From Knoellia sp. p5-6-4 (lineage in GTDB: Bacteria; Actinomycetota; Actinomycetes; Actinomycetales; Dermatophilaceae), in NCBI RefSeq assembly GCF_029222705.1, contig NZ_JARGZF010000001.1, positions 1,236,437-1,300,436 on the forward strand: DNA of 64,000 nucleotides. Reading direction: 5' to 3'. How positions within the stretch are numbered: position 1 is the first letter of the stretch; the number at the start of each line of letters is the position of its first letter. Shown in pieces: positions 1 to 64,000 of this stretch. Below the pieces are notes generated by a model. The model was not told the DNA's origin. It searched no databases and was given only the letters and a program-made list of their open reading frames with translations. The translations under genes were made by a program, and so were the position numbers.

Positions 1-337
1 CGTCGGCGGGGTACTCGAAGCGCGTGTCGTCCAGGCCCGCCTGCCACCCCCTGCCGTCCGCTGCCAGGTGCAGGGGGTGCAGGTCGACATGGCGGGCACC
101 GTGGGAGACCTCCACCCGCACCGGGAGCCAGTCGGTGGTGACCGCGTAGCCACACCCCCGGAGCGCCTCCAGAGCTGCCTCGACGCGTTGCGCCGGCACC
201 ATGACGTCGAGGTCGCGGTGCTCGCGGGTCTGCCGGCCGGCCAGTGCGTCGACGCCCCAGCCCCCGGACAGCCGCGCCGTGGCCCCGGCGGCGCCGAGAA
301 CCTCCAGGACCTCGTGGACGTCAGCCTCGGTCACCAT
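1..337 (-). CDS. Nucleotidyltransferase-like protein (partial, 3' end outside window)
   Basis: The first 112 codons are visible; the C-terminus lies beyond base 1. The N-terminal part has the pattern SGGWGVDAL followed by REHRDLDV, which resembles the nucleotidyltransferase core of aminoglycoside/lincosamide adenylyltransferases (a GGW..D...G segment and an acidic H-x-D-x-D metal site). Such proteins transfer AMP to small molecules, but the substrate cannot be read from this fragment and resistance should not be assumed. The ATG lies only 3 bases after the stop of the M20 peptidase and has a GGGAG ribosome site about 6 bases upstream, so it looks like the last visible gene of the operon that begins at 5819. 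Confidence 0.6.
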   Translation of the reverse strand, partial: MVTEADVHEVLEVLGAAGATARLSGGWGVDALAGRQTREHRDLDVMVPAQRVEAALEALRGCGYAVTTDWLPVRVEVSHGARHVDLHPLHLAADGRGWQAGLDDTRFEYPAD

Positions 338-340
338 GGC

Positions 341-1735
341 TCACTCCCGCTCCAGCAGCCCGCCGAGGTCGGCGAGGAACAGCGCCTGCGCGAGGGCGGT
401 GCGCCGCAGCTCGTCGGGGTGGACGCTCTCGTTGGGGCCGTGGATGTGGCAGCCCGGTTCCTCCACCCCGACCAGCAGGATCTCGGTGTCGGGCACCAGC
501 TCGGCGAGGGCCGTGGCCAGCGGGATGGACCCGCCCTGGCCCGTGGTCACCGTGTCGCGGCCGAACGCAGCCTTCATCGAGCGGGCCAGGGCGCGGTATG
601 CCGGTCCGTCGGTGCGGGCCTCGAACGGCTGGCCGAGCGAGACCGGGCGGACGTCGACGTGCGCCCCGAACGGCGTGTGCCGCACCAGGTGGTCCATGAG
701 GAGCTGTTGCGCGTGCGCCGCGTCGGTGCCCGGCGGCACCCGCAGGTTCACCACGGCCCGGGCCTCGCCCTGCACGGCGGCGGTCACCTGCGACACCGGC
801 GGGCAGTCGATGGCCAGCACCGTGGCGGCGGGCCGCGCCCACAGCAGGTCGGCAGCCGTGGCGTACTGACCGGTGAGGGGGTCGACCCCGTCGAGCAGTG
901 CGGCGTCGGCGCGCAGGCGCTCGGGGTCGAGGGGCGTCCCCTGCCACCTGCCGTCGTGGGCGAGGCCGTCGACCGTCGTCTCACCGGTCTCGTCGCGCAG
1001 GCTCGCGAGCGCCATGAGCAGCGCCTGGAGCGCGTCGGGCACGGCTCCCCCGTACATGCCCGAGTGGGCCGGCCTGGTCATGGTGCGCACCGTGACCAGG
1101 ACGCTGCCGGTGCCCCGCAGCGACGTGGTCACGGTGGGCACCCCGAGCTCGACGTTGCCGGTGTCGGCCAGCAGCAGGGCGTCGCACTGCACCAGCTCGG
1201 GGCGCTCGCGCGCCAGCGCCTCCATGCCACCGCTCGACTGCTCCTCCGAGCCCTCGCACAGCACGGCCGCCCCCACCGGCCACTCGCCGCAGACCGACGC
1301 CACCGCCCGCAGCGCGAGCAGGCTCGCGACGAGGTTGCCCTTGCAGTCGGCGGCTCCCCGGGCGTACCACCGCCCGTCGCGCTCGGTGAGCTCCCACGGC
1401 GGGGTGTGCCAGGCGGCCAGATCCCCCGCGGGCACGACGTCGTAGTGCGAGTACATCAGCACGGTGGGAGCACCCTCGGGACCCCGGCTGCGGGCCACCA
1501 CCGCTGTCGAGCCGTCCGGCGCGGGCCGCTGGTCGACCTCGTCGAACCCCTCCTCCACCAGCAGCGAGGCCACGAGGGCTGCCGCGTGGTGGCACTCGTC
1601 GGCGGGCTCGATGTCGGGGTTGGCGACCGAGCGGAACGCGACGAGGTCCTCGAGGTCGGCGCGCGCCCGCGGCATACCGTGGTCCACCGCGTGGGCGAGC
1701 CGCTCGCGCAGGTCGGTGGCCGGGTCATCCGTCAC
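341..1735 (-). CDS. M20 family metallopeptidase / dipeptidase
   Basis: A 464-residue protein, normal for M20 dipeptidases, which are cytosolic di-zinc enzymes hydrolysing small peptides or N-acyl amino acids. The ligand motifs appear in order: SHYDVVPAG (first His and Asp), ARGAADCKGN (bridging Asp), EGSEEQSSGG (catalytic Glu pair), LLADTGN (Asp) and a C-terminal CHIHGPNESVH (last His). Two details depart from the usual forms: DCKG instead of DDKG or DNKG, and HGPNE instead of HSPNE. The GTG start overlaps the stop of the preceding esterase gene by four bases (GTGA), which rules out longer in-frame readings back to 2209. Translational coupling places it in the ATP-grasp/esterase operon. The family call is firm; the substrate is unknown. 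Confidence 0.9.
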   Translation of the reverse strand: MTDDPATDLRERLAHAVDHGMPRARADLEDLVAFRSVANPDIEPADECHHAAALVASLLVEEGFDEVDQRPAPDGSTAVVARSRGPEGAPTVLMYSHYDVVPAGDLAAWHTPPWELTERDGRWYARGAADCKGNLVASLLALRAVASVCGEWPVGAAVLCEGSEEQSSGGMEALARERPELVQCDALLLADTGNVELGVPTVTTSLRGTGSVLVTVRTMTRPAHSGMYGGAVPDALQALLMALASLRDETGETTVDGLAHDGRWQGTPLDPERLRADAALLDGVDPLTGQYATAADLLWARPAATVLAIDCPPVSQVTAAVQGEARAVVNLRVPPGTDAAHAQQLLMDHLVRHTPFGAHVDVRPVSLGQPFEARTDGPAYRALARSMKAAFGRDTVTTGQGGSIPLATALAELVPDTEILLVGVEEPGCHIHGPNESVHPDELRRTALAQALFLADLGGLLERE

Positions 1736-2457
1736 GGCACCAGCTCGTGGAGGTAGACCGGCAGCATCTGCCACCAGGTGTGCCAGTCGTGCGGGTACTG
1801 CGGCCCCCAGTCGTCGACGCGGTTGGGCACCTGCTTGGAGCCGAGCACGTGCGCCACCGCCCACGACTCCCCGATGTCCTCCCACTCGCCGGTGCCGGTG
1901 GCGAGCACGATGAAGCGGCGCTGCAGCTCCTCGAGCAGAGGCCCCTCCAGACCGGGCAGGAAGTGCAGCGGTGAGGCGTAGTAGAGGTCCTCGGTGACGG
2001 GACCCCCGATGAGGGCGTCGAGCCGGTAGGTGCCGCTCATGCAGACGGCGGCGCCGAACAGGTGCGGGTAGCGGCAGATCATGGCGAGCGAGTTGAAGGC
2101 GCCGATGGAGGAGCCGGCCGCGACGATCGGGTGAGGGCCGCGGGCGTCGGCGTGGATCGCCGGCACCACCTCGTGGGCCACGGCGTCGTGGAACTGGTTG
2201 AACAGCCACATCCGGTGCTCGGGCGAGCCCTCCCGGTGGACCAGCGCCATGCCGGCGACGCTGTCACACGAGTAGACCTTCACGCGGCCGGCCTCGACCA
2301 GCGGCCACACGTGGGCGACCAGCTGGTTGCGCTCGACCTCCTCGGCGTCGCCCCCGGCGGTCGGGAACAGCAGCACCGGCACGCCGTAGTGGCCCCACCG
2401 CGTCAGGGTGATGTCGCGGTGCATGCGGTGCGAGTACCAGCGCTCGGTGACCTTCAC
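1732..2457 (-). CDS. Esterase-like alpha/beta hydrolase
   Basis: A 241-residue alpha/beta hydrolase of the putative esterase D / Fes-like group. A G-x-S-x-G type nucleophile elbow is visible as AGSSIGAFNS near residue 118, and a C-terminal His in PHDWHTW could complete the triad. There is no signal peptide or membrane segment, so it should be cytosolic. It follows the larger esterase gene (2485-3633) by 27 bases and overlaps the M20 gene by four. The two adjacent esterase-fold genes are not copies of each other: the second lacks the N-terminal beta domain. The substrate is unknown, though a carboxylic ester or thioester is likely from the family. Confidence 0.8.
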   Translation of the reverse strand: MKVTERWYSHRMHRDITLTRWGHYGVPVLLFPTAGGDAEEVERNQLVAHVWPLVEAGRVKVYSCDSVAGMALVHREGSPEHRMWLFNQFHDAVAHEVVPAIHADARGPHPIVAAGSSIGAFNSLAMICRYPHLFGAAVCMSGTYRLDALIGGPVTEDLYYASPLHFLPGLEGPLLEELQRRFIVLATGTGEWEDIGESWAVAHVLGSKQVPNRVDDWGPQYPHDWHTWWQMLPVYLHELVP

Positions 2458-2484
2458 GTGCGTTCCCTCCTGCAGGGGCCATGA

Positions 2485-3633
2485 CTACTCGTACACGTAC
2501 TTCTGCGGTCCTGGGAACACCCACGACAGGCCGTCCCGCAGCCGGTCTCGCCAGTTCTCCCAGTTGTGGCCGTCGCGGGCCTCGGCGTAGTTCACGGTGA
2601 CCCCCGCCGAGCGGAACACCGACACCATCGAGCGGTTCGGCGTGATGAGCGGCTCGTAGGTGCCGCAGCTCATGAACATCCGCTCCACGGGCCGGGTCGG
2701 GCGGGCCCGGTAGCGGTTGACGAACTTGACCACCGGGTCGAAGTAGGGGCCGCCGCCGTGCTCGAAGCCGATGTCGGTGAAGACGAGCGACGCCGACTGC
2801 AGCAGCAGGGAGCCGAACAGCCCCGGGTAGCGCACCGCCGTCGACAGCGACGCGATCCCGCCGAAGCTGCTGCCCATGAGGCACCGCCCCTCGGGGGCGT
2901 CGAGCAGCGGGAGCTGCTCGGTGAGCCGTGGCACGAGCTCACGGGCGATGAAGCGCGCGTGCGGCGCGTGGTTGGGGTACTCCTTGAGCCGGTCGCGCGG
3001 CGGCACGAACGCGACCACCATCGGCGCGATGTCGAGCCGGTGGATGAGGTTGTCGAGCACCGTCCTCATCGCCGCGAAGTCCAGGTAGTCGGTGCCGTCG
3101 TGCACCACCAGCAGCGGGTAGCGCATGGCCCGGTTGAACCGCGCCGGCAGGTAGAGGTGCACGGACTGGTCGCGGCGCAGCGCCTTGCTGCGCAACACCT
3201 CCTCGTGCAGGTCGCCCGGCCGGGCCTCGGGGTCGTGGTGCACCCACTCGGGCACCTCGTAGCCGACGGCGGCGCACACCGAGCTCGACCCCATGGGGCT
3301 GTGAGCCACCCGAGGGTTGAGCGGGTCGTTGAAGCGCTCGTGGTGCTCGCCGCGGCGGGTCTCGAGCTGGTACTCCACGCGCGACCCCTCCGGCAGCACC
3401 GTGCTGGCGGCCCACAGGTCGGTGCCCTCGAGCCGGCGCATCTCCAGGGGGTCCGGCAGCCCCACGACGCGGTGCCGCACGGAGACGCCGTCGACCTCGC
3501 CGCGGAAGAGGAACGTCGCCCGCTCCCCCTCGACGATGGGCGAGCCGTGCCGGCTGACGAAGCGGTCGACCGCCGCGCCGTCGACCGGCAGCCGCTCGCG
3601 CAGGCGGTTGATCGCCATCCGCCGCTCGCTCAC
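2485..3633 (-). CDS. Enterochelin-esterase-like (Fes family) hydrolase
   Basis: A 382-residue protein with a two-part layout. Residues about 1-125 form a beta-rich region like the N-terminal Ig/CBM48-type domain of Fes, and residues about 130-380 form an esterase domain. Visible elements are LLVVHDGTDYL (oxyanion strand), LMGSSFGGIAS (nucleophile Ser) and ARDGHNWENW (catalytic His). Fes relatives hydrolyse ester bonds in siderophores or peptides, but no siderophore genes are nearby. The GTG chosen overlaps the stop of the S51-like gene (GTGA); an internal ATG at 3618 is the alternative start. No signal peptide is seen. The family is clear and the substrate is unknown. Confidence 0.8.
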   Translation of the reverse strand: MSERRMAINRLRERLPVDGAAVDRFVSRHGSPIVEGERATFLFRGEVDGVSVRHRVVGLPDPLEMRRLEGTDLWAASTVLPEGSRVEYQLETRRGEHHERFNDPLNPRVAHSPMGSSSVCAAVGYEVPEWVHHDPEARPGDLHEEVLRSKALRRDQSVHLYLPARFNRAMRYPLLVVHDGTDYLDFAAMRTVLDNLIHRLDIAPMVVAFVPPRDRLKEYPNHAPHARFIARELVPRLTEQLPLLDAPEGRCLMGSSFGGIASLSTAVRYPGLFGSLLLQSASLVFTDIGFEHGGGPYFDPVVKFVNRYRARPTRPVERMFMSCGTYEPLITPNRSMVSVFRSAGVTVNYAEARDGHNWENWRDRLRDGLSWVFPGPQKYVYE

Positions 3634-4592
3634 GGCGCCAGCACCTCCTGCACCACACCGTCGGAGGTCAGCACCCGCACGCCGTGCGGGAGGGCGCCGT
3701 ATGCCGCGTGCCCGCCTTCCGCCCCCGGCCTCGGCCCACCGCCGTCGAAGACCACCGAGGTGCCGTCGTCGAGCAGCACCAGCCGGTGGTGCGGGAAGCG
3801 CCTGGCCAGCACCGCACAGCGGGAACGGTCGTCGAGCCGCAGGCGACGGCGGGCGTGCGGCAGCGCGATGACCGCGGGCACCCGTCCCAGGCCCCGGTCG
3901 TAGACCTCGGCCTCGTGGGAACCCTGCGGTGCGTGGTCGTGGAAGAGCACCACCTTGTCTGTGAGGGCCATCGCGCCGGCCGACCAGGCGATGACCGGCA
4001 GGTCCTCGCCGATCGGCAGGGCGAACAGCCGCAGCGCCCGCAGCAGGGTGCCGACGTGCCCGCCGGTGATCACCAGCGCGGCGCTGTCGGCGAGCATCCC
4101 GGCCAGCTCGCCCCGGTGCCAGGAGATGACCTCGCTCTCGGCGGCGGACGTCTGGGCATCGAGCTCCCGGTAGAGGTCCTTCAGCCGTGCCGAGTACCAC
4201 TCGTCGAGCCGGCGCACCGCCTCGACGGCGTCGGCGAGCGCCACCGCACCGGTGCCGTGCGCGGAGGTCCGGCGCTGCACGGCATACACGCCCTGCATCG
4301 CGATGTCGAGGCGCAGCCGGTAGAAGGACTGGAGCTCGTCGTGGCGGTCGCGGAACGCCAGCGCGGCCGCCGCGAACCCATCGTCCTTGTCGAGCACGTC
4401 GAACATGCGGTGGTAGAGGCGCAGGTTGCGGCCCCGGCCGTCGAGCACCTGGTTCAGCTCGTCGTCCTGGTCCTCGCGCTCCTCCCAGCCCGCCGTGATG
4501 GTGGCAACGGGGCCCTGCACCTCGAGTGCCCGCAGCGTCGAGCCCGCGGTCGTCATGAACCGCTGCGGGCCCAGCAGGACGGTGGTCGCCAC
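3630..4592 (-). CDS. Peptidase S51 / class I amidotransferase-like protein
   Basis: A 320-residue protein. Its centre carries VITGGHVGTLLRAL followed by VIAWSAGAMAL. This matches the GG-loop and nucleophilic-Ser elbow (x-SAGA) of S51 serine peptidases such as PepE and cyanophycinase, and of the related class I glutamine-amidotransferase fold. The first about 170 residues are helical, charged and not recognised, so it is longer than PepE. It starts with GTG three bases after the stop of the ATP-grasp gene, which implies tight coupling. A peptidase or amidase on a product of the neighbouring ligase is a reasonable inference, but no substrate can be named. Confidence is moderate for the fold and low for function. 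Confidence 0.65.
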   Translation of the reverse strand: MATTVLLGPQRFMTTAGSTLRALEVQGPVATITAGWEEREDQDDELNQVLDGRGRNLRLYHRMFDVLDKDDGFAAAALAFRDRHDELQSFYRLRLDIAMQGVYAVQRRTSAHGTGAVALADAVEAVRRLDEWYSARLKDLYRELDAQTSAAESEVISWHRGELAGMLADSAALVITGGHVGTLLRALRLFALPIGEDLPVIAWSAGAMALTDKVVLFHDHAPQGSHEAEVYDRGLGRVPAVIALPHARRRLRLDDRSRCAVLARRFPHHRLVLLDDGTSVVFDGGGPRPGAEGGHAAYGALPHGVRVLTSDGVVQEVLAP

Positions 4593-4595
4593 AGG

Positions 4596-5819
4596 TCAGC
4601 CGGCGTAGACGTGGATCGTCCGGCCGGCGTCGTCGAGCATGCCCCTCAGCGTGTCGTAGTCGGGGTGGCGCATCCGCACCCAGGCGTTGGCCATGTAGCC
4701 GGCCTCGACGGGCTGCGTCGGGTGCCCCTCGGGCGGGAAGTGCCCGTCGATGATCCAGTCGCGGTAGCGGGCCTGGATCTCCTCGATGCCGCTGTAGCCG
4801 CGGATCTGTCCGTCGGCGTCCGGTCGCAGCGCGACGATGCCGGCCGAGTAGGGGCGCCGCATGGGCTGGTCGGTGGTGCCGTGGGTGATGACGTGCGCCC
4901 ACTCGCGGTAGACGTCGACGTCGTTGCTCGCCGAGTACAGGTCCCAGCAGCCGACGCCGGGCGGGCGCGCGCCGATCTCGGAGAAGCGCAGCCCCTTGGG
5001 GCCGTGGAACCACTCCATGTGCGTGGCGGAGGTGCCGATGCCGAGCGCCTCGATGACGCGCTGGCCCAGGGCCCGCACCTCGGCGTAGAAGGGCGAGTCG
5101 TCGATGCGGTTGGTGGTGACGAACTGCGGCGAGATCCAGCGGTGGCGCATCGCCTCGAGGACGTTGGGGTAGTAGTGGGTGACCCAGTCGTGGGCGACGC
5201 GGCCGTCGATGGCAATGGTGTCGTAGAAGCCCTCGTGGCCCTCGACGAACTCCTCGATCGCGATGGAGGTGGCCCCCTCCCCGCCGAAGACGCCCAGGGC
5301 TTGGTCGAGCTCCTGCGGCGAGTCGACGCGGGTCGTGCCCTGGGCGCCGGCGCCGGCCCGGGGCTTGAGGATCAGCGGGTAGCCGACCCGCTCGGCGAAG
5401 TCGTGTGCCTGTGCGGCCGACTCGATGGCGGCCGACGCCGCGGTCGGCACGCCGGCCTGGCGCAGGGCATCCTTCATCGAGGGCTTGTCACGGCAGAGCC
5501 ACGTCGTGCGCACGCTGGTGCCGGGGATGCCCGTGGCCTCGCGCACCTGTGCGGCGGGCATCGTGTGCGCCTCGACGGTGGCCTCGAGCCGGTCGACCCA
5601 GAGACGGGACTGGATGAAGCGCACGGCCTCGGTCATCTCATCGACGTTGGTGACCGAGCCGACCTTGTAGTAGCCGCCCATCGCACCGCGCAGCTCGTCG
5701 CCGAGCGCTCCCTCGTCGGACTCGCCGACGCCGATGACGTTGGCTCCCACCGAGGCGAGCGCGTGCACGAAGCGTCGCTGGTTCGCCGGGAAGCCGGGCT
5801 CGACGAAGACGATGTTCAC
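4596..5819 (-). CDS. ATP-grasp carboxylate-amine ligase-like protein
   Basis: A 407-residue protein that begins with a small Rossmann-like domain (NIVFVEPGFP). Residues about 105-320 form an ATP-grasp module: CRDKPSMKDAL, GYPLILKPRAGAGAQGT (ATP-binding Lys and glycine loop), EEFVEGHEGF, and the metal-binding FSEIGARPPG. ATP-grasp enzymes of this type join a carboxylate to an amine through an acyl phosphate. The GTG start is supported by a TACAGT box exactly 7 bases upstream, a leaderless arrangement, and translation begins with the expected first beta strand; a longer in-frame reading to 5915 adds only low-complexity sequence. It is the first gene of a six-gene coupled operon with hydrolases and a peptidase. 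Substrates are unknown. Confidence 0.85.
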   Translation of the reverse strand: MNIVFVEPGFPANQRRFVHALASVGANVIGVGESDEGALGDELRGAMGGYYKVGSVTNVDEMTEAVRFIQSRLWVDRLEATVEAHTMPAAQVREATGIPGTSVRTTWLCRDKPSMKDALRQAGVPTAASAAIESAAQAHDFAERVGYPLILKPRAGAGAQGTTRVDSPQELDQALGVFGGEGATSIAIEEFVEGHEGFYDTIAIDGRVAHDWVTHYYPNVLEAMRHRWISPQFVTTNRIDDSPFYAEVRALGQRVIEALGIGTSATHMEWFHGPKGLRFSEIGARPPGVGCWDLYSASNDVDVYREWAHVITHGTTDQPMRRPYSAGIVALRPDADGQIRGYSGIEEIQARYRDWIIDGHFPPEGHPTQPVEAGYMANAWVRMRHPDYDTLRGMLDDAGRTIHVYAG

Positions 5820-5826
5820 GACCCCG

Positions 5827-5832
5827 ACTGTA
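5827..5832 (-). promoter_or_regulatory. Putative -10 box of the ATP-grasp operon
   Basis: On the minus strand TACAGT is followed by 7 bases and then the GTG of the ATP-grasp gene. This fits the TANNNT box of actinobacterial housekeeping promoters producing a leaderless mRNA. It suggests the 5819-to-1 operon has its own promoter although menC ends only 40 bases upstream. Confidence 0.5.
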
Positions 5833-5859
5833 TTGCCGGGAGGCGGACCCGTCCTGTCG

Positions 5860-6888
5860 TCACGCGCTTCCGCGGGAGCGCTGCAGCTCGGCCCAGCAGG
5901 CGCGCACCCGTTCACGCCACCAGGCCTGCCGGTCCTCCGGGACGGCCCAGCGCTCCAGCAGGTCGCGGTCGGCGTCGACGCGCCGCACCGCCAGCTCCCC
6001 GTTGCGCGGTGTCAGCGGGTCGGCGGTGACGTCGCCCTCGAGGAGCGCGACGGTGCCGAGCCCACAGGCGAACGGCAGCTCGGGAAGCGCGGCGGCGAGG
6101 GCGAGACCTGCTGCCATGCCGACCGAGGTGTCCAGCGCGGACGACACCACGGCGGGCAGGCCGCACTCCTGCACGACCTCTAGCGCCCGCCGCACGCCGC
6201 CGAGCGGCGCCACCTTCACCACGACGAGGTCGGCGGCCTCCTCGCGGGCCACCAGCAGCGGGTCCTCGGCCTTGCGGATCGACTCGTCCGCGGCGACGGG
6301 TACGTCGATCCCGCCCCGGGCCAGGGCGACCCGCAGGCGTTTGAGCTCGGGCACGGTGGCACAGGGCTGCTCTGCGTACTCGATGCCGTATGCCGCGAGC
6401 GCACCGAGCGCGTCGAGGGCCTGCTCGACGTCCCAGGCGCCGTTGGCGTCCACCCGGATGCGCGCCTCTGGCCCCATCGTGTCGCGCACGGCGGCCACGC
6501 GGCGCACGTCGTCGGCCAGGACCTGGCCGCGCTCTGCGACCTTGACCTTGGCGGTGCGGCATCCGTCGAAGCGGGCCAGCACCGTCGGCACCTGCTCGGC
6601 CGGCACCGCGGGCACCGTCGCGTTGACCGGGACGGTGTCGCGCCGCGGCGCGGGCCAGCCGTGCCAGGCGGACTCGACCGCGGAGGCGAGCCAGCGCGAG
6701 GCCTCCGGCGGCTCGTACTCGAGGAAGGGCGAGAACTCGCCCCAACCGGCCGGGCCCCGGACCAGCGCGGCCTCGCGGACCGTGACGCCGCGGAAGTGCA
6801 CCCGCATCGGGATGGCGACAGCCCGCAGCCCGGCCAGGACGGCGTCGAGGTCGACGGTGTCCGGGCCGGGCTGCGGGTCAGTGCTCAT
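5860..6888 (-). CDS. menC: o-Succinylbenzoate synthase
   Basis: MenC dehydrates SHCHC to o-succinylbenzoate in menaquinone synthesis. This 342-residue enolase-superfamily protein shows the expected active-site series: TAKVKV (catalytic Lys of KxK), RVDANGAW (metal Asp), IEYAEQP (metal Glu), PVAADES (metal Asp) and LVVVKVAPLGG (second catalytic Lys). Its length is typical of actinobacterial MenC. Other menaquinone genes (menB, menE, menA) follow within 9 kb, although oriented the other way. Start: the ATG gives a plausible N-terminus, but I see no clear ribosome site. Confidence 0.93.
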   Translation of the reverse strand: MSTDPQPGPDTVDLDAVLAGLRAVAIPMRVHFRGVTVREAALVRGPAGWGEFSPFLEYEPPEASRWLASAVESAWHGWPAPRRDTVPVNATVPAVPAEQVPTVLARFDGCRTAKVKVAERGQVLADDVRRVAAVRDTMGPEARIRVDANGAWDVEQALDALGALAAYGIEYAEQPCATVPELKRLRVALARGGIDVPVAADESIRKAEDPLLVAREEAADLVVVKVAPLGGVRRALEVVQECGLPAVVSSALDTSVGMAAGLALAAALPELPFACGLGTVALLEGDVTADPLTPRNGELAVRRVDADRDLLERWAVPEDRQAWWRERVRACWAELQRSRGSA

Positions 6889-6906
6889 GGCCGCCAGCCA
6901 ACCACG

Positions 6907-8172
6907 TCAGGCGCCGCGCACGGCCTTCTGCAGCTCGTTGACGGCGAGGGCGATGAAGGCTGCGGCGATGACCACCATGACGGCGTTCGACGCGACCTTG
7001 TTGCGCCACTGCGCCGGCACGTGCTTCTTGTTGAGCAGCCACAGCAGCGTGATGGACAGGAACGGCATGAAGAAGGCGCCGAGCACGCCGTAGGCCAGGA
7101 TCAGGTAGACCGGCTTGCCGAGGAACATCATGACCATCGGCGGGAAGGTCAGCCACAGGATGTAGGCCTTGTAGTACTTGCCGCCGAGCCGGCTGTCCGG
7201 GTGGTCGGCGCCGTGGCCGCGGATGTGGCCGACGAAGTCGGCGAACATCATCGAGACGCCGTTCCAGACGCCGACGAGCGAGGACATCGCCGCGGCCCAG
7301 AAGCCGACGAGGAAGACCTTGCCGGCCCAGACCCCATAGCGGTCGCCGAGCACGTTGCCGAGGTCGAGCAGGCCCTTGTCGCCGGTCGCGACGGCGATCT
7401 TGGCGGAGTAGAGCAGCTCGGCACCGACGATCAGGGTGGCGAGCACGAAGATGCCGGTGACGACGTAGGCGACGGTGTTGTCGATGCGCATCACCCGCAT
7501 GTGGCCGGGGGTGGTCCAGCCCTTCTCACGGATCCAGTAGCCGTAGGCCGCCAGCGTGATGGTGCCGCCGACGCCGCCGGCGAGCGACAGCACGTTGACC
7601 AGACCGCCGTCCGGGATGATGGGCACCAGCCCCTTGAGGAGCTCGGGGATGTTGGGCAGCGTCAGCAGGGCGGCGCCCACCATGGTCACGAACATGACGC
7701 CCACGAGGGCGGCACAGACCTTCTCGAAGAGCGAGTAGCGACCCCACCACACCAGCGCCAGGCCGACGAGGCCGGACAGGATGCCCCAGGCCTCGACCGG
7801 GAGGAAGGGCAGCAGGGCGTGCAGCGGCAGGCCGGTGCCCGCCATCGCTGCGGCGCCGTAGACGAAGCCCCAGATGACGATGTAGGGCCCGAAGTACCAG
7901 TGGGTCCACTTCCCGAGCCGGGTCCAGCCCTCGTAGATGGTGTCGCCCGTGGCGAGCGAGTACCGCCCGGCGCCCTCGACCAGCACGATCTTCATGACGA
8001 CGCCGACGACGACCGTCCAGAGCAGCGCGTAGCCGAACTTGCTGCCGGCGATGAGGGTGGCCACGAGGTCGGCCGCGCCGACACCGGTGGCCGCGACCAC
8101 CAGACCGGGGCCGACGAGCTTCCAGGTGGGTCTGGTCGCCTCGTCCTGAGGCGTCGAGGTCTGCGTGGCCAT
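6907..8172 (-). CDS. Nramp-family-like metal ion transporter lacking the canonical metal site
   Basis: A 421-residue integral membrane protein with about 11 hydrophobic segments and Nramp-like overall sequence (GPGLVVAATG at TM1, FVYGAAAMAG, a C-terminal LLNKKHVPAQWRN). In canonical Nramp the Mn/Fe site is DPGN in TM1 and MPH in TM6. Here the corresponding stretches read GVGAAD and TLAAYGYW, so the key Asp-Asn and Met ligands are missing. It may belong to a divergent Nramp-related group with another substrate. The ATG was chosen because GGAGGAG (8178-8184) sits 5 bases upstream; a longer in-frame start at 8199 would put this site inside the gene. Confidence 0.75.
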   Translation of the reverse strand: MATQTSTPQDEATRPTWKLVGPGLVVAATGVGAADLVATLIAGSKFGYALLWTVVVGVVMKIVLVEGAGRYSLATGDTIYEGWTRLGKWTHWYFGPYIVIWGFVYGAAAMAGTGLPLHALLPFLPVEAWGILSGLVGLALVWWGRYSLFEKVCAALVGVMFVTMVGAALLTLPNIPELLKGLVPIIPDGGLVNVLSLAGGVGGTITLAAYGYWIREKGWTTPGHMRVMRIDNTVAYVVTGIFVLATLIVGAELLYSAKIAVATGDKGLLDLGNVLGDRYGVWAGKVFLVGFWAAAMSSLVGVWNGVSMMFADFVGHIRGHGADHPDSRLGGKYYKAYILWLTFPPMVMMFLGKPVYLILAYGVLGAFFMPFLSITLLWLLNKKHVPAQWRNKVASNAVMVVIAAAFIALAVNELQKAVRGA

Positions 8173-8299
8173 TGGGTCTCCTCCAGTCGGCGCTGACATT
8201 CCGGGTCACGCTACCGACTCGGGGCATACCCCTCCATCTCGGGCACAACCACAGAGACGGCTGTGGCCGGGTGTGGCGACTGTGTCGGGCGCGGCCGGG

Positions 8300-8704
8300 T
8301 CAGCGGTCGCGCGAGGAGAGCACGCAGAACTCGTTGCCCTCCGGGTCGGCCAGCACCGTCCATGTGACGTCCTCGCTCTGGCCCACGTCGACCTTCGTCG
8401 CCCCCATCTCGAGCAGCCGGGCGATCTCGGCGTCACGGTCCTGGCTGGTGTGCGGTGCGAGGTCGATGTGCAGCCGGTTCTTCACCGTCTTGCCCTCGGG
8501 CACCGGCACGAAGACCAGCCCCTGGGGCTGGCGCATCCACTCCTTGCCGTCGGTGATGGGGTCGACGCTCAGGTGCTTGGGGATGACGGCGACCTCGTGC
8601 TCGTCCTCGTAGACGATCACGAAGTCGAGCACCTCCGCCCACCAGCGAGCCTGGGCGGCGATGTCGTGGGAGTCGACGACGACGGAGTACCAGCGCAGAG
8701 CCAT
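8300..8704 (-). CDS. VOC (glyoxalase-like) family protein
   Basis: A 134-residue protein of the vicinal oxygen chelate fold. It has the two beta-alpha-beta-beta-beta units expected, including HLSVDP in the middle, NRLHIDLAP (metal-ligand His) and the C-terminal DPEGNEFCVL. Such proteins are lyases, dioxygenases or binding proteins; nothing nearby fixes the substrate. A TAGCGT box ends 6 bases before the ATG, which suggests a leaderless transcript and supports this start. Confidence 0.8.
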   Translation of the reverse strand: MALRWYSVVVDSHDIAAQARWWAEVLDFVIVYEDEHEVAVIPKHLSVDPITDGKEWMRQPQGLVFVPVPEGKTVKNRLHIDLAPHTSQDRDAEIARLLEMGATKVDVGQSEDVTWTVLADPEGNEFCVLSSRDR

Positions 8705-8710
8705 GACCGG

Positions 8711-8716
8711 ACGCTA
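8711..8716 (-). promoter_or_regulatory. Putative -10 box of the VOC gene
   Basis: On the minus strand TAGCGT is followed by 6 bases and the ATG, the leaderless spacing seen at many genes in this window. Confidence 0.4.
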
Positions 8717-8760
8717 TGACGCCGCGGCGAGACCCGCCACCGGTCAGCCGTCCGAGTCGG

Positions 8761-9795
8761 TCATCCCGCTCGCAGTCGTTCCTGCTCCGCGAGGGCGAGG
8801 TCCCGAAGCCCCACGAGCTGGCGGCGGAAACGGGAGACCAGCAGGTCGGCGGACCCGAGCTCGAGCACGTCCGGGTTGGCCCCGTAGCCGTGCCGCCCGA
8901 AGCGCACACCTCGCGGGCCTGCGACCGCGTGGGCGAACGCCCTGCCGCGCTCGGTGGGCGTCGACTTCAGCCCGCACAACGCAGTGATGGCCGAGACGGG
9001 CATCACCCGGCCCGGTCCAAGCAGGTCGTTGGCCTTGCCCACCGCCCAGAGCACTGCAGCAGGGACCACCTCGTCGCGGGACGGTTCACGCAGCAGGCCC
9101 GGCTCGGCCGCAACGGCGCGCACCAGCAGTCGCCGGCAAGCCGTGCGCACCTCGTCGTCGAACAACCGTGCCGCCACGTCGTCGACCTGCTCGCTGATGA
9201 CCTGCACCCGTTCGCGACAGCGGTCGGGCACCGGCGACAGCTCGAGCGGTTCGTCGCCGGGCAGTGGGTCGACTGACAGCTCGTCCAACGCCTCGTGGCT
9301 TCCGACCAGGCGCGCCAGCCAGCCCAGCTCGCGCTCGTGGCGGGGCGGCTCCGGCGGCGGTGGAGCAACCTCGACCGGCTCCGGCCTCCCCCGCCCGAGC
9401 TCGAGGGCCGCACACTCGTAACCGCTGCCCTGCACCGAGCGCTGCATGACGTCGACGACCTGGTCGTCCATCATCACGAGCACCGTCATCCGTCCGAGGG
9501 TGCTCGTGCCGACGCGCCTCCCGTACTCGTCACAGCTGTCGTCGTACTCGGCGTCATACCTGTCGTCGTAGTCGCCGCCGTGGAGCCGGCCGTAGAACAC
9601 CTCGTCGTCGTGGCCCATCTCCCGTGGCGGCCTGCCCCGCCAGTCCGCCAGATGCGACACCGGACGGCCCGTCACCCCAGCACCCTGCGACTCCCTGTAC
9701 TCCATCAGCTCCACCCCAATCGCCTCGGCGACGCCCTCGTCGCTCGGTCCCACCACTGTCACAGGAGGGCCCGACCTCGCCGCCGAGATATCCAC
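8761..9795 (-). CDS. Uncharacterised protein with Asp/Tyr-rich N-terminal part
   Basis: I do not recognise this 344-residue protein with confidence. Residues about 60-100 are rich in Asp, Tyr and Gly (DYDDRYDAEYDDSCDEY), residues about 135-150 are Pro-rich, and the C-terminal half is helical. A segment reading AVLWAVGKAND then VSAITALCGL looks like the helical N..LF...F.VS pattern of DUF6398-type or cyclin-like HTH proteins; this is tentative. There are no membrane segments or signal peptide. The GTG start is uncertain because no ribosome site is clear, and ATGs further in are possible. It is divergent from menB, with 79 bases between the starts. Confidence 0.6.
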   Translation of the reverse strand: MDISAARSGPPVTVVGPSDEGVAEAIGVELMEYRESQGAGVTGRPVSHLADWRGRPPREMGHDDEVFYGRLHGGDYDDRYDAEYDDSCDEYGRRVGTSTLGRMTVLVMMDDQVVDVMQRSVQGSGYECAALELGRGRPEPVEVAPPPPEPPRHERELGWLARLVGSHEALDELSVDPLPGDEPLELSPVPDRCRERVQVISEQVDDVAARLFDDEVRTACRRLLVRAVAAEPGLLREPSRDEVVPAAVLWAVGKANDLLGPGRVMPVSAITALCGLKSTPTERGRAFAHAVAGPRGVRFGRHGYGANPDVLELGSADLLVSRFRRQLVGLRDLALAEQERLRAG

Positions 9796-9861
9796 AGCCG
9801 GGGCTCATCACGGAGGGCGGCTGGGACGCAGCCACGCGGCATACCCGACTCAGCGCCCGGC

Positions 9862-9867
9862 TAGGCT
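9862..9867 (+). promoter_or_regulatory. Putative -10 box of menB
   Basis: TAGGCT followed by 7 bases and the GTG of menB; leaderless-type spacing. Confidence 0.45.
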
Positions 9868-9874
9868 CGCGCGG

Positions 9875-10813
9875 GTGAGTGAGCAGAGCAGCGTGAGCGA
9901 GACGTTCGACCCGGCGGCGTGGGAGCAGGTGCCGGGCTTCGACTTCACCGACATCACCTACCACCGTGCACGGGAGGTCGGCGCCGTCCGCATCGCGTTC
10001 AACCGGCCCGAGGTGCTCAACGCGTTCCGCCCGCACACCGTCGACGAGCTCTACCGCGCGCTCGACCACGCCCGCATGACGCCCGACGTCGGCTGCGTCC
10101 TCCTCACCGGCAACGGCCCCGGTCCGGCGGGCACGGGGTCGGAGCGCAAGTGGGCCTTCTGCTCCGGTGGCGACCAGCGGATCCGGGGCCGCTCCGGCTA
10201 CCAGTACGCCTCCGGCGAGACCGCCGACACGGTGGACCAGGCGCGGGTCAAGGCGATGGGCGGACGCCTCCACATCCTCGAGGTGCAGCGGCTCATCCGC
10301 ACGATGCCCAAGATCGTCGTCGCCGTCGTGAACGGCTGGGCGGCCGGTGGCGGGCACAGCCTGCACGTCGTCTGCGACCTGACCATCGCCTCCCGCGAGC
10401 ACGCCCGGTTCAAGCAGACCGACGCCGACGTGGGCTCCTTCGACGGCGGCTACGGCTCGGCCTACCTCGCCAAGATGGTCGGCCAGAAGTTCGCCCGAGA
10501 GATCTTCTTCCTCGGCCGCACCTACTCGGCGGAGGACATGCACCGGATGGGCGCGGTCAACATCGTCGCCGACCACGCCTCGCTCGAGGAGGAGGCGCTG
10601 CAGGTGGCGCGCGAGATCATGGGCAAGAGCCCGCAGGCGCAGCGGATGCTGAAGTTCGCCTTCAACCTCACCGACGACGGGCTCATGGGCCAGCAGGTGT
10701 TCGCCGGCGAGGCCACCCGACTGGCCTACATGACCGACGAGGCCGTCGAGGGCCGCGACCAGTTCCTCGAGAAGCGCGACCCCGACTGGTCACCCTTCCC
10801 CTGGTACTTCTGA
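9875..10813 (+). CDS. menB: 1,4-Dihydroxy-2-naphthoyl-CoA synthase
   Basis: MenB closes the second ring of the naphthoquinone from o-succinylbenzoyl-CoA. The 312-residue crotonase-fold protein shows FNRPEVLNAF, FCSGGDQRIRG, VVAVVNGWAAGGGHSLH (oxyanion hole) and FKQTDADVGSFDGGYGSAYLAK, with the family's C-terminal end FPWYF. An insertion after LLTGNGPGP (AGTGSERKW) is usual in actinobacterial MenB. The GTG start follows a TAGGCT box by 7 bases. The stop codon is followed in the same frame by a 54-codon open stretch with strong third-position GC (see 10823). Confidence 0.95.
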   Translation: MSEQSSVSETFDPAAWEQVPGFDFTDITYHRAREVGAVRIAFNRPEVLNAFRPHTVDELYRALDHARMTPDVGCVLLTGNGPGPAGTGSERKWAFCSGGDQRIRGRSGYQYASGETADTVDQARVKAMGGRLHILEVQRLIRTMPKIVVAVVNGWAAGGGHSLHVVCDLTIASREHARFKQTDADVGSFDGGYGSAYLAKMVGQKFAREIFFLGRTYSAEDMHRMGAVNIVADHASLEEEALQVAREIMGKSPQAQRMLKFAFNLTDDGLMGQQVFAGEATRLAYMTDEAVEGRDQFLEKRDPDWSPFPWYF

Positions 10814-10822
10814 GATACCTCG

Positions 10823-10987
10823 GTGTGCCGCGCGGCCCGCTCCGCGCTCGCGTCCGCCGGCGCTGTGGACCACTCCTACTCCGGCACGGCGCCACCGGTG
10901 CTTGACACCTTCGCCCCGGCGCCGGGCGTCCCGGCCCCCAGCCTGCTGGAGGCGGGGTACCAGCACCTCCTCGGCCTGGCCGTCTGA
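10823..10987 (+). CDS. Possible small protein, or in-frame extension of menB
   Basis: A 54-codon open frame begins with GTG 9 bases after the menB stop and lies in the same frame as menB. Fifty-one of 54 third positions are G or C, as in real genes here, and the product is not low-complexity (for example DHSYSGTAPPV and SLLEAGYQHLLGLAV). I recognise no family. It could be a small gene coupled to menB, the remnant of a longer gene, or a readthrough extension after TGA. No good ribosome site precedes the GTG. It occupies most of the otherwise gene-free gap between menB and the YwiC-like gene. Confidence 0.3.
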   Translation: MCRAARSALASAGAVDHSYSGTAPPVLDTFAPAPGVPAPSLLEAGYQHLLGLAV

Positions 10988-11009
10988 TTTTCCACGGCCG
11001 ATCCCGGGT

Positions 11010-11015
11010 TAATAT
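11010..11015 (+). promoter_or_regulatory. Putative -10 box of the YwiC-like gene
   Basis: TAATAT, strikingly AT-rich for this genome, ends 6 bases before the GTG start, as expected for a leaderless promoter. I find no good -35 hexamer. Confidence 0.5.
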
Positions 11016-11021
11016 TCCCCC

Positions 11022-11816
11022 GTGAGCCCTCGAGCAGCCACGAGGCAGCGGGACGGCAGGACCGGCGCACCCGCCCGGCCGACCGGCAAGGCCAGGAAGC
11101 GGTCGCCGGGCTGGGTGCCGAACCAGCACGGCGCCTGGGCGATGCTCACCACGCCACTGCTGGCCGGGATCATCGCCAGCGAGCCGCGCTGGGTGCACCT
11201 GCCCCTGACAGCGTTCTGGTTCGCCGGGTACTTCGCCTTCTTCGCCACCGGCCTGTGGCTGAAGTCGCGGCGCAAGCCGCGCTACCTGCCGCCGGTGCGC
11301 GTCTACGGCGTCGCGAGCGCCCTGCTCGGCGCACTGGTGCTCGTGATGGACCCCGGCCTTGCGCTCTGGGCGCCGCTGTTCGTGCCGCCGCTGGGGATCG
11401 GGCTCACCGCCTCCGCCACCCGCCACGAGCGCGCCCTCGCCAGCGGCCTGGCGACCGCCACCGGCTCGTGCCTCATGACGCTCGTCGCCTACGACGCCGG
11501 CGGGGGCACCGACTGGGCCGCGGCCTGGCTCATGACCGCCGTCCTCGCGGGCTACTTCGCCGGGACCGTCTTCTACGTCAAGACACTGCTCCGCGAGCGC
11601 GGCAGCGAGCGGCACTACTGGCTGTCGGTGGGCTTCCACTCGCTGGCCACCCTCGCCCTCATCCCGGTGGGCGGGGCCATGGTCGCGGTCTTCGCCCTGC
11701 TCACGGTGCGCGCCGCCATCGCCCCCGCGTTCGGTCTGTCCCCCAAGCAGGCGGGCATCGGTGAGATCGTGGCGACCGCCGCCGTGGCGGTCACCGCGTT
11801 GCTCGCCGTGGCCTGA
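11022..11816 (+). CDS. YwiC-like membrane protein
   Basis: A 264-residue integral membrane protein. After a basic N-terminal tail of about 30 residues it reads PNQHGAWAML, the hallmark start of the YwiC-like family, followed by about seven hydrophobic segments. A charged loop between segments (LKSRRKPRYLPP) is also family-like. The function of YwiC-like proteins is not established; in actinobacteria they often sit among menaquinone genes, as here between menB and menE. The start is a GTG immediately downstream of a TAATAT box, so the transcript is probably leaderless. Confidence 0.8.
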   Translation: MSPRAATRQRDGRTGAPARPTGKARKRSPGWVPNQHGAWAMLTTPLLAGIIASEPRWVHLPLTAFWFAGYFAFFATGLWLKSRRKPRYLPPVRVYGVASALLGALVLVMDPGLALWAPLFVPPLGIGLTASATRHERALASGLATATGSCLMTLVAYDAGGGTDWAAAWLMTAVLAGYFAGTVFYVKTLLRERGSERHYWLSVGFHSLATLALIPVGGAMVAVFALLTVRAAIAPAFGLSPKQAGIGEIVATAAVAVTALLAVA

Positions 11817-11832
11817 GCCCTCGGCCCCCCAG

Positions 11833-12294
11833 CTACTCGGACCCGCCGATGTCGACCTCGTAGGCCTCGAACACCACGTCGGCCCCCGCCTGCCGGTGCC
11901 GCACCAGCTGGCCCATCAGGGCCGTGACCTCCTCGCGGAAGGCGAGCAGGTCCCCTACCGGCCCGGCCCCGTCGAGCCGCGCGAGGAGGCTGTCGAGGTG
12001 CGCGGCATACCGCATGTGCTCGTCGGTGAGCCTTCGCACCTGGCCGGAGAGGCGTGGCGACGTGCGGCGCACGTCCGCATAGAGCCCGCCCTCCCCCTCG
12101 GTGAGGTCGATGTGGACGCGGAAGTCGTGCGCGAGCTCACCGAGCGCAGTCCGCACCCGGTCGAGCCACGCGTCCTGCCGAGCCACAGGGGCGGCGAGCG
12201 CCTCATCGACGGCCGCCACCGAGTCCCGCAGCTCCGCGCGGTGTGCCCGCACCCGCTTGAGGTAGTCGGAGAACTCCAGGTCCACGAACCCCAT
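11833..12294 (-). CDS. Hemerythrin-like helical protein
   Basis: A 153-residue all-helical protein with the spacing of a four-helix hemerythrin-like bundle: RVRAHRAELRD near the start, ELAHDFRVHIDLTEGEGG in the middle, and LTDEHMRYAAHLDSLL later. The His and acidic residues could bind a di-iron centre, but not every canonical ligand is in the expected place, so metal binding is unproven. The ATG at GFVDLEF is preferred because longer in-frame starts add a Pro/Gly-rich stretch that belongs to the promoter of menE. It converges with the YwiC-like gene (16 bases apart) and is divergent from menE. Confidence 0.55.
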   Translation of the reverse strand: MGFVDLEFSDYLKRVRAHRAELRDSVAAVDEALAAPVARQDAWLDRVRTALGELAHDFRVHIDLTEGEGGLYADVRRTSPRLSGQVRRLTDEHMRYAAHLDSLLARLDGAGPVGDLLAFREEVTALMGQLVRHRQAGADVVFEAYEVDIGGSE

Positions 12295-12341
12295 GGTGGC
12301 CCCGGCGCCGGGCGGCGTCCAGAGGGCCGGCCCCCGCGGCA

Positions 12342-12347
12342 TACCCT
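12342..12347 (+). promoter_or_regulatory. Putative -10 box of menE
   Basis: TACCCT ends 6 bases before the GTG of menE. It overlaps a copy of the over-represented GGCATAC heptamer (12339-12345). Confidence 0.4.
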
Positions 12348-12353
12348 GACCCC

Positions 12354-13517
12354 GTGAAGCGCCTGCACCTGCTCGAGGTGCCCTCCGGGACCGCGGCGCT
12401 GCAGGTGGTGCCGTCCCTGCGCGCGGCCCTGGCGGGTGGGCCTGCCGTGGTGCCGTATGCCGCGGGCACCCGCCCGCCTGCCGTGCCCGGCGAGGCCGTG
12501 GACCTGCCCGAGGGCCTCGCCGTCGTCGTCGGCACCTCGGGCTCGACCGGCAGCCCCAAGCTCGCGATGCTCACGTCCGACGCCCTGGCCGCGAGCGCCA
12601 CCGCCACCCACGAGCGGCTGGGAGGACCCGGCCAGTGGCTGCTGCCCATGCCGGCCCACCACGTGGCCGGCATCCAGGTGCTGGTGCGGTCGCTGGTGGC
12701 GGGCACGACGCCGGTGGCGGTCGACCTCGCCGACGGCTTCACCACGCGGGCGTTCGCCGACGCCTCCAAGGCCCTTGACGGCGAGCGCTGCTACACCTCG
12801 CTCGTCCCGACCCAGCTGGTCCGTCTCCTGGCCGACGAGGACGGGTCCGAGGCCCTGCGGCGGTTCGACGCCGTGCTGCTCGGTGGCGCCGCCAGCCCGC
12901 CGACCCTCCTGGCCCGGGCGGCCGAGGCCGGGGTGCGCGTCACCACGACCTACGGGATGAGCGAGACCGCCGGCGGCTGCGTCTACGACGGCCTGCCGCT
13001 GGGCTGCACCCGGGTGCGCGTCGACGCCGAGGGCAGGCTCCACCTCGGTGGCGCGACCCTCGCCGTCGGCTACCTGGGCCGCCCCGACCTGACGGCCGCC
13101 GCCTTCACCTCCCACGCCGACGGCACCCGCTGGTTCGCCACCGACGACGTCGGCCACCAGGACGGCGACGGCCGCTGGCACGTCGACGGCCGGCTCGACG
13201 ACCTTGTCAACACCGGCGGGCTCAAGGTGGCCCCCCGGCTCGTGGAGGAGGCGCTGGTCGAGCACCTGCCCGCGGTGGCCGAGTGCGCCGTCGTCGGGGT
13301 GCCCGACCCCGAGTGGGGTGAGGCCGTCGCGGCCGCCCTGGTGCTCGCCGACGGCGCCGCCCCCCCGACGCTGCAGGAGGTCCGCGACGCCGTGCGCGAC
13401 GTCCTGCCGGGTCATGCCCTGCCCCGTCGTGTGGGCGTCGTCGACACCCTGCCGCTGCGTGGTCCCGGCAAGCCGGACAGGTCCACCCTGCGTGCCCTGC
13501 TCGCCAGCGGTTCGTGA
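12354..13517 (+). CDS. menE: o-Succinylbenzoate-CoA ligase
   Basis: MenE activates o-succinylbenzoate to its CoA thioester. This 387-residue ANL-superfamily enzyme is short, as is usual for actinobacterial MenE. It carries the P-loop-like VVVGTSGSTGSPK, the adenylate-binding TTYGMSETAGG, the FATDDVG segment, GRLDDLVNTGGLKV at the hinge and a C-terminal GPGKPDRS with the catalytic Lys. The GTG start sits 6 bases after a TACCCT box. The 12-base gap to the next small gene suggests they may be co-transcribed. Confidence 0.93.
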   Translation: MKRLHLLEVPSGTAALQVVPSLRAALAGGPAVVPYAAGTRPPAVPGEAVDLPEGLAVVVGTSGSTGSPKLAMLTSDALAASATATHERLGGPGQWLLPMPAHHVAGIQVLVRSLVAGTTPVAVDLADGFTTRAFADASKALDGERCYTSLVPTQLVRLLADEDGSEALRRFDAVLLGGAASPPTLLARAAEAGVRVTTTYGMSETAGGCVYDGLPLGCTRVRVDAEGRLHLGGATLAVGYLGRPDLTAAAFTSHADGTRWFATDDVGHQDGDGRWHVDGRLDDLVNTGGLKVAPRLVEEALVEHLPAVAECAVVGVPDPEWGEAVAAALVLADGAAPPTLQEVRDAVRDVLPGHALPRRVGVVDTLPLRGPGKPDRSTLRALLASGS

Positions 13518-13529
13518 CACGATTGGCTC

Positions 13530-13793
13530 ATGCTGCGCGTGCTTCCCTGGCTCCTCGGCATCGCCCTGACGGTCTACGCGGTGGTCGACTGCATCCAGAC
13601 CGACGAGAGCCGCGTGCGCAACCTCCCCAAGCTCATCTGGGTCTTCCTCATCCTGCTGTTCGCGATTGCCGGGCCCCTCGCGTGGTTCCTCGCCGGCCGG
13701 CCTCGCCGGCAGCGGCCGACCCGCGGGCCAGGTCAGCGCCCCTCCGCCCCGCGTGGCCCCGACGACGATCCCGACTTCCTCCGTAACCTGTAA
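13530..13793 (+). CDS. PLDc_N domain membrane protein
   Basis: An 87-residue protein with two transmembrane helices (WLLGIALTVYAVVDCI and IWVFLILLFAIAGPLAWFL) and a charged, Pro/Arg-rich cytoplasmic tail. The spacing and the intervening VRNLPKLIW match the N-terminal membrane domain of cardiolipin synthases (PLDc_N), which in actinobacteria often occurs alone. No catalytic domain is present, so it is not itself a phospholipase. It follows menE by 12 bases and precedes menA. Confidence 0.75.
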   Translation: MLRVLPWLLGIALTVYAVVDCIQTDESRVRNLPKLIWVFLILLFAIAGPLAWFLAGRPRRQRPTRGPGQRPSAPRGPDDDPDFLRNL

Positions 13794-13880
13794 CCAGCAC
13801 CTGCCACCAGCAGGGCACCCTCGTCACAGCGTCGTGGCGTTGCCCACCCTTCGCACAACCCGAGTGAGACCAGCACACCC

Positions 13881-14753
13881 ATGGCCACCATCGCCCAGTG
13901 GATCGAGGGCGCCCGCCCGCGCACCCTTCCCGCCGCCATCGCCCCCGTCGTCGTCGGCACCGGTGCCGCAGCCGCCGTCGACCAGGCCGATCTCGCCCTC
14001 GCCCTGCTGGCCCTCGTCGTCTCGGTGTGCCTCCAGGTCGGGGTCAACTACGCCAACGACTACTCCGACGGCATCCGCGGCACCGACGCCGACCGCGTCG
14101 GCCCGGTGCGGCTCGTCGGCCAGCACAAGGCCGACCCCGACAACGTCAAGCTCATGGCATTCTCGTTCTTCGGGTTCGCCGCGCTGGTCGGACTCGCCCT
14201 GGTCGCCCTGAGCGCCGCGTGGATCATGATTCCGCTCGGCGCGCTGGCCATCCTCGCCGCGTGGAAGTACACCGGCGGCGACAACCCCTACGGCTACCGC
14301 GGCCTCGGCGAGGTCTACGTCTTCGTGTTCTTCGGGCTGATGGCCACCCTCGGCACCCTCTACACCCAGGCCGGCGAGGTCACCGGCGTCGGCCTGCTCG
14401 GCGCCGTCGGGGTGGGCGCCATCGCCTCGGCCATCCTCGTGGCCAACAACCTGCGCGACATCCCCACCGACCGCGCGACCGGCAAGAACACCCTCGCGGT
14501 CCGGTTCGGCGACCGTGGCACCCGCCTCCTGTATGCCGCCCTGCTCCTCGTCGCGCTGCTCGCCGTGGTGGGCATCGCCTTCACCCACCCGCTGGCGCTC
14601 ATCGCGCTGCCGGCGTTCGGCCTTGCGTGGCGCCCGTTGCAGGTCGTGCGCTCGGGCGCCACGGGCCGCGACCTCGTGGCCGTGCTCGCGGCCACCGGCC
14701 TGTTCGAGGTCGCGTATGCCGTGCTGCTGGCCGCGGGGCTGGCTCTCGCCTAG
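13881..14753 (+). CDS. menA: 1,4-Dihydroxy-2-naphthoate polyprenyltransferase
   Basis: MenA attaches the polyprenyl tail to DHNA in the membrane and is the last step but one of menaquinone synthesis. This 290-residue UbiA-family protein begins WIEGARPRTLP. It carries the prenyl-diphosphate binding motif NYANDYSDGIRGTD near residue 58 and the second acidic motif NNLRDIPTDRATGK near residue 197, separated by hydrophobic helices. Its last four bases overlap the stop of the convergent DUF4229 gene. Confidence 0.94.
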   Translation: MATIAQWIEGARPRTLPAAIAPVVVGTGAAAAVDQADLALALLALVVSVCLQVGVNYANDYSDGIRGTDADRVGPVRLVGQHKADPDNVKLMAFSFFGFAALVGLALVALSAAWIMIPLGALAILAAWKYTGGDNPYGYRGLGEVYVFVFFGLMATLGTLYTQAGEVTGVGLLGAVGVGAIASAILVANNLRDIPTDRATGKNTLAVRFGDRGTRLLYAALLLVALLAVVGIAFTHPLALIALPAFGLAWRPLQVVRSGATGRDLVAVLAATGLFEVAYAVLLAAGLALA

Positions 14754-15058
14754 CGGTACTCGACGGGACCGTTGTCGCGGGTCTCGTCCTCGGCGTCCTC
14801 GGCCTGCTCGTCGGAGCCGACGGGGCGGGTGCTGCCCTGCTCCTGCTTGGCCTGCGCCCGGCGCTCGAGCCGCTCGGCGAGCTGCTGGCTGTAGTCCTCG
14901 CGGAAGCGCTTGAGGACCACGACCGAGATCGCCATGGAGATGAGCGCCGAGAGCACGAGCAGCAGCAGCTGCTCGTCGCGGTCGCGCAGGCCGAGCAGCC
15001 ACAGGGCCGCCATGACGCCGAAGAAGATCAGGATGCGCAGGAGCGAGTAGCGGACCAT
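14750..15058 (-). CDS. DUF4229 small membrane protein
   Basis: A 102-residue protein with two N-terminal transmembrane helices (LLRILIFFGVMAALWLLGL and LLLLVLSALISMAISVVVL) and a charged C-terminal half. The pattern fits DUF4229, an actinobacterial family of unknown function. It lies 4 bases downstream of ccsB on the same strand and probably ends that operon. Its stop overlaps the menA stop tail to tail. Confidence 0.75.
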   Translation of the reverse strand: MVRYSLLRILIFFGVMAALWLLGLRDRDEQLLLLVLSALISMAISVVVLKRFREDYSQQLAERLERRAQAKQEQGSTRPVGSDEQAEDAEDETRDNGPVEYR

Positions 15059-15062
15059 CGGT

Positions 15063-16055
15063 TCAGAGTCCCGAGTAGGAGTGCTGGCTGACGAAGAACA
15101 CGTTGACCACCGTGTAGTTGATGATGATGCAGGCCCAACCGGCCAGCGCGATGTAGTTGGCGGCCTGGCGGCTCCAGCCGCTGGTGGCGCGCGCGTGGAG
15201 GTAGGCCGCGTAGACCACCCAGATGACGAAGGTCCACACCTCCTTGGGGTCCCAGTTCCAGTAGGCGCCCCACGCCTGGCGCGCCCAGATGGCGCCGGCG
15301 ATCAGCGTGAACGTCCACAGCGGGAAGGCCACGACGTGCAGGCCGTAGGACAGCCGCTCGATGCTCCTTGCCGGCGGGAAGCGGTCGAGCACCGAGCCCC
15401 TGCCCGCGCGCTGGAAGGCGTCCTTGGCGAGGTAGAGACCCGAAGCAGAGGCCCCGATGGCGAACACCGCCACGGACAGGGTCGCCACGGTGACGTGGAT
15501 GACGAGCCAGTAGCTCTTCAGCGAGGGCAGCAGCTCGGCGGCCTCGGTGTACCAGACCGTGATGGCAAGGCCCAGCGTGAGCAGCACGGGGGCGGTGACG
15601 AACAGGCCGAGCCAGCGCAGGTCACGCCGGGTCGACCAGGCGAGGTAGGCGAGGAGCGTGCACATGGCGCCGAACACCGCGAACTCGAACATGTTGCCCA
15701 GCGGCCAGCGGTGCACCGACGCCCCTCGCAGCACGACCGACACGACCAGCAGGAGGCCGGACAGCCAGGTCATGGTGCCGGCGATGCCCGCGGCCTTGCG
15801 CGCCCGCAGGGGCACGTCGTCGGCGGCGACGTCGTCGGAGCCCGACGCTGTGGTTCCGGGGACCGGACCCTGGGCCGCCCCCGTCCCGCTGCCCGAGCCC
15901 ACCAGCGCCTCCTCGCGCGCGCGGGTGGCCCGGTGGTCGCGGTGCGGCACGAGCCCGGCGAGGTAGAGCGCATAACCGACCATGGCGAGGGTCAGCACGG
16001 CCATGGCGGAGTACAGGCTCAGGTTGGAGTACTGGGCCAGGGTCTGGTTGGTCAT
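15063..16055 (-). CDS. ccsB: Cytochrome c biogenesis protein CcsB (heme-handling subunit, CcsA/ResC type)
   Basis: A 330-residue multi-pass membrane protein of the CcmC/CcsA family, which carries heme across the membrane and with ResB attaches it to apocytochrome c. The diagnostic tryptophan-rich WWD segment is present as WGAYWNWDPKEVW near residue 268. Putative heme-ligand histidines occur in HRWPLGN and SYGLHVV, and in SYWLVIHVT. A long hydrophilic, Gly/Asp-rich loop (residues about 45-85) is typical of actinobacterial forms. The start overlaps the resB stop by four bases. Confidence 0.92.
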   Translation of the reverse strand: MTNQTLAQYSNLSLYSAMAVLTLAMVGYALYLAGLVPHRDHRATRAREEALVGSGSGTGAAQGPVPGTTASGSDDVAADDVPLRARKAAGIAGTMTWLSGLLLVVSVVLRGASVHRWPLGNMFEFAVFGAMCTLLAYLAWSTRRDLRWLGLFVTAPVLLTLGLAITVWYTEAAELLPSLKSYWLVIHVTVATLSVAVFAIGASASGLYLAKDAFQRAGRGSVLDRFPPARSIERLSYGLHVVAFPLWTFTLIAGAIWARQAWGAYWNWDPKEVWTFVIWVVYAAYLHARATSGWSRQAANYIALAGWACIIINYTVVNVFFVSQHSYSGL

Positions 16056-17653
16056 CGAGAGGTGCCCATCCGTCGTTGCACGGCGTCGAGGATCTCCTCG
16101 ACCGCCTCGGTGAGTGTGTCGTCGTCGTCCTTGGCCATGCCGCCGACGGAGACCACGGTACGTCCAGCCTCACCACCGGGGGAAACCCGCACGAAGACCC
16201 GGCGCCGGCGCACGACCAGGCTGGCGATGAGCCCGCCCAACGCGAGCAGCGAGGCGGTGAGGGTGAGCCACTTGCCCGGGTCGGAGCGGATCGACAGGCC
16301 GGCGAAGCGCTGCACCCCTTCGAAGGTGATGCTGCCCCGATCGCCGGGCAGCTCGAAGGTCTGGCCGGGCTCGAGCCAGATGCGCAGCGCATCGGTGCCC
16401 TTGTCGTTCGTGATCTGGGTGAGTTTCTGCGTGTCGAGGGTGTATACCGACTGCGGCCGCCCCTCGGGGAACAGCTCACCCTCGTAGAGACCGAGCGCGA
16501 GGGCCGGCTTCTTGGCGTCGGGGAAGATCGAGCTCGGGCCGCTCTCCTCGGTGATCACGGCAGTCGGCAGGAACAGGCCGAAGAAGCCGAGCTGCTTCGG
16601 CGTCGCGCCGGTGACCTTCACGGCACCCACCGACTTGTAGTTGTTGTCCTGGGCGAGGAACGGGGTCGCGTCGCGGTAGGTGACGTTGCCGTCCTTGTCG
16701 CGCACCGTGATGACCGGGGCGTAGCCGTTGCCGAGGAGGAAGACCGAGGCGCCGTCCATCTCGAGTGGGTGGTTGACCTTGATCGTCTCCTCCCGCGGGG
16801 TGGCGCCCGGCTCGTCGGTGACGGAGACGTGGGCCGTGAAGTCGCGCGGCTGGCCGAACTGGCCGCGGCCGGTCACGTTCTCCTCGAAGGTGGCGTCGAG
16901 CCGCTCGAGGGTGAGGGCGAAGGGCGAGAGGTCCTCGGGGTCCACCCACGGGCCCGGGCTGTAGGTGTCGTAGCGGGAGAGCGTGTTGGCGAAGCCCTGC
17001 CCCACGGGCACGATCACGTCGCCCTTCCACCCGAACAGGTGCCCGATGGCGACGCCGATGATGACCAGGATCAGCGCGAGGTGGAAGACGAGGTTGCCGG
17101 TCTCCTTGAGGTAGCCGCGCTCGGAGCTCACCGAGGCGCCGTCGTAGCGGTGCACCCGGAAGCGCCGCCGGCGCAGCTCGGCCTCGGCGGCCGCGAGCGC
17201 CTCCTCGGGTGTCGCCTCGACCTCGGCGCTCGCGTGCGCCGCGAGGCGCTCGAGGCGGCTGGGCGTGCGCGGCGGGCGCGAGCGCATCGCCTTCCAGTGG
17301 ACCTTCGTGCGCGGCAGGACGCAGCCGACGAGGGAGATGAACAGCAGCAGGTAGATCGCCGCGAACCACGGGGAGGCGTAGACCTCGAAGAAGCCGAGCC
17401 GGTCGAGCACCGGCCCCAGCTTCGGGTTTTGGGCGATGTAGTCGGCCGTGCGGGCGGCGTCGATGCTGCGCTGCGGCCAGATCGAGCCCGGCACCGCGCC
17501 GACGGCGAGCAGGAGCAGGAGGAACAGCGCCGTGCGCATGCTCGTCAGCTGGCGCCAGGCGAAGCGCAGCCACCCGCGCAGGCCGAGCTGCGGCTGGTTC
17601 ACCGGCTCGTCGGGCGGGGCGGGCTGGGTGCTGAGGGGGGTCTCGGTGGCCAT
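16052..17653 (-). CDS. resB: Cytochrome c biogenesis protein ResB
   Basis: A 533-residue ResB/Ccs1 protein. Hydrophobic helices occur near residues 40-60 ([17 protein letters not shown]), 95-115, about 190-210 and near the C-terminus (LTASLLALGGLIASLVV), with a large extracytoplasmic domain between the last two. It starts at an ATG that shares one base with the ccdA stop (TGATG). With CcsB it forms the System II heme lyase that makes c-type cytochromes on the outer face of the membrane. Confidence 0.92.
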   Translation of the reverse strand: MATETPLSTQPAPPDEPVNQPQLGLRGWLRFAWRQLTSMRTALFLLLLLAVGAVPGSIWPQRSIDAARTADYIAQNPKLGPVLDRLGFFEVYASPWFAAIYLLLFISLVGCVLPRTKVHWKAMRSRPPRTPSRLERLAAHASAEVEATPEEALAAAEAELRRRRFRVHRYDGASVSSERGYLKETGNLVFHLALILVIIGVAIGHLFGWKGDVIVPVGQGFANTLSRYDTYSPGPWVDPEDLSPFALTLERLDATFEENVTGRGQFGQPRDFTAHVSVTDEPGATPREETIKVNHPLEMDGASVFLLGNGYAPVITVRDKDGNVTYRDATPFLAQDNNYKSVGAVKVTGATPKQLGFFGLFLPTAVITEESGPSSIFPDAKKPALALGLYEGELFPEGRPQSVYTLDTQKLTQITNDKGTDALRIWLEPGQTFELPGDRGSITFEGVQRFAGLSIRSDPGKWLTLTASLLALGGLIASLVVRRRRVFVRVSPGGEAGRTVVSVGGMAKDDDDTLTEAVEEILDAVQRRMGTSR

Positions 17654-18414
17654 CAGATCACCGTCACGAAGCCGTTGACGAACTGGGTCTGCAGGGCGCG
17701 GGTCCAGTCCTCCCAGACCCCCGTGACGAGCAGCACCCCGACCGCGAGGAGCATCGCGCCGCCGAGCAGCTGGATCAGCCGCTGCCGCTTCCGCAGCGCG
17801 GCCGAGACCCGGCCCCACCGCTGGAAGCCGGCGGCGATGAACAGGAACGGCAGGCCGAGACCCAGGCAGTATGCCGCCGCGAGCACCACGCCGCGGGTCA
17901 CCGCCTGCTCGTCCCCGGTTGTCGTCGCGAGGAGCATCACGGCGCCGAGCGTCGGGCCCGTGCACGGCGCCCACCCGATGCCGAACACCGCACCGAGCAG
18001 CGGCGCCCCGGCCAGCCCGGCCGCGGGCTTGAACCTCAGCTTCAGCTCGCGCTGGCTGCCGGCGCCCAGGAACACCAGGGCCATGAGGATGACCAGCACG
18101 CCCCCGACCCGCATGAGCAGGGTGCGGTGCTCGACCAGCGCCGCACCCACAGAGGCGAGGAAGGCGGTGGTGGCGATGAACACCGCGCTGAAGCCGGCGA
18201 CGAACAGCAGCGCGCCGAGCACCATCCGGCCCCTGGCCCGCTTCGCGAGCGCCACGTCGCCCAGGCCGGTGACGTAGCCGAGGAACCCCGGCACGAGCGG
18301 CAGGACGCAGGGCGAGGCGAAGGACACCAGGCCGGCGAGGAGCGCGACCGCGACGGCCACCGGCAGGGCGCCGGCGGTGACCGTGTCCACGACATCTGAG
18401 GGGAGGAGCAGCAT
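17653..18414 (-). CDS. ccdA: Thiol-disulfide transporter CcdA
   Basis: A 253-residue protein with six hydrophobic segments. Its two functional cysteines are in SFASPCVLPLVPG near residue 35 and GIGWAPCTGPTLG near residue 150, exactly as in CcdA/DsbD. CcdA passes electrons from cytosolic thioredoxin to extracytoplasmic partners such as the TlpA-like protein encoded just upstream, keeping apocytochrome c cysteines reduced. It lies 15 bases after that gene and shares a base with resB. Confidence 0.93.
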   Translation of the reverse strand: MLLLPSDVVDTVTAGALPVAVAVALLAGLVSFASPCVLPLVPGFLGYVTGLGDVALAKRARGRMVLGALLFVAGFSAVFIATTAFLASVGAALVEHRTLLMRVGGVLVILMALVFLGAGSQRELKLRFKPAAGLAGAPLLGAVFGIGWAPCTGPTLGAVMLLATTTGDEQAVTRGVVLAAAYCLGLGLPFLFIAAGFQRWGRVSAALRKRQRLIQLLGGAMLLAVGVLLVTGVWEDWTRALQTQFVNGFVTVI

Positions 18415-18429
18415 GCTGGGTGGGACCGC

Positions 18430-19014
18430 CTAGCCCTCGGCCAGCACGTCGTCGACCAGCCCGGTCAGGGTCGAGGCCGTGACCTCGCCGTTGACCCGGG
18501 CCGCGATCCGCCCGGTCTTGTCGAGCACCAGGGTCGTCGGCACGGTGGGCGCCTTGCCCTGCAGGGCGAGGATCAGCACCCCGGACTCGTCGCTCAGCGA
18601 CGGGTAGGTGATGTTGTTGGCCTTGGCGAAGGCCGCGCCGCGCTCGGGCGCCTCGCGGAAGTCGATGCCCATGAACTGCACGGGCTTGCCGGCCTTGGAC
18701 AGACCGTCCCAGGCCTTCTGCAGGTCCGGGGCCTCAGCCACGCAGGGCCCGCACCAGGAACCCCAGACGTTGACGACGACGACGTCTCCCTTGGCGTCGG
18801 CCACCGCCCAGTCCTTGCCGTCGAGCGTCGTGCCCTTGAGCTCGACCGGCTCCTGGCGCTGGTCAGCGGCGATCTTCTCGACGCTGCCGTCGCCGGAGAC
18901 ATAGCCCTTGCGGTCACCGGCCTTCGCCTGGGAGGCGAGGCTGTTGGGGTCGTCGGAGCAGCCCGCCACCGACAGGGCGAGCGCACCGGCGAGCACCAGT
19001 GCGGCAGGCCTCAC
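18430..19014 (-). CDS. TlpA/ResA-like thiol-disulfide lipoprotein
   Basis: A 194-residue predicted lipoprotein. It has a hydrophobic signal ending in the lipobox LSVAGC (Cys near residue 17), then a thioredoxin-fold domain with the active-site motif WGSWCGPC and the cis-Pro region KAPTVPTTLVLD. By position next to ccdA, resB and ccsB it should reduce the CxxCH cysteines of apocytochrome c. The GTG overlaps the stop of the histidine phosphatase gene (GTGA); longer in-frame readings upstream lack the signal peptide at the N-terminus. Confidence 0.9.
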   Translation of the reverse strand: MRPAALVLAGALALSVAGCSDDPNSLASQAKAGDRKGYVSGDGSVEKIAADQRQEPVELKGTTLDGKDWAVADAKGDVVVVNVWGSWCGPCVAEAPDLQKAWDGLSKAGKPVQFMGIDFREAPERGAAFAKANNITYPSLSDESGVLILALQGKAPTVPTTLVLDKTGRIAARVNGEVTASTLTGLVDDVLAEG

Positions 19015-19658
19015 GCGCCGGCCCCCTGGTGGGCCTTGGGCAGCAGCGAGCCGGCCGGCTCGCTGTAGGTCACCGACTCGAGCTCGCCGCCGGTGTAGGT
19101 CAGGGTCGTCAGCGACGCCAGCGAGCACTGCCGGTTGCGCGGGTCGTGCCACAGGCGGCGGCCCATGAGCCGGTTCCGCGCCGTCCAGATCGGCAGCTGG
19201 TGCGACACGATGACGGCCTCGTGGCCGGCCGCGGCCTCGCGGGCGGCGTCGATCGCCTCGAGCATCCGGTCGGCGATGACGGTGTAGGCCTCGCCCCACG
19301 ACGGCTTGAACGGGTTGAGCAGCTTGCCCCAGTGCTTCGGGTGCGTGAAGGCCGCCGGTCCGGCGTTGACCTGCTCGCCCTCGAAGCGGTTCCCCGCCTC
19401 GAGCACCCGGTCGTCGACGGTCACCTCGAGGCCGTGGGAGGCCGCGATGGGTGCAGCCGTCTCCTGGGCCCGCGTGAGCGACGACGCGACCACCAGGGTG
19501 ACGTCGTGGTCGGCGAGGTGGCTGGCGACCATCTCGGCCATCTGCCGGCCGAGGTCGGAGAGGGGGTAGCCGTCGAGGCGGCCGTAGAGCACGCCGGCAG
19601 GGTTGTGGACCTCACCGTGGCGCAGGAGGTGGACGACGGTCCGTACGGGCTCGCTCAT
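19011..19658 (-). CDS. Histidine phosphatase family protein
   Basis: A 215-residue protein of the phosphoglycerate-mutase-like superfamily. It shows the phospho-His motif HLLRHGEV at the start, [10 protein letters not shown] with the conserved Arg, and [10 protein letters not shown] with the second catalytic His. The true substrate is not known. In several actinobacteria a gene of this type lies between hemL and the tlpA/ccd genes, as here. It overlaps hemL (ATGA) and the tlpA-like gene (GTGA), so the unit is translationally coupled. Confidence 0.87.
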
Positions 19659-20998
19659 GCGTCGATTCTCGCAAACGCGGCGGCGGCCTCCGACGCCGCC
19701 GCCGGAAGGGCGGCGAGCACCCTGTCGACGGCCTGGTCGTCGTGGGCGGCGCTGAGGAACCACGACTCGAACGCGCTCGGCGGCAGGTGGACGCCCTGGC
19801 TGAGCATCGAGTGGAAGAACGCCGAGAAGGCCGGCACGTGCTGGTCCTTGGCGTCGTCGTAGTTCGCGACCGACTCCTCGCGGAAGAAGACGCTGAACAT
19901 GCTGCCGGCCCGCTGGATGACGTGCGGGACCCCGGCCCTGGCGAGCTCCTCGCCCACGGCGGCGGTGAGGGTGTCGGCCACCGTGGTGAGCCGGACGTAG
20001 ACGTCGGGGGTGCAGTTCTGCAGCGTCGCGAGCCCCGCAGCCGTGGCCACGGGGTTCCCGGACAGGGTGCCGGCCTGGTAGACCGGGCCGAGCGGCGCGA
20101 GCATCGCCATGACGTCGGCGCGTCCGCCGAACGCGGCGGCCGGGAACCCGCCACCCATGACCTTGCCGAAGGTGAACAGGTCGGGCGCCCCCGCGGCATA
20201 CGGGCCCTCGAGGCCGAACCACCCCGCTGAGGAGCAGCGGAACCCCGTCATGACCTCGTCGGAGATGAGCAGCGCACCGTGCGCGGCGGTGATGCGGCGC
20301 AGCCCGTCGGTGAAGCCGGGGGTGGGCGGCACCACGCCCATGTTGCCCGGGGAGGCCTCGGTGATGACGGCGGCGATCTCGGTGCCCCGCCCGGCGAAGG
20401 CCGTCTCGACCGCGGCGAGGTCGTTGTAGGGCAGCACGATCGTCTCGGCGGCCATCTCCTTGGGAACGCCCGCGGAGTCGGGCAGCGCGAAGGTGGCCAG
20501 GCCCGAACCGGCCGAGGCGAGCAGCGAGTCGACGTGCCCGTGGTAGCAGCCGGCGAACTTCACGACGACCGAGCGGCCGGTGAACCCGCGGGCGAGGCGG
20601 ATGGCGCTCATGGTGGCCTCGGTGCCGCTGGAGACGAGGCGCACCTGCTCGACCGGCTCGACCCGGGCGACGATCTCCTCGGCGAGGGCGACCTCGTTCT
20701 CGCTGGGGGTGCCGAACGAGAACCCGCGCATCGCGGCGCCCGTGACGGCCTCGAGCACTGCCGGGTGGGCGTGGCCGAGGATCATCGGGCCCCAGGAGCA
20801 GACCAGGTCGACGTACTCGCGGCCGTCGGCGTCGCGCAGGTAGGGGCCCTCGCCGCTGACCATGAAGCGGGGGGTGCCGCCGACCGCGCGGAAGGCGCGC
20901 ACCGGGGAGTTCACGCCTCCGGGGGTCACCGCGAGCGCCCGCTCGAGCAGTGCCTGCGAGGCAGGGGCCTCCATGGGGTATGCCGTCATGCCCGGCAT
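19655..20998 (-). CDS. hemL: Glutamate-1-semialdehyde 2,1-aminomutase
   Basis: HemL converts glutamate-1-semialdehyde to 5-aminolevulinate, the heme precursor, using PLP. The 447-residue class III aminotransferase shows [10 protein letters not shown] at its start, [15 protein letters not shown], the conserved [10 protein letters not shown], and the PLP Lys in [11 protein letters not shown]. Grouping with cytochrome c maturation genes links heme supply to use. The start is uncertain: the ATG at 20998 is given, but an ATG at 20989 lies 7 bases after a weak GACAAT box and could be a leaderless start. Confidence 0.94.
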
Positions 20999-21044
20999 TG
21001 TCTCAGCCGCACCTGTGCGGTCGGCCCGCGCCCTCAGGCGCCTC

Positions 21045-21581
21045 TCAGCGCAGCGTCGAGTCCACGGTGCCGCCGTCCGCCTCCTGGGCTGCCCCGCTGC
21101 TGAGGATCGCCGAGGAGATGGCGTCCATCGCGGCGCCGAGGGCGGCGAACAGCTCGGGCGACATGGTGTCGACGAGGTGTCTGCGCACGCTGTCGACGTG
21201 CACGCGGGCCATGTCCTGGACCGCGGTCCAGCCCTCGTCGGTGAGGACGAGCTCGACGCCGCGCCGGTCCTCCAGACAGGACTCGCGGCGCACCCAGCCC
21301 CGGCGCTCGAGGCGGGCCGCGGTGTGGGTCAGCCGGCTGCGCGACTGCACGACGAGGTCGGCGAGGCCCGACATCCGCAGCCGGCGCCCCGGCGCCTCGG
21401 AGAGCATCGAGATGATCTCGTACTCGGACAGCTGCACCCCGTGGGACTGCAGGTCCTTGTCGAGGGCCGCCTCGAGGAGGCGGCTCCCGCGCAGGTAGGA
21501 GCGCCAGGCGTGCTGCTCCTCGGTGGTGAGCCAGCGGGGCTCGGCCAGCTCAGCCACGGTGGTGTCGACGGTGTTGGCCAT
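21045..21581 (-). CDS. MarR family transcriptional regulator
   Basis: A 178-residue winged-helix regulator. The typical MarR core is visible: [24 protein letters not shown], then the recognition region [20 protein letters not shown] and the wing [14 protein letters not shown]. It is divergent from the YceI gene, with only about 120 bases between the two, and an AT-rich imperfect palindrome lies in the YceI promoter. Control of YceI and of itself is therefore likely. The ATG is 6 bases after a GATACT box. MarR proteins of this kind often sense oxidants or phenolics, but the ligand here is unknown. Confidence 0.88.
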
Positions 21582-21587
21582 GACGCC

Positions 21588-21593
21588 AGTATC
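21588..21593 (-). promoter_or_regulatory. Putative -10 box of the MarR gene
   Basis: GATACT on the minus strand ends 6 bases before the ATG. It matches TANNNT except at the first base; leaderless spacing. Confidence 0.35.
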
Positions 21594-21609
21594 CCATGTC
21601 GAAGGCATA

Positions 21610-21638
21610 GTTGAAATATTAACGATCCTTGCTACGTT
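21610..21638 (+). promoter_or_regulatory. YceI promoter with AT-rich candidate MarR operator
   Basis: TTGAAA (21611-21616) and TACGTT (21633-21638) are separated by 16 bases, a good sigma-70-type promoter. The -35 lies inside a 14-base AT-rich imperfect inverted repeat with ends GTT and AAC (21610-21623), very unusual in this GC-rich sequence. A repressor bound there would block the promoter. That the divergent MarR protein binds it is inference. Confidence 0.5.
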
Positions 21639-21699
21639 GTACCCCGTGACAGCGAAGGAGCCCCTCCTTCACCACGACCTCTCAACACAGGAGATCCCT

Positions 21700-22242
21700 A
21701 TGACCGCCACCGCCATCACCACGCAGCTCCCCACCGGCACCTGGACCGTCGACGCCTCGCACACCGAGGTCGGCTTCACCGCCCGCCACCTCATGGTCAG
21801 CAAGGTCCGCGGCTCGTTCAGCGACGTCGAGGGCACCGTCACCGTGGCCGAGCCCTTCTCCGCCTCCTCGGTGCGCGCCTCCGTCAAGCTCGCCTCCGTC
21901 GACACCGGCTCCGCCGACCGCGACGCCCACCTCAAGAGCGCCGACTTCTTCGACGTGGAGAACAACCCGGAGATGACCTTCGTCTCCACCGAGGTCACCG
22001 AGGACACCCTCAAGGGCGACCTGACCATCAAGGGCGTCACCCGCCCGGTGGAGTTCGACCTCGAGTTCGGCGGCGTCGCCACCGACCCGTGGGGCAACAC
22101 GAAGGCCGGCTTCGAGGCCGAGACGGAGATCAACCGCAAGGACTTCGGCCTCGAGTGGAACGTCGCCCTCGAGGGTGGCGGCGTGCTCGTCTCCGAGAAG
22201 ATCAAGATCAAGCTCGACGTCCAGCTGCTCAAGTCGGCCTGA
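21700..22242 (+). CDS. YceI family protein
   Basis: A 180-residue lipocalin-like protein of the YceI family. It shows the opening TGTWTVDASHTEVGFTARH, then SADFFDVENNPEMTFVST and the C-terminal FGLEWNVALEGGGVLVSEKI. Members bind long isoprenoid or amphiphilic molecules. There is no signal peptide, so this form is probably cytosolic. The ATG has CAGGAG at 21688-21693, 6 bases upstream. A GTG at 21646, in frame and 7 bases after the TACGTT box, is a possible leaderless start adding 18 residues. Confidence 0.9.
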   Translation: MTATAITTQLPTGTWTVDASHTEVGFTARHLMVSKVRGSFSDVEGTVTVAEPFSASSVRASVKLASVDTGSADRDAHLKSADFFDVENNPEMTFVSTEVTEDTLKGDLTIKGVTRPVEFDLEFGGVATDPWGNTKAGFEAETEINRKDFGLEWNVALEGGGVLVSEKIKIKLDVQLLKSA

Positions 22243-22260
22243 GTCCGGCAGCACAGCGCC

Positions 22261-22294
22261 AGAGGGCGGTTCCCCGACCGGGGAACCGCCCTCT
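22261..22294. terminator. Strong hairpin terminator
   Basis: A perfect 15-base stem (AGAGGGCGGTTCCCC and its complement) encloses a GACC loop. There is no U-tract, as is common for GC-rich actinobacteria. It lies between convergent genes, so it could end transcription from both sides. Confidence 0.85.
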
Positions 22295-22321
22295 GCGTGT
22301 GAGACGTGGTGCGCCGCGAGG

Positions 22322-25111
22322 TCAGCGCAGCGGGACCCGCGAGGCGAGCGTGCCGCCCGAGCCGTCCTCCCAGCCGACGAGCACCTCGGCGCTGCCGGAC
22401 AGGGCACGCCCGAGCGGCACCGAGACGGCGCCGGTGCCACTGCTGACCGCGACCTCCCGCGCCCCCGCGGTGCCGTCCTCGTCGACGACGAAGACGTGGG
22501 CCGTGCCGGCGGCGTTAGCGTGCAGCCGCACGCTCACCGCGCCGTCGCGGTCCTTCGCCTGGCGCACCCAGCCGCTGTCACCCCGCTCGCTCGCCGGTCC
22601 GCCGGCCAACGAGACGTTGATGTCCACGGCCTGCTCGAGGCTGGGCGGCGAGTGCAGCGAGCTGAGCCCCGAGAGCGGCACCACCGGCTCCGGCGCGGTG
22701 GTGGGTCGGCCGGCCGGAGGCGTGTAGCCCTCGACCTCGGCCTGTCCCCAGCGGTAGGGGTCGCCCTGGACTCCGCCCCAGGTCGACCAGCCGATCCGTG
22801 TCTGGCCGGTCTTGTCCTGGGTGTCGGAGTCGTAGACGAACAGGTTGACCCCGAGTCGCTGCGGGTCGACCGCGCCGGGCAGCAGCGCCATGGGGATCGC
22901 CGTCTCCACGGTGTAGCCCTCGCCCTCGGCGACCTTCGAGGCGATCCGCATCCCCGGCGCCGTCTCCCCGCCCGGGCCCTGGTGGTTGTCGGCGTCACGC
23001 AGGTGGCAGGGCCCGCCCTCAGCCGTCACGGGCAGGATCGCGGCCTTGAAGGTCGTCGAGGTGTTCTCCGACGCCCCGCGGGGGTCGAACGCGAGCTCCA
23101 CGGAGTCGGTCCTCCAGTGGCGCTTGCAGTCGGCGGCGTCGAGCTTCGTGCCGAGGGTGTCGTCCCTGACGCTGACGAGCACGAAGAGGGTGTCGTCGCG
23201 CCACGTCAGCTTCGCCGTGGCGGAGCAGTCGGCCGCCGAGGTGCAGTCGCTGCCCTCCCAACGGCGCGAGATGTCGAGCGCCTCACCGGGGTACTCCCCC
23301 GCGCTGTCGAAGCCGTCGACCGTCGGGGCGGCAGCAGCCTGCTCGATGGTGGTGCGCGGCACGAGCTCGAGGGCCGCCCTGCTGGTCGACGTGCCCGACG
23401 CCGAGGTCGTCCTGATCGTGTAGGCGTAGTCCCCGGCCGCCGCCCCCGGCGTGCCGCCCTGGTTCGACGTCTTCAGCGACGCGTCGGTGTTCGTCACCGT
23501 GAACGTCACCGCGCCCTTCGCCCCCGGGGCCAGTGGCCCGTATGCCGCGGACGCCGGCTGCGCGGCGAAGCCCGCCGGGAGCTCCAGCGAGACGGCACCC
23601 GACTGGGGGGCGCTGCTGTTGTTGCGCAGGTCCACCCGGACCTCTCGGCTCTGGCCGGAGGCCAGCGTGAGCACCGGCGTGACCGACCCGCCGAGCTGGG
23701 GCTGACCCGCCGTCGCCGCCCAGGCCTCGAAGTCCGCGACCTGCGGCAGCAGCTGCTGGGTGGCCGTGACGGGAGCCACGACCTCGACGGCCCGGTCGGC
23801 GTAGCCGCTGCCCTGCTCCGTGGCGAGCGCGACGGCAACCCGGACGCGCTCGCCGACGGTGGCGCCGGCCGGCGGCGTGACGGTGAACGTGCGGCGCACC
23901 CTGTCACCCTTCCCGAGCGTGCCGACCGCGCCGCTGCCCGTGACGGTCCAGCCGCTGGGCACCGAGACCTCGAGCCCCACGCCGGTGAGGGACTCGCCCT
24001 GCGGTGCGGTGGCCTCCACCACCGCTGAGAACGGCTCGCCGCCCAGCACGCCGAACCGCGACGTGCTGACCCGCAGCCCCGTCCCGAGCGGGACGGCGCC
24101 CGCAGGACGGGTGGTCGCCCCCGCGAGCGAGGCCGACGCCTCGGCCGCCGCCTGCGAGCCGGGCGCCGCGAACGGCACCCGGGCGTCGATCTGCTGGAGG
24201 AAGTCGCAGCCGATCGCATTCGGGTCGGACGGGACGTCCGGGAACCCCGCCCAGCCCTGCGAGGCGTAGACGCGCTGGGCCTCCCGCTCGACCGCCGCCC
24301 AGGTCTGCCCGGACTCGGCACGGTCACCGGCCCACACGCCATACAGGTTGGCCGTGGGGTCGCGGCGGGTGAAGTCGCTGGAGCACGACGGGCCTGTCGG
24401 CGCCGACGCGGCCGAGCCCCGCATCAGCACCTTCGCCGGCGCCCAGGGGCGCAGCCCCTCCTGAGTGATCTGCTCCGGGAAGCGGTCCGGGTCGCCGGCC
24501 GCCGCGTAGGCCTCGACCGCGAGGCGGGCCGCCTCCTGGTGGTTGCCGTGGTTGCCCGGCGACGGCGCCGGGTTCATCGTCGTGAGCACCTCGGGCCTGG
24601 TCTGGCGGATGACCCGCACAACCCTGGCGAGGGTGTCCTCGTGGTCCCAGATCTGCTGGGTGAGCGGGTTGCTCACGGTGTAGTAGAAGTCGACCTTGTC
24701 GAGGTTGAAGACGTCGGTGATGCCGGCCTTGGCGACGGCAGCACGCTCCTCCTCCTCCCGGAGCAGGCCGAGTGCGGGCCCCTCCTCCGGCCCGACGGCG
24801 TTGCCGCCGCCCTCACCACGGGTGACCGTGACCACCCCGGTGCGCAGGCCGTTCTCCTCGCCCCACTCGCCGAAGGCCGACAGCAGGCCGGCCTCGTCGT
24901 CGGGGTGGGCGCCGACGAAGAGGGCGCCGAGGTCGACCGGCGTGCCCGCCGAGGTGGTGGCGTCCGGCGGAGCGGCCCCACCGCCTGAGCCCCCTGCTGC
25001 CGGGTGGGCAGCTGCCTGCCCTGGCCCGGCGAGGCCGAGCGCCGCTGCCGCGGCCACTGCCGCGACGGCGAGGCGTCGGCCCCTCTCAGTCGTACGTGCC
25101 AGCCGGATCAT
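22322..25111 (-). CDS. Large secreted PIG-L family deacetylase with NEW3-like and CBM9-like domains
   Basis: A 929-residue exported protein. A twin-basic, Ala-rich signal peptide fills residues 1-36. A PIG-L deacetylase domain follows: GAHPDDEAG at about 67-75 supplies zinc ligands, and HGNHQEAARLA supplies the third His. Residues about 340-620 look like two Ig-like NEW3 modules (VEVSVPSGWTV; VSLELPAGF). Residues about 650-820 resemble a CBM9/DOMON-like sugar-binding domain (KLTWRDDTLFVLVSV; DSVELAFDPRG). PIG-L enzymes remove N-acetyl groups from GlcNAc-containing molecules. The ATG is preceded by GGGAGG. It lies 32 bases after a sugar ABC permease gene, in the same operon. Confidence 0.85.
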   Translation of the reverse strand: MIRLARTTERGRRLAVAAVAAAAALGLAGPGQAAAHPAAGGSGGGAAPPDATTSAGTPVDLGALFVGAHPDDEAGLLSAFGEWGEENGLRTGVVTVTRGEGGGNAVGPEEGPALGLLREEEERAAVAKAGITDVFNLDKVDFYYTVSNPLTQQIWDHEDTLARVVRVIRQTRPEVLTTMNPAPSPGNHGNHQEAARLAVEAYAAAGDPDRFPEQITQEGLRPWAPAKVLMRGSAASAPTGPSCSSDFTRRDPTANLYGVWAGDRAESGQTWAAVEREAQRVYASQGWAGFPDVPSDPNAIGCDFLQQIDARVPFAAPGSQAAAEASASLAGATTRPAGAVPLGTGLRVSTSRFGVLGGEPFSAVVEATAPQGESLTGVGLEVSVPSGWTVTGSGAVGTLGKGDRVRRTFTVTPPAGATVGERVRVAVALATEQGSGYADRAVEVVAPVTATQQLLPQVADFEAWAATAGQPQLGGSVTPVLTLASGQSREVRVDLRNNSSAPQSGAVSLELPAGFAAQPASAAYGPLAPGAKGAVTFTVTNTDASLKTSNQGGTPGAAAGDYAYTIRTTSASGTSTSRAALELVPRTTIEQAAAAPTVDGFDSAGEYPGEALDISRRWEGSDCTSAADCSATAKLTWRDDTLFVLVSVRDDTLGTKLDAADCKRHWRTDSVELAFDPRGASENTSTTFKAAILPVTAEGGPCHLRDADNHQGPGGETAPGMRIASKVAEGEGYTVETAIPMALLPGAVDPQRLGVNLFVYDSDTQDKTGQTRIGWSTWGGVQGDPYRWGQAEVEGYTPPAGRPTTAPEPVVPLSGLSSLHSPPSLEQAVDINVSLAGGPASERGDSGWVRQAKDRDGAVSVRLHANAAGTAHVFVVDEDGTAGAREVAVSSGTGAVSVPLGRALSGSAEVLVGWEDGSGGTLASRVPLR

Positions 25112-25143
25112 CGTTGACCTCCCGTGGTGGTGTGGTGGTGCGA

Positions 25144-25971
25144 TTACTCCCGGACTGCCCCCTCGAGCATCCCGGCGATGAAGTGCCGCTGCAGGAACAG
25201 GTAGAGCAGCACGACCGGCGTGGCGACGATGCACGCGCCGGCGGCGAGCAGGGTGAACCCCTGGGTGTACTGACCCTGGAAGAAGGCGAGCCCGAGCGGC
25301 GCGGTGCGCAGCGACTCGGAGGTGACCATGACCAGCGGGATGAGGAACTCGTTCCACGTCCACATGAAGACCAGCACCGTCAGGGTCACGATGGCGGGTC
25401 GGGCCAGCGGCACCAGGACGCTCCAGAGGATGCGCCGGGTCGAGGCGCCGTCGAGCCGTGCCGCCTCGACGAGCGAGCGGCTGCTGGTGCGGAAGTAGGC
25501 GCGCATCCAGAACGTGCCGAAGGCCACCGACTGGGCCACCTGTGGCAGCACCACGGCCCACAGGGTGTCGGTCAGGCCCAGGGTGCGCAGGTCGAAGTAC
25601 AGCGGCACGACGACCGCCTCGCTCGGCATCATGATCCCGAGCAGGAAGACGTAGAACAGCACGCTCGAGCCGGGGAAGCGCATGGTGCCGAACGCGAAGC
25701 CGCTCAGGATCGACAGCGTCACGCTGACCACCACGACCACCGAGGAGACGAGCAGGCTCGTGCGCAGGTAGGAGCCGAACCGGCCGTCCTCCCAGGCCTT
25801 GGTGAAGTTCTCCGGGTGCAGCCCGAGGACCCCCGGTCCCACCTGGCCGCCCGCCGCGTCGTCCGGGCCCAGGGCCGCGGCGACGATCGTGAGGATCGGG
25901 TAGAGCGCGAACACGGCGAAGGCGATGAGGATGGCGTAGTTGGCGAGCCGCTCTCCCCTGCTGACCCTCAT
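25144..25971 (-). CDS. Carbohydrate ABC transporter permease (MalG type)
   Basis: A 275-residue inner-membrane subunit with six hydrophobic segments. The EAA loop that contacts the ATPase is EAARLDGASTRRI near residue 185, and MWTWNEFLIPL is typical of the MalG group. The ATG shares one base with the stop of the other permease gene. No ATPase gene is nearby; carbohydrate ABC importers of actinobacteria often share a genome-wide MsiK-type ATPase, which is the likely explanation. Confidence 0.92.
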   Translation of the reverse strand: MRVSRGERLANYAILIAFAVFALYPILTIVAAALGPDDAAGGQVGPGVLGLHPENFTKAWEDGRFGSYLRTSLLVSSVVVVVSVTLSILSGFAFGTMRFPGSSVLFYVFLLGIMMPSEAVVVPLYFDLRTLGLTDTLWAVVLPQVAQSVAFGTFWMRAYFRTSSRSLVEAARLDGASTRRILWSVLVPLARPAIVTLTVLVFMWTWNEFLIPLVMVTSESLRTAPLGLAFFQGQYTQGFTLLAAGACIVATPVVLLYLFLQRHFIAGMLEGAVRE

Positions 25972-26879
25972 CAGCGCTCCCGCTCCGCGATGCGGGTGAT
26001 CCCGAAGGAGATCGCGAAGATCACCAGGGTCAGCACCACCGCGACGGCAGCAGCCGACCCGACCCGGCCCTGCTGGAAGGCCCGGTTGTAGACCTCGAAG
26101 GACGGCACCGACGTGGAGGTGCCCGGCCCGCCCCGGGTGGTGATGTAGACGAGGTCGAAGGTGCGCAGCGCGGCGATGACCGTCAGCGTCAGGGCGACCG
26201 CGATCTCGCCGCGCACCGACGGCAGGGTGACGGCGAGGAACTCCCGCACCGGACCGGCGCCGTCGAGCCGCGCCGCCTCGTAGAGCTCGCCGGGGATGCG
26301 CCCCATCCCGGCAAGCAGCAGAACGGTCACCAGGCCGATCTCGAACCACGTGCCGATGAACCCGACGGCGGGCAGGGCCGCGGCGTAGTCGCCGAGCCAG
26401 CCGCGCGCCAGGGAGTCGAGGCCGACCGCCCGCAGGAGGTCGTTGACGCTGCCGTCGGGGGCGTACAGCCGCCGCCAGGCCACGCCGACCACCACCATGG
26501 CGACGACCTGGGGCAGGAAGACGACCGTGCGGAAGAACGGCAGCCCGCGCACCCGGGCCCGGTTGAGGATGGAGGCCAGTCCGAGGCCGACGACCAGGGG
26601 CAGGACGGCGTAGAAGAACACGAGCACCAGCGCGTGGCCGAAGGCCGCCCGCAGCGCCGGGTCGGTGACGACCTCGGCGTAGTTGTCCAGCCCCGCCCAG
26701 GTGGCGAGCGTGTTGCCGTTCCAGTCGTAGAACGAGATCTGGACGGCGCGGCCGAGCGGGTAGAGCAGGAACGCCGCGTACACCAGGAACGCCGGCAGCA
26801 GGTAGAGGTAGGCGATCCTGCGCGGCTCACCCGGCGGCCCGGTGCTCTTCGCCCGCGCGCCACTCACAGGTCGGCTCAC
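25971..26879 (-). CDS. Carbohydrate ABC transporter permease (MalF type)
   Basis: A 302-residue inner-membrane permease with six hydrophobic segments. It has the first-permease features YLYLLPAFLVYAAF, ISFYDWNGN and the EAA loop YEAARLDGAGPVREF near residue 205, followed by TFDLVYITTRGGPGTST. It pairs with the MalG-type permease and the lipoprotein gene. The start is a GTG overlapping the stop of the binding-protein gene by four bases. Confidence 0.92.
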   Translation of the reverse strand: MSRPVSGARAKSTGPPGEPRRIAYLYLLPAFLVYAAFLLYPLGRAVQISFYDWNGNTLATWAGLDNYAEVVTDPALRAAFGHALVLVFFYAVLPLVVGLGLASILNRARVRGLPFFRTVVFLPQVVAMVVVGVAWRRLYAPDGSVNDLLRAVGLDSLARGWLGDYAAALPAVGFIGTWFEIGLVTVLLLAGMGRIPGELYEAARLDGAGPVREFLAVTLPSVRGEIAVALTLTVIAALRTFDLVYITTRGGPGTSTSVPSFEVYNRAFQQGRVGSAAAVAVVLTLVIFAISFGITRIAERER

Positions 26880-28234
26880 TGGTTCGACGACACGAACCCG
26901 CTGTAGTCCTTCTCGAGGGTGTCGAGGAACTGTTCGGGCGTGGCCTTCTTCGCGAGGAGGTCCTGCAACGCCGCCCCGATGGTGTCGGCCATCGTCGGCG
27001 TCGCGTAGTCGAGGTAGGGCACGAGGGCGTCCTTCTCCACGGCGGTCCCGAAGGCGCCGAAGACGTCCTTGGCGAGCGCGTTCGGCGCCTCCTGCTCCGC
27101 CGTGTCGGCGATCGGCAGGTTGTCGTTCTTCGCCAGCACGCCCATGGCATCAGGGCTGGTGATGAAGTTGATGTAGGCCGCCGCGGCGTCGGGGTGCTTG
27201 CTCTTGCTCGAGACCGCCCACGGGATGCCGGTGCCGCCGGTCGCGGCGGGGCTGCCGGAGGCCGACGGGGGCAGCACGAACGTCACGTCGTCACCCATGG
27301 CCTTGCCCAGGTCGGCCTGGAGCCAGGTGCCGGCGATGAGGTAGGCACCGGTGCCCTTCGAGAACGCCTGCCAGGCCGGGTCGTACCCCTGGCCGTTGAC
27401 GTCCTTGGAGAAGTAGCCCTTGTCGACCCAGTCGACCAGGGTCTGCGCGGCCTTGGTGTTCTCGGGGCTCTTCCACGAGCCGCCCTTCTGGCCGAAGCCG
27501 AGGGTGCGGATGGCGTCCGGCTGCACGTTCTGCGCCTGCACCGTGCCGAAGACGTGGATGGCCGGCCACTTGTCGAGGTTGCCCAGCACCAGCGGCAGCT
27601 CGCCCTTGCCCTTGAGGGTCGCCAGGCTCTTCGTGAACTCGTCCCAGGTCTGCGGCATGCTCACGCCGGCCTTCTCGAGCTTGGCCTTGTTGACGAAGAT
27701 GCCGACGACCTCCCCGACCTGGGGCAGGCCGTAGAGGCTTCCGGTGCCGAAGGTCTTGCCGTCCGGGGAGTACGACGAGTACTTGCGCACCGACTCGGGG
27801 TAGCGGTCCTTCCAGCCGTACGCGTCGGCATACCGGTCGAGTGGGAGCAGCTGACCGGCCTGGACGAAGGAGCCCATCTGCGGGCGGCCGTTGTTGGCCT
27901 GGAACACGTCGGGGGGCTCGTTGCCCGACAGGGCGAGCTTGAGGGTCGTGTTGAGGTCGTCGGTCGAACGCGAGACGCGCTTGAGCTTGATGTTCGGGTA
28001 CTTCTGCTGGAACTGCTGGTTCAGCTCCTCGATCTGTGCCTTCTGGCCGCCGCGGATCTCCTGGTCCCAGACCGTGAGGGTCACATCTCCCAGCTTCGCG
28101 GGGTCGGTGGTGACCTGGCCGGTGGGCGCGGCGGACTGGCCGCTGTCGGAGTCGGAGCCCGGCGTGCAGGCGGCGAGCGCGACGGCGCCGATCAGGCCGG
28201 CTGCGGCCAGCAGGGTGGTGGGTCGGCTCCTCAT
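26876..28234 (-). CDS. Extracellular solute-binding lipoprotein for a sugar ABC importer
   Basis: A 452-residue family-1 binding protein. The signal peptide ends in the lipobox VALAACTP (Cys near residue 22). The mature protein shows VTLTVWDQEIRGG, the cluster DVFQANNGRPQMGSF and a long helical C-terminal lobe. It delivers an unidentified sugar to the two permeases. ATG chosen: GAGGAG lies about 5 bases upstream and the signal peptide begins immediately; longer in-frame starts to 28333 do not give a signal. Confidence 0.92.
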   Translation of the reverse strand: MRSRPTTLLAAAGLIGAVALAACTPGSDSDSGQSAAPTGQVTTDPAKLGDVTLTVWDQEIRGGQKAQIEELNQQFQQKYPNIKLKRVSRSTDDLNTTLKLALSGNEPPDVFQANNGRPQMGSFVQAGQLLPLDRYADAYGWKDRYPESVRKYSSYSPDGKTFGTGSLYGLPQVGEVVGIFVNKAKLEKAGVSMPQTWDEFTKSLATLKGKGELPLVLGNLDKWPAIHVFGTVQAQNVQPDAIRTLGFGQKGGSWKSPENTKAAQTLVDWVDKGYFSKDVNGQGYDPAWQAFSKGTGAYLIAGTWLQADLGKAMGDDVTFVLPPSASGSPAATGGTGIPWAVSSKSKHPDAAAAYINFITSPDAMGVLAKNDNLPIADTAEQEAPNALAKDVFGAFGTAVEKDALVPYLDYATPTMADTIGAALQDLLAKKATPEQFLDTLEKDYSGFVSSNQ

Positions 28235-28274
28235 GACAGCTCCTCGGGTCGGTCCAACAGGCAGGTGTCGTTCA

Positions 28275-29393
28275 TCAGGTCTCCCCGACGTCAGCATGGC
28301 GGGCAATCGTCGCACTCGCCCGTCGTCCCACACCCAGGGGGACGGCTGGGACGAGGTCGTCGAGGAAGGCGTAGCGACGCAGCATCGACCGGTGGTACGA
28401 GCTCGAGTCGGCCTTGGCCCGCTGCTGGGTCCACCAGTCGGCGAGGTCGCCCCACCCCGGGGCGGCGAGCGAGCCGCCGAACTGCTGGACGGCCAGCGAG
28501 GAGCAGAGGGCGGCGAAGGACAGGCGCTGCTGCAGGGGCCAGCCGGCGATGGTCCCGAGCACGATGGAGGCGCCGAAGACGTCGCCTGCGCCGGTGGGGT
28601 CGAGCGCCGAGACCCGCAGGGCGGGCACCACGGCTTCCTCGCCCGTCGAGGAGTCGATCGCCATCGCGCCGTTCTCGCCGTTGGTCACGATGGCCAGCGG
28701 CACCAGGTCGGCCAGGGCGTAGAGCGCCTCGGTGGGGGTGCCCGAGCGGGTGTAGGCCATGGCCTCCCCGGCGTTCGGGAGGAAGGCGTGGCACACCTGC
28801 AGCTGGTCGAGCACCTCGCGCGGCCACCGGCCCGTGGGGTCCCAGCCGACGTCGGCGAACACCAGGGCTCCGTCCTCGCGCGCCATCTGCACCCAGGTCG
28901 GCTCGTCGTCGCCGACCAGCCCGTCGGGCTCCCCGAGGGAGGCCATGACGGCACGCGCACGAGGGGGCCGGCCGATCAGCTCGGTTGCCCCCATCGGCGC
29001 GGGGTGCCCGTGGCTGACCATGCCCCGGTCGCGGTGCACCGCCATCGAGACGGTCACCGGCGAGTGCCAGCCGTCGAAGCGGCGGGAGCGGCTGAGGTCG
29101 ATGCGCTCGGAGTCGCGCAGGGTCTCCCAGCAGAAGTCGCCGTAGGCGTCGTCGCCGAAGGCGGCCGCGAGGGACGTGCGCAGCCCGAGCCGCCGGGCGG
29201 CCACGGCGAGGTTGGCGATCCCGCCGGGGCAGGAGCCCATCCCGTCGGCCCAGATCTCCTCGCCGCCCTCGGGCAGCCGCTCGAGACCGGTGAAGATGAT
29301 GTCGAGGAAGACGGTGCCCCAGACGAAGACGTCGAAGTCAGGCTCACCCGGGGCGCGCAGGGACGCCAGAGGGTCGTACACCTGCTCGGCCAC
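28275..29393 (-). CDS. PfkB family carbohydrate kinase
   Basis: A 372-residue ribokinase-fold protein. The substrate-side motif SCPGGIANLAVAARRLG is near residue 55, and the C-terminal catalytic signature DPTGAGDVFGAS with the base Asp is near residue 278. Its role here is presumably to phosphorylate a sugar imported by the adjacent ABC system or released by the GH4 enzyme. The GTG start has AGGGGAG about 5 bases upstream. It is divergent from the DeoR gene across a 130-base control region. Confidence 0.88.
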   Translation of the reverse strand: MAEQVYDPLASLRAPGEPDFDVFVWGTVFLDIIFTGLERLPEGGEEIWADGMGSCPGGIANLAVAARRLGLRTSLAAAFGDDAYGDFCWETLRDSERIDLSRSRRFDGWHSPVTVSMAVHRDRGMVSHGHPAPMGATELIGRPPRARAVMASLGEPDGLVGDDEPTWVQMAREDGALVFADVGWDPTGRWPREVLDQLQVCHAFLPNAGEAMAYTRSGTPTEALYALADLVPLAIVTNGENGAMAIDSSTGEEAVVPALRVSALDPTGAGDVFGASIVLGTIAGWPLQQRLSFAALCSSLAVQQFGGSLAAPGWGDLADWWTQQRAKADSSSYHRSMLRRYAFLDDLVPAVPLGVGRRASATIARHADVGET

Positions 29394-29460
29394 CCGTCTC
29401 CCCTGTCGTCGTGCGTCTGCGGGCCCAGAATGCACCGCTGGCGCGCGCCTGACAAGCAGA

Positions 29461-29516
29461 AGCGCACACAAATGCGCAGGATTGTGCGTGCAGTGCGCAC
29501 GGTTGCGCGTTAGGTT
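29461..29516 (+). promoter_or_regulatory. DeoR promoter with phased TGCGCA-type repeats
   Basis: TGCGCA or close variants recur at about one helical turn: AGCGCA (29461), TGCGCA (29473), TGCGTG (29485), TGCGCA (29494) and TGCGCG (29504). GTGCG/CGCAC arms around 29486-29500 form an inverted repeat. TAGGTT (29511-29516) then precedes the deoR-type ATG by 7 bases. This looks like a regulator-binding array controlling both the divergent kinase/ABC operon and the regulator itself; the binding protein is inferred. Confidence 0.55.
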
Positions 29517-29523
29517 GCCTCCC

Positions 29524-30285
29524 ATGCGGGTACCCCGGCAGCGATCCATCCTGGGTCGGCTCACGTCGCAGGGGGTGGCCACCACCGAGGAGCTGGCCGG
29601 TCTCTGCGGGGTCAGCGCGGCGACGGTGCGCCGCGACCTCATCGAGCTCGAGCGCGCAGGCGCCCTGCGCCGCGTGCACGGGGGCGCCGTCGCCGTCGAC
29701 GGTCCCGACGCCGACACCGCCCGGGGCTTCGCGGAGGTGGCGGCGAGCGACGCGGCCGACAAGCAGGCGGTCGCCGCGCGCGCCGCCGCGCTCGTCGAGG
29801 ACGGCGACTGCGTGATCCTCGACATCGGCACGACGACGATGATGCTGGCCCGTGCCCTGCGGGGCCGCCCGGTCACGGTGGTCACCGCGAGCCTGGCCGT
29901 CCTCGACGTGCTGCGCGACGACCCCGCGGTCGAGCTGGTCCTCCTCGGCGGCATGGTGCGCCGGACCTACCACTCGCTCGTCGGCGCGCTGACCGAGGAC
30001 GCGCTGCGCCAGGTGCGCGGCCGCCACGTCTTCCTCGGCGCCAGCGGCGTGCGGGGTGACGGCACCGTGCTCGACACCACCATGGTCGAGGTGCCGGTGA
30101 AGCGCGCCCTGCTGCGGGCGGCCGACCGCTCGGTCCTGCTCGTCGACCGGCACAAGTTCCCGGGCACCGGCTCCCTGCGCGTGTGCGGTGCCGGAGAGGT
30201 CGACACCATCATCACCAACCGGGGCGCCGACCCCGGCACGATCACCGTCTGCCAGGAGGCAGGCACGGAGGTGCTGTACGCATGA
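29524..30285 (+). CDS. DeoR/GlpR family transcriptional regulator
   Basis: A 253-residue protein. The N-terminal winged helix reads RQRSILGRLTSQG, then VSAATVRRDLIELERAGALRRVHGGA, the standard DeoR signature. The C-terminal sugar-phosphate sensor domain has DIGTTTMMLAR, ASGVRGDGTVLDTTMVEV and DRHKF. DeoR proteins normally repress sugar operons until a phosphorylated sugar binds. It probably controls the divergent ABC/kinase/PIG-L operon and its own operon with GH4, whose ATG overlaps its stop. A TAGGTT box 7 bases before the ATG suggests a leaderless mRNA. Confidence 0.92.
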   Translation: MRVPRQRSILGRLTSQGVATTEELAGLCGVSAATVRRDLIELERAGALRRVHGGAVAVDGPDADTARGFAEVAASDAADKQAVAARAAALVEDGDCVILDIGTTTMMLARALRGRPVTVVTASLAVLDVLRDDPAVELVLLGGMVRRTYHSLVGALTEDALRQVRGRHVFLGASGVRGDGTVLDTTMVEVPVKRALLRAADRSVLLVDRHKFPGTGSLRVCGAGEVDTIITNRGADPGTITVCQEAGTEVLYA

Positions 30286-31622
30286 GGCTGGCCATGCTGG
30301 GCGGCGGCGGGTTCCGCACGCCCCTCGTCTTCGGCGCCCTCCTCACCGACCGGCACGACCGCCGGGTCCGCGAGGTCTGGCTCCACGACGTCGACGCCTC
30401 CCGGCTCGACGCGATCGCCCGGGTGCTCGCCGAGATGGCGGCCGGCGCGGACGACGCTCCAGCCGTCCACACGACGACCGACCTCGACGAGGCGCTCGCC
30501 GGCAGCGACTTCGTGTTCTCCGCCATCCGGGTGGGCGGGCTCGAGGGACGAACGGCCGACGAGCGGGTGGCACTGGACCTCGGGCTGCTCGGCCAGGAGA
30601 CGACCGGCCCGGGCGGGATCTCCTACGGCCTGCGCACGGTGCCGGTCGCGCTGCACGTGGCCGAGCGGGTGCGCACGCTCGCCCCCGACGCCTGGGTCAT
30701 CAACTTCACCAACCCGGCCGGGATGATCACCGAGGCGATGCAGTCGGTGCTCGGCGACCGGGTGGTCGGCATCTGCGACTCCCCCATCGGGGCCGCACGA
30801 CGGGTGGCCACGACCATGGGCGTCGCCCCGGCGGCGACCACGGTCGACTACGTCGGCCTCAACCACCTCGGCTGGCTGCGGGGGGTTCACCACCAGGGTC
30901 GCAACCTGGTGCCGGCCCTGCTCGAGGACGACCGGCGCCTGGCCACCACCGAGGAGGGCCAGCTCTTCGGGGCCGAGTGGTTGCGCACGCTCGGCGTCCT
31001 CCCCAACGAGTACCTCTACTACTACTACTTCACCCGCGACGCGGTCGCCTCGATCGGCGGCAGCCCGCAGACCCGTGGCGAGTACCTCGTGGAGCAGCAG
31101 CACGCGTTCTACGACACCCTTGCCACGCGGCCCGCCGACGCCCTGCGCCAGTGGGACCAGGTGCGCATGGAGCGCAACGCGACCTACATGCGCGAGACCC
31201 GCGCGGAGGACGAAGAGCGCGACGAGCAGGACGTCCAGGGCGGTGGTTACGAGGGAGTGGCCCTGGCCATCATGGCGGCCATCTCGCGCGGGGAGCCGGC
31301 CACGCTGATCCTCAACGTGCGCAACGGTTCCACGCTCCCAGGCCTGCCGGACGACGCCGTGGTGGAGGTGCCGTGCACGGTCGGCGCCGACGGCCCCCGC
31401 CCGCTGCCGACCAGCCCGCTCACGGGTCATCCCCTCGGGCTGGTGCAGCAGGTCAAGGCCGTCGACCGGCTCGTCATCGAGGCGGCCACCACGGGCTCGG
31501 AGCGCCGCGCCGTGCAGGCGTTCGCCCTCCACCCGCTCGTCGACTCGGTCAACGTCGCCCGAGACCTGCTGCGCGGCTACCGCGCGCGGATTCCCTTGGT
31601 CGACGAGGTGTTCCGGCGCTGA
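30282..31622 (+). CDS. Glycoside hydrolase family 4 (6-phospho-beta-glucosidase-like)
   Basis: A 446-residue GH4 enzyme. These NAD- and Mn-dependent glycosidases cleave by oxidation and elimination. It shows the nucleotide-binding start LAMLGGGGFRTPL, LLGQETTGPGG, VINFTNPAG, GICDSPIG with the metal-site Cys, GLNHLGW with the metal-site His, and PNEYLYYYY. GH4 members mostly act on 6-phospho sugars, but there is no PTS here, so the substrate may be phosphorylated by the neighbouring PfkB kinase or be non-phosphorylated. It overlaps the DeoR stop (ATGA). Confidence 0.9.
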   Translation: MRLAMLGGGGFRTPLVFGALLTDRHDRRVREVWLHDVDASRLDAIARVLAEMAAGADDAPAVHTTTDLDEALAGSDFVFSAIRVGGLEGRTADERVALDLGLLGQETTGPGGISYGLRTVPVALHVAERVRTLAPDAWVINFTNPAGMITEAMQSVLGDRVVGICDSPIGAARRVATTMGVAPAATTVDYVGLNHLGWLRGVHHQGRNLVPALLEDDRRLATTEEGQLFGAEWLRTLGVLPNEYLYYYYFTRDAVASIGGSPQTRGEYLVEQQHAFYDTLATRPADALRQWDQVRMERNATYMRETRAEDEERDEQDVQGGGYEGVALAIMAAISRGEPATLILNVRNGSTLPGLPDDAVVEVPCTVGADGPRPLPTSPLTGHPLGLVQQVKAVDRLVIEAATTGSERRAVQAFALHPLVDSVNVARDLLRGYRARIPLVDEVFRR

Positions 31623-31647
31623 CGCGCAGACCCGGTATGCCGCCCGC

Positions 31648-32640
31648 TCACCGGAGCAGCGCGGCCGCCTCGAGCGCGTAGTAGGTGAGGATGATCTGCG
31701 CGCCCGCACGCCTGATGCCGAGCAGCGACTCCAGGATGGCCCGCTCGCGGTCGATCCAGCCGTTGGCCGCCGCCGCCTCGATCTGCGCGTACTCACCCGA
31801 GATCTGGTACGCCGCAACGGGCACCGGCGACATGTCCGCGGCCGTGCGGATGATGTCGAGGTGCGGGGTCGCCGGCTTCACCATGACGATGTCCGCGCCC
31901 TCGGCGATGTCGAGCTCGATCTCGCGGACGGCCTCGGTCGCGTTGGCCGGGTCTTGCTGGTAGGTCGTGCGGTCCCCCTCGAGGGAGGACTCCACGGCCT
32001 CGCGGAAGGGGCCGTACAGGCCCGAGGTGTACTTCGCGGCATACGCCAGGACGATGGTGTCGGTGAAGCCGGCGGCGTCGAGCGCCTCGCGGACGTGGCC
32101 GACCTGGCCGTCCATCATCCCGGAGAGGCCGAGCACGTGGGCGCCGGCGCGGGCCTGCGCGAGGGCCATCGCGGCATACCGCTCCAGCGTCGCGTCGTTG
32201 TCGACACGGCCCTCACTGTCGAGCACGCCGCAGTGGCCGTGGTCGGTGAACTCGTCGAGGCACAGGTCGGCCATGACGACGGTCTGGTCACCGACCGCCT
32301 CGACCACGGACTCGATGGAGAGGTTGAGGATGCCCGCGGGGTCGTCGGCACCGGAACCCGTGGCGTCCTTCTCCTCAGGCACGCCGAAGAGCATGATGCC
32401 GCCGATGCCGGCCTCGACCACCTCGCGCGCGACGTCGACCAGCGACTCGAGGGAGTGCTGGACGACCCCGGGCATGGCGCCGATGGCCACCGGGTCGCGG
32501 GCCCCCTCCTTGACGAAGACGGGCAGCACCAGCTCGGCCGGGTGCAGCCGCGTCTCGGCGACGAGGCGCCGCACCGCCGCCGACTGGCGGAGCCTGCGCG
32601 GACGGACGACCGGCCCGGGCACGCCGGGGCGCGGCGACAC
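31648..32640 (-). CDS. hemB: Delta-aminolevulinic acid dehydratase (porphobilinogen synthase)
   Basis: HemB condenses two 5-aminolevulinate molecules to porphobilinogen. The 330-residue protein shows ELVLPVFVKEG, VMADLCLDEFTDHGHCGV, the Schiff-base Lys region AYAAKYTSGLYGPFREA and the second active-site Lys in MVKPATPHLD. The GTG start shares one base with the stop of the cobA/hemD gene. It is the last gene of the rex-hemACD-hemB operon. Confidence 0.95.
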   Translation of the reverse strand: MSPRPGVPGPVVRPRRLRQSAAVRRLVAETRLHPAELVLPVFVKEGARDPVAIGAMPGVVQHSLESLVDVAREVVEAGIGGIMLFGVPEEKDATGSGADDPAGILNLSIESVVEAVGDQTVVMADLCLDEFTDHGHCGVLDSEGRVDNDATLERYAAMALAQARAGAHVLGLSGMMDGQVGHVREALDAAGFTDTIVLAYAAKYTSGLYGPFREAVESSLEGDRTTYQQDPANATEAVREIELDIAEGADIVMVKPATPHLDIIRTAADMSPVPVAAYQISGEYAQIEAAAANGWIDRERAILESLLGIRRAGAQIILTYYALEAAALLR

Positions 32641-34283
32641 TACTTGGCCCGGCGCCGCGAGGCGGCCCGCTTCGCGCTCGGGCGCACGACCGGCTCGCCC
32701 GCCTCGGCGGCCGCGGCCGCCAGGCCGAGGCCGTAGTCGGCGAGCGCGTCGACCAGCGAATCGGCCGAGGCCTCCGGTGCAAGGACGTCGACCCGCAGGC
32801 CGTGCTCCTCGGCGGTCTTGGCCGTGGCCGGGCCGATGCAGGCGATGACCGTCGACGGGTGCGGCTTGCCGGCGATGCCCACGAGGTTGCGCACGGTGGA
32901 CGACGAGGTGAAGACCACCGCGTCGAACTGGCCGCCCTTGATGGCCTCGCGCACGGGCGCGGGCGGCGGGGCGGCGCGCACGGTGCGGTAGGCCGTCACG
33001 TCGTCGACCTCCCAGCCCATGTCCTGCAGGCCCGCGACGAGGGTGTCGGTCGCGATGTCGGCCCTCGGCAGGAAGACGCGGTTGATCGGGTCGAGCACCT
33101 CGTCGAAGGGCGGCCACGCCTCGAGCAGGCCCTGCGCCGACTGCTCGCCGGTGGGCACCAGGTCGGGCTCGAGGCCCCACTCGCGCAGTGCACGCGCCGT
33201 CACGCCGCCCACAGCGGCGATCTTCAGGCCGGCGAAGGCCCGGGCGTCGAGGCCGAACTCGGCGAACTTCTCGCGCACGGCCTTGACGGCGTTGACGGAC
33301 GTGAAGCCGACCCACTCGTAGCGGCCCGTCACCAGGCCCTTCACTGCCCGCTCCATCTGCTGCGGCGTGCGCGGAGGCTCGACGCTGATGGTCGGCACGA
33401 CCTCGGCGGTGGCGCCGTAGGACGCCAGCCGCGTGATGGTCGAGCCCGACTGCTCCTTGGTGCGGGGCACGAGGATGTTCCAGCCGAAGAGCGGCTTGGT
33501 CTCGAACCACGACAGCTGCTCGCGCAGGGCCACGGTCGGCCCCACGACGGCGAGGGCCGGGAACTCGACGCTCTTCATGACCTTGGCGACGTCGCCGAGG
33601 GTGGTGGCGTGCGTGACCTGGCGGATCGTGGTGCCGCGCTCGGTGAGCGCCACCGGCGTCTCGGCCGCGCGGCCCGCGTGGAGCAGCTTGCCCAGAGCCT
33701 CGGCCAGGTCGTCGGGGGCGCCCAGCAGGACGACGGTGACGTGGTCGGACACCGATGCCGCCCAGTCGACCTTGCGGTCGTTGGCCGCGATGACGTGCAC
33801 GGCCTGCGACGTGCTCGAGGTCAGCGGCACGCCCGCGTAGGCCGGAACCGCGGACACCGCGCTCACGCCCGGCACCACGTCGAAGCCGATGCCCGCCTTG
33901 TGCAGGGCCAGGGCCTCCTCGGCCAAGCCGTTGAACGTCGCGGGGTCCCCGTCCATCAGGCGGACGACGAGGCCACCCTTGGCAGCCTTGGCGGCCTTGA
34001 CGACGAGCTTGGCCCGCATCGCGTGGGTGAGCGGCTGGCCGTGGTCGCCGTGGCCGGCGTCGACGACCTCGACACCCCCGCGGCAGTGTCGGGCCACGAC
34101 GTCCTCGCGGCTGAGCTGGTCGATGACGACGACGTCGGCGGCGGCGAGGTAGTCGACCGCGCGCACGGTCATCAGCCCGGCGTCGCCGGGTCCCGCGCCG
34201 ACGAAGGCGACCCGGCCCGGCTGGCGGCCGGTGGGCTTGGCGGTCTGGGTGGTGGTGGCGGACTTCGAGCGCGTGGGGCTCAC
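32640..34283 (-). CDS. Fused uroporphyrinogen-III methyltransferase-like and uroporphyrinogen-III synthase
   Basis: A 547-residue two-domain protein. Residues about 20-265 resemble SUMT (CobA/CysG), with [18 protein letters not shown] and [20 protein letters not shown]. The SAM-site loop reads [13 protein letters not shown] instead of the usual VRLKGGDPFIFGRG, so methyltransferase activity is less certain. Residues about 275-530 are a HemD-type synthase ([34 protein letters not shown]), which closes hydroxymethylbilane to uroporphyrinogen III. A basic tail ends it. The GTG overlaps the hemC stop by four bases. The layout matches the HemD/CobA fusions usual in actinobacteria. Confidence 0.9.
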
Positions 34284-35341
34284 GTTGCACGCTCCGTGGC
34301 GGTTGGTTCTGGACGGGAGTCTTCGGGGGCGGCGAGCGGAGGTGTGGCTCCGGTCGCCTCGGCTGGGTCTGGGTCCCAGTGGCTGTGCGTGGCCGCTGGG
34401 GGCCGCTCCTCGGGACCTGTCAGGTGTTCGGCGCCGTCCTCGAGGAGGACTGCCGCGAGCCTCGTCCCGAGGCGCTCGGGCTCCTCGACCGGCCCGACGA
34501 GGGAGCGGCGCAGCTCGGTGGCGCCGTCGATCGACCCGACGAACGCCCGGAGCGACAGCTCCAGCCCGTCCTCGCCCTCCACGACCTCGGCGAGCGCACC
34601 CACCGGGGCCGAGCAGCCTGCCTCGAGCGCGGCCAGCACGGTGCGCTCGGCGGTGACGCAGGCCCGGGTGTCGGCGTCGTCGATGCCGCGGAGCAGCGCC
34701 ACCAGGGCGTCGTCGTCGGCTCGGCACTCGACGGCCAGGGCACCCTGCCCGGGGGCGGGCAGCATCTGCAGCGGGTCGAGGGTCTCGGTGACGACGTCGA
34801 GGCGACCGAGCCGGGCCAGGCCAGCGCGGGCGAGCACCACGGCGTCGCAGGCACCCGAGCGGGTCAGACCGATCCGGGTGTCGACGTTGCCACGGACGTC
34901 CTTGAACACCAGTCCCAGACCGAGGGCCGCGAGCTGGGCCACGCGGCGCGGCGACCCGGTGCCGACCACCGACCCCGCGGGCAGCTCGCCCAAGGTCAGG
35001 CCGTCACGGGCGACCAGCGCGTCGCGGGGGTCCTCCCGCGGCGGGATCGCGGCCACGACGAGGCCGGGCTCCGGGGTGGTGGGCAGGTCCTTGAGCGAGT
35101 GCACGGCGAGGTCGACCTCGCCGGCCAGCAGGGCCTTGCGGATCGCTGCGGCGAAGACACCGGTGCCGCCGAGGGTCGTCAGGGGGGCCGCGTTGACGTC
35201 GCCCTCGGTGACGATCTCGACGAGCTCGACCTGGTGGCCACGCGCGCGCAGGAGGTCGGCCACCCACCCGCTCTGGGTGGTGGCGAGAGCACTGCGACGG
35301 GTGCCGAGGCGCAGCGTGGGCGTCGTCGTGGGGGCGGTCAC
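34280..35341 (-). CDS. hemC: Porphobilinogen deaminase (hydroxymethylbilane synthase)
   Basis: HemC polymerises four porphobilinogens. The 353-residue protein shows [16 protein letters not shown] at the start, [31 protein letters not shown] and the dipyrromethane-cofactor Cys in [10 protein letters not shown] near residue 238. The last about 45 residues are a Pro/Glu-rich extension. The GTG start overlaps the hemA stop. Confidence 0.95.
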
Positions 35342-36648
35342 GGCAGACCACCACGCTCGGGCGGCGGCACCGACACGGCGGCCGTCTCGTGGGGGGCGAG
35401 GTCGAACAGCTCGCGCAGGGCCTGGGCGTAGTCGTCGCCGTGGCCGCGGGTCGCACGCTCCTTCATGCGCACAGTCGGCGTGTGCAGCAGCTTCTCGACG
35501 ATGCGGTGCACCGCGCGCTGCACCTCGTGGCGCGTGGCGTCGTCCATCGCGGGCAGCCGCTGGTCGAGGCGGTCGAGCTCGCGCTCGACGACCTCGGCGG
35601 CCCGCGAGCGCAGGGCCGCGACGGTCGGCGCGACCGACTCGGCAGCCCGGGTGGTGAGGTAGGCGGCGACCTCGGCGATGACGAGGTCGGCCACCTCCTG
35701 CACCTGCGGCGAGGTCTCGCCGGCGCTGAGCTGCTCGCCGAGGACGGCCAGCCCGGCGACGCTGACGTTGCTGAGCGAGTCGACCTCGGGGGCCACGTCG
35801 TGCGGCAGCGCGAGGTCGATGTAGACCTGCGGACGACCGCCGCGGGCCACCTGCGCGTCACCGGCCAGGCCGAGGTCGACCACGACACCGGTGGAGCCGG
35901 TACAGGAGATCACGACGTCGGCGGCGGCGACCGCCTCGCGCAGCTGCGAGAGCGGACGTGCCGTGCCGCCGATGCGCTCGGCCAGCCGCTGCGCCTTGCT
36001 GGCGGTGCGGTTGGTGACCACCAGGGCGGCGCAGCCGTAGCGCGCCACGGTGGTGGCTGCCAGAGAGCTCATGCCGCCGGCGCCCACCACGAGGACCTGC
36101 TGCTCAGGCAGCGGCCCGAGCTCGCGCTCGACGCGGGCGATGCCGGCCTCGACCAGCGAGACGCTCACCGAGTCGATGCCCGTCTCGGCGTGGGCGCGCT
36201 TGCCGACCCGCAACGCCTGCTGGAACAGGCCGTTGAGCGAGGTGCCGGCGTGCCCGGCCCGCTGGGCGGCCCGCAGGGCCGAGCGCATCTGCCCGAGGAT
36301 CTGCGCCTCGCCGACGGCCATGGAGTCAAGGCCGCAGGCGACCGTGAAGGCGTGGGCGATGGCGCGGTCCTCGTAGTGCACGTAGAGGTGCTCGCGAAGG
36401 TCCTCGCGGTCGACGCCGCAGGCGTCGACGAGGCTGTCGGTGATGTCGGTGACGGCGCCGTGGAAGGTGTGCGCCTCGGCATACACCTCGGTGCGGTTGC
36501 ACGTGGAGACGACGATGGCCTCCGAGACGTTGTCGCGCTCCACGATCCGCGAGGCGAGGTCGGCTCGGGCGGAGTCGCCGAGCGAGACCGCCTCGAGGAG
36601 GGGCAGCGGCGCGGTGTGGTGCGAGAGGCCGAGGACGACGAGGCTCAC
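35338..36648 (-). CDS. hemA: Glutamyl-tRNA reductase
   Basis: HemA reduces glutamyl-tRNA to glutamate-1-semialdehyde, the first committed step of C5 heme synthesis. The 436-residue protein has [10 protein letters not shown], the catalytic Cys50 in [18 protein letters not shown], the NADPH-binding [13 protein letters not shown] and the helical dimerisation domain. The product is used by HemL, encoded at 19655. The GTG start overlaps the rex stop (GTGA), so rex and hemA are translationally coupled. Confidence 0.95.
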
Positions 36649-37328
36649 GGGACCACCGCCTTGCGCAGGGCGGCGGGCTCGGCGAGCGCCTTGCGCTGCT
36701 CGTGGAAGGCGAGGATCTGCAGCTCGGTCGACAGGTCGACCTTGCGCACGTCGACCCCGTCGGGCACCACGAGCACGCAGGGCGCGAAGTTGAGGATCGA
36801 GCGCACCCCGGCCTCGACCAGGGCGTCGCACACCACCTGGGCGGAGGCGGCCGGCGTGGCGATGACGCCGATGGCCAGGCCCTGCTCCGCCACGAGGGCG
36901 CCGAGCTCCGTCATGGGCTGCACGACGAGGCCGGCGATCTCCTGGCCGACGATGCCGGGGTCCTGGTCGAGCAGCGCGACGACCCGGAAGCCCCGGGTGG
37001 CGAAGCCGCTGTAGGCCGCGAGCGCGTGGCCGAGGTTTCCCATGCCGATGATGGCCACGGGCCAGTCCTGGGTGAGGCCGAGCTCGCGGGAGATCTGGTA
37101 GGCGAGGTGGTCGACCTCGTAACCGACGCCGCGCACACCGTAGGAGCCGAGGTAGGAGAGGTCCTTGCGGAGCTTGGCCGAGCGGACCCCGGCGGCGGCG
37201 GCGAGCTCCTCGGAGGAGACGGAGGTGATGCCCCGCTCTGCGAGACCGGTCAGCGCACGGAGGTACTCGGGCAGCCGCGCAACCGTGGCGTCAGGGATGC
37301 CGCGACGGGCGCTGGGGTCGGCAGACAA
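36645..37328 (-). CDS. rex: Redox-sensing transcriptional repressor Rex
   Basis: Rex represses respiration-related genes and leaves DNA when NADH/NAD is high. The 227-residue protein has a winged-helix N-terminus (GITSVSSEELAAAAGVRSAKLRKDLSYLG), a Rossmann domain (WPVAIIGMGNLGHALA) and the C-terminal swapped helix. It starts at a TTG with GGAG about 9 bases upstream and is the first gene of the heme operon, with a near-consensus Rex site in its own promoter, so autoregulation and redox control of heme synthesis are expected. Confidence 0.95.
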   Translation of the reverse strand: MSADPSARRGIPDATVARLPEYLRALTGLAERGITSVSSEELAAAAGVRSAKLRKDLSYLGSYGVRGVGYEVDHLAYQISRELGLTQDWPVAIIGMGNLGHALAAYSGFATRGFRVVALLDQDPGIVGQEIAGLVVQPMTELGALVAEQGLAIGVIATPAASAQVVCDALVEAGVRSILNFAPCVLVVPDGVDVRKVDLSTELQILAFHEQRKALAEPAALRKAVVP

Positions 37329-37394
37329 GGGGGTTCTCCGGCTCCTCTCATGCGAAAGAGCCCGCGCCTGGCTGGAGCGGACGGGAGCACCGTC

Positions 37395-37423
37395 AGGTTA
37401 CGCGGTTGTGAACCGATGCACAA
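37395..37423 (-). promoter_or_regulatory. rex-hem operon promoter
   Basis: On the minus strand TTGTGC (37418-37423) and TAACCT (37395-37400) are separated by exactly 17 bases. Transcription should begin near 37388, leaving a leader of about 60 bases before the TTG. Confidence 0.6.
37406..37423. promoter_or_regulatory. Rex operator
   Basis: TTGTGAACCGATGCACAA differs from the Rex consensus TTGTGAANNNNTTCACAA at one position. It fills the -35 box and most of the spacer of the rex promoter, so bound Rex would exclude RNA polymerase. This is direct sequence support for autoregulation. Confidence 0.85.
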
Positions 37424-37460
37424 AGTCACAAGCACCCGACCACGACCGGGGTGAGCCAGG

Positions 37461-37730
37461 TCACTGGCGGCGGGCCAGTGCTGCCCTCAGCCGGGTCTCG
37501 TCCACCCTCCAGTAGTCGTGCTGGCGGCCGTCGACGAGCGTGACCGGGATCTGCTCCCAGTACTCCTCGGCGAGCGCCGGGTCGTCGGCGATGGACCGCT
37601 CCTCCCAGCCGACTCCGAGATCCGCGGCCACCCGGGCGATGACCGAGCGGGCGTCGTCGCAGAGGTGGCAGCCGGGTTTGCCGATGAGGGTGATGCGCGC
37701 GCGGGGCCCGGGTCCGTCGTTGGCTGCCAC
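37461..37730 (-). CDS. Glutaredoxin-like (DUF836) protein
   Basis: An 89-residue thioredoxin-fold protein beginning ITLIGKPGCHLCDDA, with a CxxC redox motif, then IPVTLVDGRQHDYW with the cis-Pro. It matches the glutaredoxin-like DUF836 family, common in actinobacteria next to hemA and rex; the physiological partner is unknown. The GTG start is 6 bases after a TACAGT box. It is divergent from the HAD phosphatase gene, with 43 bases between starts. Confidence 0.85.
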   Translation of the reverse strand: MAANDGPGPRARITLIGKPGCHLCDDARSVIARVAADLGVGWEERSIADDPALAEEYWEQIPVTLVDGRQHDYWRVDETRLRAALARRQ

Positions 37731-37736
37731 ACCCGC

Positions 37737-37742
37737 ACTGTA
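37737..37742 (-). promoter_or_regulatory. Putative -10 box of the glutaredoxin-like gene
   Basis: TACAGT on the minus strand ends 6 bases before the GTG; leaderless spacing. Confidence 0.45.
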
Positions 37743-37760
37743 GGCCGCGCAGCAGGGGCC

Positions 37761-37766
37761 TAGGGT
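37761..37766 (+). promoter_or_regulatory. Putative -10 box of the HAD phosphatase gene
   Basis: TAGGGT ends 7 bases before the ATG at 37774. It supports that ATG over an in-frame ATG 6 bases upstream. Confidence 0.45.
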
Positions 37767-37773
37767 TGTGCCC

Positions 37774-38619
37774 ATGATCGAGTACGGCCCGGACGGGGAG
37801 GTGGTGGCCGAGGCGGCCACCGTGCCCTCCGAGCCGCCCGCCTCCCTGCCGGCTCGCACCAGCACGGCCGCCTTCTTCGACCTCGACAACACCGTCCTGC
37901 AGGGGGCGAGCATCTTCCACCTCGCCCGGGGGCTCTACCGGCGCGACTTCTTCACGACCCGCGACATCGCCGCGATGCTGTGGAAGCAGGCCAGCTTCAC
38001 CCTCGTCGGCGAGAACCTCGCGCACGTGGCCCAGATCCGCGAACAGGCCCTCGGCTTCATCGCCGGGCACTCGGTCGAGGAGATCGGGCGCATCGGCCGC
38101 GAGGTCTACGACGAGGTCATGGCCGACAAGATCTGGCCGGGCACCCGGGCCCTGGCCCATCGCCACGTCGAGTCCGGCCACGACGTCTGGCTGGTGACGG
38201 CCACCCCCGTCGAGGTGGCGACCGTCATCGCCGACCAGCTCGGCCTCACCGGGGCCCTCGGCACGGTGGCCGAGAGCCTCGACGGCGTCTACACCGGGCG
38301 CCTCGTGGGTGAGCCGTTGCACGGTCCCGCCAAGGCCGTGGCCGTCCGGGCCCTGGCCGCCGAGCGCGGCTACGAGCTGTCCGAGTGCTCGGCCTACTCC
38401 GACTCGGCCAACGACATCCCGCTGCTGTCGCTGGTGGGCCACCCGTGCGCGGTCAACCCGGACGCGAGGCTGCGGCACCACGCCAAGGCCCACGGCTGGC
38501 AGGTGCGCGACTTCCGCAACGGTCGCAAGGCGGCGAAGGTCGGCATTCCCGCAGCGGGGGCGACCGCGCTGGCCGGCGCCCTCGCGGCCGCAGCCTCTCG
38601 CCGCCGCGCCGGCCACTGA
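37774..38619 (+). CDS. HAD-IB family phosphatase (SerB-like)
   Basis: A 281-residue HAD hydrolase. Motif I is AFFDLDNTVL near residue 32, motif II is WLVTATPVEVA near residue 148, and motif III/IV is CSAYSDSANDIPLL near residue 208. The helical cap and subclass IB layout resemble phosphoserine phosphatase or lysophosphatidic-acid-type phosphatases; the exact substrate cannot be told. An N-terminal acidic stretch of about 28 residues precedes the domain, and a hydrophobic C-terminal segment (AGATALAGALAAAASRRR) could touch the membrane. It lies upstream of the sigma factor gene. Confidence 0.85.
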   Translation: MIEYGPDGEVVAEAATVPSEPPASLPARTSTAAFFDLDNTVLQGASIFHLARGLYRRDFFTTRDIAAMLWKQASFTLVGENLAHVAQIREQALGFIAGHSVEEIGRIGREVYDEVMADKIWPGTRALAHRHVESGHDVWLVTATPVEVATVIADQLGLTGALGTVAESLDGVYTGRLVGEPLHGPAKAVAVRALAAERGYELSECSAYSDSANDIPLLSLVGHPCAVNPDARLRHHAKAHGWQVRDFRNGRKAAKVGIPAAGATALAGALAAAASRRRAGH

Positions 38620-38689
38620 TGTGACCGGGGTCTCCTGACATTTCCGGAGATTTCGTGGAAACTGGCCGGCGGAGGTGGGCCGTATCCGC

Positions 38690-39514
38690 ATGCCACAGAG
38701 CCGTCATGCCGCGAGTGCTGTCGCGGCATGCCGTGCTGCCCTGGGGACGCTGGCACCCCTGCCTGCTGGGTCAACGATCCCTTCGCCCCCCGGTTACGGC
38801 CCTGCCGCCGGCCCCCGTGGCAGCCGCCACGGCCTGCCCGAGGCCACTGCCCAGATGCTGGGCTCGCTGCGACAGCTCCTCAGCGTCGCCGAGGGTGCCG
38901 GCGCCGGCCGCGGTCCCGGCGACGGCGCCTCCCGTGCGGGCTTCGCGCCGGGCACCGCCCCGCAGGACTTCGAGCGGGTCTCGGCGCTGGTCGAGCTGGC
39001 CCAGGGCGGTGACGCCGAGGCCTTCGGACTGCTCTACGAGCGGTACGTCGACGTCGTCTACCGGTACATCTACGTGCGCGTGGGCAGCGCCCACCTCGCC
39101 GAGGACCTGACCTCCGAGACGTTCCTGCGCGCGCTGCGCCGGATGGACTCCTTCTCCTGGCAGGGACGTGACATCGCGGCGTGGTTCATCACCATCGCGC
39201 GCAACCTCATCACCGACAACGCCAAGTCCGCCCGGTTCCGCCTCGAGGTCACCACCGCCGACATGCTCGACGCCGACGAGCAGGTCGACGCCCCCGAGTC
39301 CGAGGTCCTCCAGCGTCTGCGCGACACCCGGCTCATCGAGGCGGTCAAGAACCTCAAGCCGGAGCAGGCCGAGTGCGTGGTCCTGCGCTTCCTCCAGGGC
39401 CTGACGCTGGCCGAGACGGCGAAGGTCCTCGGCAAGACCGAGGGCGCCGTCAAGCAGCTCCAGCTGCGCGCCGTGCGCGCCCTGCACCGGGAGCTCGCCG
39501 ATGTGGACCTCTAG
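38690..39514 (+). CDS. bldN: BldN-type ECF RNA polymerase sigma factor
   Basis: A 274-residue ECF sigma factor. Residues about 100-165 form region 2 (EAFGLLYERYVDVVYRY, LTSETFLRALRRM, WFITIARNL). The linker FRLEVTTADMLDADE and region 4 (VVLRFLQGLTLAETAKVLGKTEGAVKQLQ) are very like Streptomyces BldN, including the long N-terminal extension that is proteolytically processed there. Next comes an RsbN-like anti-sigma gene with a BldN-type promoter. The start is uncertain: ATG 38690 has GGAGG 14 bases upstream, and a GTG at 38675 and an ATG near 38854 are alternatives. Target genes in this organism are unknown. Confidence 0.87.
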   Translation: MPQSRHAASAVAACRAALGTLAPLPAGSTIPSPPGYGPAAGPRGSRHGLPEATAQMLGSLRQLLSVAEGAGAGRGPGDGASRAGFAPGTAPQDFERVSALVELAQGGDAEAFGLLYERYVDVVYRYIYVRVGSAHLAEDLTSETFLRALRRMDSFSWQGRDIAAWFITIARNLITDNAKSARFRLEVTTADMLDADEQVDAPESEVLQRLRDTRLIEAVKNLKPEQAECVVLRFLQGLTLAETAKVLGKTEGAVKQLQLRAVRALHRELADVDL

Positions 39515-39563
39515 GCCGGTCGTGGGCGCCGGAACCGACGCCCGGTTCCGCTACGAGCCGGAG

Positions 39564-39591
39564 CGTAACCTCCGTGCGGGTGCGTCGTTCT
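39564..39591 (+). promoter_or_regulatory. Predicted BldN-dependent promoter of the rsbN-like gene
   Basis: CGTAAC (39564-39569), then 16 bases, then CGTTCT (39586-39591). As I recall, the Streptomyces BldN consensus is CGTAAC-N16-CGTTGA, so the -35 is perfect and the -10 matches in 4 of 6 positions. It implies a start of transcription just before 39600 and autoregulation of the anti-sigma gene. Confidence 0.6.
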
Positions 39592-39634
39592 CATGGCGTC
39601 ACACGTCCACAGAGCCGGGGGAGGAGACATCGGC

Positions 39635-40810
39635 ATGCTCGTGAACCGTCGCGCGGCGGACCGGCTCCAGCGCGCCCTCGAGGGCGGGGAGGCCACCGAT
39701 GCCGAGACCGCCCGCCTGACCCGCACCGCGCAGGCCCTGGCTTCTGTCCCCGTGGGCGCGGGCGCCCCCCGGCCGGAGTTCGTCGAGCAGCTGCACGAGC
39801 GCCTGATGGCCGAGGCCGCCACGCTTCCTGTCGCTGCCCGCTCCGCCGGGGCGCGGCGCACCGAGTCCACCGTCCGCCGCGGCGGACCCGTCGTCGTGGT
39901 GGTCGGGCGCGGGCTCCCCCGCGCCCTGGCCGGCGCTGCCGCGTCGGCGCTCGTGGTCGGAGCGGTCGTGGGCGTGGCCTCCCGCAGCGCGATCCCCGGC
40001 TCGGCGCTCTACCCCGTCAAGGGCTGGCTCGACTCGGTGGCCGTGCAGATGGCCGGCTCCGAGCTCGACCGGGGCCGGACCCACCTGGCCCAGGCGGAGG
40101 AGCACATCGCCGACACCCGCGAACTCACCGACCGCCGCGTCGAGGACGCCGACCCCTACATCGAGGCGCTGCAGCAGGCCGTGCTGGCCGTCCGCGCCGC
40201 GCAGAGCGAGCTCGGCCGGGCATACGACGAGACCGGCAACCCCCAGGCGCTCATCGCGCTGCGCGACTTCACCTCCCGGGCCGAACCGCAGGTGGAGGCG
40301 CTGCGGCCCGAGGTGCCCGCCGAGGCGCTTCCCGTGCTCGGGGAGCTCGAGTCCCTGCTCAACGACACCGAGCAGGCCGCGCTGCGCCGACTGGCGTCCT
40401 GCGCTCCCACCTGCGTGACGCTCCAGGAGATCGGCGTGAGCCCCTCCGACCTGCCCTCGCTGGGCGCCCCGGCGGCCGGGTCGTCGACGCTCTCGCGGGC
40501 CGTTGGCGGCATCACCGTGCCGGGCACCGCGATCACCGCCGACCCCGGCGGCGGTCAGCCGGCCCCGGGCGTCACGGCAGGGTCGGATGGCGTCACCATC
40601 GGTGACGGCGGCGGCGGCGCCACGCTCTCCACGAATGGGGCAGGCATCAACGGGCCGACGCTGTCCGCCTCCGCTACGCGCCTGCCCGGCGTGAGCGCGA
40701 CCCTCCCCTCGGTCGGCGTCACCAGCGACGGCGCCGGGGCGACCGTGCCCGACACCACGCTGGGCAGCGTGACCCTGCCGGGGCTGACCGCGACGGTGCC
40801 GCTCCCCTAG
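39635..40810 (+). CDS. rsbN: RsbN-like anti-sigma factor (DUF5667 domain membrane protein)
   Basis: A 391-residue single-pass membrane protein. The cytoplasmic N-terminus (about 85 residues) would bind the sigma factor, a transmembrane helix follows (LAGAAASALVVGAVVGVAS), and the outer part begins with the DUF5667 signature (ALYPVKGWLDSVAVQM; RTHLAQAEEHIADTREL). The last about 110 residues are Gly/Thr/Ser/Pro-rich low complexity, longer than I expect for RsbN. Start: ATG with GGGGGAGGAG at 39617-39626, 8 bases upstream; the in-frame ATG at 39593 is rejected because the predicted transcript starts near there. Pairing with BldN is inferred from order, domain and promoter. Confidence 0.8.
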   Translation: MLVNRRAADRLQRALEGGEATDAETARLTRTAQALASVPVGAGAPRPEFVEQLHERLMAEAATLPVAARSAGARRTESTVRRGGPVVVVVGRGLPRALAGAAASALVVGAVVGVASRSAIPGSALYPVKGWLDSVAVQMAGSELDRGRTHLAQAEEHIADTRELTDRRVEDADPYIEALQQAVLAVRAAQSELGRAYDETGNPQALIALRDFTSRAEPQVEALRPEVPAEALPVLGELESLLNDTEQAALRRLASCAPTCVTLQEIGVSPSDLPSLGAPAAGSSTLSRAVGGITVPGTAITADPGGGQPAPGVTAGSDGVTIGDGGGGATLSTNGAGINGPTLSASATRLPGVSATLPSVGVTSDGAGATVPDTTLGSVTLPGLTATVPLP

Positions 40811-40850
40811 GCGCGACGAGCCGCGAGGGCGCCCCCCGGCCGGACGGTCC

Positions 40851-40873
40851 AGAAGAAGACCTAGAAGAAGACC
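40851..40873. repeat. Short tandem duplication across a stop codon
   Basis: AGAAGAAGACC occurs twice with one base between the copies. On the minus strand the acyltransferase gene ends GTC TTC TTC TAG, and the same nine bases GTC TTC TTC follow again, as if the end of the gene was duplicated. Confidence 0.6.
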
Positions 40874-42309
40874 GACCGGCGCTGCATGAGCAGCGAGTAG
40901 AGGGTCTGCTGGATCGTCTCGCGGACCTGGTCGGTGAGGTCGAAGACCAGCATGGGGTCGTCGGCGGCGGCCGCTCCGAGGTCGGCGGTCTCCACGGGCG
41001 AGCCGAACTCGATGATCCACTTGCTCGGCAGCGGCACGAGCCCGAGGGGGCCGAGCAGCGGCCACGTCGGGGTGACCGGGGCGTAGGGGGCACCGATGAG
41101 CCGGGCGACGGTCTTCATGTTGCCGATGATCGGGTAGATCTCCTCGGCGCCGACGATCGAGCAGGGGATGATCGGCACTCCGGTGCGCAGGGCGGCCGAG
41201 ACGAAGCCGCCGCGGCCGAACCGCTGGAGCTTGTAGCGCTCGCTGAACGGCTTGCCGACGCCCTTGAAACCCTCGGGCCAGACGCCGGCCAGCTCCCCCT
41301 GTGACAGCAGCCGTTCCGCGTCGGGGTTGGCGGCCAGGGTGGAGCCCGAGCGGCGCGCCATCTGCCCGATCACCGGGGTCTGGAACACCAGGTCGGCGCC
41401 CAGCATGCGCAGGTGGCGGTGGGCCGGGTGCTCGTCGTGCACGGCCACCTGGGTCATGAGCGAGTCCATGGCGACGGTGCCCGAGTGGTTGGCGACGACC
41501 AGCGCGCCGCCCTCGGCCGGGATGTTGTCGATGCCGCGCACCTCGACCCGGAACCACTTCCGGTACAGCGGACGCAGCAGGGGCAGGTAGGCGTGCTCGG
41601 TGAAGTCCTCGTCGAAGCCGAACTCGTCGACCCGGTAGTCGCCGGTCAGGCGACGCCGCAGGAACGACAGCGTCTCGGCGACACGGCGCTCCACGTCCTC
41701 GGGCGACAGGCCGGTGGCCTCGGCAGCCACCCGCATCGCGGCGACACCCGCCCGCAGGAGCTCCTCGACGCCGGGGGCGAGTGCGACATGGCTCGAGCGC
41801 GGCGTCGGCGTCTCGAGGTGCACCGTCTCGTCGGGCACGGCCGTCAGCGGTGGGCGCGTCGGCGGGACCGCTGCGACCGGACGCGTCCCCGGCCGCCGGC
41901 CGCCCGCGCTGCCTCGCTTCGAGCTCGCGGTGCGGGTCCCCGACTTGGCCACGGCCTTCTTGCTGGGCACGGCCTTGGCCACGGGATGCGGCCGGTGCGG
42001 CTTGCGCTGCCGGGCCGCCGCGGGTGAGGCCTTCGGGGCCCTCGCGGCGGGTGCTGCCGGTGCCGCCGGGTCAGGCTCCGCGGCGGGGGGCACTACGCCG
42101 AGCGCCGGACGCTCGGGCGCCGGTGGCAGCAGCGGCGTGCGGCGCCGCTTGGCCCGCTCGCCGCTGGCGCGCGCCGCCCCGGCTGCCAGGGCGCCACCCG
42201 CGGCCTTGCGGGACGTGGCCGACGCGCCCGCCGCCTTCGCGGACTTCGCGGCCTTCGCGGCCGACTTCCTGGCCGGGCGCTTGGCCCCGGCACCGCCGGT
42301 CGACGCCAT
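40861..42309 (-). CDS. PlsC-like acyltransferase with histone-H1-like N-terminal tail
   Basis: A 482-residue protein. Residues about 260-450 form a 1-acylglycerol-phosphate acyltransferase domain with VVANHSGTVAMD (the NHx4D catalytic motif), WPEGFKGVGK and VPIIPCSIVGAEEI. Residues 1-160 are rich in Ala, Lys, Pro and Arg with AAK/AKK repeats like histone H1 or the actinobacterial HU tail, which is unusual for a lipid enzyme. The mycobacterial gene next to the bS22-adjacent epimerase encodes an acyltransferase of this kind. The start shares one base with the stop of the SDR gene. It may act on phospholipid synthesis; the role of the tail is unknown. Confidence 0.87.
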   Translation of the reverse strand: MASTGGAGAKRPARKSAAKAAKSAKAAGASATSRKAAGGALAAGAARASGERAKRRRTPLLPPAPERPALGVVPPAAEPDPAAPAAPAARAPKASPAAARQRKPHRPHPVAKAVPSKKAVAKSGTRTASSKRGSAGGRRPGTRPVAAVPPTRPPLTAVPDETVHLETPTPRSSHVALAPGVEELLRAGVAAMRVAAEATGLSPEDVERRVAETLSFLRRRLTGDYRVDEFGFDEDFTEHAYLPLLRPLYRKWFRVEVRGIDNIPAEGGALVVANHSGTVAMDSLMTQVAVHDEHPAHRHLRMLGADLVFQTPVIGQMARRSGSTLAANPDAERLLSQGELAGVWPEGFKGVGKPFSERYKLQRFGRGGFVSAALRTGVPIIPCSIVGAEEIYPIIGNMKTVARLIGAPYAPVTPTWPLLGPLGLVPLPSKWIIEFGSPVETADLGAAAADDPMLVFDLTDQVRETIQQTLYSLLMQRRSVFF

Positions 42310-43370
42310 CAGTCATTCCTCCCCGGGGCACGCACGTGCCCGATCGCGTGGACGGCGGTGCCCGCCACGCCCGTGACCGCGGACCCCACCAGCGAGCCGA
42401 CCGCGCTGACTCCCGGCAGCACCGGCCCGACCCCGCGCGCGAAGTCCTCGAAGGCCGCCCGGGTCGTGAAGCGCGGCTCGAAGCCGAGCACCTCGCGCAT
42501 GCGCGTGGTGTCGAGGCCCCGGCCGAAGGCGAGGAACTGCAGCTGGTCGGCCGAGAAGTCGGCGAGTCCCGAGCGCTTGAGGGTGTTGCCCAGCATCCCT
42601 GCGGCCAGCCGCGGCACGGGCAGGAGGGGCCGACCGGCGATGCCGGCCGCCTGGGCCACCGTCAGGACGCCGTCTCCGGCGATGTTGGTGATGCCCACGC
42701 TGGGACCGGTGGTGGCGCGCAGCAGGGCGCTGATGGCGTCCTCCTCGTGCACGAACTGGAGCCGGGCGTCGTAGCCGAAGGGAACGGGGATCACCGGCAG
42801 GCTGAAGTAGTCGGTGAGCGACGTGCGGATGCCGGGGCCGATGATGTTGGCGAAGCGCAGCATCGTGATCTCGGTGTCGGGCCGGCGCCGGGAGAACCCG
42901 CGCACGTAGCCCTCCACCTCCACCGAGTCCTTGCCGAAACCCGCCCGGGGCAAGGACTTCGGCCCCATGTCCTCGGTGAACATCGCGGGGTCCCGGGGGC
43001 TCGACCCGTAGACGGCCGCGGAGGACTTCACCACGAGCCGGCGCACGCTGGGGGCCTTCTGGCACGCAGCGAGCAGCTGCATGGTGCCGATGACGTTGAT
43101 CTCCTTCTGGGAGCTGCGGCCGCCGGCGTGGGTGGGCGTCGCGATCACGTTCATGTGCACGACGGTGTCGACCTCGGCCTGCGCGATGATCTTGCCGATC
43201 ATCGGGTTGCGGATGTCGGCGCGCACGAACTCCGCGCGTCCGATGTCGTGGGGAGGCGGGATGACGTCGACGCCGATGACGCGGCTGACCGAGGGGTCGG
43301 CGGTGAGGCGTCGGGCGAAGTGGCCGCCGAGGTAGCGGGAGACGCCGGTCACCAGGACGACATCGGCCAC
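42309..43370 (-). CDS. NAD-dependent epimerase/dehydratase (extended SDR)
   Basis: A 353-residue extended short-chain dehydrogenase. It starts with VVLVTGVSRYLGGHF (Rossmann glycine motif), then VHMNVIATPTHAGG and VKSSAAVYG, a Ser/Tyr catalytic region. The expected YxxxK appears altered (GFGKDSVEVEGYV). It corresponds in position to mycobacterial galE2-like genes, between bS22 and the acyltransferase. The GTG start has GAGAGGGG upstream. A sugar-nucleotide substrate is possible but not shown. Confidence 0.83.
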   Translation of the reverse strand: MADVVLVTGVSRYLGGHFARRLTADPSVSRVIGVDVIPPPHDIGRAEFVRADIRNPMIGKIIAQAEVDTVVHMNVIATPTHAGGRSSQKEINVIGTMQLLAACQKAPSVRRLVVKSSAAVYGSSPRDPAMFTEDMGPKSLPRAGFGKDSVEVEGYVRGFSRRRPDTEITMLRFANIIGPGIRTSLTDYFSLPVIPVPFGYDARLQFVHEEDAISALLRATTGPSVGITNIAGDGVLTVAQAAGIAGRPLLPVPRLAAGMLGNTLKRSGLADFSADQLQFLAFGRGLDTTRMREVLGFEPRFTTRAAFEDFARGVGPVLPGVSAVGSLVGSAVTGVAGTAVHAIGHVRAPGRND

Positions 43371-43507
43371 CGCTCACCCCTCTCGCCATGTTGGTCGGAA
43401 CTGCCGGTCAGGTCCGTGCCAGCCTAGCGAGGCCCGCCCCGTGGCGGCACCAGAGGTAGGCAGGCTCACACCGCGACGACGGTGGCGCCAGGACAACGGG
43501 CACGACG

Positions 43508-43541
43508 CCAAGGCCCCCGCCATCGAGGGCGGGGGCCTTGG
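43508..43541. terminator. Hairpin terminator after bS22
   Basis: A perfect 14-base stem (CCAAGGCCCCCGCC and its complement) with a 6-base loop ATCGAG, beginning 16 bases past the bS22 stop on the minus strand. Confidence 0.8.
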
Positions 43542-43557
43542 CCAGGACCTTCAGGTC

Positions 43558-43656
43558 CTACTTCTTGTTGCGACGCTGGTGGCGCGTCTTGCGAAGGAGC
43601 TTGCGGTGCTTCTTCTTCGCCATGCGCTTGCGGCGCTTCTTGATGACAGAGCCCAT
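43558..43656 (-). CDS. 30S ribosomal protein bS22 (AURKAIP1/COX24 domain)
   Basis: A 32-residue, extremely basic protein starting MGSVIKKRRKRMAKKKHRK and ending RRNKK. It matches the small actinobacterial ribosomal protein bS22, found in the mycobacterial 30S subunit near the decoding centre. It is often missed in annotation because of its size. A strong hairpin follows. The neighbouring epimerase, acyltransferase and small HTH gene are its usual companions, although a metalloprotease gene separates it from the HTH gene here. Confidence 0.92.
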   Translation of the reverse strand: MGSVIKKRRKRMAKKKHRKLLRKTRHQRRNKK

Positions 43657-43854
43657 AGTCGTCCTCGCGTGTGTGTGGTGTCGTGTTGCCGGACGGGGCA
43701 ACGAGCTACGCACCACGCCGAACAGTGCGGGTCACTCTACCGGCCTCCCGTCGCCCAGCCCAAACCGGGCCGGCACCGCAGGCATAACCAACGGCCGCCC
43801 ACGTCGTTTTCCGGGCATCGGGCCGACGGTGCCCGCACCACGACAGGAGCAGCG

Positions 43855-46800
43855 GTGAACAGATCGCGCACGCAGCTGACCGCACTGGGGGTGTGCCTGC
43901 TCTCGGGGGCACTGCTGGCCACCCCCGTCGCCACGGCCACGGCCTCGTCGGCCACCCCGGACGCAGACCCGGCGCTCGCCGGGCTCGGCGACTCGGTGTC
44001 CGAGCTGACCCGGACGCTGGACACCAGGGCGGTCGAGGAGGCGGTCGTCCCCAGCGCCGCCACCACGAAGGCCCTCACGTCCCTCCTCGCCGACTCGGGC
44101 AAGGGAGCCCGGGCCACCTGGGACGAGCGCTTCGGCACGCTGCGCTCGCTGCGCGGGCCGGCTCCGCTGACCGCGGCGCGGGAGGGCTCGGCAGCCGACA
44201 TCGCGCGCGCCTGGGTCGCCGACAACGCCGCCGCCTTCGGGCTCGGCGCCACGTCGGTCGGGGCGTTGAAGGTGGTCCGCGACCACACCCTGCCCGGCAC
44301 GGGCACCCATGTCGTCAGCCTGGTGCAGACCGCCGGCGGCGTCGCCGCCGCGCGGGGCGGGCGCCTCAACGTCGCCGTCACCAAGGACGGCCGGGTGCTG
44401 TCGTATGCCGGTGACCCGACGCCCGGCGACGGCCTCACCGGCGGCTGGGTGATCGGCGAGGCCGGGGCGGTGCTCAAGGCCGCCGGAACCCTGGCGCCCG
44501 GAGTGGCCTACGCGCCCAAGGCGGACGGCACGCAGGCCGGCTACACCACCTTCGCCAAGGGACCCTTCGGTGGCCCGTCGTACGCGAAGAAGGTGACCTT
44601 CGGGACGAAGGCCGGTGCGGTCGCGGCATACCGGGTGTACTTCATCAAGAGCCCGACGGAAGCCTGGGAGGTCATCCTCGACGGGACCACCGGCAGGGTG
44701 CTCTACCGGGCATCGGTCGTGCAGCACGAGGACGACCCGCAGGGCACCGTGTACGACAACTACCCGGGGGCGGCGAAGGGCGGCACGCCCCGCCAGCAGT
44801 CCTTCGGGCAGACCGCGCAGTCGCCGAAGGGCTGGGTCGACCCGACCGGGCTCGTCGGCACGGGCGTGACGACGTTCGGCAACAACGCCGACACCCACGC
44901 CAACTGGTCGAACTTCATCGGCCCCGTCGACAGCGCCCCGCGGCCCGTCTCGCCCACCGGCAACTTCTCCTACGTCTTCAAGGACGCCTGGCAGCAGAAG
45001 GAGGGGGCCACCGTGCCGCCGTCCTACGCCGAGGACCTCGAGCCGGCGGCGACCAACCTCTTCTTCCAGCACAACCGGATCCACGACGACTACTACGCGC
45101 TCGGCTTCACCGAGTCCGGCGGCAACTTCCAGGTCGACAACGGCGGCAAGGGCGGCCTGGGCGGCGACCCGATCAAGGGCCTCGTGCAGGCCGGGGCAGC
45201 ATCCGGCGGCTCGCCCACCTACACCGGGCGCGACAACGCCTACATGCTCACCCTCGACGACGGCATCCCGCCGTGGAGCGGCATGTTCCTGTGGGAGCCG
45301 ATCAACGACGCCTTCGAGGGGCCCCACCGCGACGGCTCGATGGACATGAGCGTCATCCAGCACGAGTACAGCCACGGCCTGTCGAACCGCTACGTCGCGG
45401 GCGGCAGCGCGCTCGGCTCGCACCAGGCGGGCTCGATGGGTGAGGGCTGGGGCGACTGGTACGCCCTCAACCACGCCCAGAAGACCGGCCTGGAGCCCAC
45501 GCGGGCGGTCGTCGGGGCGTACGCCACGGGCAACGACAACCGCGGCATCCGCAACTACGACTTCAACAAGAACCCCAACACCTTCGGCGACATGGGCTAC
45601 GACCTGACCGGCCCGGAGGTGCACGCGGACGGCGAGATCTGGACCGCCATCCTGTGGGACCTGCACAAGGCCCTCGTCGCGCGCCACGGCCTGGCCGAGG
45701 GTGCCGAGGTCGCGGCGCGGCTCGTCACCGACGCCATGCCGCTCATGGCCCCGGACCCGTCCTTCCTAGACGCCCGCGACGCCATGCTGACCGCCGACCT
45801 CGACCGCTACCACGGTGACAACACCGACCTGATGTGGTCGGTGTTCGCCAAGCGTGGCGCCGGCGCCTCAGCGGTCTCCGCCACCGGCGACGACACCGAT
45901 CCGACCCCGGCGTTCGACCACCCCGCAGCGGCGAAGAACGGCACCGTCGCGCTGACCCTGGTCAACGCCAGCACCGGCCAGAAGATCCCGAACGCCAAGG
46001 TCATCCTCGGCCGCTTCGAGGCCCGGGTCAGCCCGCTGGGCAGGACCGGGTCGACCGGCGGGTACTCGGTCAAGGCGGTGGCGGGCACCTACCCGCTGAC
46101 GATCCAGGCGCCCGGCTTCGGCACCCAGACGATCGAGGGCTTCTCCGTGGCGGCCGGCAGGAACGCGGCCCGGACGGTCTCCCTCGCCCCGAACCTCGCC
46201 TCGACGGCAGCGGGGGCGAGCATCGTGTCGGCCTCCAGCCAGGACGACGGGTCGCCGGCGAAGTTCGCCTTCGACGACACGGCGGCCTCGGTGTGGTCGA
46301 CGAATGCGGGGGACGCGGCCTACAACGCCGGCCCCGACCAGCGGGTGACGGTCAAGCTGGCCGCGCCAGCCACGGTGTCGTCGCTGCGGGTCAGCGCCTT
46401 CAAGGCCACCAACGCCTCGCGTTTCGCGGCGCTGCGGGACTTCACCTTCCAGACCTCGACCGACGGCGTCACCTGGTCGACGGTGAAGAAGGGCGGCTTC
46501 GGCTACGAGGCGCCGCGGCCCACGGCGGCGGACCTGAACTACCGCACCTTCGCGCTCGACAAGCCGGTCCAGGCCTCGTACGTGCGCTTCTTCGTCGACT
46601 CGGTGCAGGGCGACACGACGACCTACGCGCAGGTGGCCGACATCCAGGTGTTCGGCTCGGGCGCCTCGGTGGCCAACGGCTCGGTGACGCCCGACCCGGA
46701 CTACACCGACGCCGGCACCATCACCGCCCCCAACCCCGCCGCGGGTGACCCGACCGGGCTGGCGAACGTCTTCGGCGTGACCGGCACGGAGATGAACACG

Positions 46801-47097
46801 GCGTGCACCTTCCCGCCCGCCTCCCAGGGCGCGGACGCCTGGGTGACCAAGTTCCCGCTCGGCTTCTCCGACGGGCTGCACTCGGTGACGGTGAAGGGCA
46901 CGAGCGACGCGGACGACAGCCTCGGGCACGACCTCGACCTGTACTTCCTCGACAGCGAGTGCCAGCTGACCGGGGCCGCGGCCTCCTCGGCGGCGGACGA
47001 GTCGGCGGTCATCCCGCCCGGCTCGGTCTACCTGGTGACCCAGCTCTACACCGGCGCCGAGGTGGCGGTCGAGGTGCGGGCCGTCGACAACCGCTGA
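43855..47097 (+). CDS. Secreted M36 (fungalysin) zinc metalloprotease with discoidin-like domain
   Basis: A 1080-residue secreted protease. A signal peptide (about 1-33) and a long FTP/PepSY-type propeptide (to about 290) precede the catalytic domain. The zinc motif is HEYSHG at residues 503-508, and the third ligand Glu is in GEGWGDW at 530. After residue 690 come a carboxypeptidase-regulatory-like beta domain (VNASTGQKIPNAKV), an F5/8-type C discoidin-like domain (about 790-925) and a C-terminal beta module. It presumably degrades extracellular protein. The GTG start has AGGAG about 6 bases upstream. A perfect hairpin follows. It interrupts a gene order that is otherwise conserved. Confidence 0.9.
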   Translation: MNRSRTQLTALGVCLLSGALLATPVATATASSATPDADPALAGLGDSVSELTRTLDTRAVEEAVVPSAATTKALTSLLADSGKGARATWDERFGTLRSLRGPAPLTAAREGSAADIARAWVADNAAAFGLGATSVGALKVVRDHTLPGTGTHVVSLVQTAGGVAAARGGRLNVAVTKDGRVLSYAGDPTPGDGLTGGWVIGEAGAVLKAAGTLAPGVAYAPKADGTQAGYTTFAKGPFGGPSYAKKVTFGTKAGAVAAYRVYFIKSPTEAWEVILDGTTGRVLYRASVVQHEDDPQGTVYDNYPGAAKGGTPRQQSFGQTAQSPKGWVDPTGLVGTGVTTFGNNADTHANWSNFIGPVDSAPRPVSPTGNFSYVFKDAWQQKEGATVPPSYAEDLEPAATNLFFQHNRIHDDYYALGFTESGGNFQVDNGGKGGLGGDPIKGLVQAGAASGGSPTYTGRDNAYMLTLDDGIPPWSGMFLWEPINDAFEGPHRDGSMDMSVIQHEYSHGLSNRYVAGGSALGSHQAGSMGEGWGDWYALNHAQKTGLEPTRAVVGAYATGNDNRGIRNYDFNKNPNTFGDMGYDLTGPEVHADGEIWTAILWDLHKALVARHGLAEGAEVAARLVTDAMPLMAPDPSFLDARDAMLTADLDRYHGDNTDLMWSVFAKRGAGASAVSATGDDTDPTPAFDHPAAAKNGTVALTLVNASTGQKIPNAKVILGRFEARVSPLGRTGSTGGYSVKAVAGTYPLTIQAPGFGTQTIEGFSVAAGRNAARTVSLAPNLASTAAGASIVSASSQDDGSPAKFAFDDTAASVWSTNAGDAAYNAGPDQRVTVKLAAPATVSSLRVSAFKATNASRFAALRDFTFQTSTDGVTWSTVKKGGFGYEAPRPTAADLNYRTFALDKPVQASYVRFFVDSVQGDTTTYAQVADIQVFGSGASVANGSVTPDPDYTDAGTITAPNPAAGDPTGLANVFGVTGTEMNTACTFPPASQGADAWVTKFPLGFSDGLHSVTVKGTSDADDSLGHDLDLYFLDSECQLTGAAASSAADESAVIPPGSVYLVTQLYTGAEVAVEVRAVDNR

Positions 47098-47125
47098 GGC
47101 CGGAGCCGAAAGGAGCACCGACAGA

Positions 47126-47160
47126 GAGGGCGGGCCGGGGAGATCCCCCGGCCCGCCCTC
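47126..47160. terminator. Hairpin terminator between convergent genes
   Basis: A perfect 15-base stem (GAGGGCGGGCCGGGG and its complement) with a 5-base loop. It follows the metalloprotease stop by 28 bases and the convergent HTH gene by 20 bases. Confidence 0.85.
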
Positions 47161-47180
47161 ACCTGTTTCTCAGCGGCCAA

Positions 47181-47381
47181 TCACGCGGTGTCGACGTAGG
47201 ACGTGCGCAGGTACTTGTGCACGGCGTCCTCGGGAACACGGAACGAGCGGCCCACACGGATGGCGGGGAGCTCTCCGGCGTGCACCATGCGGTACACGGT
47301 CATCTTCGACACGCGCATGATCGAGGCGACCTCGGCAACGGTCAGGAACCGCACCTCGGCGAGCTGGCGCTCGTTGGACAT
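47181..47381 (-). CDS. Small excisionase-family (MerR-like) HTH DNA-binding protein
   Basis: A 66-residue protein: FLTVAEVASIMRVSKMTVYRMVHAGELPAIRVGRSFRVPEDAV, the compact winged-helix of the excisionase/BldC-like group. It is not phage-borne here. Orthologues sit beside proC and bS22 in mycobacteria (Rv0500A, from memory) and are of uncertain function. The ATG is supported by GAGG 5 bases upstream; a GTG at 47402 would add seven residues. Confidence 0.85.
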   Translation of the reverse strand: MSNERQLAEVRFLTVAEVASIMRVSKMTVYRMVHAGELPAIRVGRSFRVPEDAVHKYLRTSYVDTA

Positions 47382-47569
47382 AGCTACCTCGATCTTCTCC
47401 ACGTGCGCATCGCCGGCTTCCCCTCCGGCGGACTCCTACGCTCGTGCTCTTCGCAACGATAGGGGCTGATGTGACCACTGGGGAAGCGGATGGGGAAAAG
47501 AAAGTGCTCCGACCACCGCCTGTCCAGACGACACGCCGCCCGGGTAGTGACGAACACCTCGAACAGGAC

Positions 47570-48766
47570 CTAGTCGAACCAGAGGTCGAGCCCGAAGTGC
47601 TCGAAGGTGGCCTGCCGGGTCGCCATGATGGCCCGGTCGACCTCGGAGTGCGGGTTGTAGCCCATGTCCCACGGCTGGTGCCAGATCGGCCCCTCGGCCG
47701 GGTCGAGGTCGCCCATGCGGCGCGGGCCCTGGCGGCCGAGCTCCATGCGGACGTGCTCGAGCCAGCCCTCGGGCACCGGCGCGGTGAGCGGGATCGGCCG
47801 GTGCGAGGCGATCCCGGTCAGGTGGGTCCAGGCCCGCGGCACGACGTCGACGAGCTCGTAGCCGCCACCACCGAGGGCGACCCAGCGGCCCTCGCACACG
47901 TCGTGGGCCAACCGGTGCAGCGCCTCGGTCGCCGCGCGCTGGGCGTCGACCGACAGGGCCAGGTGCGCGAGCGGGTCCTGGGCATGGGTGTCGCAGCCGT
48001 GCTGGGTCACCATGACCTCGGGCTTGAACGCACGCACGATCGGCATGGCCGTGGCGTGCAGCGCCCGCAGCCAGGCGGAGTCGCCCGTGCCCGGCGGGAG
48101 CGCGACGTTGACAGCCGACCCCGGGGCGTTGGGGCCGCCGGTGTCGCCGGGCCAGCCCGTGCCGGGGAAGAGGGCCCGGCCCGACTCGTGCAGCGAGATG
48201 GTCAGCACGCGCGGGTCGTCCCAGAAGATCCGCTCGACGCCGTCGCCGTGGTGCACGTCGACGTCGACGTAGGCGACCCGCTGGGCGCCGTTGTCGAGCA
48301 GCCACTGGATGCCCACGGCGATGTCGTTGTAGATGCAGAAGCCGGAGGCGTTGCCCGGCATGGCGTGGTGGAGGCCGCCGCAGAAGTTGACGCCGTGGCT
48401 CACCGAGCCCGTCCAGACGTCCTCGCAGATCTGCCGGGTCCCTTCGGCGATGCGGGCGCTCGCCTCGTGCATGCCCGCGAAGGTGGGGTCGTCCTCGGTG
48501 CCCAGGCCGTGGCTGCCGTCGGCGCTCGAGGGGTCCAGCGAGGCGGCCTTGACGGCCTCGATGTAGGCAGGTTCGTGCACCGTCGCGAGCAGTGCGTCGT
48601 CGGCGACGGCCGGGTTGAACAGCTCCACGTCGACGTGCTCGAAGAGCCCGAAGGCCTCGCAAAGGCGCGCAGTCAGGTCCAGGCGCACGGGGGCCATCGG
48701 GTGGCCCGGACCGAAGTTGTATGCCGTGAAGCTGGGGTCCCAGATCACGCGCGCCTGAGTGGGCAT
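47570..48766 (-). CDS. AcuC-like class II histone deacetylase family protein
   Basis: A 398-residue arginase/deacetylase-fold protein. The active site is visible: GGLHHAMPGNASGFCIYND (tandem His and zinc-adjacent region), VDVDVHHGDG (zinc ligands) and GSAVNVALPPGTGD. It should remove acetyl or other acyl groups from lysine or small amines; AcuC in Bacillus deacetylates acetyl-CoA synthetase. No acsA is nearby. The ATG is 7 bases after a TAGCGT box and gives a normal N-terminus; a longer in-frame reading to 48829 is not needed. Confidence 0.88.
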   Translation of the reverse strand: MPTQARVIWDPSFTAYNFGPGHPMAPVRLDLTARLCEAFGLFEHVDVELFNPAVADDALLATVHEPAYIEAVKAASLDPSSADGSHGLGTEDDPTFAGMHEASARIAEGTRQICEDVWTGSVSHGVNFCGGLHHAMPGNASGFCIYNDIAVGIQWLLDNGAQRVAYVDVDVHHGDGVERIFWDDPRVLTISLHESGRALFPGTGWPGDTGGPNAPGSAVNVALPPGTGDSAWLRALHATAMPIVRAFKPEVMVTQHGCDTHAQDPLAHLALSVDAQRAATEALHRLAHDVCEGRWVALGGGGYELVDVVPRAWTHLTGIASHRPIPLTAPVPEGWLEHVRMELGRQGPRRMGDLDPAEGPIWHQPWDMGYNPHSEVDRAIMATRQATFEHFGLDLWFD

Positions 48767-48773
48767 GTCGTGC

Positions 48774-48779
48774 ACGCTA
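48774..48779 (-). promoter_or_regulatory. Putative -10 box of the acuC-like gene
   Basis: TAGCGT on the minus strand ends 7 bases before the ATG; leaderless spacing. Confidence 0.45.
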
Positions 48780-48840
48780 CCGGGCGGGTACTGTCCGTGG
48801 ACAGGACGGCCCACGTTGACCACACCCATGGAGGAATCCC

Positions 48841-49509
48841 TTGGCCAGGAACCGGCTCTTCGAGGAGGACGTGCTGGTCATCGGCCTCGGACGCTTCGGC
48901 GGCGCCGCCGCGCTGGAGCTCCAGCGGCTCGGCCACCACGTCGTCGCCATCGAGCAGGACGCCTCCCTCGCCGAGAGCTACCTCGGCAAGATCACCAAGA
49001 TCGTGCAGGCCGACGCCAGCCAGCCCCCCGCCATCGCGGCGATCAAGGCACGCGACTTCCGGCTGGCGGTGGTCGGCATCGGCTCCTCGGTGGAGGCCTC
49101 GGTGCTGGCGGCGCTCAACCTGGTCGACGCCGGCATCCCCTCGATCTGGGCCAAGGCACTCTCCCCCGAGCACGGCCGGATCCTCACCCGCATCGGCGTG
49201 CACCACGTGATCTTCCCGGAGGCCGAGACCGGCCGCCGGGTCGCGCACCTGGTCAACGGGAAGCTGATGGACTACATCGAGTTCGACGACGGCTTCGCGA
49301 TCGTCAAGATGCGACCGCCGCAGGAGACCATCGGGTTCACGCTGGCGCAGAGCCAGGTCCGCAGCAAGTACGGCGTCACGGTCGTGGGAGTGAAGTCGCC
49401 CGGCGAGGACTTCACCTACGCCCAGGCCGACACCAAGGTGAGCGCGCACGACACGCTCATCGTGAGCGGCCCGACCGACCTGCTCGAGCGGCTCGCCTCC
49501 CGCCCCTAG
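48841..49509 (+). CDS. TrkA/KtrA-type potassium uptake regulatory protein
   Basis: A 222-residue RCK protein. The N-terminal Rossmann domain reads DVLVIGLGRFGGAAALEL with IEQDASLAE, and the C-terminal TrkA_C domain (about 140-218) contains VNGKLMDYIEFDDG. It gates a potassium channel or transporter on binding nucleotide; no membrane partner is encoded here. TrkA_C domains can bind c-di-AMP, and a DisA cyclase is encoded at 59907, so a link is possible but unproven. It starts at TTG with GGAGG 6 bases upstream. Confidence 0.88.
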   Translation: MARNRLFEEDVLVIGLGRFGGAAALELQRLGHHVVAIEQDASLAESYLGKITKIVQADASQPPAIAAIKARDFRLAVVGIGSSVEASVLAALNLVDAGIPSIWAKALSPEHGRILTRIGVHHVIFPEAETGRRVAHLVNGKLMDYIEFDDGFAIVKMRPPQETIGFTLAQSQVRSKYGVTVVGVKSPGEDFTYAQADTKVSAHDTLIVSGPTDLLERLASRP

Positions 49510-49512
49510 CTC

Positions 49513-50034
49513 CTACAGCGTCGGGACGCCGCGGTCCTGCCCGAGCGCGAGCACCATGGCGATCTCCTCGTCGCCGGCCCCGGACGCCACGCGCATGGGG
49601 CGCCGGCTGTCGGTGGGGCGGAAGCCGAAGCCGCTCGCGAAGGCGACAGCCGGCCCGTTGTCGGTGCCCACCCAGTACGCGATGTGCGTGCGGCCCTGCC
49701 TGCGGGCGGTGTCGGCCCCGGCCTGGACGAGTTTCGTCGCCACCCCGGCGCCGCGGAAGTCGGGGGCGACCCACAGGCCGAACAGCTCGGCCACGGAAGG
49801 GTTGTCCGGTCCCGCCTCGCCGACGCTGGCCACGCCCACCGCGCGGCCGTCCACCTCGGCGAGCAGCCGGCGCGAGCGCCGCATCCGCGTGCGCCAGAAG
49901 GCCTCGTCGTAGGCCTGCTCCTCGCTGAGGGAGGCCACGAAGGCCTCGGGCGACTCCTCGAGCGCCGCCAGGCGCACCTCGCGGTAGGTCTCCCACTCGT
50001 CCTCGGTCAGCTCGCGCACGGAGATCTCGCTCAT
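49513..50034 (-). CDS. GNAT family N-acetyltransferase
   Basis: A 173-residue GNAT. Acetyl-CoA-binding motif A is LWVAPDFRGAGVATKLV, preceded by VAELFGL, followed by NGPAVAFASGFGFRPT. Substrate unknown. It is distinct from, but similar in layout to, the GNAT gene 64 bases upstream: both open with an E/NW-E-T-YR-D/EVRLA-LE/LD segment, suggesting an old duplication. Confidence 0.85.
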   Translation of the reverse strand: MSEISVRELTEDEWETYREVRLAALEESPEAFVASLSEEQAYDEAFWRTRMRRSRRLLAEVDGRAVGVASVGEAGPDNPSVAELFGLWVAPDFRGAGVATKLVQAGADTARRQGRTHIAYWVGTDNGPAVAFASGFGFRPTDSRRPMRVASGAGDEEIAMVLALGQDRGVPTL

Positions 50035-50097
50035 GTCCCCACTCTCGCACGAGCGGGTCCGGTGGCGACCGCCTGGCTCCCGCGGTTCACCCGGAGT

Positions 50098-50595
50098 TCA
50101 CAGCTCCAGGGCCATCTCCAGCTCCACGATGCTCTCGTCGTGAGGGAGCACGCCGCGGCGGCCGGTAGGACGAAAACCCATGCGTTCGTAGAGGTCTCGC
50201 GCGGGGTGGTTGGCCTCGGCCACATCGAGCGTGACCCTGGCGAGCCCGCGGGAGCGCGCGTCTGCGATGACGTGCCCGACCAGGGCCTCACCCACTCCCC
50301 TGCCCCGCGCGTGCCCGGCGACCCACATCCCCACCAGGCAGGTCTCGGCCTCGCCCTGCTCGGGGAACCGGAACGACGTCGCGGTGCCCACGGGCAGGTC
50401 GCCCCACATCGCCAGCCACGTGGACGACCCGCTGTGCACGCGCGCCAGCCAGCGCTCGTCGGTGAACGCGGACTCGCCGGCATACGTGCTGCTGAAGGCC
50501 GAGGGCGTGTCGAGCAACGAGGCGAGCCGCACGTCGCGGTAGGTGCGCCAGTTGGACTCACCGACGCGGCAGAGGCTGGTCGGCTGCTCAGCCAT
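50098..50595 (-). CDS. GNAT family N-acetyltransferase
   Basis: A 165-residue GNAT. Motif A is MWVAGHARGRGVGEALV, with NHPARDLYERMGF at the C-terminal side. The N-terminal NWRTYRDVRLASLLDTPSAF parallels the neighbouring GNAT. It overlaps the end of proC by 8 bases, so it is probably co-translated with it. Substrate unknown. Confidence 0.85.
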   Translation of the reverse strand: MAEQPTSLCRVGESNWRTYRDVRLASLLDTPSAFSSTYAGESAFTDERWLARVHSGSSTWLAMWGDLPVGTATSFRFPEQGEAETCLVGMWVAGHARGRGVGEALVGHVIADARSRGLARVTLDVAEANHPARDLYERMGFRPTGRRGVLPHDESIVELEMALEL

Positions 50596-51394
50596 TGCCG
50601 GAGGCGAGCTGGTGCGACCGCTCGGCCGCTGCCTCCATCGCGGTGATGAACGCGGCGCGCACCTTGTGGTCGTCGAGCTGGCGCAGCGCCGCGGCCGTGG
50701 TGCCGCCGGGCGAGGTCACCTGCTCGCGCAGGACGGTCGGGTGCTGCCCCGTCTCCTTGATCATGGTCGCCGCCCCGAAGAGCGTCTGGACCACCAGCTC
50801 GGTCGCGGTCGCGCGGGGCAGGCCGAGCACGACGCCGGCCTCGATCATGGCCTCCACGACGTAGAAGATGTAGGCCGGGCCGGAGCCGGAGATCGCGGTG
50901 ACGGCGTCCTGGTGCTTCTCGGCCACCTCGAGCACCTTGCCGCACGAGCGCATCAGGTCGGCCGCCTCGGCGAGGTGCGAGGCGTCGCAATGCTTCCCGG
51001 CACTGATCGCCGCCATGCCCTGGTCGACCAGGGCGGGGGTGTTGGGCATCACCCGCACGACGGAGCTGCCGCCGGGCAGCCGGGACTCGAGGAACTCGGT
51101 GGTGATGCCGGCGGCCAGGCTGACGACGAGGTTGTGCTCGGCGACGTGGTCGCTGATCTCCTCGAGCAGGGCGTCCATGTCCTGCGGCTTGACCACGAGG
51201 ACGAGGGTGTCGGCGGCGGACGCTGCCTCGGCGTTGGTCATGGTGCGCACGCCGTAGCGGTCGTGCAGCTGGGCCAGGTGCTCGGGGCGGCGGTCGGTGA
51301 TGATGATGTCGTCCGCGCTGCGGCCGGCCCGGATGAGCCCCGAGAGCAGGGTCTCGCCCATCACGCCGGCGCCGAAGATCGCCACGGTGCCCAT
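50588..51394 (-). CDS. proC: Pyrroline-5-carboxylate reductase
   Basis: ProC reduces pyrroline-5-carboxylate to proline. The 268-residue protein has the NADP-binding start VAIFGAGVMGETLL, VVKPQDM, VRVMPNTPALV, the ISGSGPAYIF segment and the C-terminal signature QVTSPGGTTAAAL. It is preceded by a proline dehydrogenase gene 15 bases away, so synthesis and breakdown of proline are encoded together. Confidence 0.95.
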   Translation of the reverse strand: MGTVAIFGAGVMGETLLSGLIRAGRSADDIIITDRRPEHLAQLHDRYGVRTMTNAEAASAADTLVLVVKPQDMDALLEEISDHVAEHNLVVSLAAGITTEFLESRLPGGSSVVRVMPNTPALVDQGMAAISAGKHCDASHLAEAADLMRSCGKVLEVAEKHQDAVTAISGSGPAYIFYVVEAMIEAGVVLGLPRATATELVVQTLFGAATMIKETGQHPTVLREQVTSPGGTTAAALRQLDDHKVRAAFITAMEAAAERSHQLASGNG

Positions 51395-51409
51395 CGGTGC
51401 CTCCTTCTC

Positions 51410-52360
51410 TCAGCCCCGCGTGGCCAGGCCGCGCAGGAAGAACATGGTGTTGGCCGGGCGCTCGGCCATGCGGCGCATGAGGTAGCCGTACCACTCCTCG
51501 CCGTAGGGGATGTAGACGCGCATCTGGTTGCCGCGGTCGGCGATCCGCTTCTGCTCCTCGGGCCTGACGCCGTAGAGCATCTGGTACTCGTAGGTCTGCG
51601 GGTCGCGGCGGTTGTGGGCGGCGAGCGCGCCGGCGATCTCGATCAGGCGCGGGTCGTGGCTGGCGACCATGGGGTAGCCGTCGCCCGCCATGAGGATCTT
51701 CAGGCACCGCACGTAGGCCGTGTCGACCTCGTCGGAGGACTGGAAGGCCACCGACTCCGGCTCCTTGTAGGCCCCCTTGCACAGCCGCACCCGGCTGCCC
51801 TCGTGGGCGAGGTCGCGGCAGTCGGCCTCGCTGCGGCGCAGGTAGGACTGGATGACCGCGCCGACCCACGGGAAGTCGTGGCGCAGCTCGCGCAGGGCCT
51901 CCAGGGTGGCGTCGGTCGTGGTGTGGTCCTCCATGTCGAGGGTCACGGTCGTGCCGGCGGCGGCCGCGGCCTCGCAGATCTCGCGCGCGTGCTCGAGGGC
52001 GATCTTCTTCCCGTCGCCCGGCAGGGCCTGGCCGAGGGCGCTGAGCTTGAGGCTGACCTCGCCCATGCCCATCTGGCTCAGGTCGGCGCGCTCGAGCTCG
52101 CGCAGCAGGTGCAGGTAGGCGTCGCGGGTGCGGATCGCCTGGGCGAGGTCGAGGGTGTCCTCGCCGAGGTAGTCGATGGTCGCGAGCCGGTTGGTCATGC
52201 GCAGCGCGGCCGTGGCCGCGACCGCGTCCTCGGTGGTGGCCCCGGGGACGAAGCGCCGCACCACCTGCCGGCTGACGGGGGCCGTCTCGATGGTCCGTCG
52301 CACCGTGTCGCTCTTGGAGAGTTGCAGCAGTGCGCCGCGCAGCAGGTCACCTGCGTCCAC
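51410..52360 (-). CDS. Proline dehydrogenase
   Basis: Proline dehydrogenase oxidises proline to pyrroline-5-carboxylate with FAD. This 316-residue monofunctional form has a beta-alpha barrel with VSLKLSALG, VTLDMEDHTTTD, AVIQSYLRRSEAD, RLCKGAYKEP and the C-terminal YIPYGEEWYGYLMRRMAERP, a substrate-binding signature. The GTG start has GGAAGGA about 7 bases upstream. Its partner P5C dehydrogenase is not in the window. Confidence 0.92.
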   Translation of the reverse strand: MDAGDLLRGALLQLSKSDTVRRTIETAPVSRQVVRRFVPGATTEDAVAATAALRMTNRLATIDYLGEDTLDLAQAIRTRDAYLHLLRELERADLSQMGMGEVSLKLSALGQALPGDGKKIALEHAREICEAAAAAGTTVTLDMEDHTTTDATLEALRELRHDFPWVGAVIQSYLRRSEADCRDLAHEGSRVRLCKGAYKEPESVAFQSSDEVDTAYVRCLKILMAGDGYPMVASHDPRLIEIAGALAAHNRRDPQTYEYQMLYGVRPEEQKRIADRGNQMRVYIPYGEEWYGYLMRRMAERPANTMFFLRGLATRG

Positions 52361-52422
52361 GAAGGGTCCTTCCGACGTCCGGCCACGGCTGTCGCGACCG
52401 CCGCCAAGGCTATCCCCGACCG

Positions 52423-53157
52423 TCAGGGGGTGCGGCGGCGGAGGGTGAGCGACCCCAGGAGCAGCGAGGCGAGCACCCACGCCGCGATGACGAGCAGGTC
52501 CGGGGCCACCTCGGAGAGCGGCTCGGCGGTGGCGGCGACCGCGTTCATGGCGTCCACGGCATACGACAACGGGAGCACGTCGGAGATGGGCTGCAGCGCC
52601 TGCGGGAGCTGGTCGCGGGCGACGAGCAGGCCGCACAGGAGGAACTGCGGCAGCACGAACGCGGGCATGAACTGCACCGCCTGGAACTCCGTGCGCGCGA
52701 ACCCGCTGGCGAGCAGGCCGAGGGCGGTGCCGAGCACGGCGTCGGCGACGGCCACCACGACAAGCACCCAGACCGGGCCCACGAGGTCGAGGCCTGCCAC
52801 GTAGATCGCGAACGTCGAGGCCACCAGGGCCTGCAGCACCGCCATCAGCCCGAAGGCGAGCGCGTAGCCGACCATGAGGTCGGTCTTGGCCATCGGCGTC
52901 GTCATGAGCCGCTCGAGCGTCCCGGAGGTGCGCTCCCGCAGGGTGGCCACGCTGGTCACGATGAACATGACGACGAACGGGAAGACACCGAGCAGCGCCG
53001 GGCCGATCCTGTCGAACACCGGTGTGCCGTTGTAGATCCAGGCCAGCAGCCCCAGCAGGACGCAGGGCACGAGCAGCATGAGGGCGATGGTGCGGTGGTC
53101 GGTGCGCAGCTGCCGCAGCACGCGGCCGGTCATCACGAGCGTGCGGTGCGGACTCAC
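52423..53157 (-). CDS. ABC-2 type transporter permease
   Basis: A 244-residue membrane protein with six hydrophobic segments. The family features are TLRERTSGTLERLMTTPM after the second helix and LLCGLLVARDQLP near the C-terminus. It is coupled to the ATPase gene by a GTGA overlap. The pair is likely an exporter of a drug or lipid, and the adjacent TetR gene fits that. Confidence 0.9.
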   Translation of the reverse strand: MSPHRTLVMTGRVLRQLRTDHRTIALMLLVPCVLLGLLAWIYNGTPVFDRIGPALLGVFPFVVMFIVTSVATLRERTSGTLERLMTTPMAKTDLMVGYALAFGLMAVLQALVASTFAIYVAGLDLVGPVWVLVVVAVADAVLGTALGLLASGFARTEFQAVQFMPAFVLPQFLLCGLLVARDQLPQALQPISDVLPLSYAVDAMNAVAATAEPLSEVAPDLLVIAAWVLASLLLGSLTLRRRTP

Positions 53158-53879
53158 GGCGCCACCTCCTCGGCGGCGTCGATGAGGGCGAGGAAAGCGG
53201 TCTCGGCGTCGGTCGTGCCAGTGCGCTCGAGCAGCGCCGGCAGCGGCTCGTCGGCGAGCAGCCTGCCCTCGCGCAGCAGGAGCAGCCGGTCGCACCGGGT
53301 GGCCTCGTCCATGACGTGGCTGGACACCACCATCGACGTGCCCGCGTCGGCGAGCTGGTGGAACAGCCGCCACAGGTCGCGCCGCAGCACCGGGTCGAGG
53401 CCGACGGTGGGCTCGTCCAGCACCAGCAGCTCGGGCTCGCCCACGAGGGCCGAGGCGAGCGACACCCGTGACCGCTGGCCACCGGAGAGCCGCCCGGCCA
53501 GCACGCTGGCATGGCTCTCGAGGTCGACGGCGGCGATGGCCCGCTCGGCCGAGCCCTGCCCCGCCCCCAGCATGCGGGCGAAGAAGCGCACGTTCTCGCG
53601 CACCGTGAGGTCGTCGTAGATGCTCGGCGACTGGGTGAGGTAGCCCACGCGGTCCCGCAGGACCGGCGACCCGGCCGGCTCGCCGAGCACGGTGACCGTG
53701 CCGCCGTGCACCACCTGGACACCGACGATCGCCCGCATCAGCGTCGACTTGCCGCCACCGCTGGGGCCGAGCAGGCCGACGAGGGTGCCGCTCGGGATGC
53801 GCATGCTCAGGCCGGGCAGCACCTCGCGCCCTCCGCGGACCACGCGGAGGTTGTCGACCTCCACAGCATGATTCATCAT
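53154..53879 (-). CDS. ABC transporter ATP-binding protein
   Basis: A 241-residue ATPase: Walker A GPSGGGKST, Q-loop YLTQSPSIYDD, signature LSGGQRSR, Walker B LLVLDEPTVGLD, H-loop SSHVMDEA. This is the DRR/NodI type used with ABC-2 permeases. It begins ATG ATG 7 bases after a TAGATT box, in a likely leaderless promoter that overlaps a palindromic operator (53872-53887). It is preceded by the TetR gene on the same strand. Confidence 0.93.
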   Translation of the reverse strand: MMNHAVEVDNLRVVRGGREVLPGLSMRIPSGTLVGLLGPSGGGKSTLMRAIVGVQVVHGGTVTVLGEPAGSPVLRDRVGYLTQSPSIYDDLTVRENVRFFARMLGAGQGSAERAIAAVDLESHASVLAGRLSGGQRSRVSLASALVGEPELLVLDEPTVGLDPVLRRDLWRLFHQLADAGTSMVVSSHVMDEATRCDRLLLLREGRLLADEPLPALLERTGTTDAETAFLALIDAAEEVAP

Positions 53880-53887
53880 GTGATGAA
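53872..53887. promoter_or_regulatory. Palindromic operator at the ABC start (probable TetR site)
   Basis: TTCATCA-TG-TGATGAA is a perfect 7-base inverted repeat. It covers the start codon and the bases up to the edge of the -10 box of the ABC ATPase gene, where a bound TetR dimer would block initiation. The adjacent TetR protein is the obvious candidate binder. Confidence 0.7.
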
Positions 53888-53915
53888 ATCTACGCCCGCC
53901 GGGGCCGCACGACAA
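53887..53915 (-). promoter_or_regulatory. Promoter of the ABC transporter genes
   Basis: On the minus strand TTGTCG (53910-53915) and TAGATT (53887-53892) are 17 bases apart, and the -10 ends 7 bases before the ATG. It gives the transporter its own promoter downstream of the tetR gene. Confidence 0.6.
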
Positions 53916-53921
53916 GGGTGG

Positions 53922-54521
53922 TCAGGGTGCCAGGTAGCGCTGGATCGACGGCCCCACGAGGGCGACCAGCTCCTCGCGGCTGGCCTGCACCACCTCGGGG
54001 AAGTGGACGACGTAGCGCATCATCGCCATCCCCAGCATCTGGCCTGCGGCCAGACCCGCCCGCAGCTGCGCGGTCGCGAGCGCGTCGACGCTGGCCGCCG
54101 GAGTCAGCTCGGTCGCGATGCGGCCGAAGATCTCGCGGGTCAGGAACTCGCGCAGCATCCGGCCCGCCTCGTCGTGCGAGGACGCCGAGCGCACCACTGC
54201 CTGGAAGCGCTGGCGGCCCGCCGGCGAGTCCCAGACGTCGAGGAACGTCTCCACGAGCGCGGCGCCCACCCGCTCACGCGGCCCGGAGATCACCTTGTCG
54301 ATGAGCACCGAGGGGTCGACGGGGAGGTCCATCACCTCGGCGAAGAGGGCCGGCTTGCCCTCGAAGTAGTGGTGCACCAGGGCGGGGTCCACGCCCGCCC
54401 GCCGGGCGATGCCGCGCAGGGAGGTGGCGTCGTAGCCCTGCTCGGCGAACTCCGACCGCGCCGCCTGCAGGATGGTCGCTCGGGTGTCCTCGCCCCCGGG
54501 CCGGCGCCCGCGCGGGCTCAT
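53922..54521 (-). CDS. TetR family transcriptional regulator
   Basis: A 199-residue regulator. The N-terminal HTH is [40 protein letters not shown], and the rest is the ligand-binding helical domain. The start ATG overlaps the stop of the TIM-barrel gene (ATGA). It very likely represses the ABC exporter genes 42 bases downstream through the palindrome at their start. Ligand unknown. Confidence 0.9.
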
Positions 54522-55336
54522 GAGGTCGTCAGGGTGGAGGCGGTGGCGAGGTGCAGCCTGGCGAATGCCAGCGCCTCGCTGAGGTCGAGCTCGCGCTGCT
54601 CCTCGGTGAGCTTGCGCGTGCCCACCTCGACCACGACGGCTCCCGAGAAACCTTGCTCCGCAAGGACTTCCAGGAACGCGGCACACGGCTGGGTGCCCCT
54701 GCCCGGCACCAGGTGCTCGTCGAGGGCCGTACCCGTCCCGTCGGCGAGATGCACGTGGGCCAGCCGCGAGCCGAGGTCGGCGGCCATCTGCAGCGCGTCC
54801 GACCCAGCCGTCGCCGTGTGCGAGAGGTCGACCGTCACGTTGTCGTAGGGCAGCGGGACCGGGTCCCAGCCGGGCAGGTACGCCTGGTACTCACGGTTGC
54901 GCGCCCGCCAGGGGAACATGTTCTCCACCGCCAGCCGGATGCCGGTCTCGTGCTCGCGCAGCGCCACCCCGTCGAGGAACTCCCGGGCGTAGTCACGCTG
55001 CCAGCGGAAGGGCGGGTGGAGCACCACGGTCTGCGCGCCGACCTCCTGGGCGAGCTCGATCGACTTGTCGACCTTCGTCCACGGGTCGGTGCTCCACACC
55101 CTCTGCGTGAGGAGGAGCGTGGGCGCGTGCACCGACAGCACCGGTATGCCGTGCAGCTCGGACAGCGCCTTGATGGCGCCGGGCTCCTGGGAGACCGGGT
55201 CGGTCCAGACCATGACCTCGACCCCGTCGTAGCCGAGCCGCCGCGCCGTTGCGAAGGCCGCCGCACAGCTCTCCGGGTAGACCGATGCCGTCGATAGCGC
55301 GACCTGCGCACCGGGGATCGAGACAGCGGCGGACAT
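54518..55336 (-). CDS. Sugar phosphate isomerase/epimerase (xylose-isomerase-like TIM barrel)
   Basis: A 272-residue TIM-barrel protein. Visible features are [42 protein letters not shown] and [12 protein letters not shown] with metal-binding His, Glu and Asp. It matches the AP endonuclease family 2 superfamily and corresponds to the mycobacterial gene next to ppx (Rv0498, from memory). The substrate is unknown. The ATG is 6 bases after a TACGCT box, so it may have its own promoter although ppx lies 29 bases upstream. Confidence 0.82.
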
Positions 55337-55342
55337 GGCACG

Positions 55343-55348
55343 AGCGTA
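55343..55348 (-). promoter_or_regulatory. Putative -10 box of the TIM-barrel gene
   Basis: TACGCT on the minus strand ends 6 bases before the ATG; leaderless spacing. Confidence 0.4.
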
Positions 55349-55365
55349 TCGAGCGGGCTCGGGCC

Positions 55366-56292
55366 TCAGCCCATGCTGTCGAGGCGTCCGAGGATGATGC
55401 CCTCGCGCAGCGCCCAGGGACAGATGTCCAGCCGCTCGACCTGGAGCAGGTCCATCGCCGCCTCGGCGACCAGGGCCCCGGCGAGCAGCTGACGGGCCCG
55501 CGACGGCGACACCCCGGGCAGCTCGGTGCGCTGGGCCGCCGTGGTCCTCGCCAGCAGCGCCACCACGTCACCGAGGTCGGAGCGCGCAAGGCTGCGCGCG
55601 GCATACGGACCCTCGCTGCTCGGGGCGGCGCCCGCGATGCGGGCCAGCGAGCGCATGGTCTTGGAGGTGCCGACGGCACGGTCGACCCGGCCGACCTTGG
55701 TGAGCGGCCGCAGGTCGCCGGCGATCCGCGCCCGGATCGCCTTGCGGGCCCCGCGCACCGTCTCGGCGTCAGGCGGGTCACCGGGCAGCAGGTCGCGCGT
55801 GAGGCGACCGGCCCCCAGCGGCAGGCTGATCGCGGCGTCGGGCTCCTCGTCCATGCCGGCCGCCAGCTCGAGGGAGCCGCCGCCGATGTCGACGACGAGG
55901 AGGGTGCCGCTCGACCACCCGAACCAGCGCCGCGCGGCGAGGAAGGTGAGCCGCGCCTCGTCCACCCCGCTGAGCACCTGCAGGTCGACTCCCGTCCGGG
56001 CGCGCACCATGGCGAGCACGGCGTCTCCGTTGGGCGCCTCGCGAATCGCGCTCGTGGCGAAGGCGATCAGGTCCTCGACACCCTGGTCCTCGGCGACGTC
56101 GAGGCACTCGAGGACGAAGCGCGCGAGGTTGGCGGCGCCCGAGTCGTCGATGTGGCCGTCGTCGGTGACGTGCTCGGACAGCCGCAGCTCGATCTTGTGC
56201 GACGTGGCGGGCAGCGGTTGGGCGCCGTGGTGGGCGTCGACCACGAGCAGGTGCACGGTGTTCGAGCCGACGTCGATGACCCCTAGGCGCAT
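55366..56292 (-). CDS. Ppx/GppA exopolyphosphatase family protein
   Basis: A 308-residue ASKHA-fold phosphatase. It starts [15 protein letters not shown] (phosphate-1 motif), then [27 protein letters not shown] (phosphate-2 motif) and the C-terminal [13 protein letters not shown]. It should hydrolyse polyphosphate or pppGpp. The short form without the HD-like C-terminal half is usual in actinobacteria. The ATG is 7 bases after a TACGGT box and is divergent from the Cys-rich gene. Confidence 0.9.
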
Positions 56293-56299
56293 GGCGTTC

Positions 56300-56305
56300 A
56301 CCGTA
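56300..56305 (-). promoter_or_regulatory. Putative -10 box of the ppx gene
   Basis: TACGGT on the minus strand ends 7 bases before the ATG. The facing TAGGGT box for the divergent gene is only 19 bases away, so the two leaderless promoters nearly touch. Confidence 0.45.
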
Positions 56306-56324
56306 GCGGCTGACGCCGTGGACG

Positions 56325-56330
56325 TAGGGT
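56325..56330 (+). promoter_or_regulatory. Putative -10 box of the Cys-rich protein gene
   Basis: TAGGGT ends 7 bases before the GTG at 56338 and favours that start over an in-frame GTG at 56329. Confidence 0.45.
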
Positions 56331-56337
56331 GGGCTGC

Positions 56338-57147
56338 GTGGCTGAGACCCCGCTCGAGACCGCCCGCCTCTGGGTCGAGTTCACCGATCCCGCCGACAGG
56401 GACCAGCGCTTCCGCTGCGACCTGACCTGGCTCACGTCGAGCTGGACGTGCATCTTCGGCAGCGGCTGCCACGGCATCTACGCCGACCGGCCCGACGACG
56501 GGTGCTGCACGCTCGGGGCGCACTTCACCGACAAGGACGACGTGAAGCGGGTCAAGGAGGCGGTGAGCGAGCTCGGCGAGGACGAGTGGCAGCACCACCC
56601 GGGCACGACGCGTCTCTCCGCCTGGACCGAGAAGGAGGACGACGCCCTGAAGACCAAGGTCGTCGACGGCGCCTGCATCTTCCTCAACCGCCCGGGCTTC
56701 CCCGCGGGGGCGGGGTGCGCGCTGCACCAGCACGCGGTCTTCACGGGCAAGGAGCCGCACACGGTCAAGCCCGACGTCTGCTGGCAGCTGCCCATCCGGC
56801 GCACCTACCGCCGCGTCGAGCTGCCCGACGGCACCTCCTGGCTCGAGACGACCATCACCGAGTACGACCGGCGCGGCTGGGGACCGGGCGGGCACGACCT
56901 CGACTGGTACTGCTCGGCCAACCCGGAGGCGCACGTGGGGCGCGAGCCGGTCTTCCGCAGCAACCGGGCCGAGCTGGTCGAGCTCATGGGCGAGGCCGCG
57001 TATGCCGAGCTCGAGGTGCGCTGCGAGGCCCACCTCGCGAGCGTGAAGGCGGTGCGGGCCAGCGGCTCGCACAAGCTGCTGCCGCTGATGGTCCACCCGG
57101 CGACGCTGGCCGCCCAGAGCGAGGCGGCCTCCCGCAGGCGAGCCTGA
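56338..57147 (+). CDS. Cys-rich, putative metal- or Fe-S-binding protein (YkgJ/DUF3109-like)
   Basis: A 269-residue soluble protein. It contains clustered cysteines: [21 protein letters not shown], then [33 protein letters not shown] and DWYCSAN. The order resembles the CxxxCC...CxFL...GCxIH pattern of YkgJ/DUF3109 proteins, thought to bind zinc or an iron-sulfur cluster. No enzyme activity is established for the family. It is fused in frame order with the methyltransferase gene (TGATG overlap), so the two are co-expressed. The family call is tentative. Confidence 0.6.
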
Positions 57148-57857
57148 TGTCCACCGGTCCTCGCGACCCCGCCCAGCCCACGCCCAGCCCGAACATCTGG
57201 GGCTCGCCCGACGTCTACGAGGTCGAGAACCTCGGCGTCGACCGGGCCGGGCTGATCGAGGCGGCCATCTGCCGCATCCACCCGCTCCAGGGTGCCGACC
57301 TCGTCGACATCGGCTGCGGCAGCGGCTTCCACCTGCCCCGGCTGGCCGACCTCGGCGCCCGAAGCGTCGTCGGGGTCGAACCCCACCCCCCGCTCCTGGA
57401 GCTGGCGCAGGCGCGGGTGGCCGGCCAGCACGGCATACAGGTCCTCGACGGCACGGCCCAGGCGCTGCCGCTGCCGGACGCGTCCATGGACGTGGCGCAC
57501 GCCCGGTGGGCGTACTTCTTCGGCGCGGGGTGCGAGCCGGGCCTCGCCGAGCTCGCCCGGGTGCTCCGCCCGGGCGGAACGGCCTTCGTCATCGACAACG
57601 ACGCCACCCGCTCGACCTTCGGCGGCTGGTTCCGGCGCGCCCACCCGGCGTACGACCCGCTGGCCGTCGAGCGGTTCTGGGCCCGCCAGGGCTGGTCACG
57701 CGAGCGGCTCGTGATCCGGTGGGACTTCGACTCGCGCGAGGACTTCGAGTCGGTCGTGCGCATCGAGTTCCCCGAGACCGTGGCCGAGGGCATCCTCGCC
57801 GAGCACGCCGGCACCGGCGTCGACTACGCGGTCAACCTCTGGTGGCGCCGCTTCTGA
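57147..57857 (+). CDS. Class I SAM-dependent methyltransferase
   Basis: A 236-residue Rossmann methyltransferase. SAM motif I is [15 protein letters not shown], motif II is [11 protein letters not shown], and [16 protein letters not shown] and [15 protein letters not shown] follow. It resembles the methyltransferase 11 group (ubiquinone/menaquinone-type), but the substrate is unknown. A MenG role for the menaquinone genes in this window is possible but cannot be shown by position. It overlaps the Cys-rich gene by one base. Confidence 0.88.
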
Positions 57858-57925
57858 AGGTCCATGGTCCCTGTCATCCCGGCCTCGACGCTCCTAGCGT
57901 GGGCAGACCAGCCGAGGAGGACGAC

Positions 57926-58402
57926 ATGAGCTACGACGTCAGCACCACCACCGAGACGGGCCGGCACCTCGCGGTGAAGCGGTTCGACGCGCGGCCGGAG
58001 GTCGACGACATGGGGCAGAAGTCGTCAGCGGCCTTCGGCGGCGTGGCGGGCTACCTGGCCAGGATCGGGGTGCCCGTCGCAGGCCCCGCCATCTCCGTCT
58101 ACGAGATGGAGGGTGACCTCTTCCACGTCGCCGCGGGGTTCGTCGTGGAGGCTCCCTTCGAGCCCGGTGAGGGGGTGGAGCCCCTGCAGCTGCCCGCCTG
58201 CGAGGTCGCCACCACCGTCCACATCGGCGCGTACGAGCGGCTCGGCGAGGCCTACGAGGCCCTGCAGAAGGGGGTCGTCGCGCAGGGCCGGCAGGTCGAG
58301 GAGTCCGGGGTCATGTGGGAGGAGTACTGGAGCGGCCCCGAGGCGCCGCCCGAGGAGACCCGCACCGTCGTCTTCTGGCCGCTGAGGCCACTCCAGGGCT
58401 GA
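57926..58402 (+). CDS. GyrI-like effector-binding domain protein
   Basis: A 158-residue stand-alone GyrI-like/AraC effector-binding domain: HLAVKRFDARPEVDDM, VAGPAISVYEMEGDLFHVAAGF, and PACEVATTVHIGAYERLGEAYEALQKG. Such domains bind small amphipathic ligands or sequester toxins. The ATG has GAGGAGG about 6 bases upstream, and a TAGCGT box lies at 57895-57900. Confidence 0.82.
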   Translation: MSYDVSTTTETGRHLAVKRFDARPEVDDMGQKSSAAFGGVAGYLARIGVPVAGPAISVYEMEGDLFHVAAGFVVEAPFEPGEGVEPLQLPACEVATTVHIGAYERLGEAYEALQKGVVAQGRQVEESGVMWEEYWSGPEAPPEETRTVVFWPLRPLQG

Positions 58403-58449
58403 GCTGCATCGCCCGGCCCTGCCGGACCCTGGCTGTCGGCGGCGCACCG

Positions 58450-58455
58450 TAGGTT
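58450..58455 (+). promoter_or_regulatory. Putative -10 box of radA
   Basis: TAGGTT ends 7 bases before the ATG at 58463; it supports that start over a GTG at 58454, which would lie inside the box. Confidence 0.5.
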
Positions 58456-58462
58456 GTGCGCC

Positions 58463-59848
58463 ATGGCTTCGAAGGCATCGACGAAGGCGAGCGGCTACCG
58501 CTGCTCGGAGTGCGGCTGGTCCACGGTGAAGTGGGTCGGCCGCTGCGGCGAGTGCCAGGCCTGGGGCAGCGTCAGCGAGGTCGGCGCGGTGACCGTGCGC
58601 ACCACGGCGGCGGGTCGCGTCGAGCGCCCGGCACTGCCGATCGGTGAGGTCGACGCCCGCCGTGCCGAGGCGCGCAGCACCGGCGTGGGCGAGTTCGACC
58701 GCGTGCTCGGCGGCGGCCTGGTGCCCGGCGCGGTGGTCCTCGTGGCCGGCGAGCCCGGCATCGGCAAGTCCACCCTGCTGCTCGACGTCGCCGCCCGTGC
58801 GGCCCGCTCCGGGGAGGGCCGCACGGTCCTCTACGTGAGCGGCGAGGAGTCCGCGGCCCAGGTGCGGCTGCGCGCCGAGCGCATCGAGGCGATGGCCAAG
58901 TCCCTCTACCTCGCCTCCGAGACCGACCTGGCCACCGTGCTGGGCCAGGTCGAGGCGATCAGCCCCGACCTGCTCGTCGTCGACTCGGTGCAGACCATCT
59001 CCAGCGGCGAGGTCGAGGGGTCGGCGGGCAACGTCTCGCAGGTGCGCGAGGTCGCGGCCTCCCTGATCCAGGCCGCGAAGTCGCGCGGCATGGCCACGCT
59101 CGTGGTCGGCCACGTGACCAAGGACGGGTCCATCGCCGGCCCCCGGGTGCTCGAGCACCTCGTCGACGTGGTGGTGCAGTTCGAGGGCGACCGGCACTCC
59201 CGCCTGCGCATGGTGCGCGCGGTGAAGAACCGCTACGGCCCCACCGACGAGGTCGGCTGCTTCGACCTCTCCGACGTCGGCATCGTCGGCCTCCCCGACC
59301 CCAGCGGGCTCTTCCTCTCGCACGGCACCGTCACGGTGCCGGGCACCTGCGTCACCGCCACCCTCGAGGGCAAGCGGCCGCTGATGACGGAGGTGCAGGC
59401 GCTCGTGGCGAAGACGGAGATCCCCACCCCACGACGGGCCACCAGCGGGCTGGACTCCTCGCGGGTCGCCATGATCCTCGCCGTGCTCGACCGGCGGGCG
59501 AAGGCGCCGCTGGGCAAGGCCGACGTCTACCTGTCCACCGTCGGTGGGGCGCGGCTGAGCGAGCCGGCCTCCGACCTCGCGGTGGCCCTGGCCGTCGCCA
59601 GCGCCATCCGCGAGCAGCCGCTGGAGCCGGGCTCGATCGCGTTCGGGGAGATCGGCCTCGCCGGGGAGCTGCGCCCGGTGACCGGAATCCCCCGGCGTCT
59701 GGCCGAGGCTGCACGCCTGGGCTTCCGGCGTGCCTTCGTGCCGCCCGGCGTGCTCGGTTCCGGACCCACCCCGGAGGGCATCGAGGTGGTGGAGTGCGCC
59801 GACATCAGTCGGGCCGTGGTGGCAGCACTGCCGGCGGCGCGCGGATAG
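58463..59848 (+). CDS. radA: DNA repair protein RadA
   Basis: RadA is a RecA-related helicase that promotes branch migration in recombination. The 461-residue protein has an N-terminal zinc finger (YRCSECGW...GRCGECQAW), Walker [10 protein letters not shown], Walker B LLVVDSV, the RadA-specific KNRYG motif and a C-terminal Lon-protease-like domain ([11 protein letters not shown] in the form [24 protein letters not shown]). It precedes disA, the usual order in actinobacteria. Confidence 0.95.
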
Positions 59849-59906
59849 ACTTCGGCCAGACCAGCCGGCGGCAGTGCCGGGAGCAGTGAACACAGGGGTC
59901 CAGCGA

Positions 59907-60983
59907 GTGGAACAACGCGATGACGAGCTGCTGCTCGCCACCCTGGCCGCCGTGGCCCCCGGCACCGAGCTGCGCGACGGCCTCGAGCGCATCCTGCGCG
60001 GTCGCACCGGCGCCCTGATCGTGCTCGGCCACGACAAGCTCGTCGAGCAGATCTCGACCGGCGGCTTTCCCCTCGACGTCGAGTTCTCGGCCACCCGCCT
60101 GCGCGAGCTCGCCAAGATGGACGGCGCCATCGTCGTCGACCGCGAGGTCTCCCGCATCCTGCGGGCCGCCACCCAGCTGCTGCCGGACTCCTCCATCGAG
60201 ACCAGCGAGTCCGGCACCCGCCACCGCACCGCCGAGCGCGTCGCCAAGCAGACCGGCTACCCCGTGGTCTCGGTCAGCCAGTCCATGCGCATCGTCGCCC
60301 TCTACGTCGCCGGCCGGCGGCACGTGCTCGAGGACTCCAGCGCCATCCTCTCCCGCGCCAACCAGGCCCTGCAGACGCTCGAGCGCTACAAGTCCCGGCT
60401 CGACGAGGTCACCGGCACCCTCTCCGCCCTCGAGATCGAGGACCTCGTCACCGTGCGCGACGTGGCCAGCGTGCTCCAGCGCCTCGAGATGGTGCGGCGG
60501 ATCAGCGACGAGATCGCGGGCTACGTCGTCGAGCTCGGCGTCGACGGCCGGCTGCTCACCCTCCAGCTCGAGGAGCTCACCGGCGGCCTGGGCAACGACC
60601 GCGAGCTCGTCATCCGCGACTACCTCCCCGAGGCGCGCGGTGGCCTGTCGGTCGAGGAGGCGCTCACGGCGCTGGAGCAGCTGACCTCCACCGAGCTGCT
60701 CGACCTGTCGGCCGGCGCCAAGGCGCTCGGCTTCACCATCGTCGGCGACGCCCTCGACTCCGCCGTGAGCCCGTGCGGCTACCGGCTGCTGAGCAAGGTC
60801 CCCCGCCTGCCCGGCGCCATCGTCGACCGCCTCGTCGAGCACTTCGGCAGCCTGCAGAAGCTGCTCGCCGCCAACCTCGAGGAACTCATGGACGTCGAGG
60901 GCGTCGGCGAGGGCCGGGCGCGGGCGGTCCGTGAGGGCCTGTCCCGCCTCGCCGAGTCGAGCATCCTCGAACGCTACGTGTGA
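59907..60983 (+). CDS. disA: DNA integrity scanning diadenylate cyclase
   Basis: DisA makes c-di-AMP and scans DNA. The 358-residue protein has the DAC domain with KMDGAIVVD (DGA motif) and the GTRHRTAER motif (RHR), a helical linker ([14 protein letters not shown] in the form [13 protein letters not shown]) and a C-terminal HhH domain ([20 protein letters not shown]). The GTG at 59907 was chosen for AGGGG 8 bases upstream and normal length; an in-frame GTG at 59886 has a ribosome site too close. A TAGACT box overlaps the radA stop and could be its promoter. Confidence 0.95.
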
Positions 60984-61891
60984 GCGCCTCGGTCCCGGAG
61001 CAGGAGCTGCACGCCCGGCTCCTCGACTGGTATGCCGGGGCCGCGCGTGACCTGCCGTGGCGCGGCGGGGCCTCCCCGTGGGGCGTCTTCGTCTCCGAGG
61101 TCATGCTCCAGCAGACGCCCGTCGCCCGGGTCGAGCCGGTCTGGCACGAGTGGATGCGGCGCTGGCCCTCCCCCGCCGACCTGGCGGCGGAGCCGCCGGG
61201 CGAGGCGGTGCGGGCCTGGGGGCGCCTCGGCTACCCCCGCCGTGCGCTGCGCCTGCACGCTGCGGCGACCGCCATGCGCGACGAGCACGACGGCGAGGTG
61301 CCGGCCACGGAGGCGGCGCTGCTCACCCTGCCGGGGGTGGGGGTCTACACCGCTGCCGCAGTCGCGGCGTTCGCCTTCGGCGAGCGCACGACGGTGGTCG
61401 ACACCAACATCCGCCGGGTGCTCGCCCGGGTCTCGAGCGCGCAGCAGTACCCCGCGCCGGCGCTGACCCGGGCCGAGTACGAGCTGGCCGCCGCCCTCGT
61501 GCCCGAGGACCACGAGGACGCCGCCACGTGGAACGTCGCGGTGATGGAGCTCGGGGCCCTCGTCTGCACGGCCCGGACGCCCCGGTGCGGGTCGTGCCCC
61601 ATCGCCGCCCTGTGCGCCTGGCGGCTGGCCGGCCACCCGGCATACGACGGACCGCCGCGACGCGGCCAGTCCTGGCACGGCACCGACCGCCAGGCGCGTG
61701 GCGCCCTCCTGGCGGTGCTGCGCGAGAGCGACGCACCGGTCGGCCGGGCCGCGCTGGCCGCCGCCGTGCCCGACCAGGCCCGCCGCGAGCGGTGCCTCGA
61801 CGGCCTGGTGGCCGACGGCCTCGTGGAACCGCTGGCCCGCGGCCGGTTCCGGCTGCCGGGCAGCACGACGAGTGCGCGGTATGCCGGGTGA
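60980..61891 (+). CDS. mutY: A/G-specific adenine DNA glycosylase
   Basis: MutY removes A mispaired with 8-oxoG. The 303-residue protein shows [22 protein letters not shown], the helix-hairpin-helix [12 protein letters not shown] followed by the catalytic Asp in [12 protein letters not shown], and the Fe-S cluster Cys set [17 protein letters not shown] (C-x6-C-x2-C-x5-C). It lacks the C-terminal NUDIX-like 8-oxoG-recognition domain, as is usual in short actinobacterial forms. The GTG overlaps the disA stop. Confidence 0.93.
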
Positions 61892-61919
61892 GCCGCAGCG
61901 CGGTCGGCGCGCCCCCGCG

Positions 61920-63254
61920 GTGAGACGCGGGGCCTCGCGCGCGGGTCACGCGGTGCGGCGCGCCACCACCTCAGGAGCGCGCCGGGCCCGGGCCTGGACG
62001 ACGTGGGGCGGCGCCGGGGAGAGCGGCCTGTCGAAGGCCATCGAGCTGCACTTCGTCAACCTCGCCGGGGACGCGGCGGTGACGGTCTCCCTCGCCGGGA
62101 CCGTCTTCGCCATGCCGACCGGACAGGCCCGTGGCGAGGTGGCCCGGTTCCTGCTCCTGACCCTGGCGCCCTTCGTGCTGCTCGCGCCGTTCGTGGGGCC
62201 GCTGCTAGACCGGTTCCGCCACGGCCGCCGGTGGGCGATCGGCACGACGCTCGCGGCGCGCGCCTTCCTCTGCTGGGTGCTCGCGGACGCCGTCGTCGAC
62301 GACTCGGCGTGGCTGTTCCCCGCGGCACTCGGCTGCCTCGTCGCCTCCAAGGCCTACAGCATCACCCGCGCGTCTGCGGTGCCGCGGCTGCTGCCGCCGC
62401 ACTACACCTTGGTGCAGGCCAACTCGCGCAACGCCTTCGCCGGTGTCCTGGGCATGGCGGTCGGCGGTGGCCTGGCAGGGGCCGTGGCCAGGATCGGCCC
62501 GCAGTGGTCGCTGCGGATGGCCTTCGCCATCTACGTCGTGGGCACCGTGCTGGCCATCCGGCTGCCCGCACGGGTGGACTCCTCGGCCGGCGAGCGGGAC
62601 CTCGATGACACCGTGCCGATGCCCGTCGGGGGTGGGGCCGCAGGCGACCGCACGGTCTGGCAGCGGCTGCGGGCCCAGGTGGGCGCGCGGCCGGCCACCC
62701 TGCGTGCCGCGCTGGTCGCCTCGGTCGGCACGAGGATGCTGGTCGGCTTCCTCACCCTGTTCCTGACCTTCCTCATGCGCGAGCACCCGCTGCCCGGCGT
62801 CCCCGAGACCCTGGTCCTGGGCCTGGTGCTCGGCGCCGCCGGACTCGGCAACGCAGCGGCCACCCTGCTCGGTCGCTTCCTCAGCACCCGCCGGCCGGAG
62901 GCGATCGTCTCGGCAGCGCTCATCGCCGACCTGGCCCTGGCCGTGCTCACCGCCGCGTTCTACTCGCTGTGGACCCTGGTCGCCCTCGGGCTCGTGACCG
63001 GCCTGGGCGTGCAGCTCGCGCGGTTGGGCACCGACGCGATCGTGCAGCGCGACATCCCCGACGCCATGCGCACCCGTGCGTTCGCGTGGTGCGAGACGGC
63101 GCTGCAGATGGCGTGGGTCGTGGGCGGTGCCGTCGGCATCGCGCTGCCGCTCGTGCCCGAGCTCGGGTTCGGCGTCGCCGCCGGACTGCTGGCGGTGTGC
63201 CTGCTCGTCTCGGTGCGGGTGCGCGTGCGGGCGAGCCGGCCGGCTCAGAGCTGA
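61920..63254 (+). CDS. MFS transporter
   Basis: A 444-residue membrane protein with about 11-12 hydrophobic segments, such as FLLLTLAPFVLLAPFVGPLLDRF with the DRF loop and VLVLGLVLGAAGLGNAAATLLGRF near the middle. An Arg/Ala-rich N-terminal region of about 35 residues precedes the first helix. It is an MFS-type carrier, substrate unknown. The GTG start is uncertain; GTG at 61953 is another option. Confidence 0.82.
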   Translation: MRRGASRAGHAVRRATTSGARRARAWTTWGGAGESGLSKAIELHFVNLAGDAAVTVSLAGTVFAMPTGQARGEVARFLLLTLAPFVLLAPFVGPLLDRFRHGRRWAIGTTLAARAFLCWVLADAVVDDSAWLFPAALGCLVASKAYSITRASAVPRLLPPHYTLVQANSRNAFAGVLGMAVGGGLAGAVARIGPQWSLRMAFAIYVVGTVLAIRLPARVDSSAGERDLDDTVPMPVGGGAAGDRTVWQRLRAQVGARPATLRAALVASVGTRMLVGFLTLFLTFLMREHPLPGVPETLVLGLVLGAAGLGNAAATLLGRFLSTRRPEAIVSAALIADLALAVLTAAFYSLWTLVALGLVTGLGVQLARLGTDAIVQRDIPDAMRTRAFAWCETALQMAWVVGGAVGIALPLVPELGFGVAAGLLAVCLLVSVRVRVRASRPAQS

Positions 63255-63766
63255 CGAAGCATCCGGGTGTTGCCCAAGGTGTTGGGCTTGACCCGCTCGA
63301 GGTCGAGGAACTCGGCGACACCCTCGTCGTAGGAGCGCAAGAGCTCGGCGTAGACCTCGGGGTCGACAGCCCGGCCCTCGATGGGCTCGAAGCCGTGCCG
63401 GGCGAAGAAGTCCACCTCGAAGGTGAGGCAGAACAGCCGCTGCACGCCGAGCTCGCGGGCATCCTCCACGAGGGAATCGAGCAGGGCCGAGCCGACGCCG
63501 GTGCCCTTGGCCTCCGGGAGCACCGCCAGGGTGCGGATCTCGGCGAGGTCCTCCCACATGACGTGCAGGGCACCGCACCCGACGACCCGGCCACCCACCT
63601 CGGCGACGCGGAACTGCTGCACCGCCTCGTAGTAGGTCACCGCCTCCTTGGCGATGAGCACCCGGGACTGCGCCATGGGGGCGACGATGGCCCGGATCGC
63701 CTTGACGTCGGCAGTGCGTGCGCGGCGCACCAGGGGCGAGCTTGCCGAGCCCGGGTCAGGCGCCAA
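63245..63766 (-). CDS. argA: Short N-acetylglutamate synthase-like GNAT (amino-acid N-acetyltransferase)
   Basis: A 173-residue GNAT that begins VRRARTADVKAIRAIVAPMAQS and ends with RVKPNTLGNTRML, matching the short actinobacterial NAGS (ArgA, Rv2747 type), which makes N-acetylglutamate for arginine synthesis. Motif A is TLAVLPEAKGTGVGSALL. The TTG start overlaps the preceding gene by 11 bases; a GTG at 63730 is the alternative and fits the conserved start better. It converges with the MFS gene with a 10-base overlap. Confidence 0.8.
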   Translation of the reverse strand: MAPDPGSASSPLVRRARTADVKAIRAIVAPMAQSRVLIAKEAVTYYEAVQQFRVAEVGGRVVGCGALHVMWEDLAEIRTLAVLPEAKGTGVGSALLDSLVEDARELGVQRLFCLTFEVDFFARHGFEPIEGRAVDPEVYAELLRSYDEGVAEFLDLERVKPNTLGNTRMLRQL

Positions 63767-64000
63767 GCCGTCCGTCCCGCAGGTCCGCGAAGATGCTCCG
63801 CGCGCGGCTGCCGAGCAGCACGACCGACTGCCCGGCCCGCATGCCCACCCCGCCGGGGACCGCTCCGGTGCGGATCGAGGACGCCTTCTTCCCGACGTAC
63901 ACGGCGGAGCACAGGGTCAGCACCTGCGCCGCGTTCAGGTCCGTCTGCAGGTGGGGACCCATGGCCGTGAGGTACTTGGGCAGGTGCGCGGGCCCGCGCG
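63756..64000 (-). CDS. C-terminal fragment, probably LytR-CpsA-Psr (LCP) family
   Basis: The last 80 residues of a gene entering from the right edge. The fragment reads LPKYLTAMGPHLQTDLNAAQVLTLCSAVYV and ends LRDGRLGA. The 'GPHLQTDLNAAQVLTL' pattern resembles the C-terminal end of the LCP cell-wall glycopolymer transferases, but the catalytic part is outside the window. Low confidence in the family. Confidence 0.4.
   Translation of the reverse strand, partial: RGPAHLPKYLTAMGPHLQTDLNAAQVLTLCSAVYVGKKASSIRTGAVPGGVGMRAGQSVVLLGSRARSIFADLRDGRLGA

Follow-up and report, generated by a model that had tools for sequence, protein, structure and literature searches.

In Streptomyces, the sigma factor BldN is best known for its part in the formation of aerial hyphae, and the chaplins are among the genes that it controls; BldN itself is under the control of BldD. 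The protein carries an N-terminal extension that is processed, and it belongs to the ECF121 group of sigma factors. Another described element that bears on what follows, the 6C RNA of high-GC Gram-positives, forms hairpins with C-rich loops. As far as its accessible text goes, a 2013 review found convincing, syntenic BldN matches solely in morphologically complex actinomycetes and linked the rise of complexity to this gene (PMC4255298).

The window considered here is a stretch of 64,000 nucleotides from the 3.81-Mb genome (G000) of a soil bacterium that shares its genus with genome G001 and, by GTDB kinship, would be a Pedococcus. It holds neighbouring genes, separated by a gap of 120 nt, for a BldN-type sigma factor and an RsbN-type anti-sigma factor. 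Orthology, gene order, promoter conservation, target recurrence and RNA covariation, all drawn from comparison between sequences, make it likely that this is an orthologous bldN-rsbN pair, retained in Pedococcus and running envelope, lipid-import and RNA targets. The features of the locus are as follows (positions are those of the window; the clade is the Pedococcus/Phycicoccus clade, whose 15 genomes are the nearest that carry the sigma factor).

38635..38663, plus strand: probable promoter, of the sigma-70 type, for the sigma gene, CTGACA (38635-38640), N17, GAAACT (38658-38663), its position conserved in aligned clade genomes.
38671..38675, plus strand: Shine-Dalgarno sequence GGAGG of the sigma gene, followed after 5-8 nt by ATC in 15/15 clade genomes.
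38684..39514, plus strand: BldN-type ECF sigma gene, with a candidate start at ATC 38684, an ATG at 38690 and the stop codon at 39512-39514.
38771..38798, minus strand: exact BldN-type site CGTAAC-N16-CGTTGA, antisense over the sigma start.
39564..39591, plus strand: BldN-type promoter of the anti-sigma gene, CGTAAC (39564-39569), N16, CGTTCT (39586-39591), an exact match.
39620..39626, plus strand: Shine-Dalgarno sequence GGAGGAG of the anti-sigma gene, as read in the sequence.
39635..40810, plus strand: RsbN-type anti-sigma factor of 391 residues, with helices at 5-15, 23-36 and 47-63, a membrane helix at 97-119 and DUF5667 at 119-228.

Pfam places sigma regions 2 and 4 in the sigma protein, and about 100 residues lie ahead of this core as an N-terminal extension. 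The top NCBIfam match is TIGR02952, 'BldN family' (E 1.5e-56), which at 191 bits leads the next family by 90 bits and stays 15 bits short of its own cut-off of 206.45 bits. The closest PDB entry is 6dxo_A, from the S. venezuelae complex (E 1e-50). The anti-sigma factor, which starts at ATG 39635 behind its GGAGGAG, contains the sole DUF5667 copy in the genome (33.9 bits in Pfam, against a cut-off of 27). Its structure model (mean pLDDT 64) has cytoplasmic helices, the helix at 97-119, which we take to be a single membrane helix, and then a helical bundle; Foldseek returned no match to this model at E <= 0.001, only weak helix-bundle matches.

Searches with the window's proteins (tblastn) recovered the order hemC-hemA-rex-Grx(-)/HAD(+)/sigma(+)/DUF5667 protein(+)/PlsC(-)/epimerase(-) at two loci of the genus g81 (L223 and L224). 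The window thus has its gene order in common with a Streptomyces-like locus, and would therefore hold a syntenic bldN-rsbN pair. Genus g81 is probably Streptomyces or near it, because its sigma factor has long stretches that by eye are identical to the 6dxo chain and because the refined promoter motif given below marks, in the two g81 genomes searched, rsbN and the gene for a 203-residue response regulator, presumably BldM. According to the accessible part of PMC4255298, BldM is a known BldN target in Streptomyces. A profile of the family's anti-sigma factors aligned with the g81 RsbN in hhalign with a probability of 98.9 (E 1.1e-17), across both the membrane helix and the outer domain. The RsbN profile reaches the crystallised chain 6dxo_D (E 3.8e-10) only when g81 rows are included; without them that chain was not found. 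One further candidate bldN locus, L094 of Streptomyces camponoticapitis, was rejected when the bldN neighbours were not found there. A preliminary description of this DNA had spoken of a BldN/RsbN-type pair, composed of a sigma factor very like BldN with a long N-terminal extension and a membrane protein with a DUF5667 domain. The rank of TIGR02952, the 6dxo_A match and the gene order uphold its account of the sigma factor, as do the DUF5667 score and the one predicted membrane helix for its partner; the pairing is further supported by the similarity between RsbN profiles and by the co-occurrence of the two genes.

This co-occurrence is strict. Strong orthologs of the sigma factor are present in 10 of 58 relatives, and DUF5667 was found in exactly the same 10, nine times above the family cut-off, and in 0/48 of the others. 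Genomes were called sigma-positive at E <= 1e-70 among these relatives and at E <= 1e-60 among 186 genomes of the family, and G050 (E 2.5e-23, no DUF5667) was counted as negative. The ortholog occurs in 36 of the 186 family genomes, representing 11 of 53 genera, and, at E <= 1e-25, in 156 of 394 genomes of the class. Named loci include those of Pedococcus, Phycicoccus, Knoellia, Terrabacter and others. Not all relatives in the family are simple in form, because Intrasporangium forms a mycelium. Pedococcus itself is described, in the accessible text of PMC6113628, as asporogenous cocci or short rods, and judged by these comparisons the claim that BldN is confined to complex genera (PMC4255298) does not hold for Pedococcus.

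The promoter CGTAAC-N16-CGTTCT, which the preliminary description had placed between the two genes, is conserved across both family-type and class loci. All 27 family-type loci (L032-L055, L057, L093 and the window) have CGTAAC-N16/17-CGTT after the sigma stop codon with 0-1 mismatch, and 21 of them have it exactly. Among 20 class loci, L225, L233 and L234 were left out of the scoring as no sigma ORF was extracted from them, and 14 of the 17 scored have an exact rsbN promoter, the misses being two f36 loci and L235. Loci from Frankia, Saccharopolyspora and Actinopolyspora showed no such promoter, and tblastn found no RsbN there either.

The scan of the whole genome that had been proposed as a check found that other sites exist; the case named as refuting the idea, a promoter carried by no other gene, did not arise. 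The window alone has four matches to CGTAAC-N16-CGTT with at most one mismatch, two of them exact, against 0.70 expected (at least four in 1 of 100 shuffles); over the genome the exact N16 pattern occurs five times and never in a reversed control, and allowing N16 or N17 gives 10 sites against 1. CGTGAC variants were also counted in this genome, with 6 sites against 2 in the control. The ten sigma-positive relatives together have 60 sites, as against 10 in the reversed control, and the 48 sigma-negative ones have 75 as against 142. When all 135 sites were compared, a C or T after CGTAAC combined with a T before CGTT was found at 47/60 positive and 8/75 negative sites (p 3e-16), and at 37/49 positive sites when those of the bldN locus were excluded (p 2e-13). 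In another 28 family genomes that are sigma-positive, the motif refined in this way, CGTAAC(C/T)-N14-15-TCGTT, has 134 sites where the reversed control has 2, and 27 of these genomes have at least one; in 14 class genomes the counts are 44 and 0, with at least one site in 13. Moreover, in 26 of 48 cases from sigma-positive genomes, all outside the bldN locus, a coding-like ORF with a Shine-Dalgarno sequence starts 20-90 nt 3' of the site, compared with 0/21 negative sites (one locus per genome, from the 75; p 5e-6) and 12/146 background positions. The excess in sigma-positive genomes suggests that this sigma factor recognises CGTAAC-N16/17-CGTT promoters. ECF promoters often have AAC and CGT elements in common, and the genomes compared hold many ECF genes (the sigma query has 17 matches in its own genome at E 0.001), so that another ECF sigma factor might read most of these promoters and the BldN ortholog just that of rsbN. 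We regard this as improbable, given that the excess is confined to sigma-positive genomes and that the rsbN site carries the same extended motif.

What lies behind the sites was judged from 80 of the 106 that the 28 further genomes have outside the bldN locus, picked by genome before their contents were seen. A homolog of one of the targets found first, with family names from Pfam, follows 53 of them: an MlaF/MceG-type ATPase (15), an S15/CocE hydrolase (10), a transglycosylase (10), an S8 protease (10), an MCE protein (4) or others (4). Another 15 precede a two-hairpin RNA (11) or its Terrabacter-type version (4). Targets were thereby assigned to 68 of the 80, leaving 12, and to eight of ten sites in the window's own genome, those without one being C1:95854 and C1:1063549. 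Of 26 genomes examined, 23 have a BldN-type site at mceG, the exceptions being G031, G051 and G465. Two MlaE-type permeases, named by eye, come after the ATPase in G000. The targets also include three surface proteins, in G000, G001 and G057, that end in LAFTG and a hydrophobic tail; LAXTG is the sortase-E signal and is used by the long chaplins as well. The transglycosylase target extends beyond the family, because it is present at f45 sites: among the part of these that was examined, 3/6 genomes have the motif ahead of a transglycosylase with 50-59% identity to the window genome's own. Of the 44 sites in class genomes, 30 were given loci and examined. The one target seen in common with the Streptomyces-like sites examined is rsbN, and nothing like bldM turned up behind those family sites that were examined. 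A further match in the window is tentative, and no counterpart was found in the loci of 26 relatives scanned downstream:

43783..43810, plus strand: one-mismatch BldN-type site, CATAAC-N16-CGTTTT; 44 nt further on stands GTG 43855 of the gene for a secreted M36 metallopeptidase.

It had been suggested that in this organism the module may control something other than development, and a search for chaplin-like genes had been proposed. No match to the chaplin family (PF03777) was found in the window's genome, which agrees with a non-developmental role; weak matches above the cut-off occur in three of the 58 relatives, of which G029 and G033 are sigma-positive and G006 is sigma-negative. Together with the recurrent envelope, lipid-transport and RNA targets, this supports the suggestion. 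The pair could conceivably be a true ortholog and yet a relic, of which just the rsbN loop was kept while the remaining promoter matches are chance. Sites are indeed few (0-10 per sigma-positive genome, with none in G320 and just that of rsbN in G135 and G443), and some precede no recognisable gene. Chance does not readily account for 134 sites against 2, nor for the recurrence of the same gene families behind spacers that differ between genomes in sequence and in length (16 or 17), and none of the 21 sites in sigma-negative genomes precedes a gene start; a relic therefore seems extremely unlikely, and a retained pair with a working regulon is the reading followed here.

Several BldN-type sites have no gene at the usual distance and have instead a strong hairpin at the predicted start of transcription. 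Ten such RNA sequences, in an alignment made by MAFFT alone, share a fold of two hairpins; of its 36 pairs, 19 show compensatory double changes. Not one of 500 shuffles came up to the alignment on any of the five measures used, and structures slid along the alignment had at most 6 compensatory pairs. Both loops are conserved: loop 1 is C-rich and carries CCCCGGCTC, and loop 2 is G-rich and carries GCAGGG. A short U-rich stretch often follows hairpin 2. A covariance model, searched against the 186 family genomes, had matches at E <= 0.01 in 16. Fifteen of these make up the whole clade, of which G000, G001, G031, G547 and G556 had not contributed to the model; the other is the sigma-negative G471 (E 0.006). 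In two clade genomes there is also a second match, a weak one. The copy in the window's genome is at G000:C2:1180269-1180356. An exact BldN-type site stands before the best match in 14/15 genomes, 26 nt more upstream in G547, and in G031 the contig ends where the promoter would lie. This promoter is not an independent test, because all copies except that of G031 were first found through it; the genome-wide search with the model recovers the copies and matches a single sigma-negative genome.

Outside the clade, the model had no match at E <= 0.01 in the other 21 sigma-positive family genomes, some of which show a diverged version by eye. Over 41 sources these versions scored weakly (E 0.05 to 1), and a hairpin in the window itself, at 47094-47165, scores as well as they do (E 0.045). 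Because these matches are weak, the Terrabacter-type RNA rests on reading of the sequences. No Rfam family exceeded its gathering threshold in searches with 10 loci (E <= 1) and with 5 loci (E <= 5); identity with the 6C RNA was considered and rejected, the sub-threshold matches being to other families and none to 6C. Pairing between the two loops, computed for four genomes, gave no consistent duplex. The RNA has apparently not been described so far. Instead of a trans-acting small RNA, it might be a protective 5' leader or the terminator of a convergent gene. In G000, the window's own genome, and in G001 an hsp20 gene follows the RNA on the same strand at a distance of about 240-265 nt; elsewhere, in several genomes, the RNA is by eye antisense to a neighbouring gene, and hairpin 2 is not evident in G000 and G556. 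Against this, in 13 genomes the hairpin begins where transcription from an exact promoter is predicted to start, and in G547 it begins 26 nt further on; both loops are conserved, the short U-rich stretch often follows hairpin 2, and a convergent terminator has no need of a BldN-type promoter. A leader or terminator is accordingly possible but not our preference, which is for an RNA acting in its own right.

Within the sigma gene, on the minus strand, lies a second exact BldN-type site, which had escaped the preliminary description. Among the 15 clade genomes it is exact in seven, has a single mismatch in one more and is absent from seven. That it serves a protein-coding gene was considered and dropped, because the minus strand of 10 aligned loci showed no conserved ORF. 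The site may instead be a by-product of a peptide, T...G-Y, that is conserved in the N-terminus of the sigma factor: in the exact copies Thr and Gly-Tyr are read in one and the same frame, and several of the genomes concerned are closely related. Against such a coincidence, which we think possible and somewhat doubtful, Gly is GGT in 7/7 exact copies (12-16% of Gly codons in sampled loci), Thr is ACG in 7/7 (25-40%), and the base following ACG is always A though the residue there varies. The copies, with codons thus against preference and with unlike spacers, are scattered over a weakly resolved tree, and the motif is missing from 7/15 genomes. On balance we favour a working promoter, with some reserve.

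At the start of the sigma gene, the ATC behind GGAGG is in the sigma frame in 14/15 clade genomes, the exception being G555, where the frame between ATC and sigma is broken further on. In 9/15 there is no ATG, GTG or TTG within 13 codons after the ATC, and the distances from ATC to an HG motif vary by multiples of three; translation from an AUC codon (ATC 38684) is thereby slightly favoured. A true start at ATG 38690 or more downstream has almost an even chance. Codon 3 is ATG in 5/15 clade genomes (codon 2 is GTG in 1/15), and at 10 sigma loci tested the GC content hardly differs among the three codon positions between ATC and the HG motif (0.77, 0.74, 0.77), with a coding-like pattern past it (0.81, 0.60, 0.90). 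In the window a GTG at 38675 overlaps the Shine-Dalgarno sequence. Most Terrabacter-type loci have an ATG at the homologous peptide and are apparently leaderless.

In the mechanism that these observations suggest, RsbN would hold the sigma factor at the membrane through its three-helix cytoplasmic domain, and DUF5667, facing outward as in the RsbN of S. venezuelae, presumably senses a signal. Once freed, the sigma factor would read CGTAAC(C/T)-N14-15-TCGTT promoters, including that of rsbN, which would close a negative feedback loop. The others would be those of the Mce lipid-import operon, the secreted lytic transglycosylase, the S8 protease, the S15/CocE hydrolase, the LAXTG-tailed surface proteins and the two-hairpin RNA. 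In some genomes the antisense site over the sigma start may serve as a second brake. A more speculative extension, which we hold only tentatively, is that BldN was at root an envelope-remodelling sigma factor of simple actinobacteria (transglycosylase, Mce, surface proteins, a dedicated RNA) later recruited for aerial hyphae, and that in the Pedococcus/Phycicoccus clade it is held back in three ways: by RsbN, by an antisense transcript that it drives itself across the start of its gene, and by an AUC start codon.

If the main reading is true, what BldN did outside development could be examined directly, in an organism that forms no aerial hyphae. Mce transport would then acquire a candidate regulator, and the known RNAs would grow by one that has a promoter to itself and is apparently undescribed. 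Nothing was found in the literature searched on DUF5667, on BldN in Intrasporangiaceae or on BldN together with Mce promoters. The accessible portions of the sources, PMC7406223 and PMC9205884 among them, hold no description of such a regulon or RNA, the Streptomyces regulon having been compared in part. Like the systems of the ECF121 type (PMC8999054), the window has an ECF sigma factor with a dedicated neighbouring anti-sigma factor, and the accessible text on those systems gives no regulon like that of Pedococcus. The 6C RNA is similar in having hairpins with C-rich loops, whereas the Pedococcus RNA has one C-rich loop and one G-rich loop. The closest likeness is to BldN-RsbN of Streptomyces as described in the accessible parts of PMC4255298, PMC8103513 and PMC12096830 and in 6dxo, with the same gene order and sigma core, an adjacent membrane anti-sigma factor with DUF5667, and a BldN-type promoter of its own before rsbN. 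In contrast to that system, the window's genome has no chaplin match, its targets are a Mce operon, a transglycosylase, proteases, surface proteins and an RNA, and Pedococcus is described as asporogenous cocci or short rods. A complete syntenic pair with its promoter and a recurrent regulon in such an organism would speak against the view, expressed in the accessible text of PMC4255298, that ties BldN to morphological complexity.

A BldN-type site, that is, the CGTAAC-N16/17-CGTT promoter pattern ascribed to the BldN-type ECF sigma factor, lies ahead of a protease gene in the window:

43783-43810: BldN-type site with one mismatch, 44 nt upstream of the secreted M36 metallopeptidase gene
43855-47097: gene for the secreted, fungalysin-type M36 metallopeptidase, behind that one-mismatch site

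Hairpin(s) occur directly 3' of this gene (window 47094-47179) and were weakly matched, on both strands, by the covariance model of the two-hairpin RNA found behind BldN-type sites in the Pedococcus/Phycicoccus clade (E 0.045 and 0.46). They are perhaps the terminator of the M36 gene.

Many promoters of the two-hairpin RNA itself, in the loci L376-L390, carry an A/T-rich stretch ahead of the -35 element, about 20-30 nt 5' of CGTAAC (e.g. GAAAGTTTC), which is perhaps an UP element.

Some relatives have BldN-type sites before putative regulatory or metabolic genes. An ECF sigma-like gene, judged by eye, begins 135 nt downstream of one (L300, G547:C1:2983165), an arrangement that is possibly a sigma cascade. 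Three genomes of another family (f45) have a guaA-like gene, also recognized by eye, 149-186 nt 3' of the site (L283 in G432, L285 in G425 and L294 in G253). In genome G555 (L252, contig C1) the gene for the BldN-type sigma factor has a broken reading frame; the break falls after the N-terminal region and before the core, and is either real or a sequencing error.

Other sites precede a pilin-like or an unmatched protein. A 65-residue protein resembling a Flp-type pilin follows one by 71 nt (L270, G303:C1:285195). In the source genome, a site with an N17 spacer (L181, G000:C1:1063549) stands 145 nt upstream of a repetitive 224-residue protein, for which a Pfam search returned no match. In a search by protein domain alone, that of the chaplins, which BldN controls in Streptomyces, was weakly matched within longer ORFs of two genomes with a strong ortholog of the sigma factor, G033 (L192 and L194, contig C4) and G029 (L193, contig C7).
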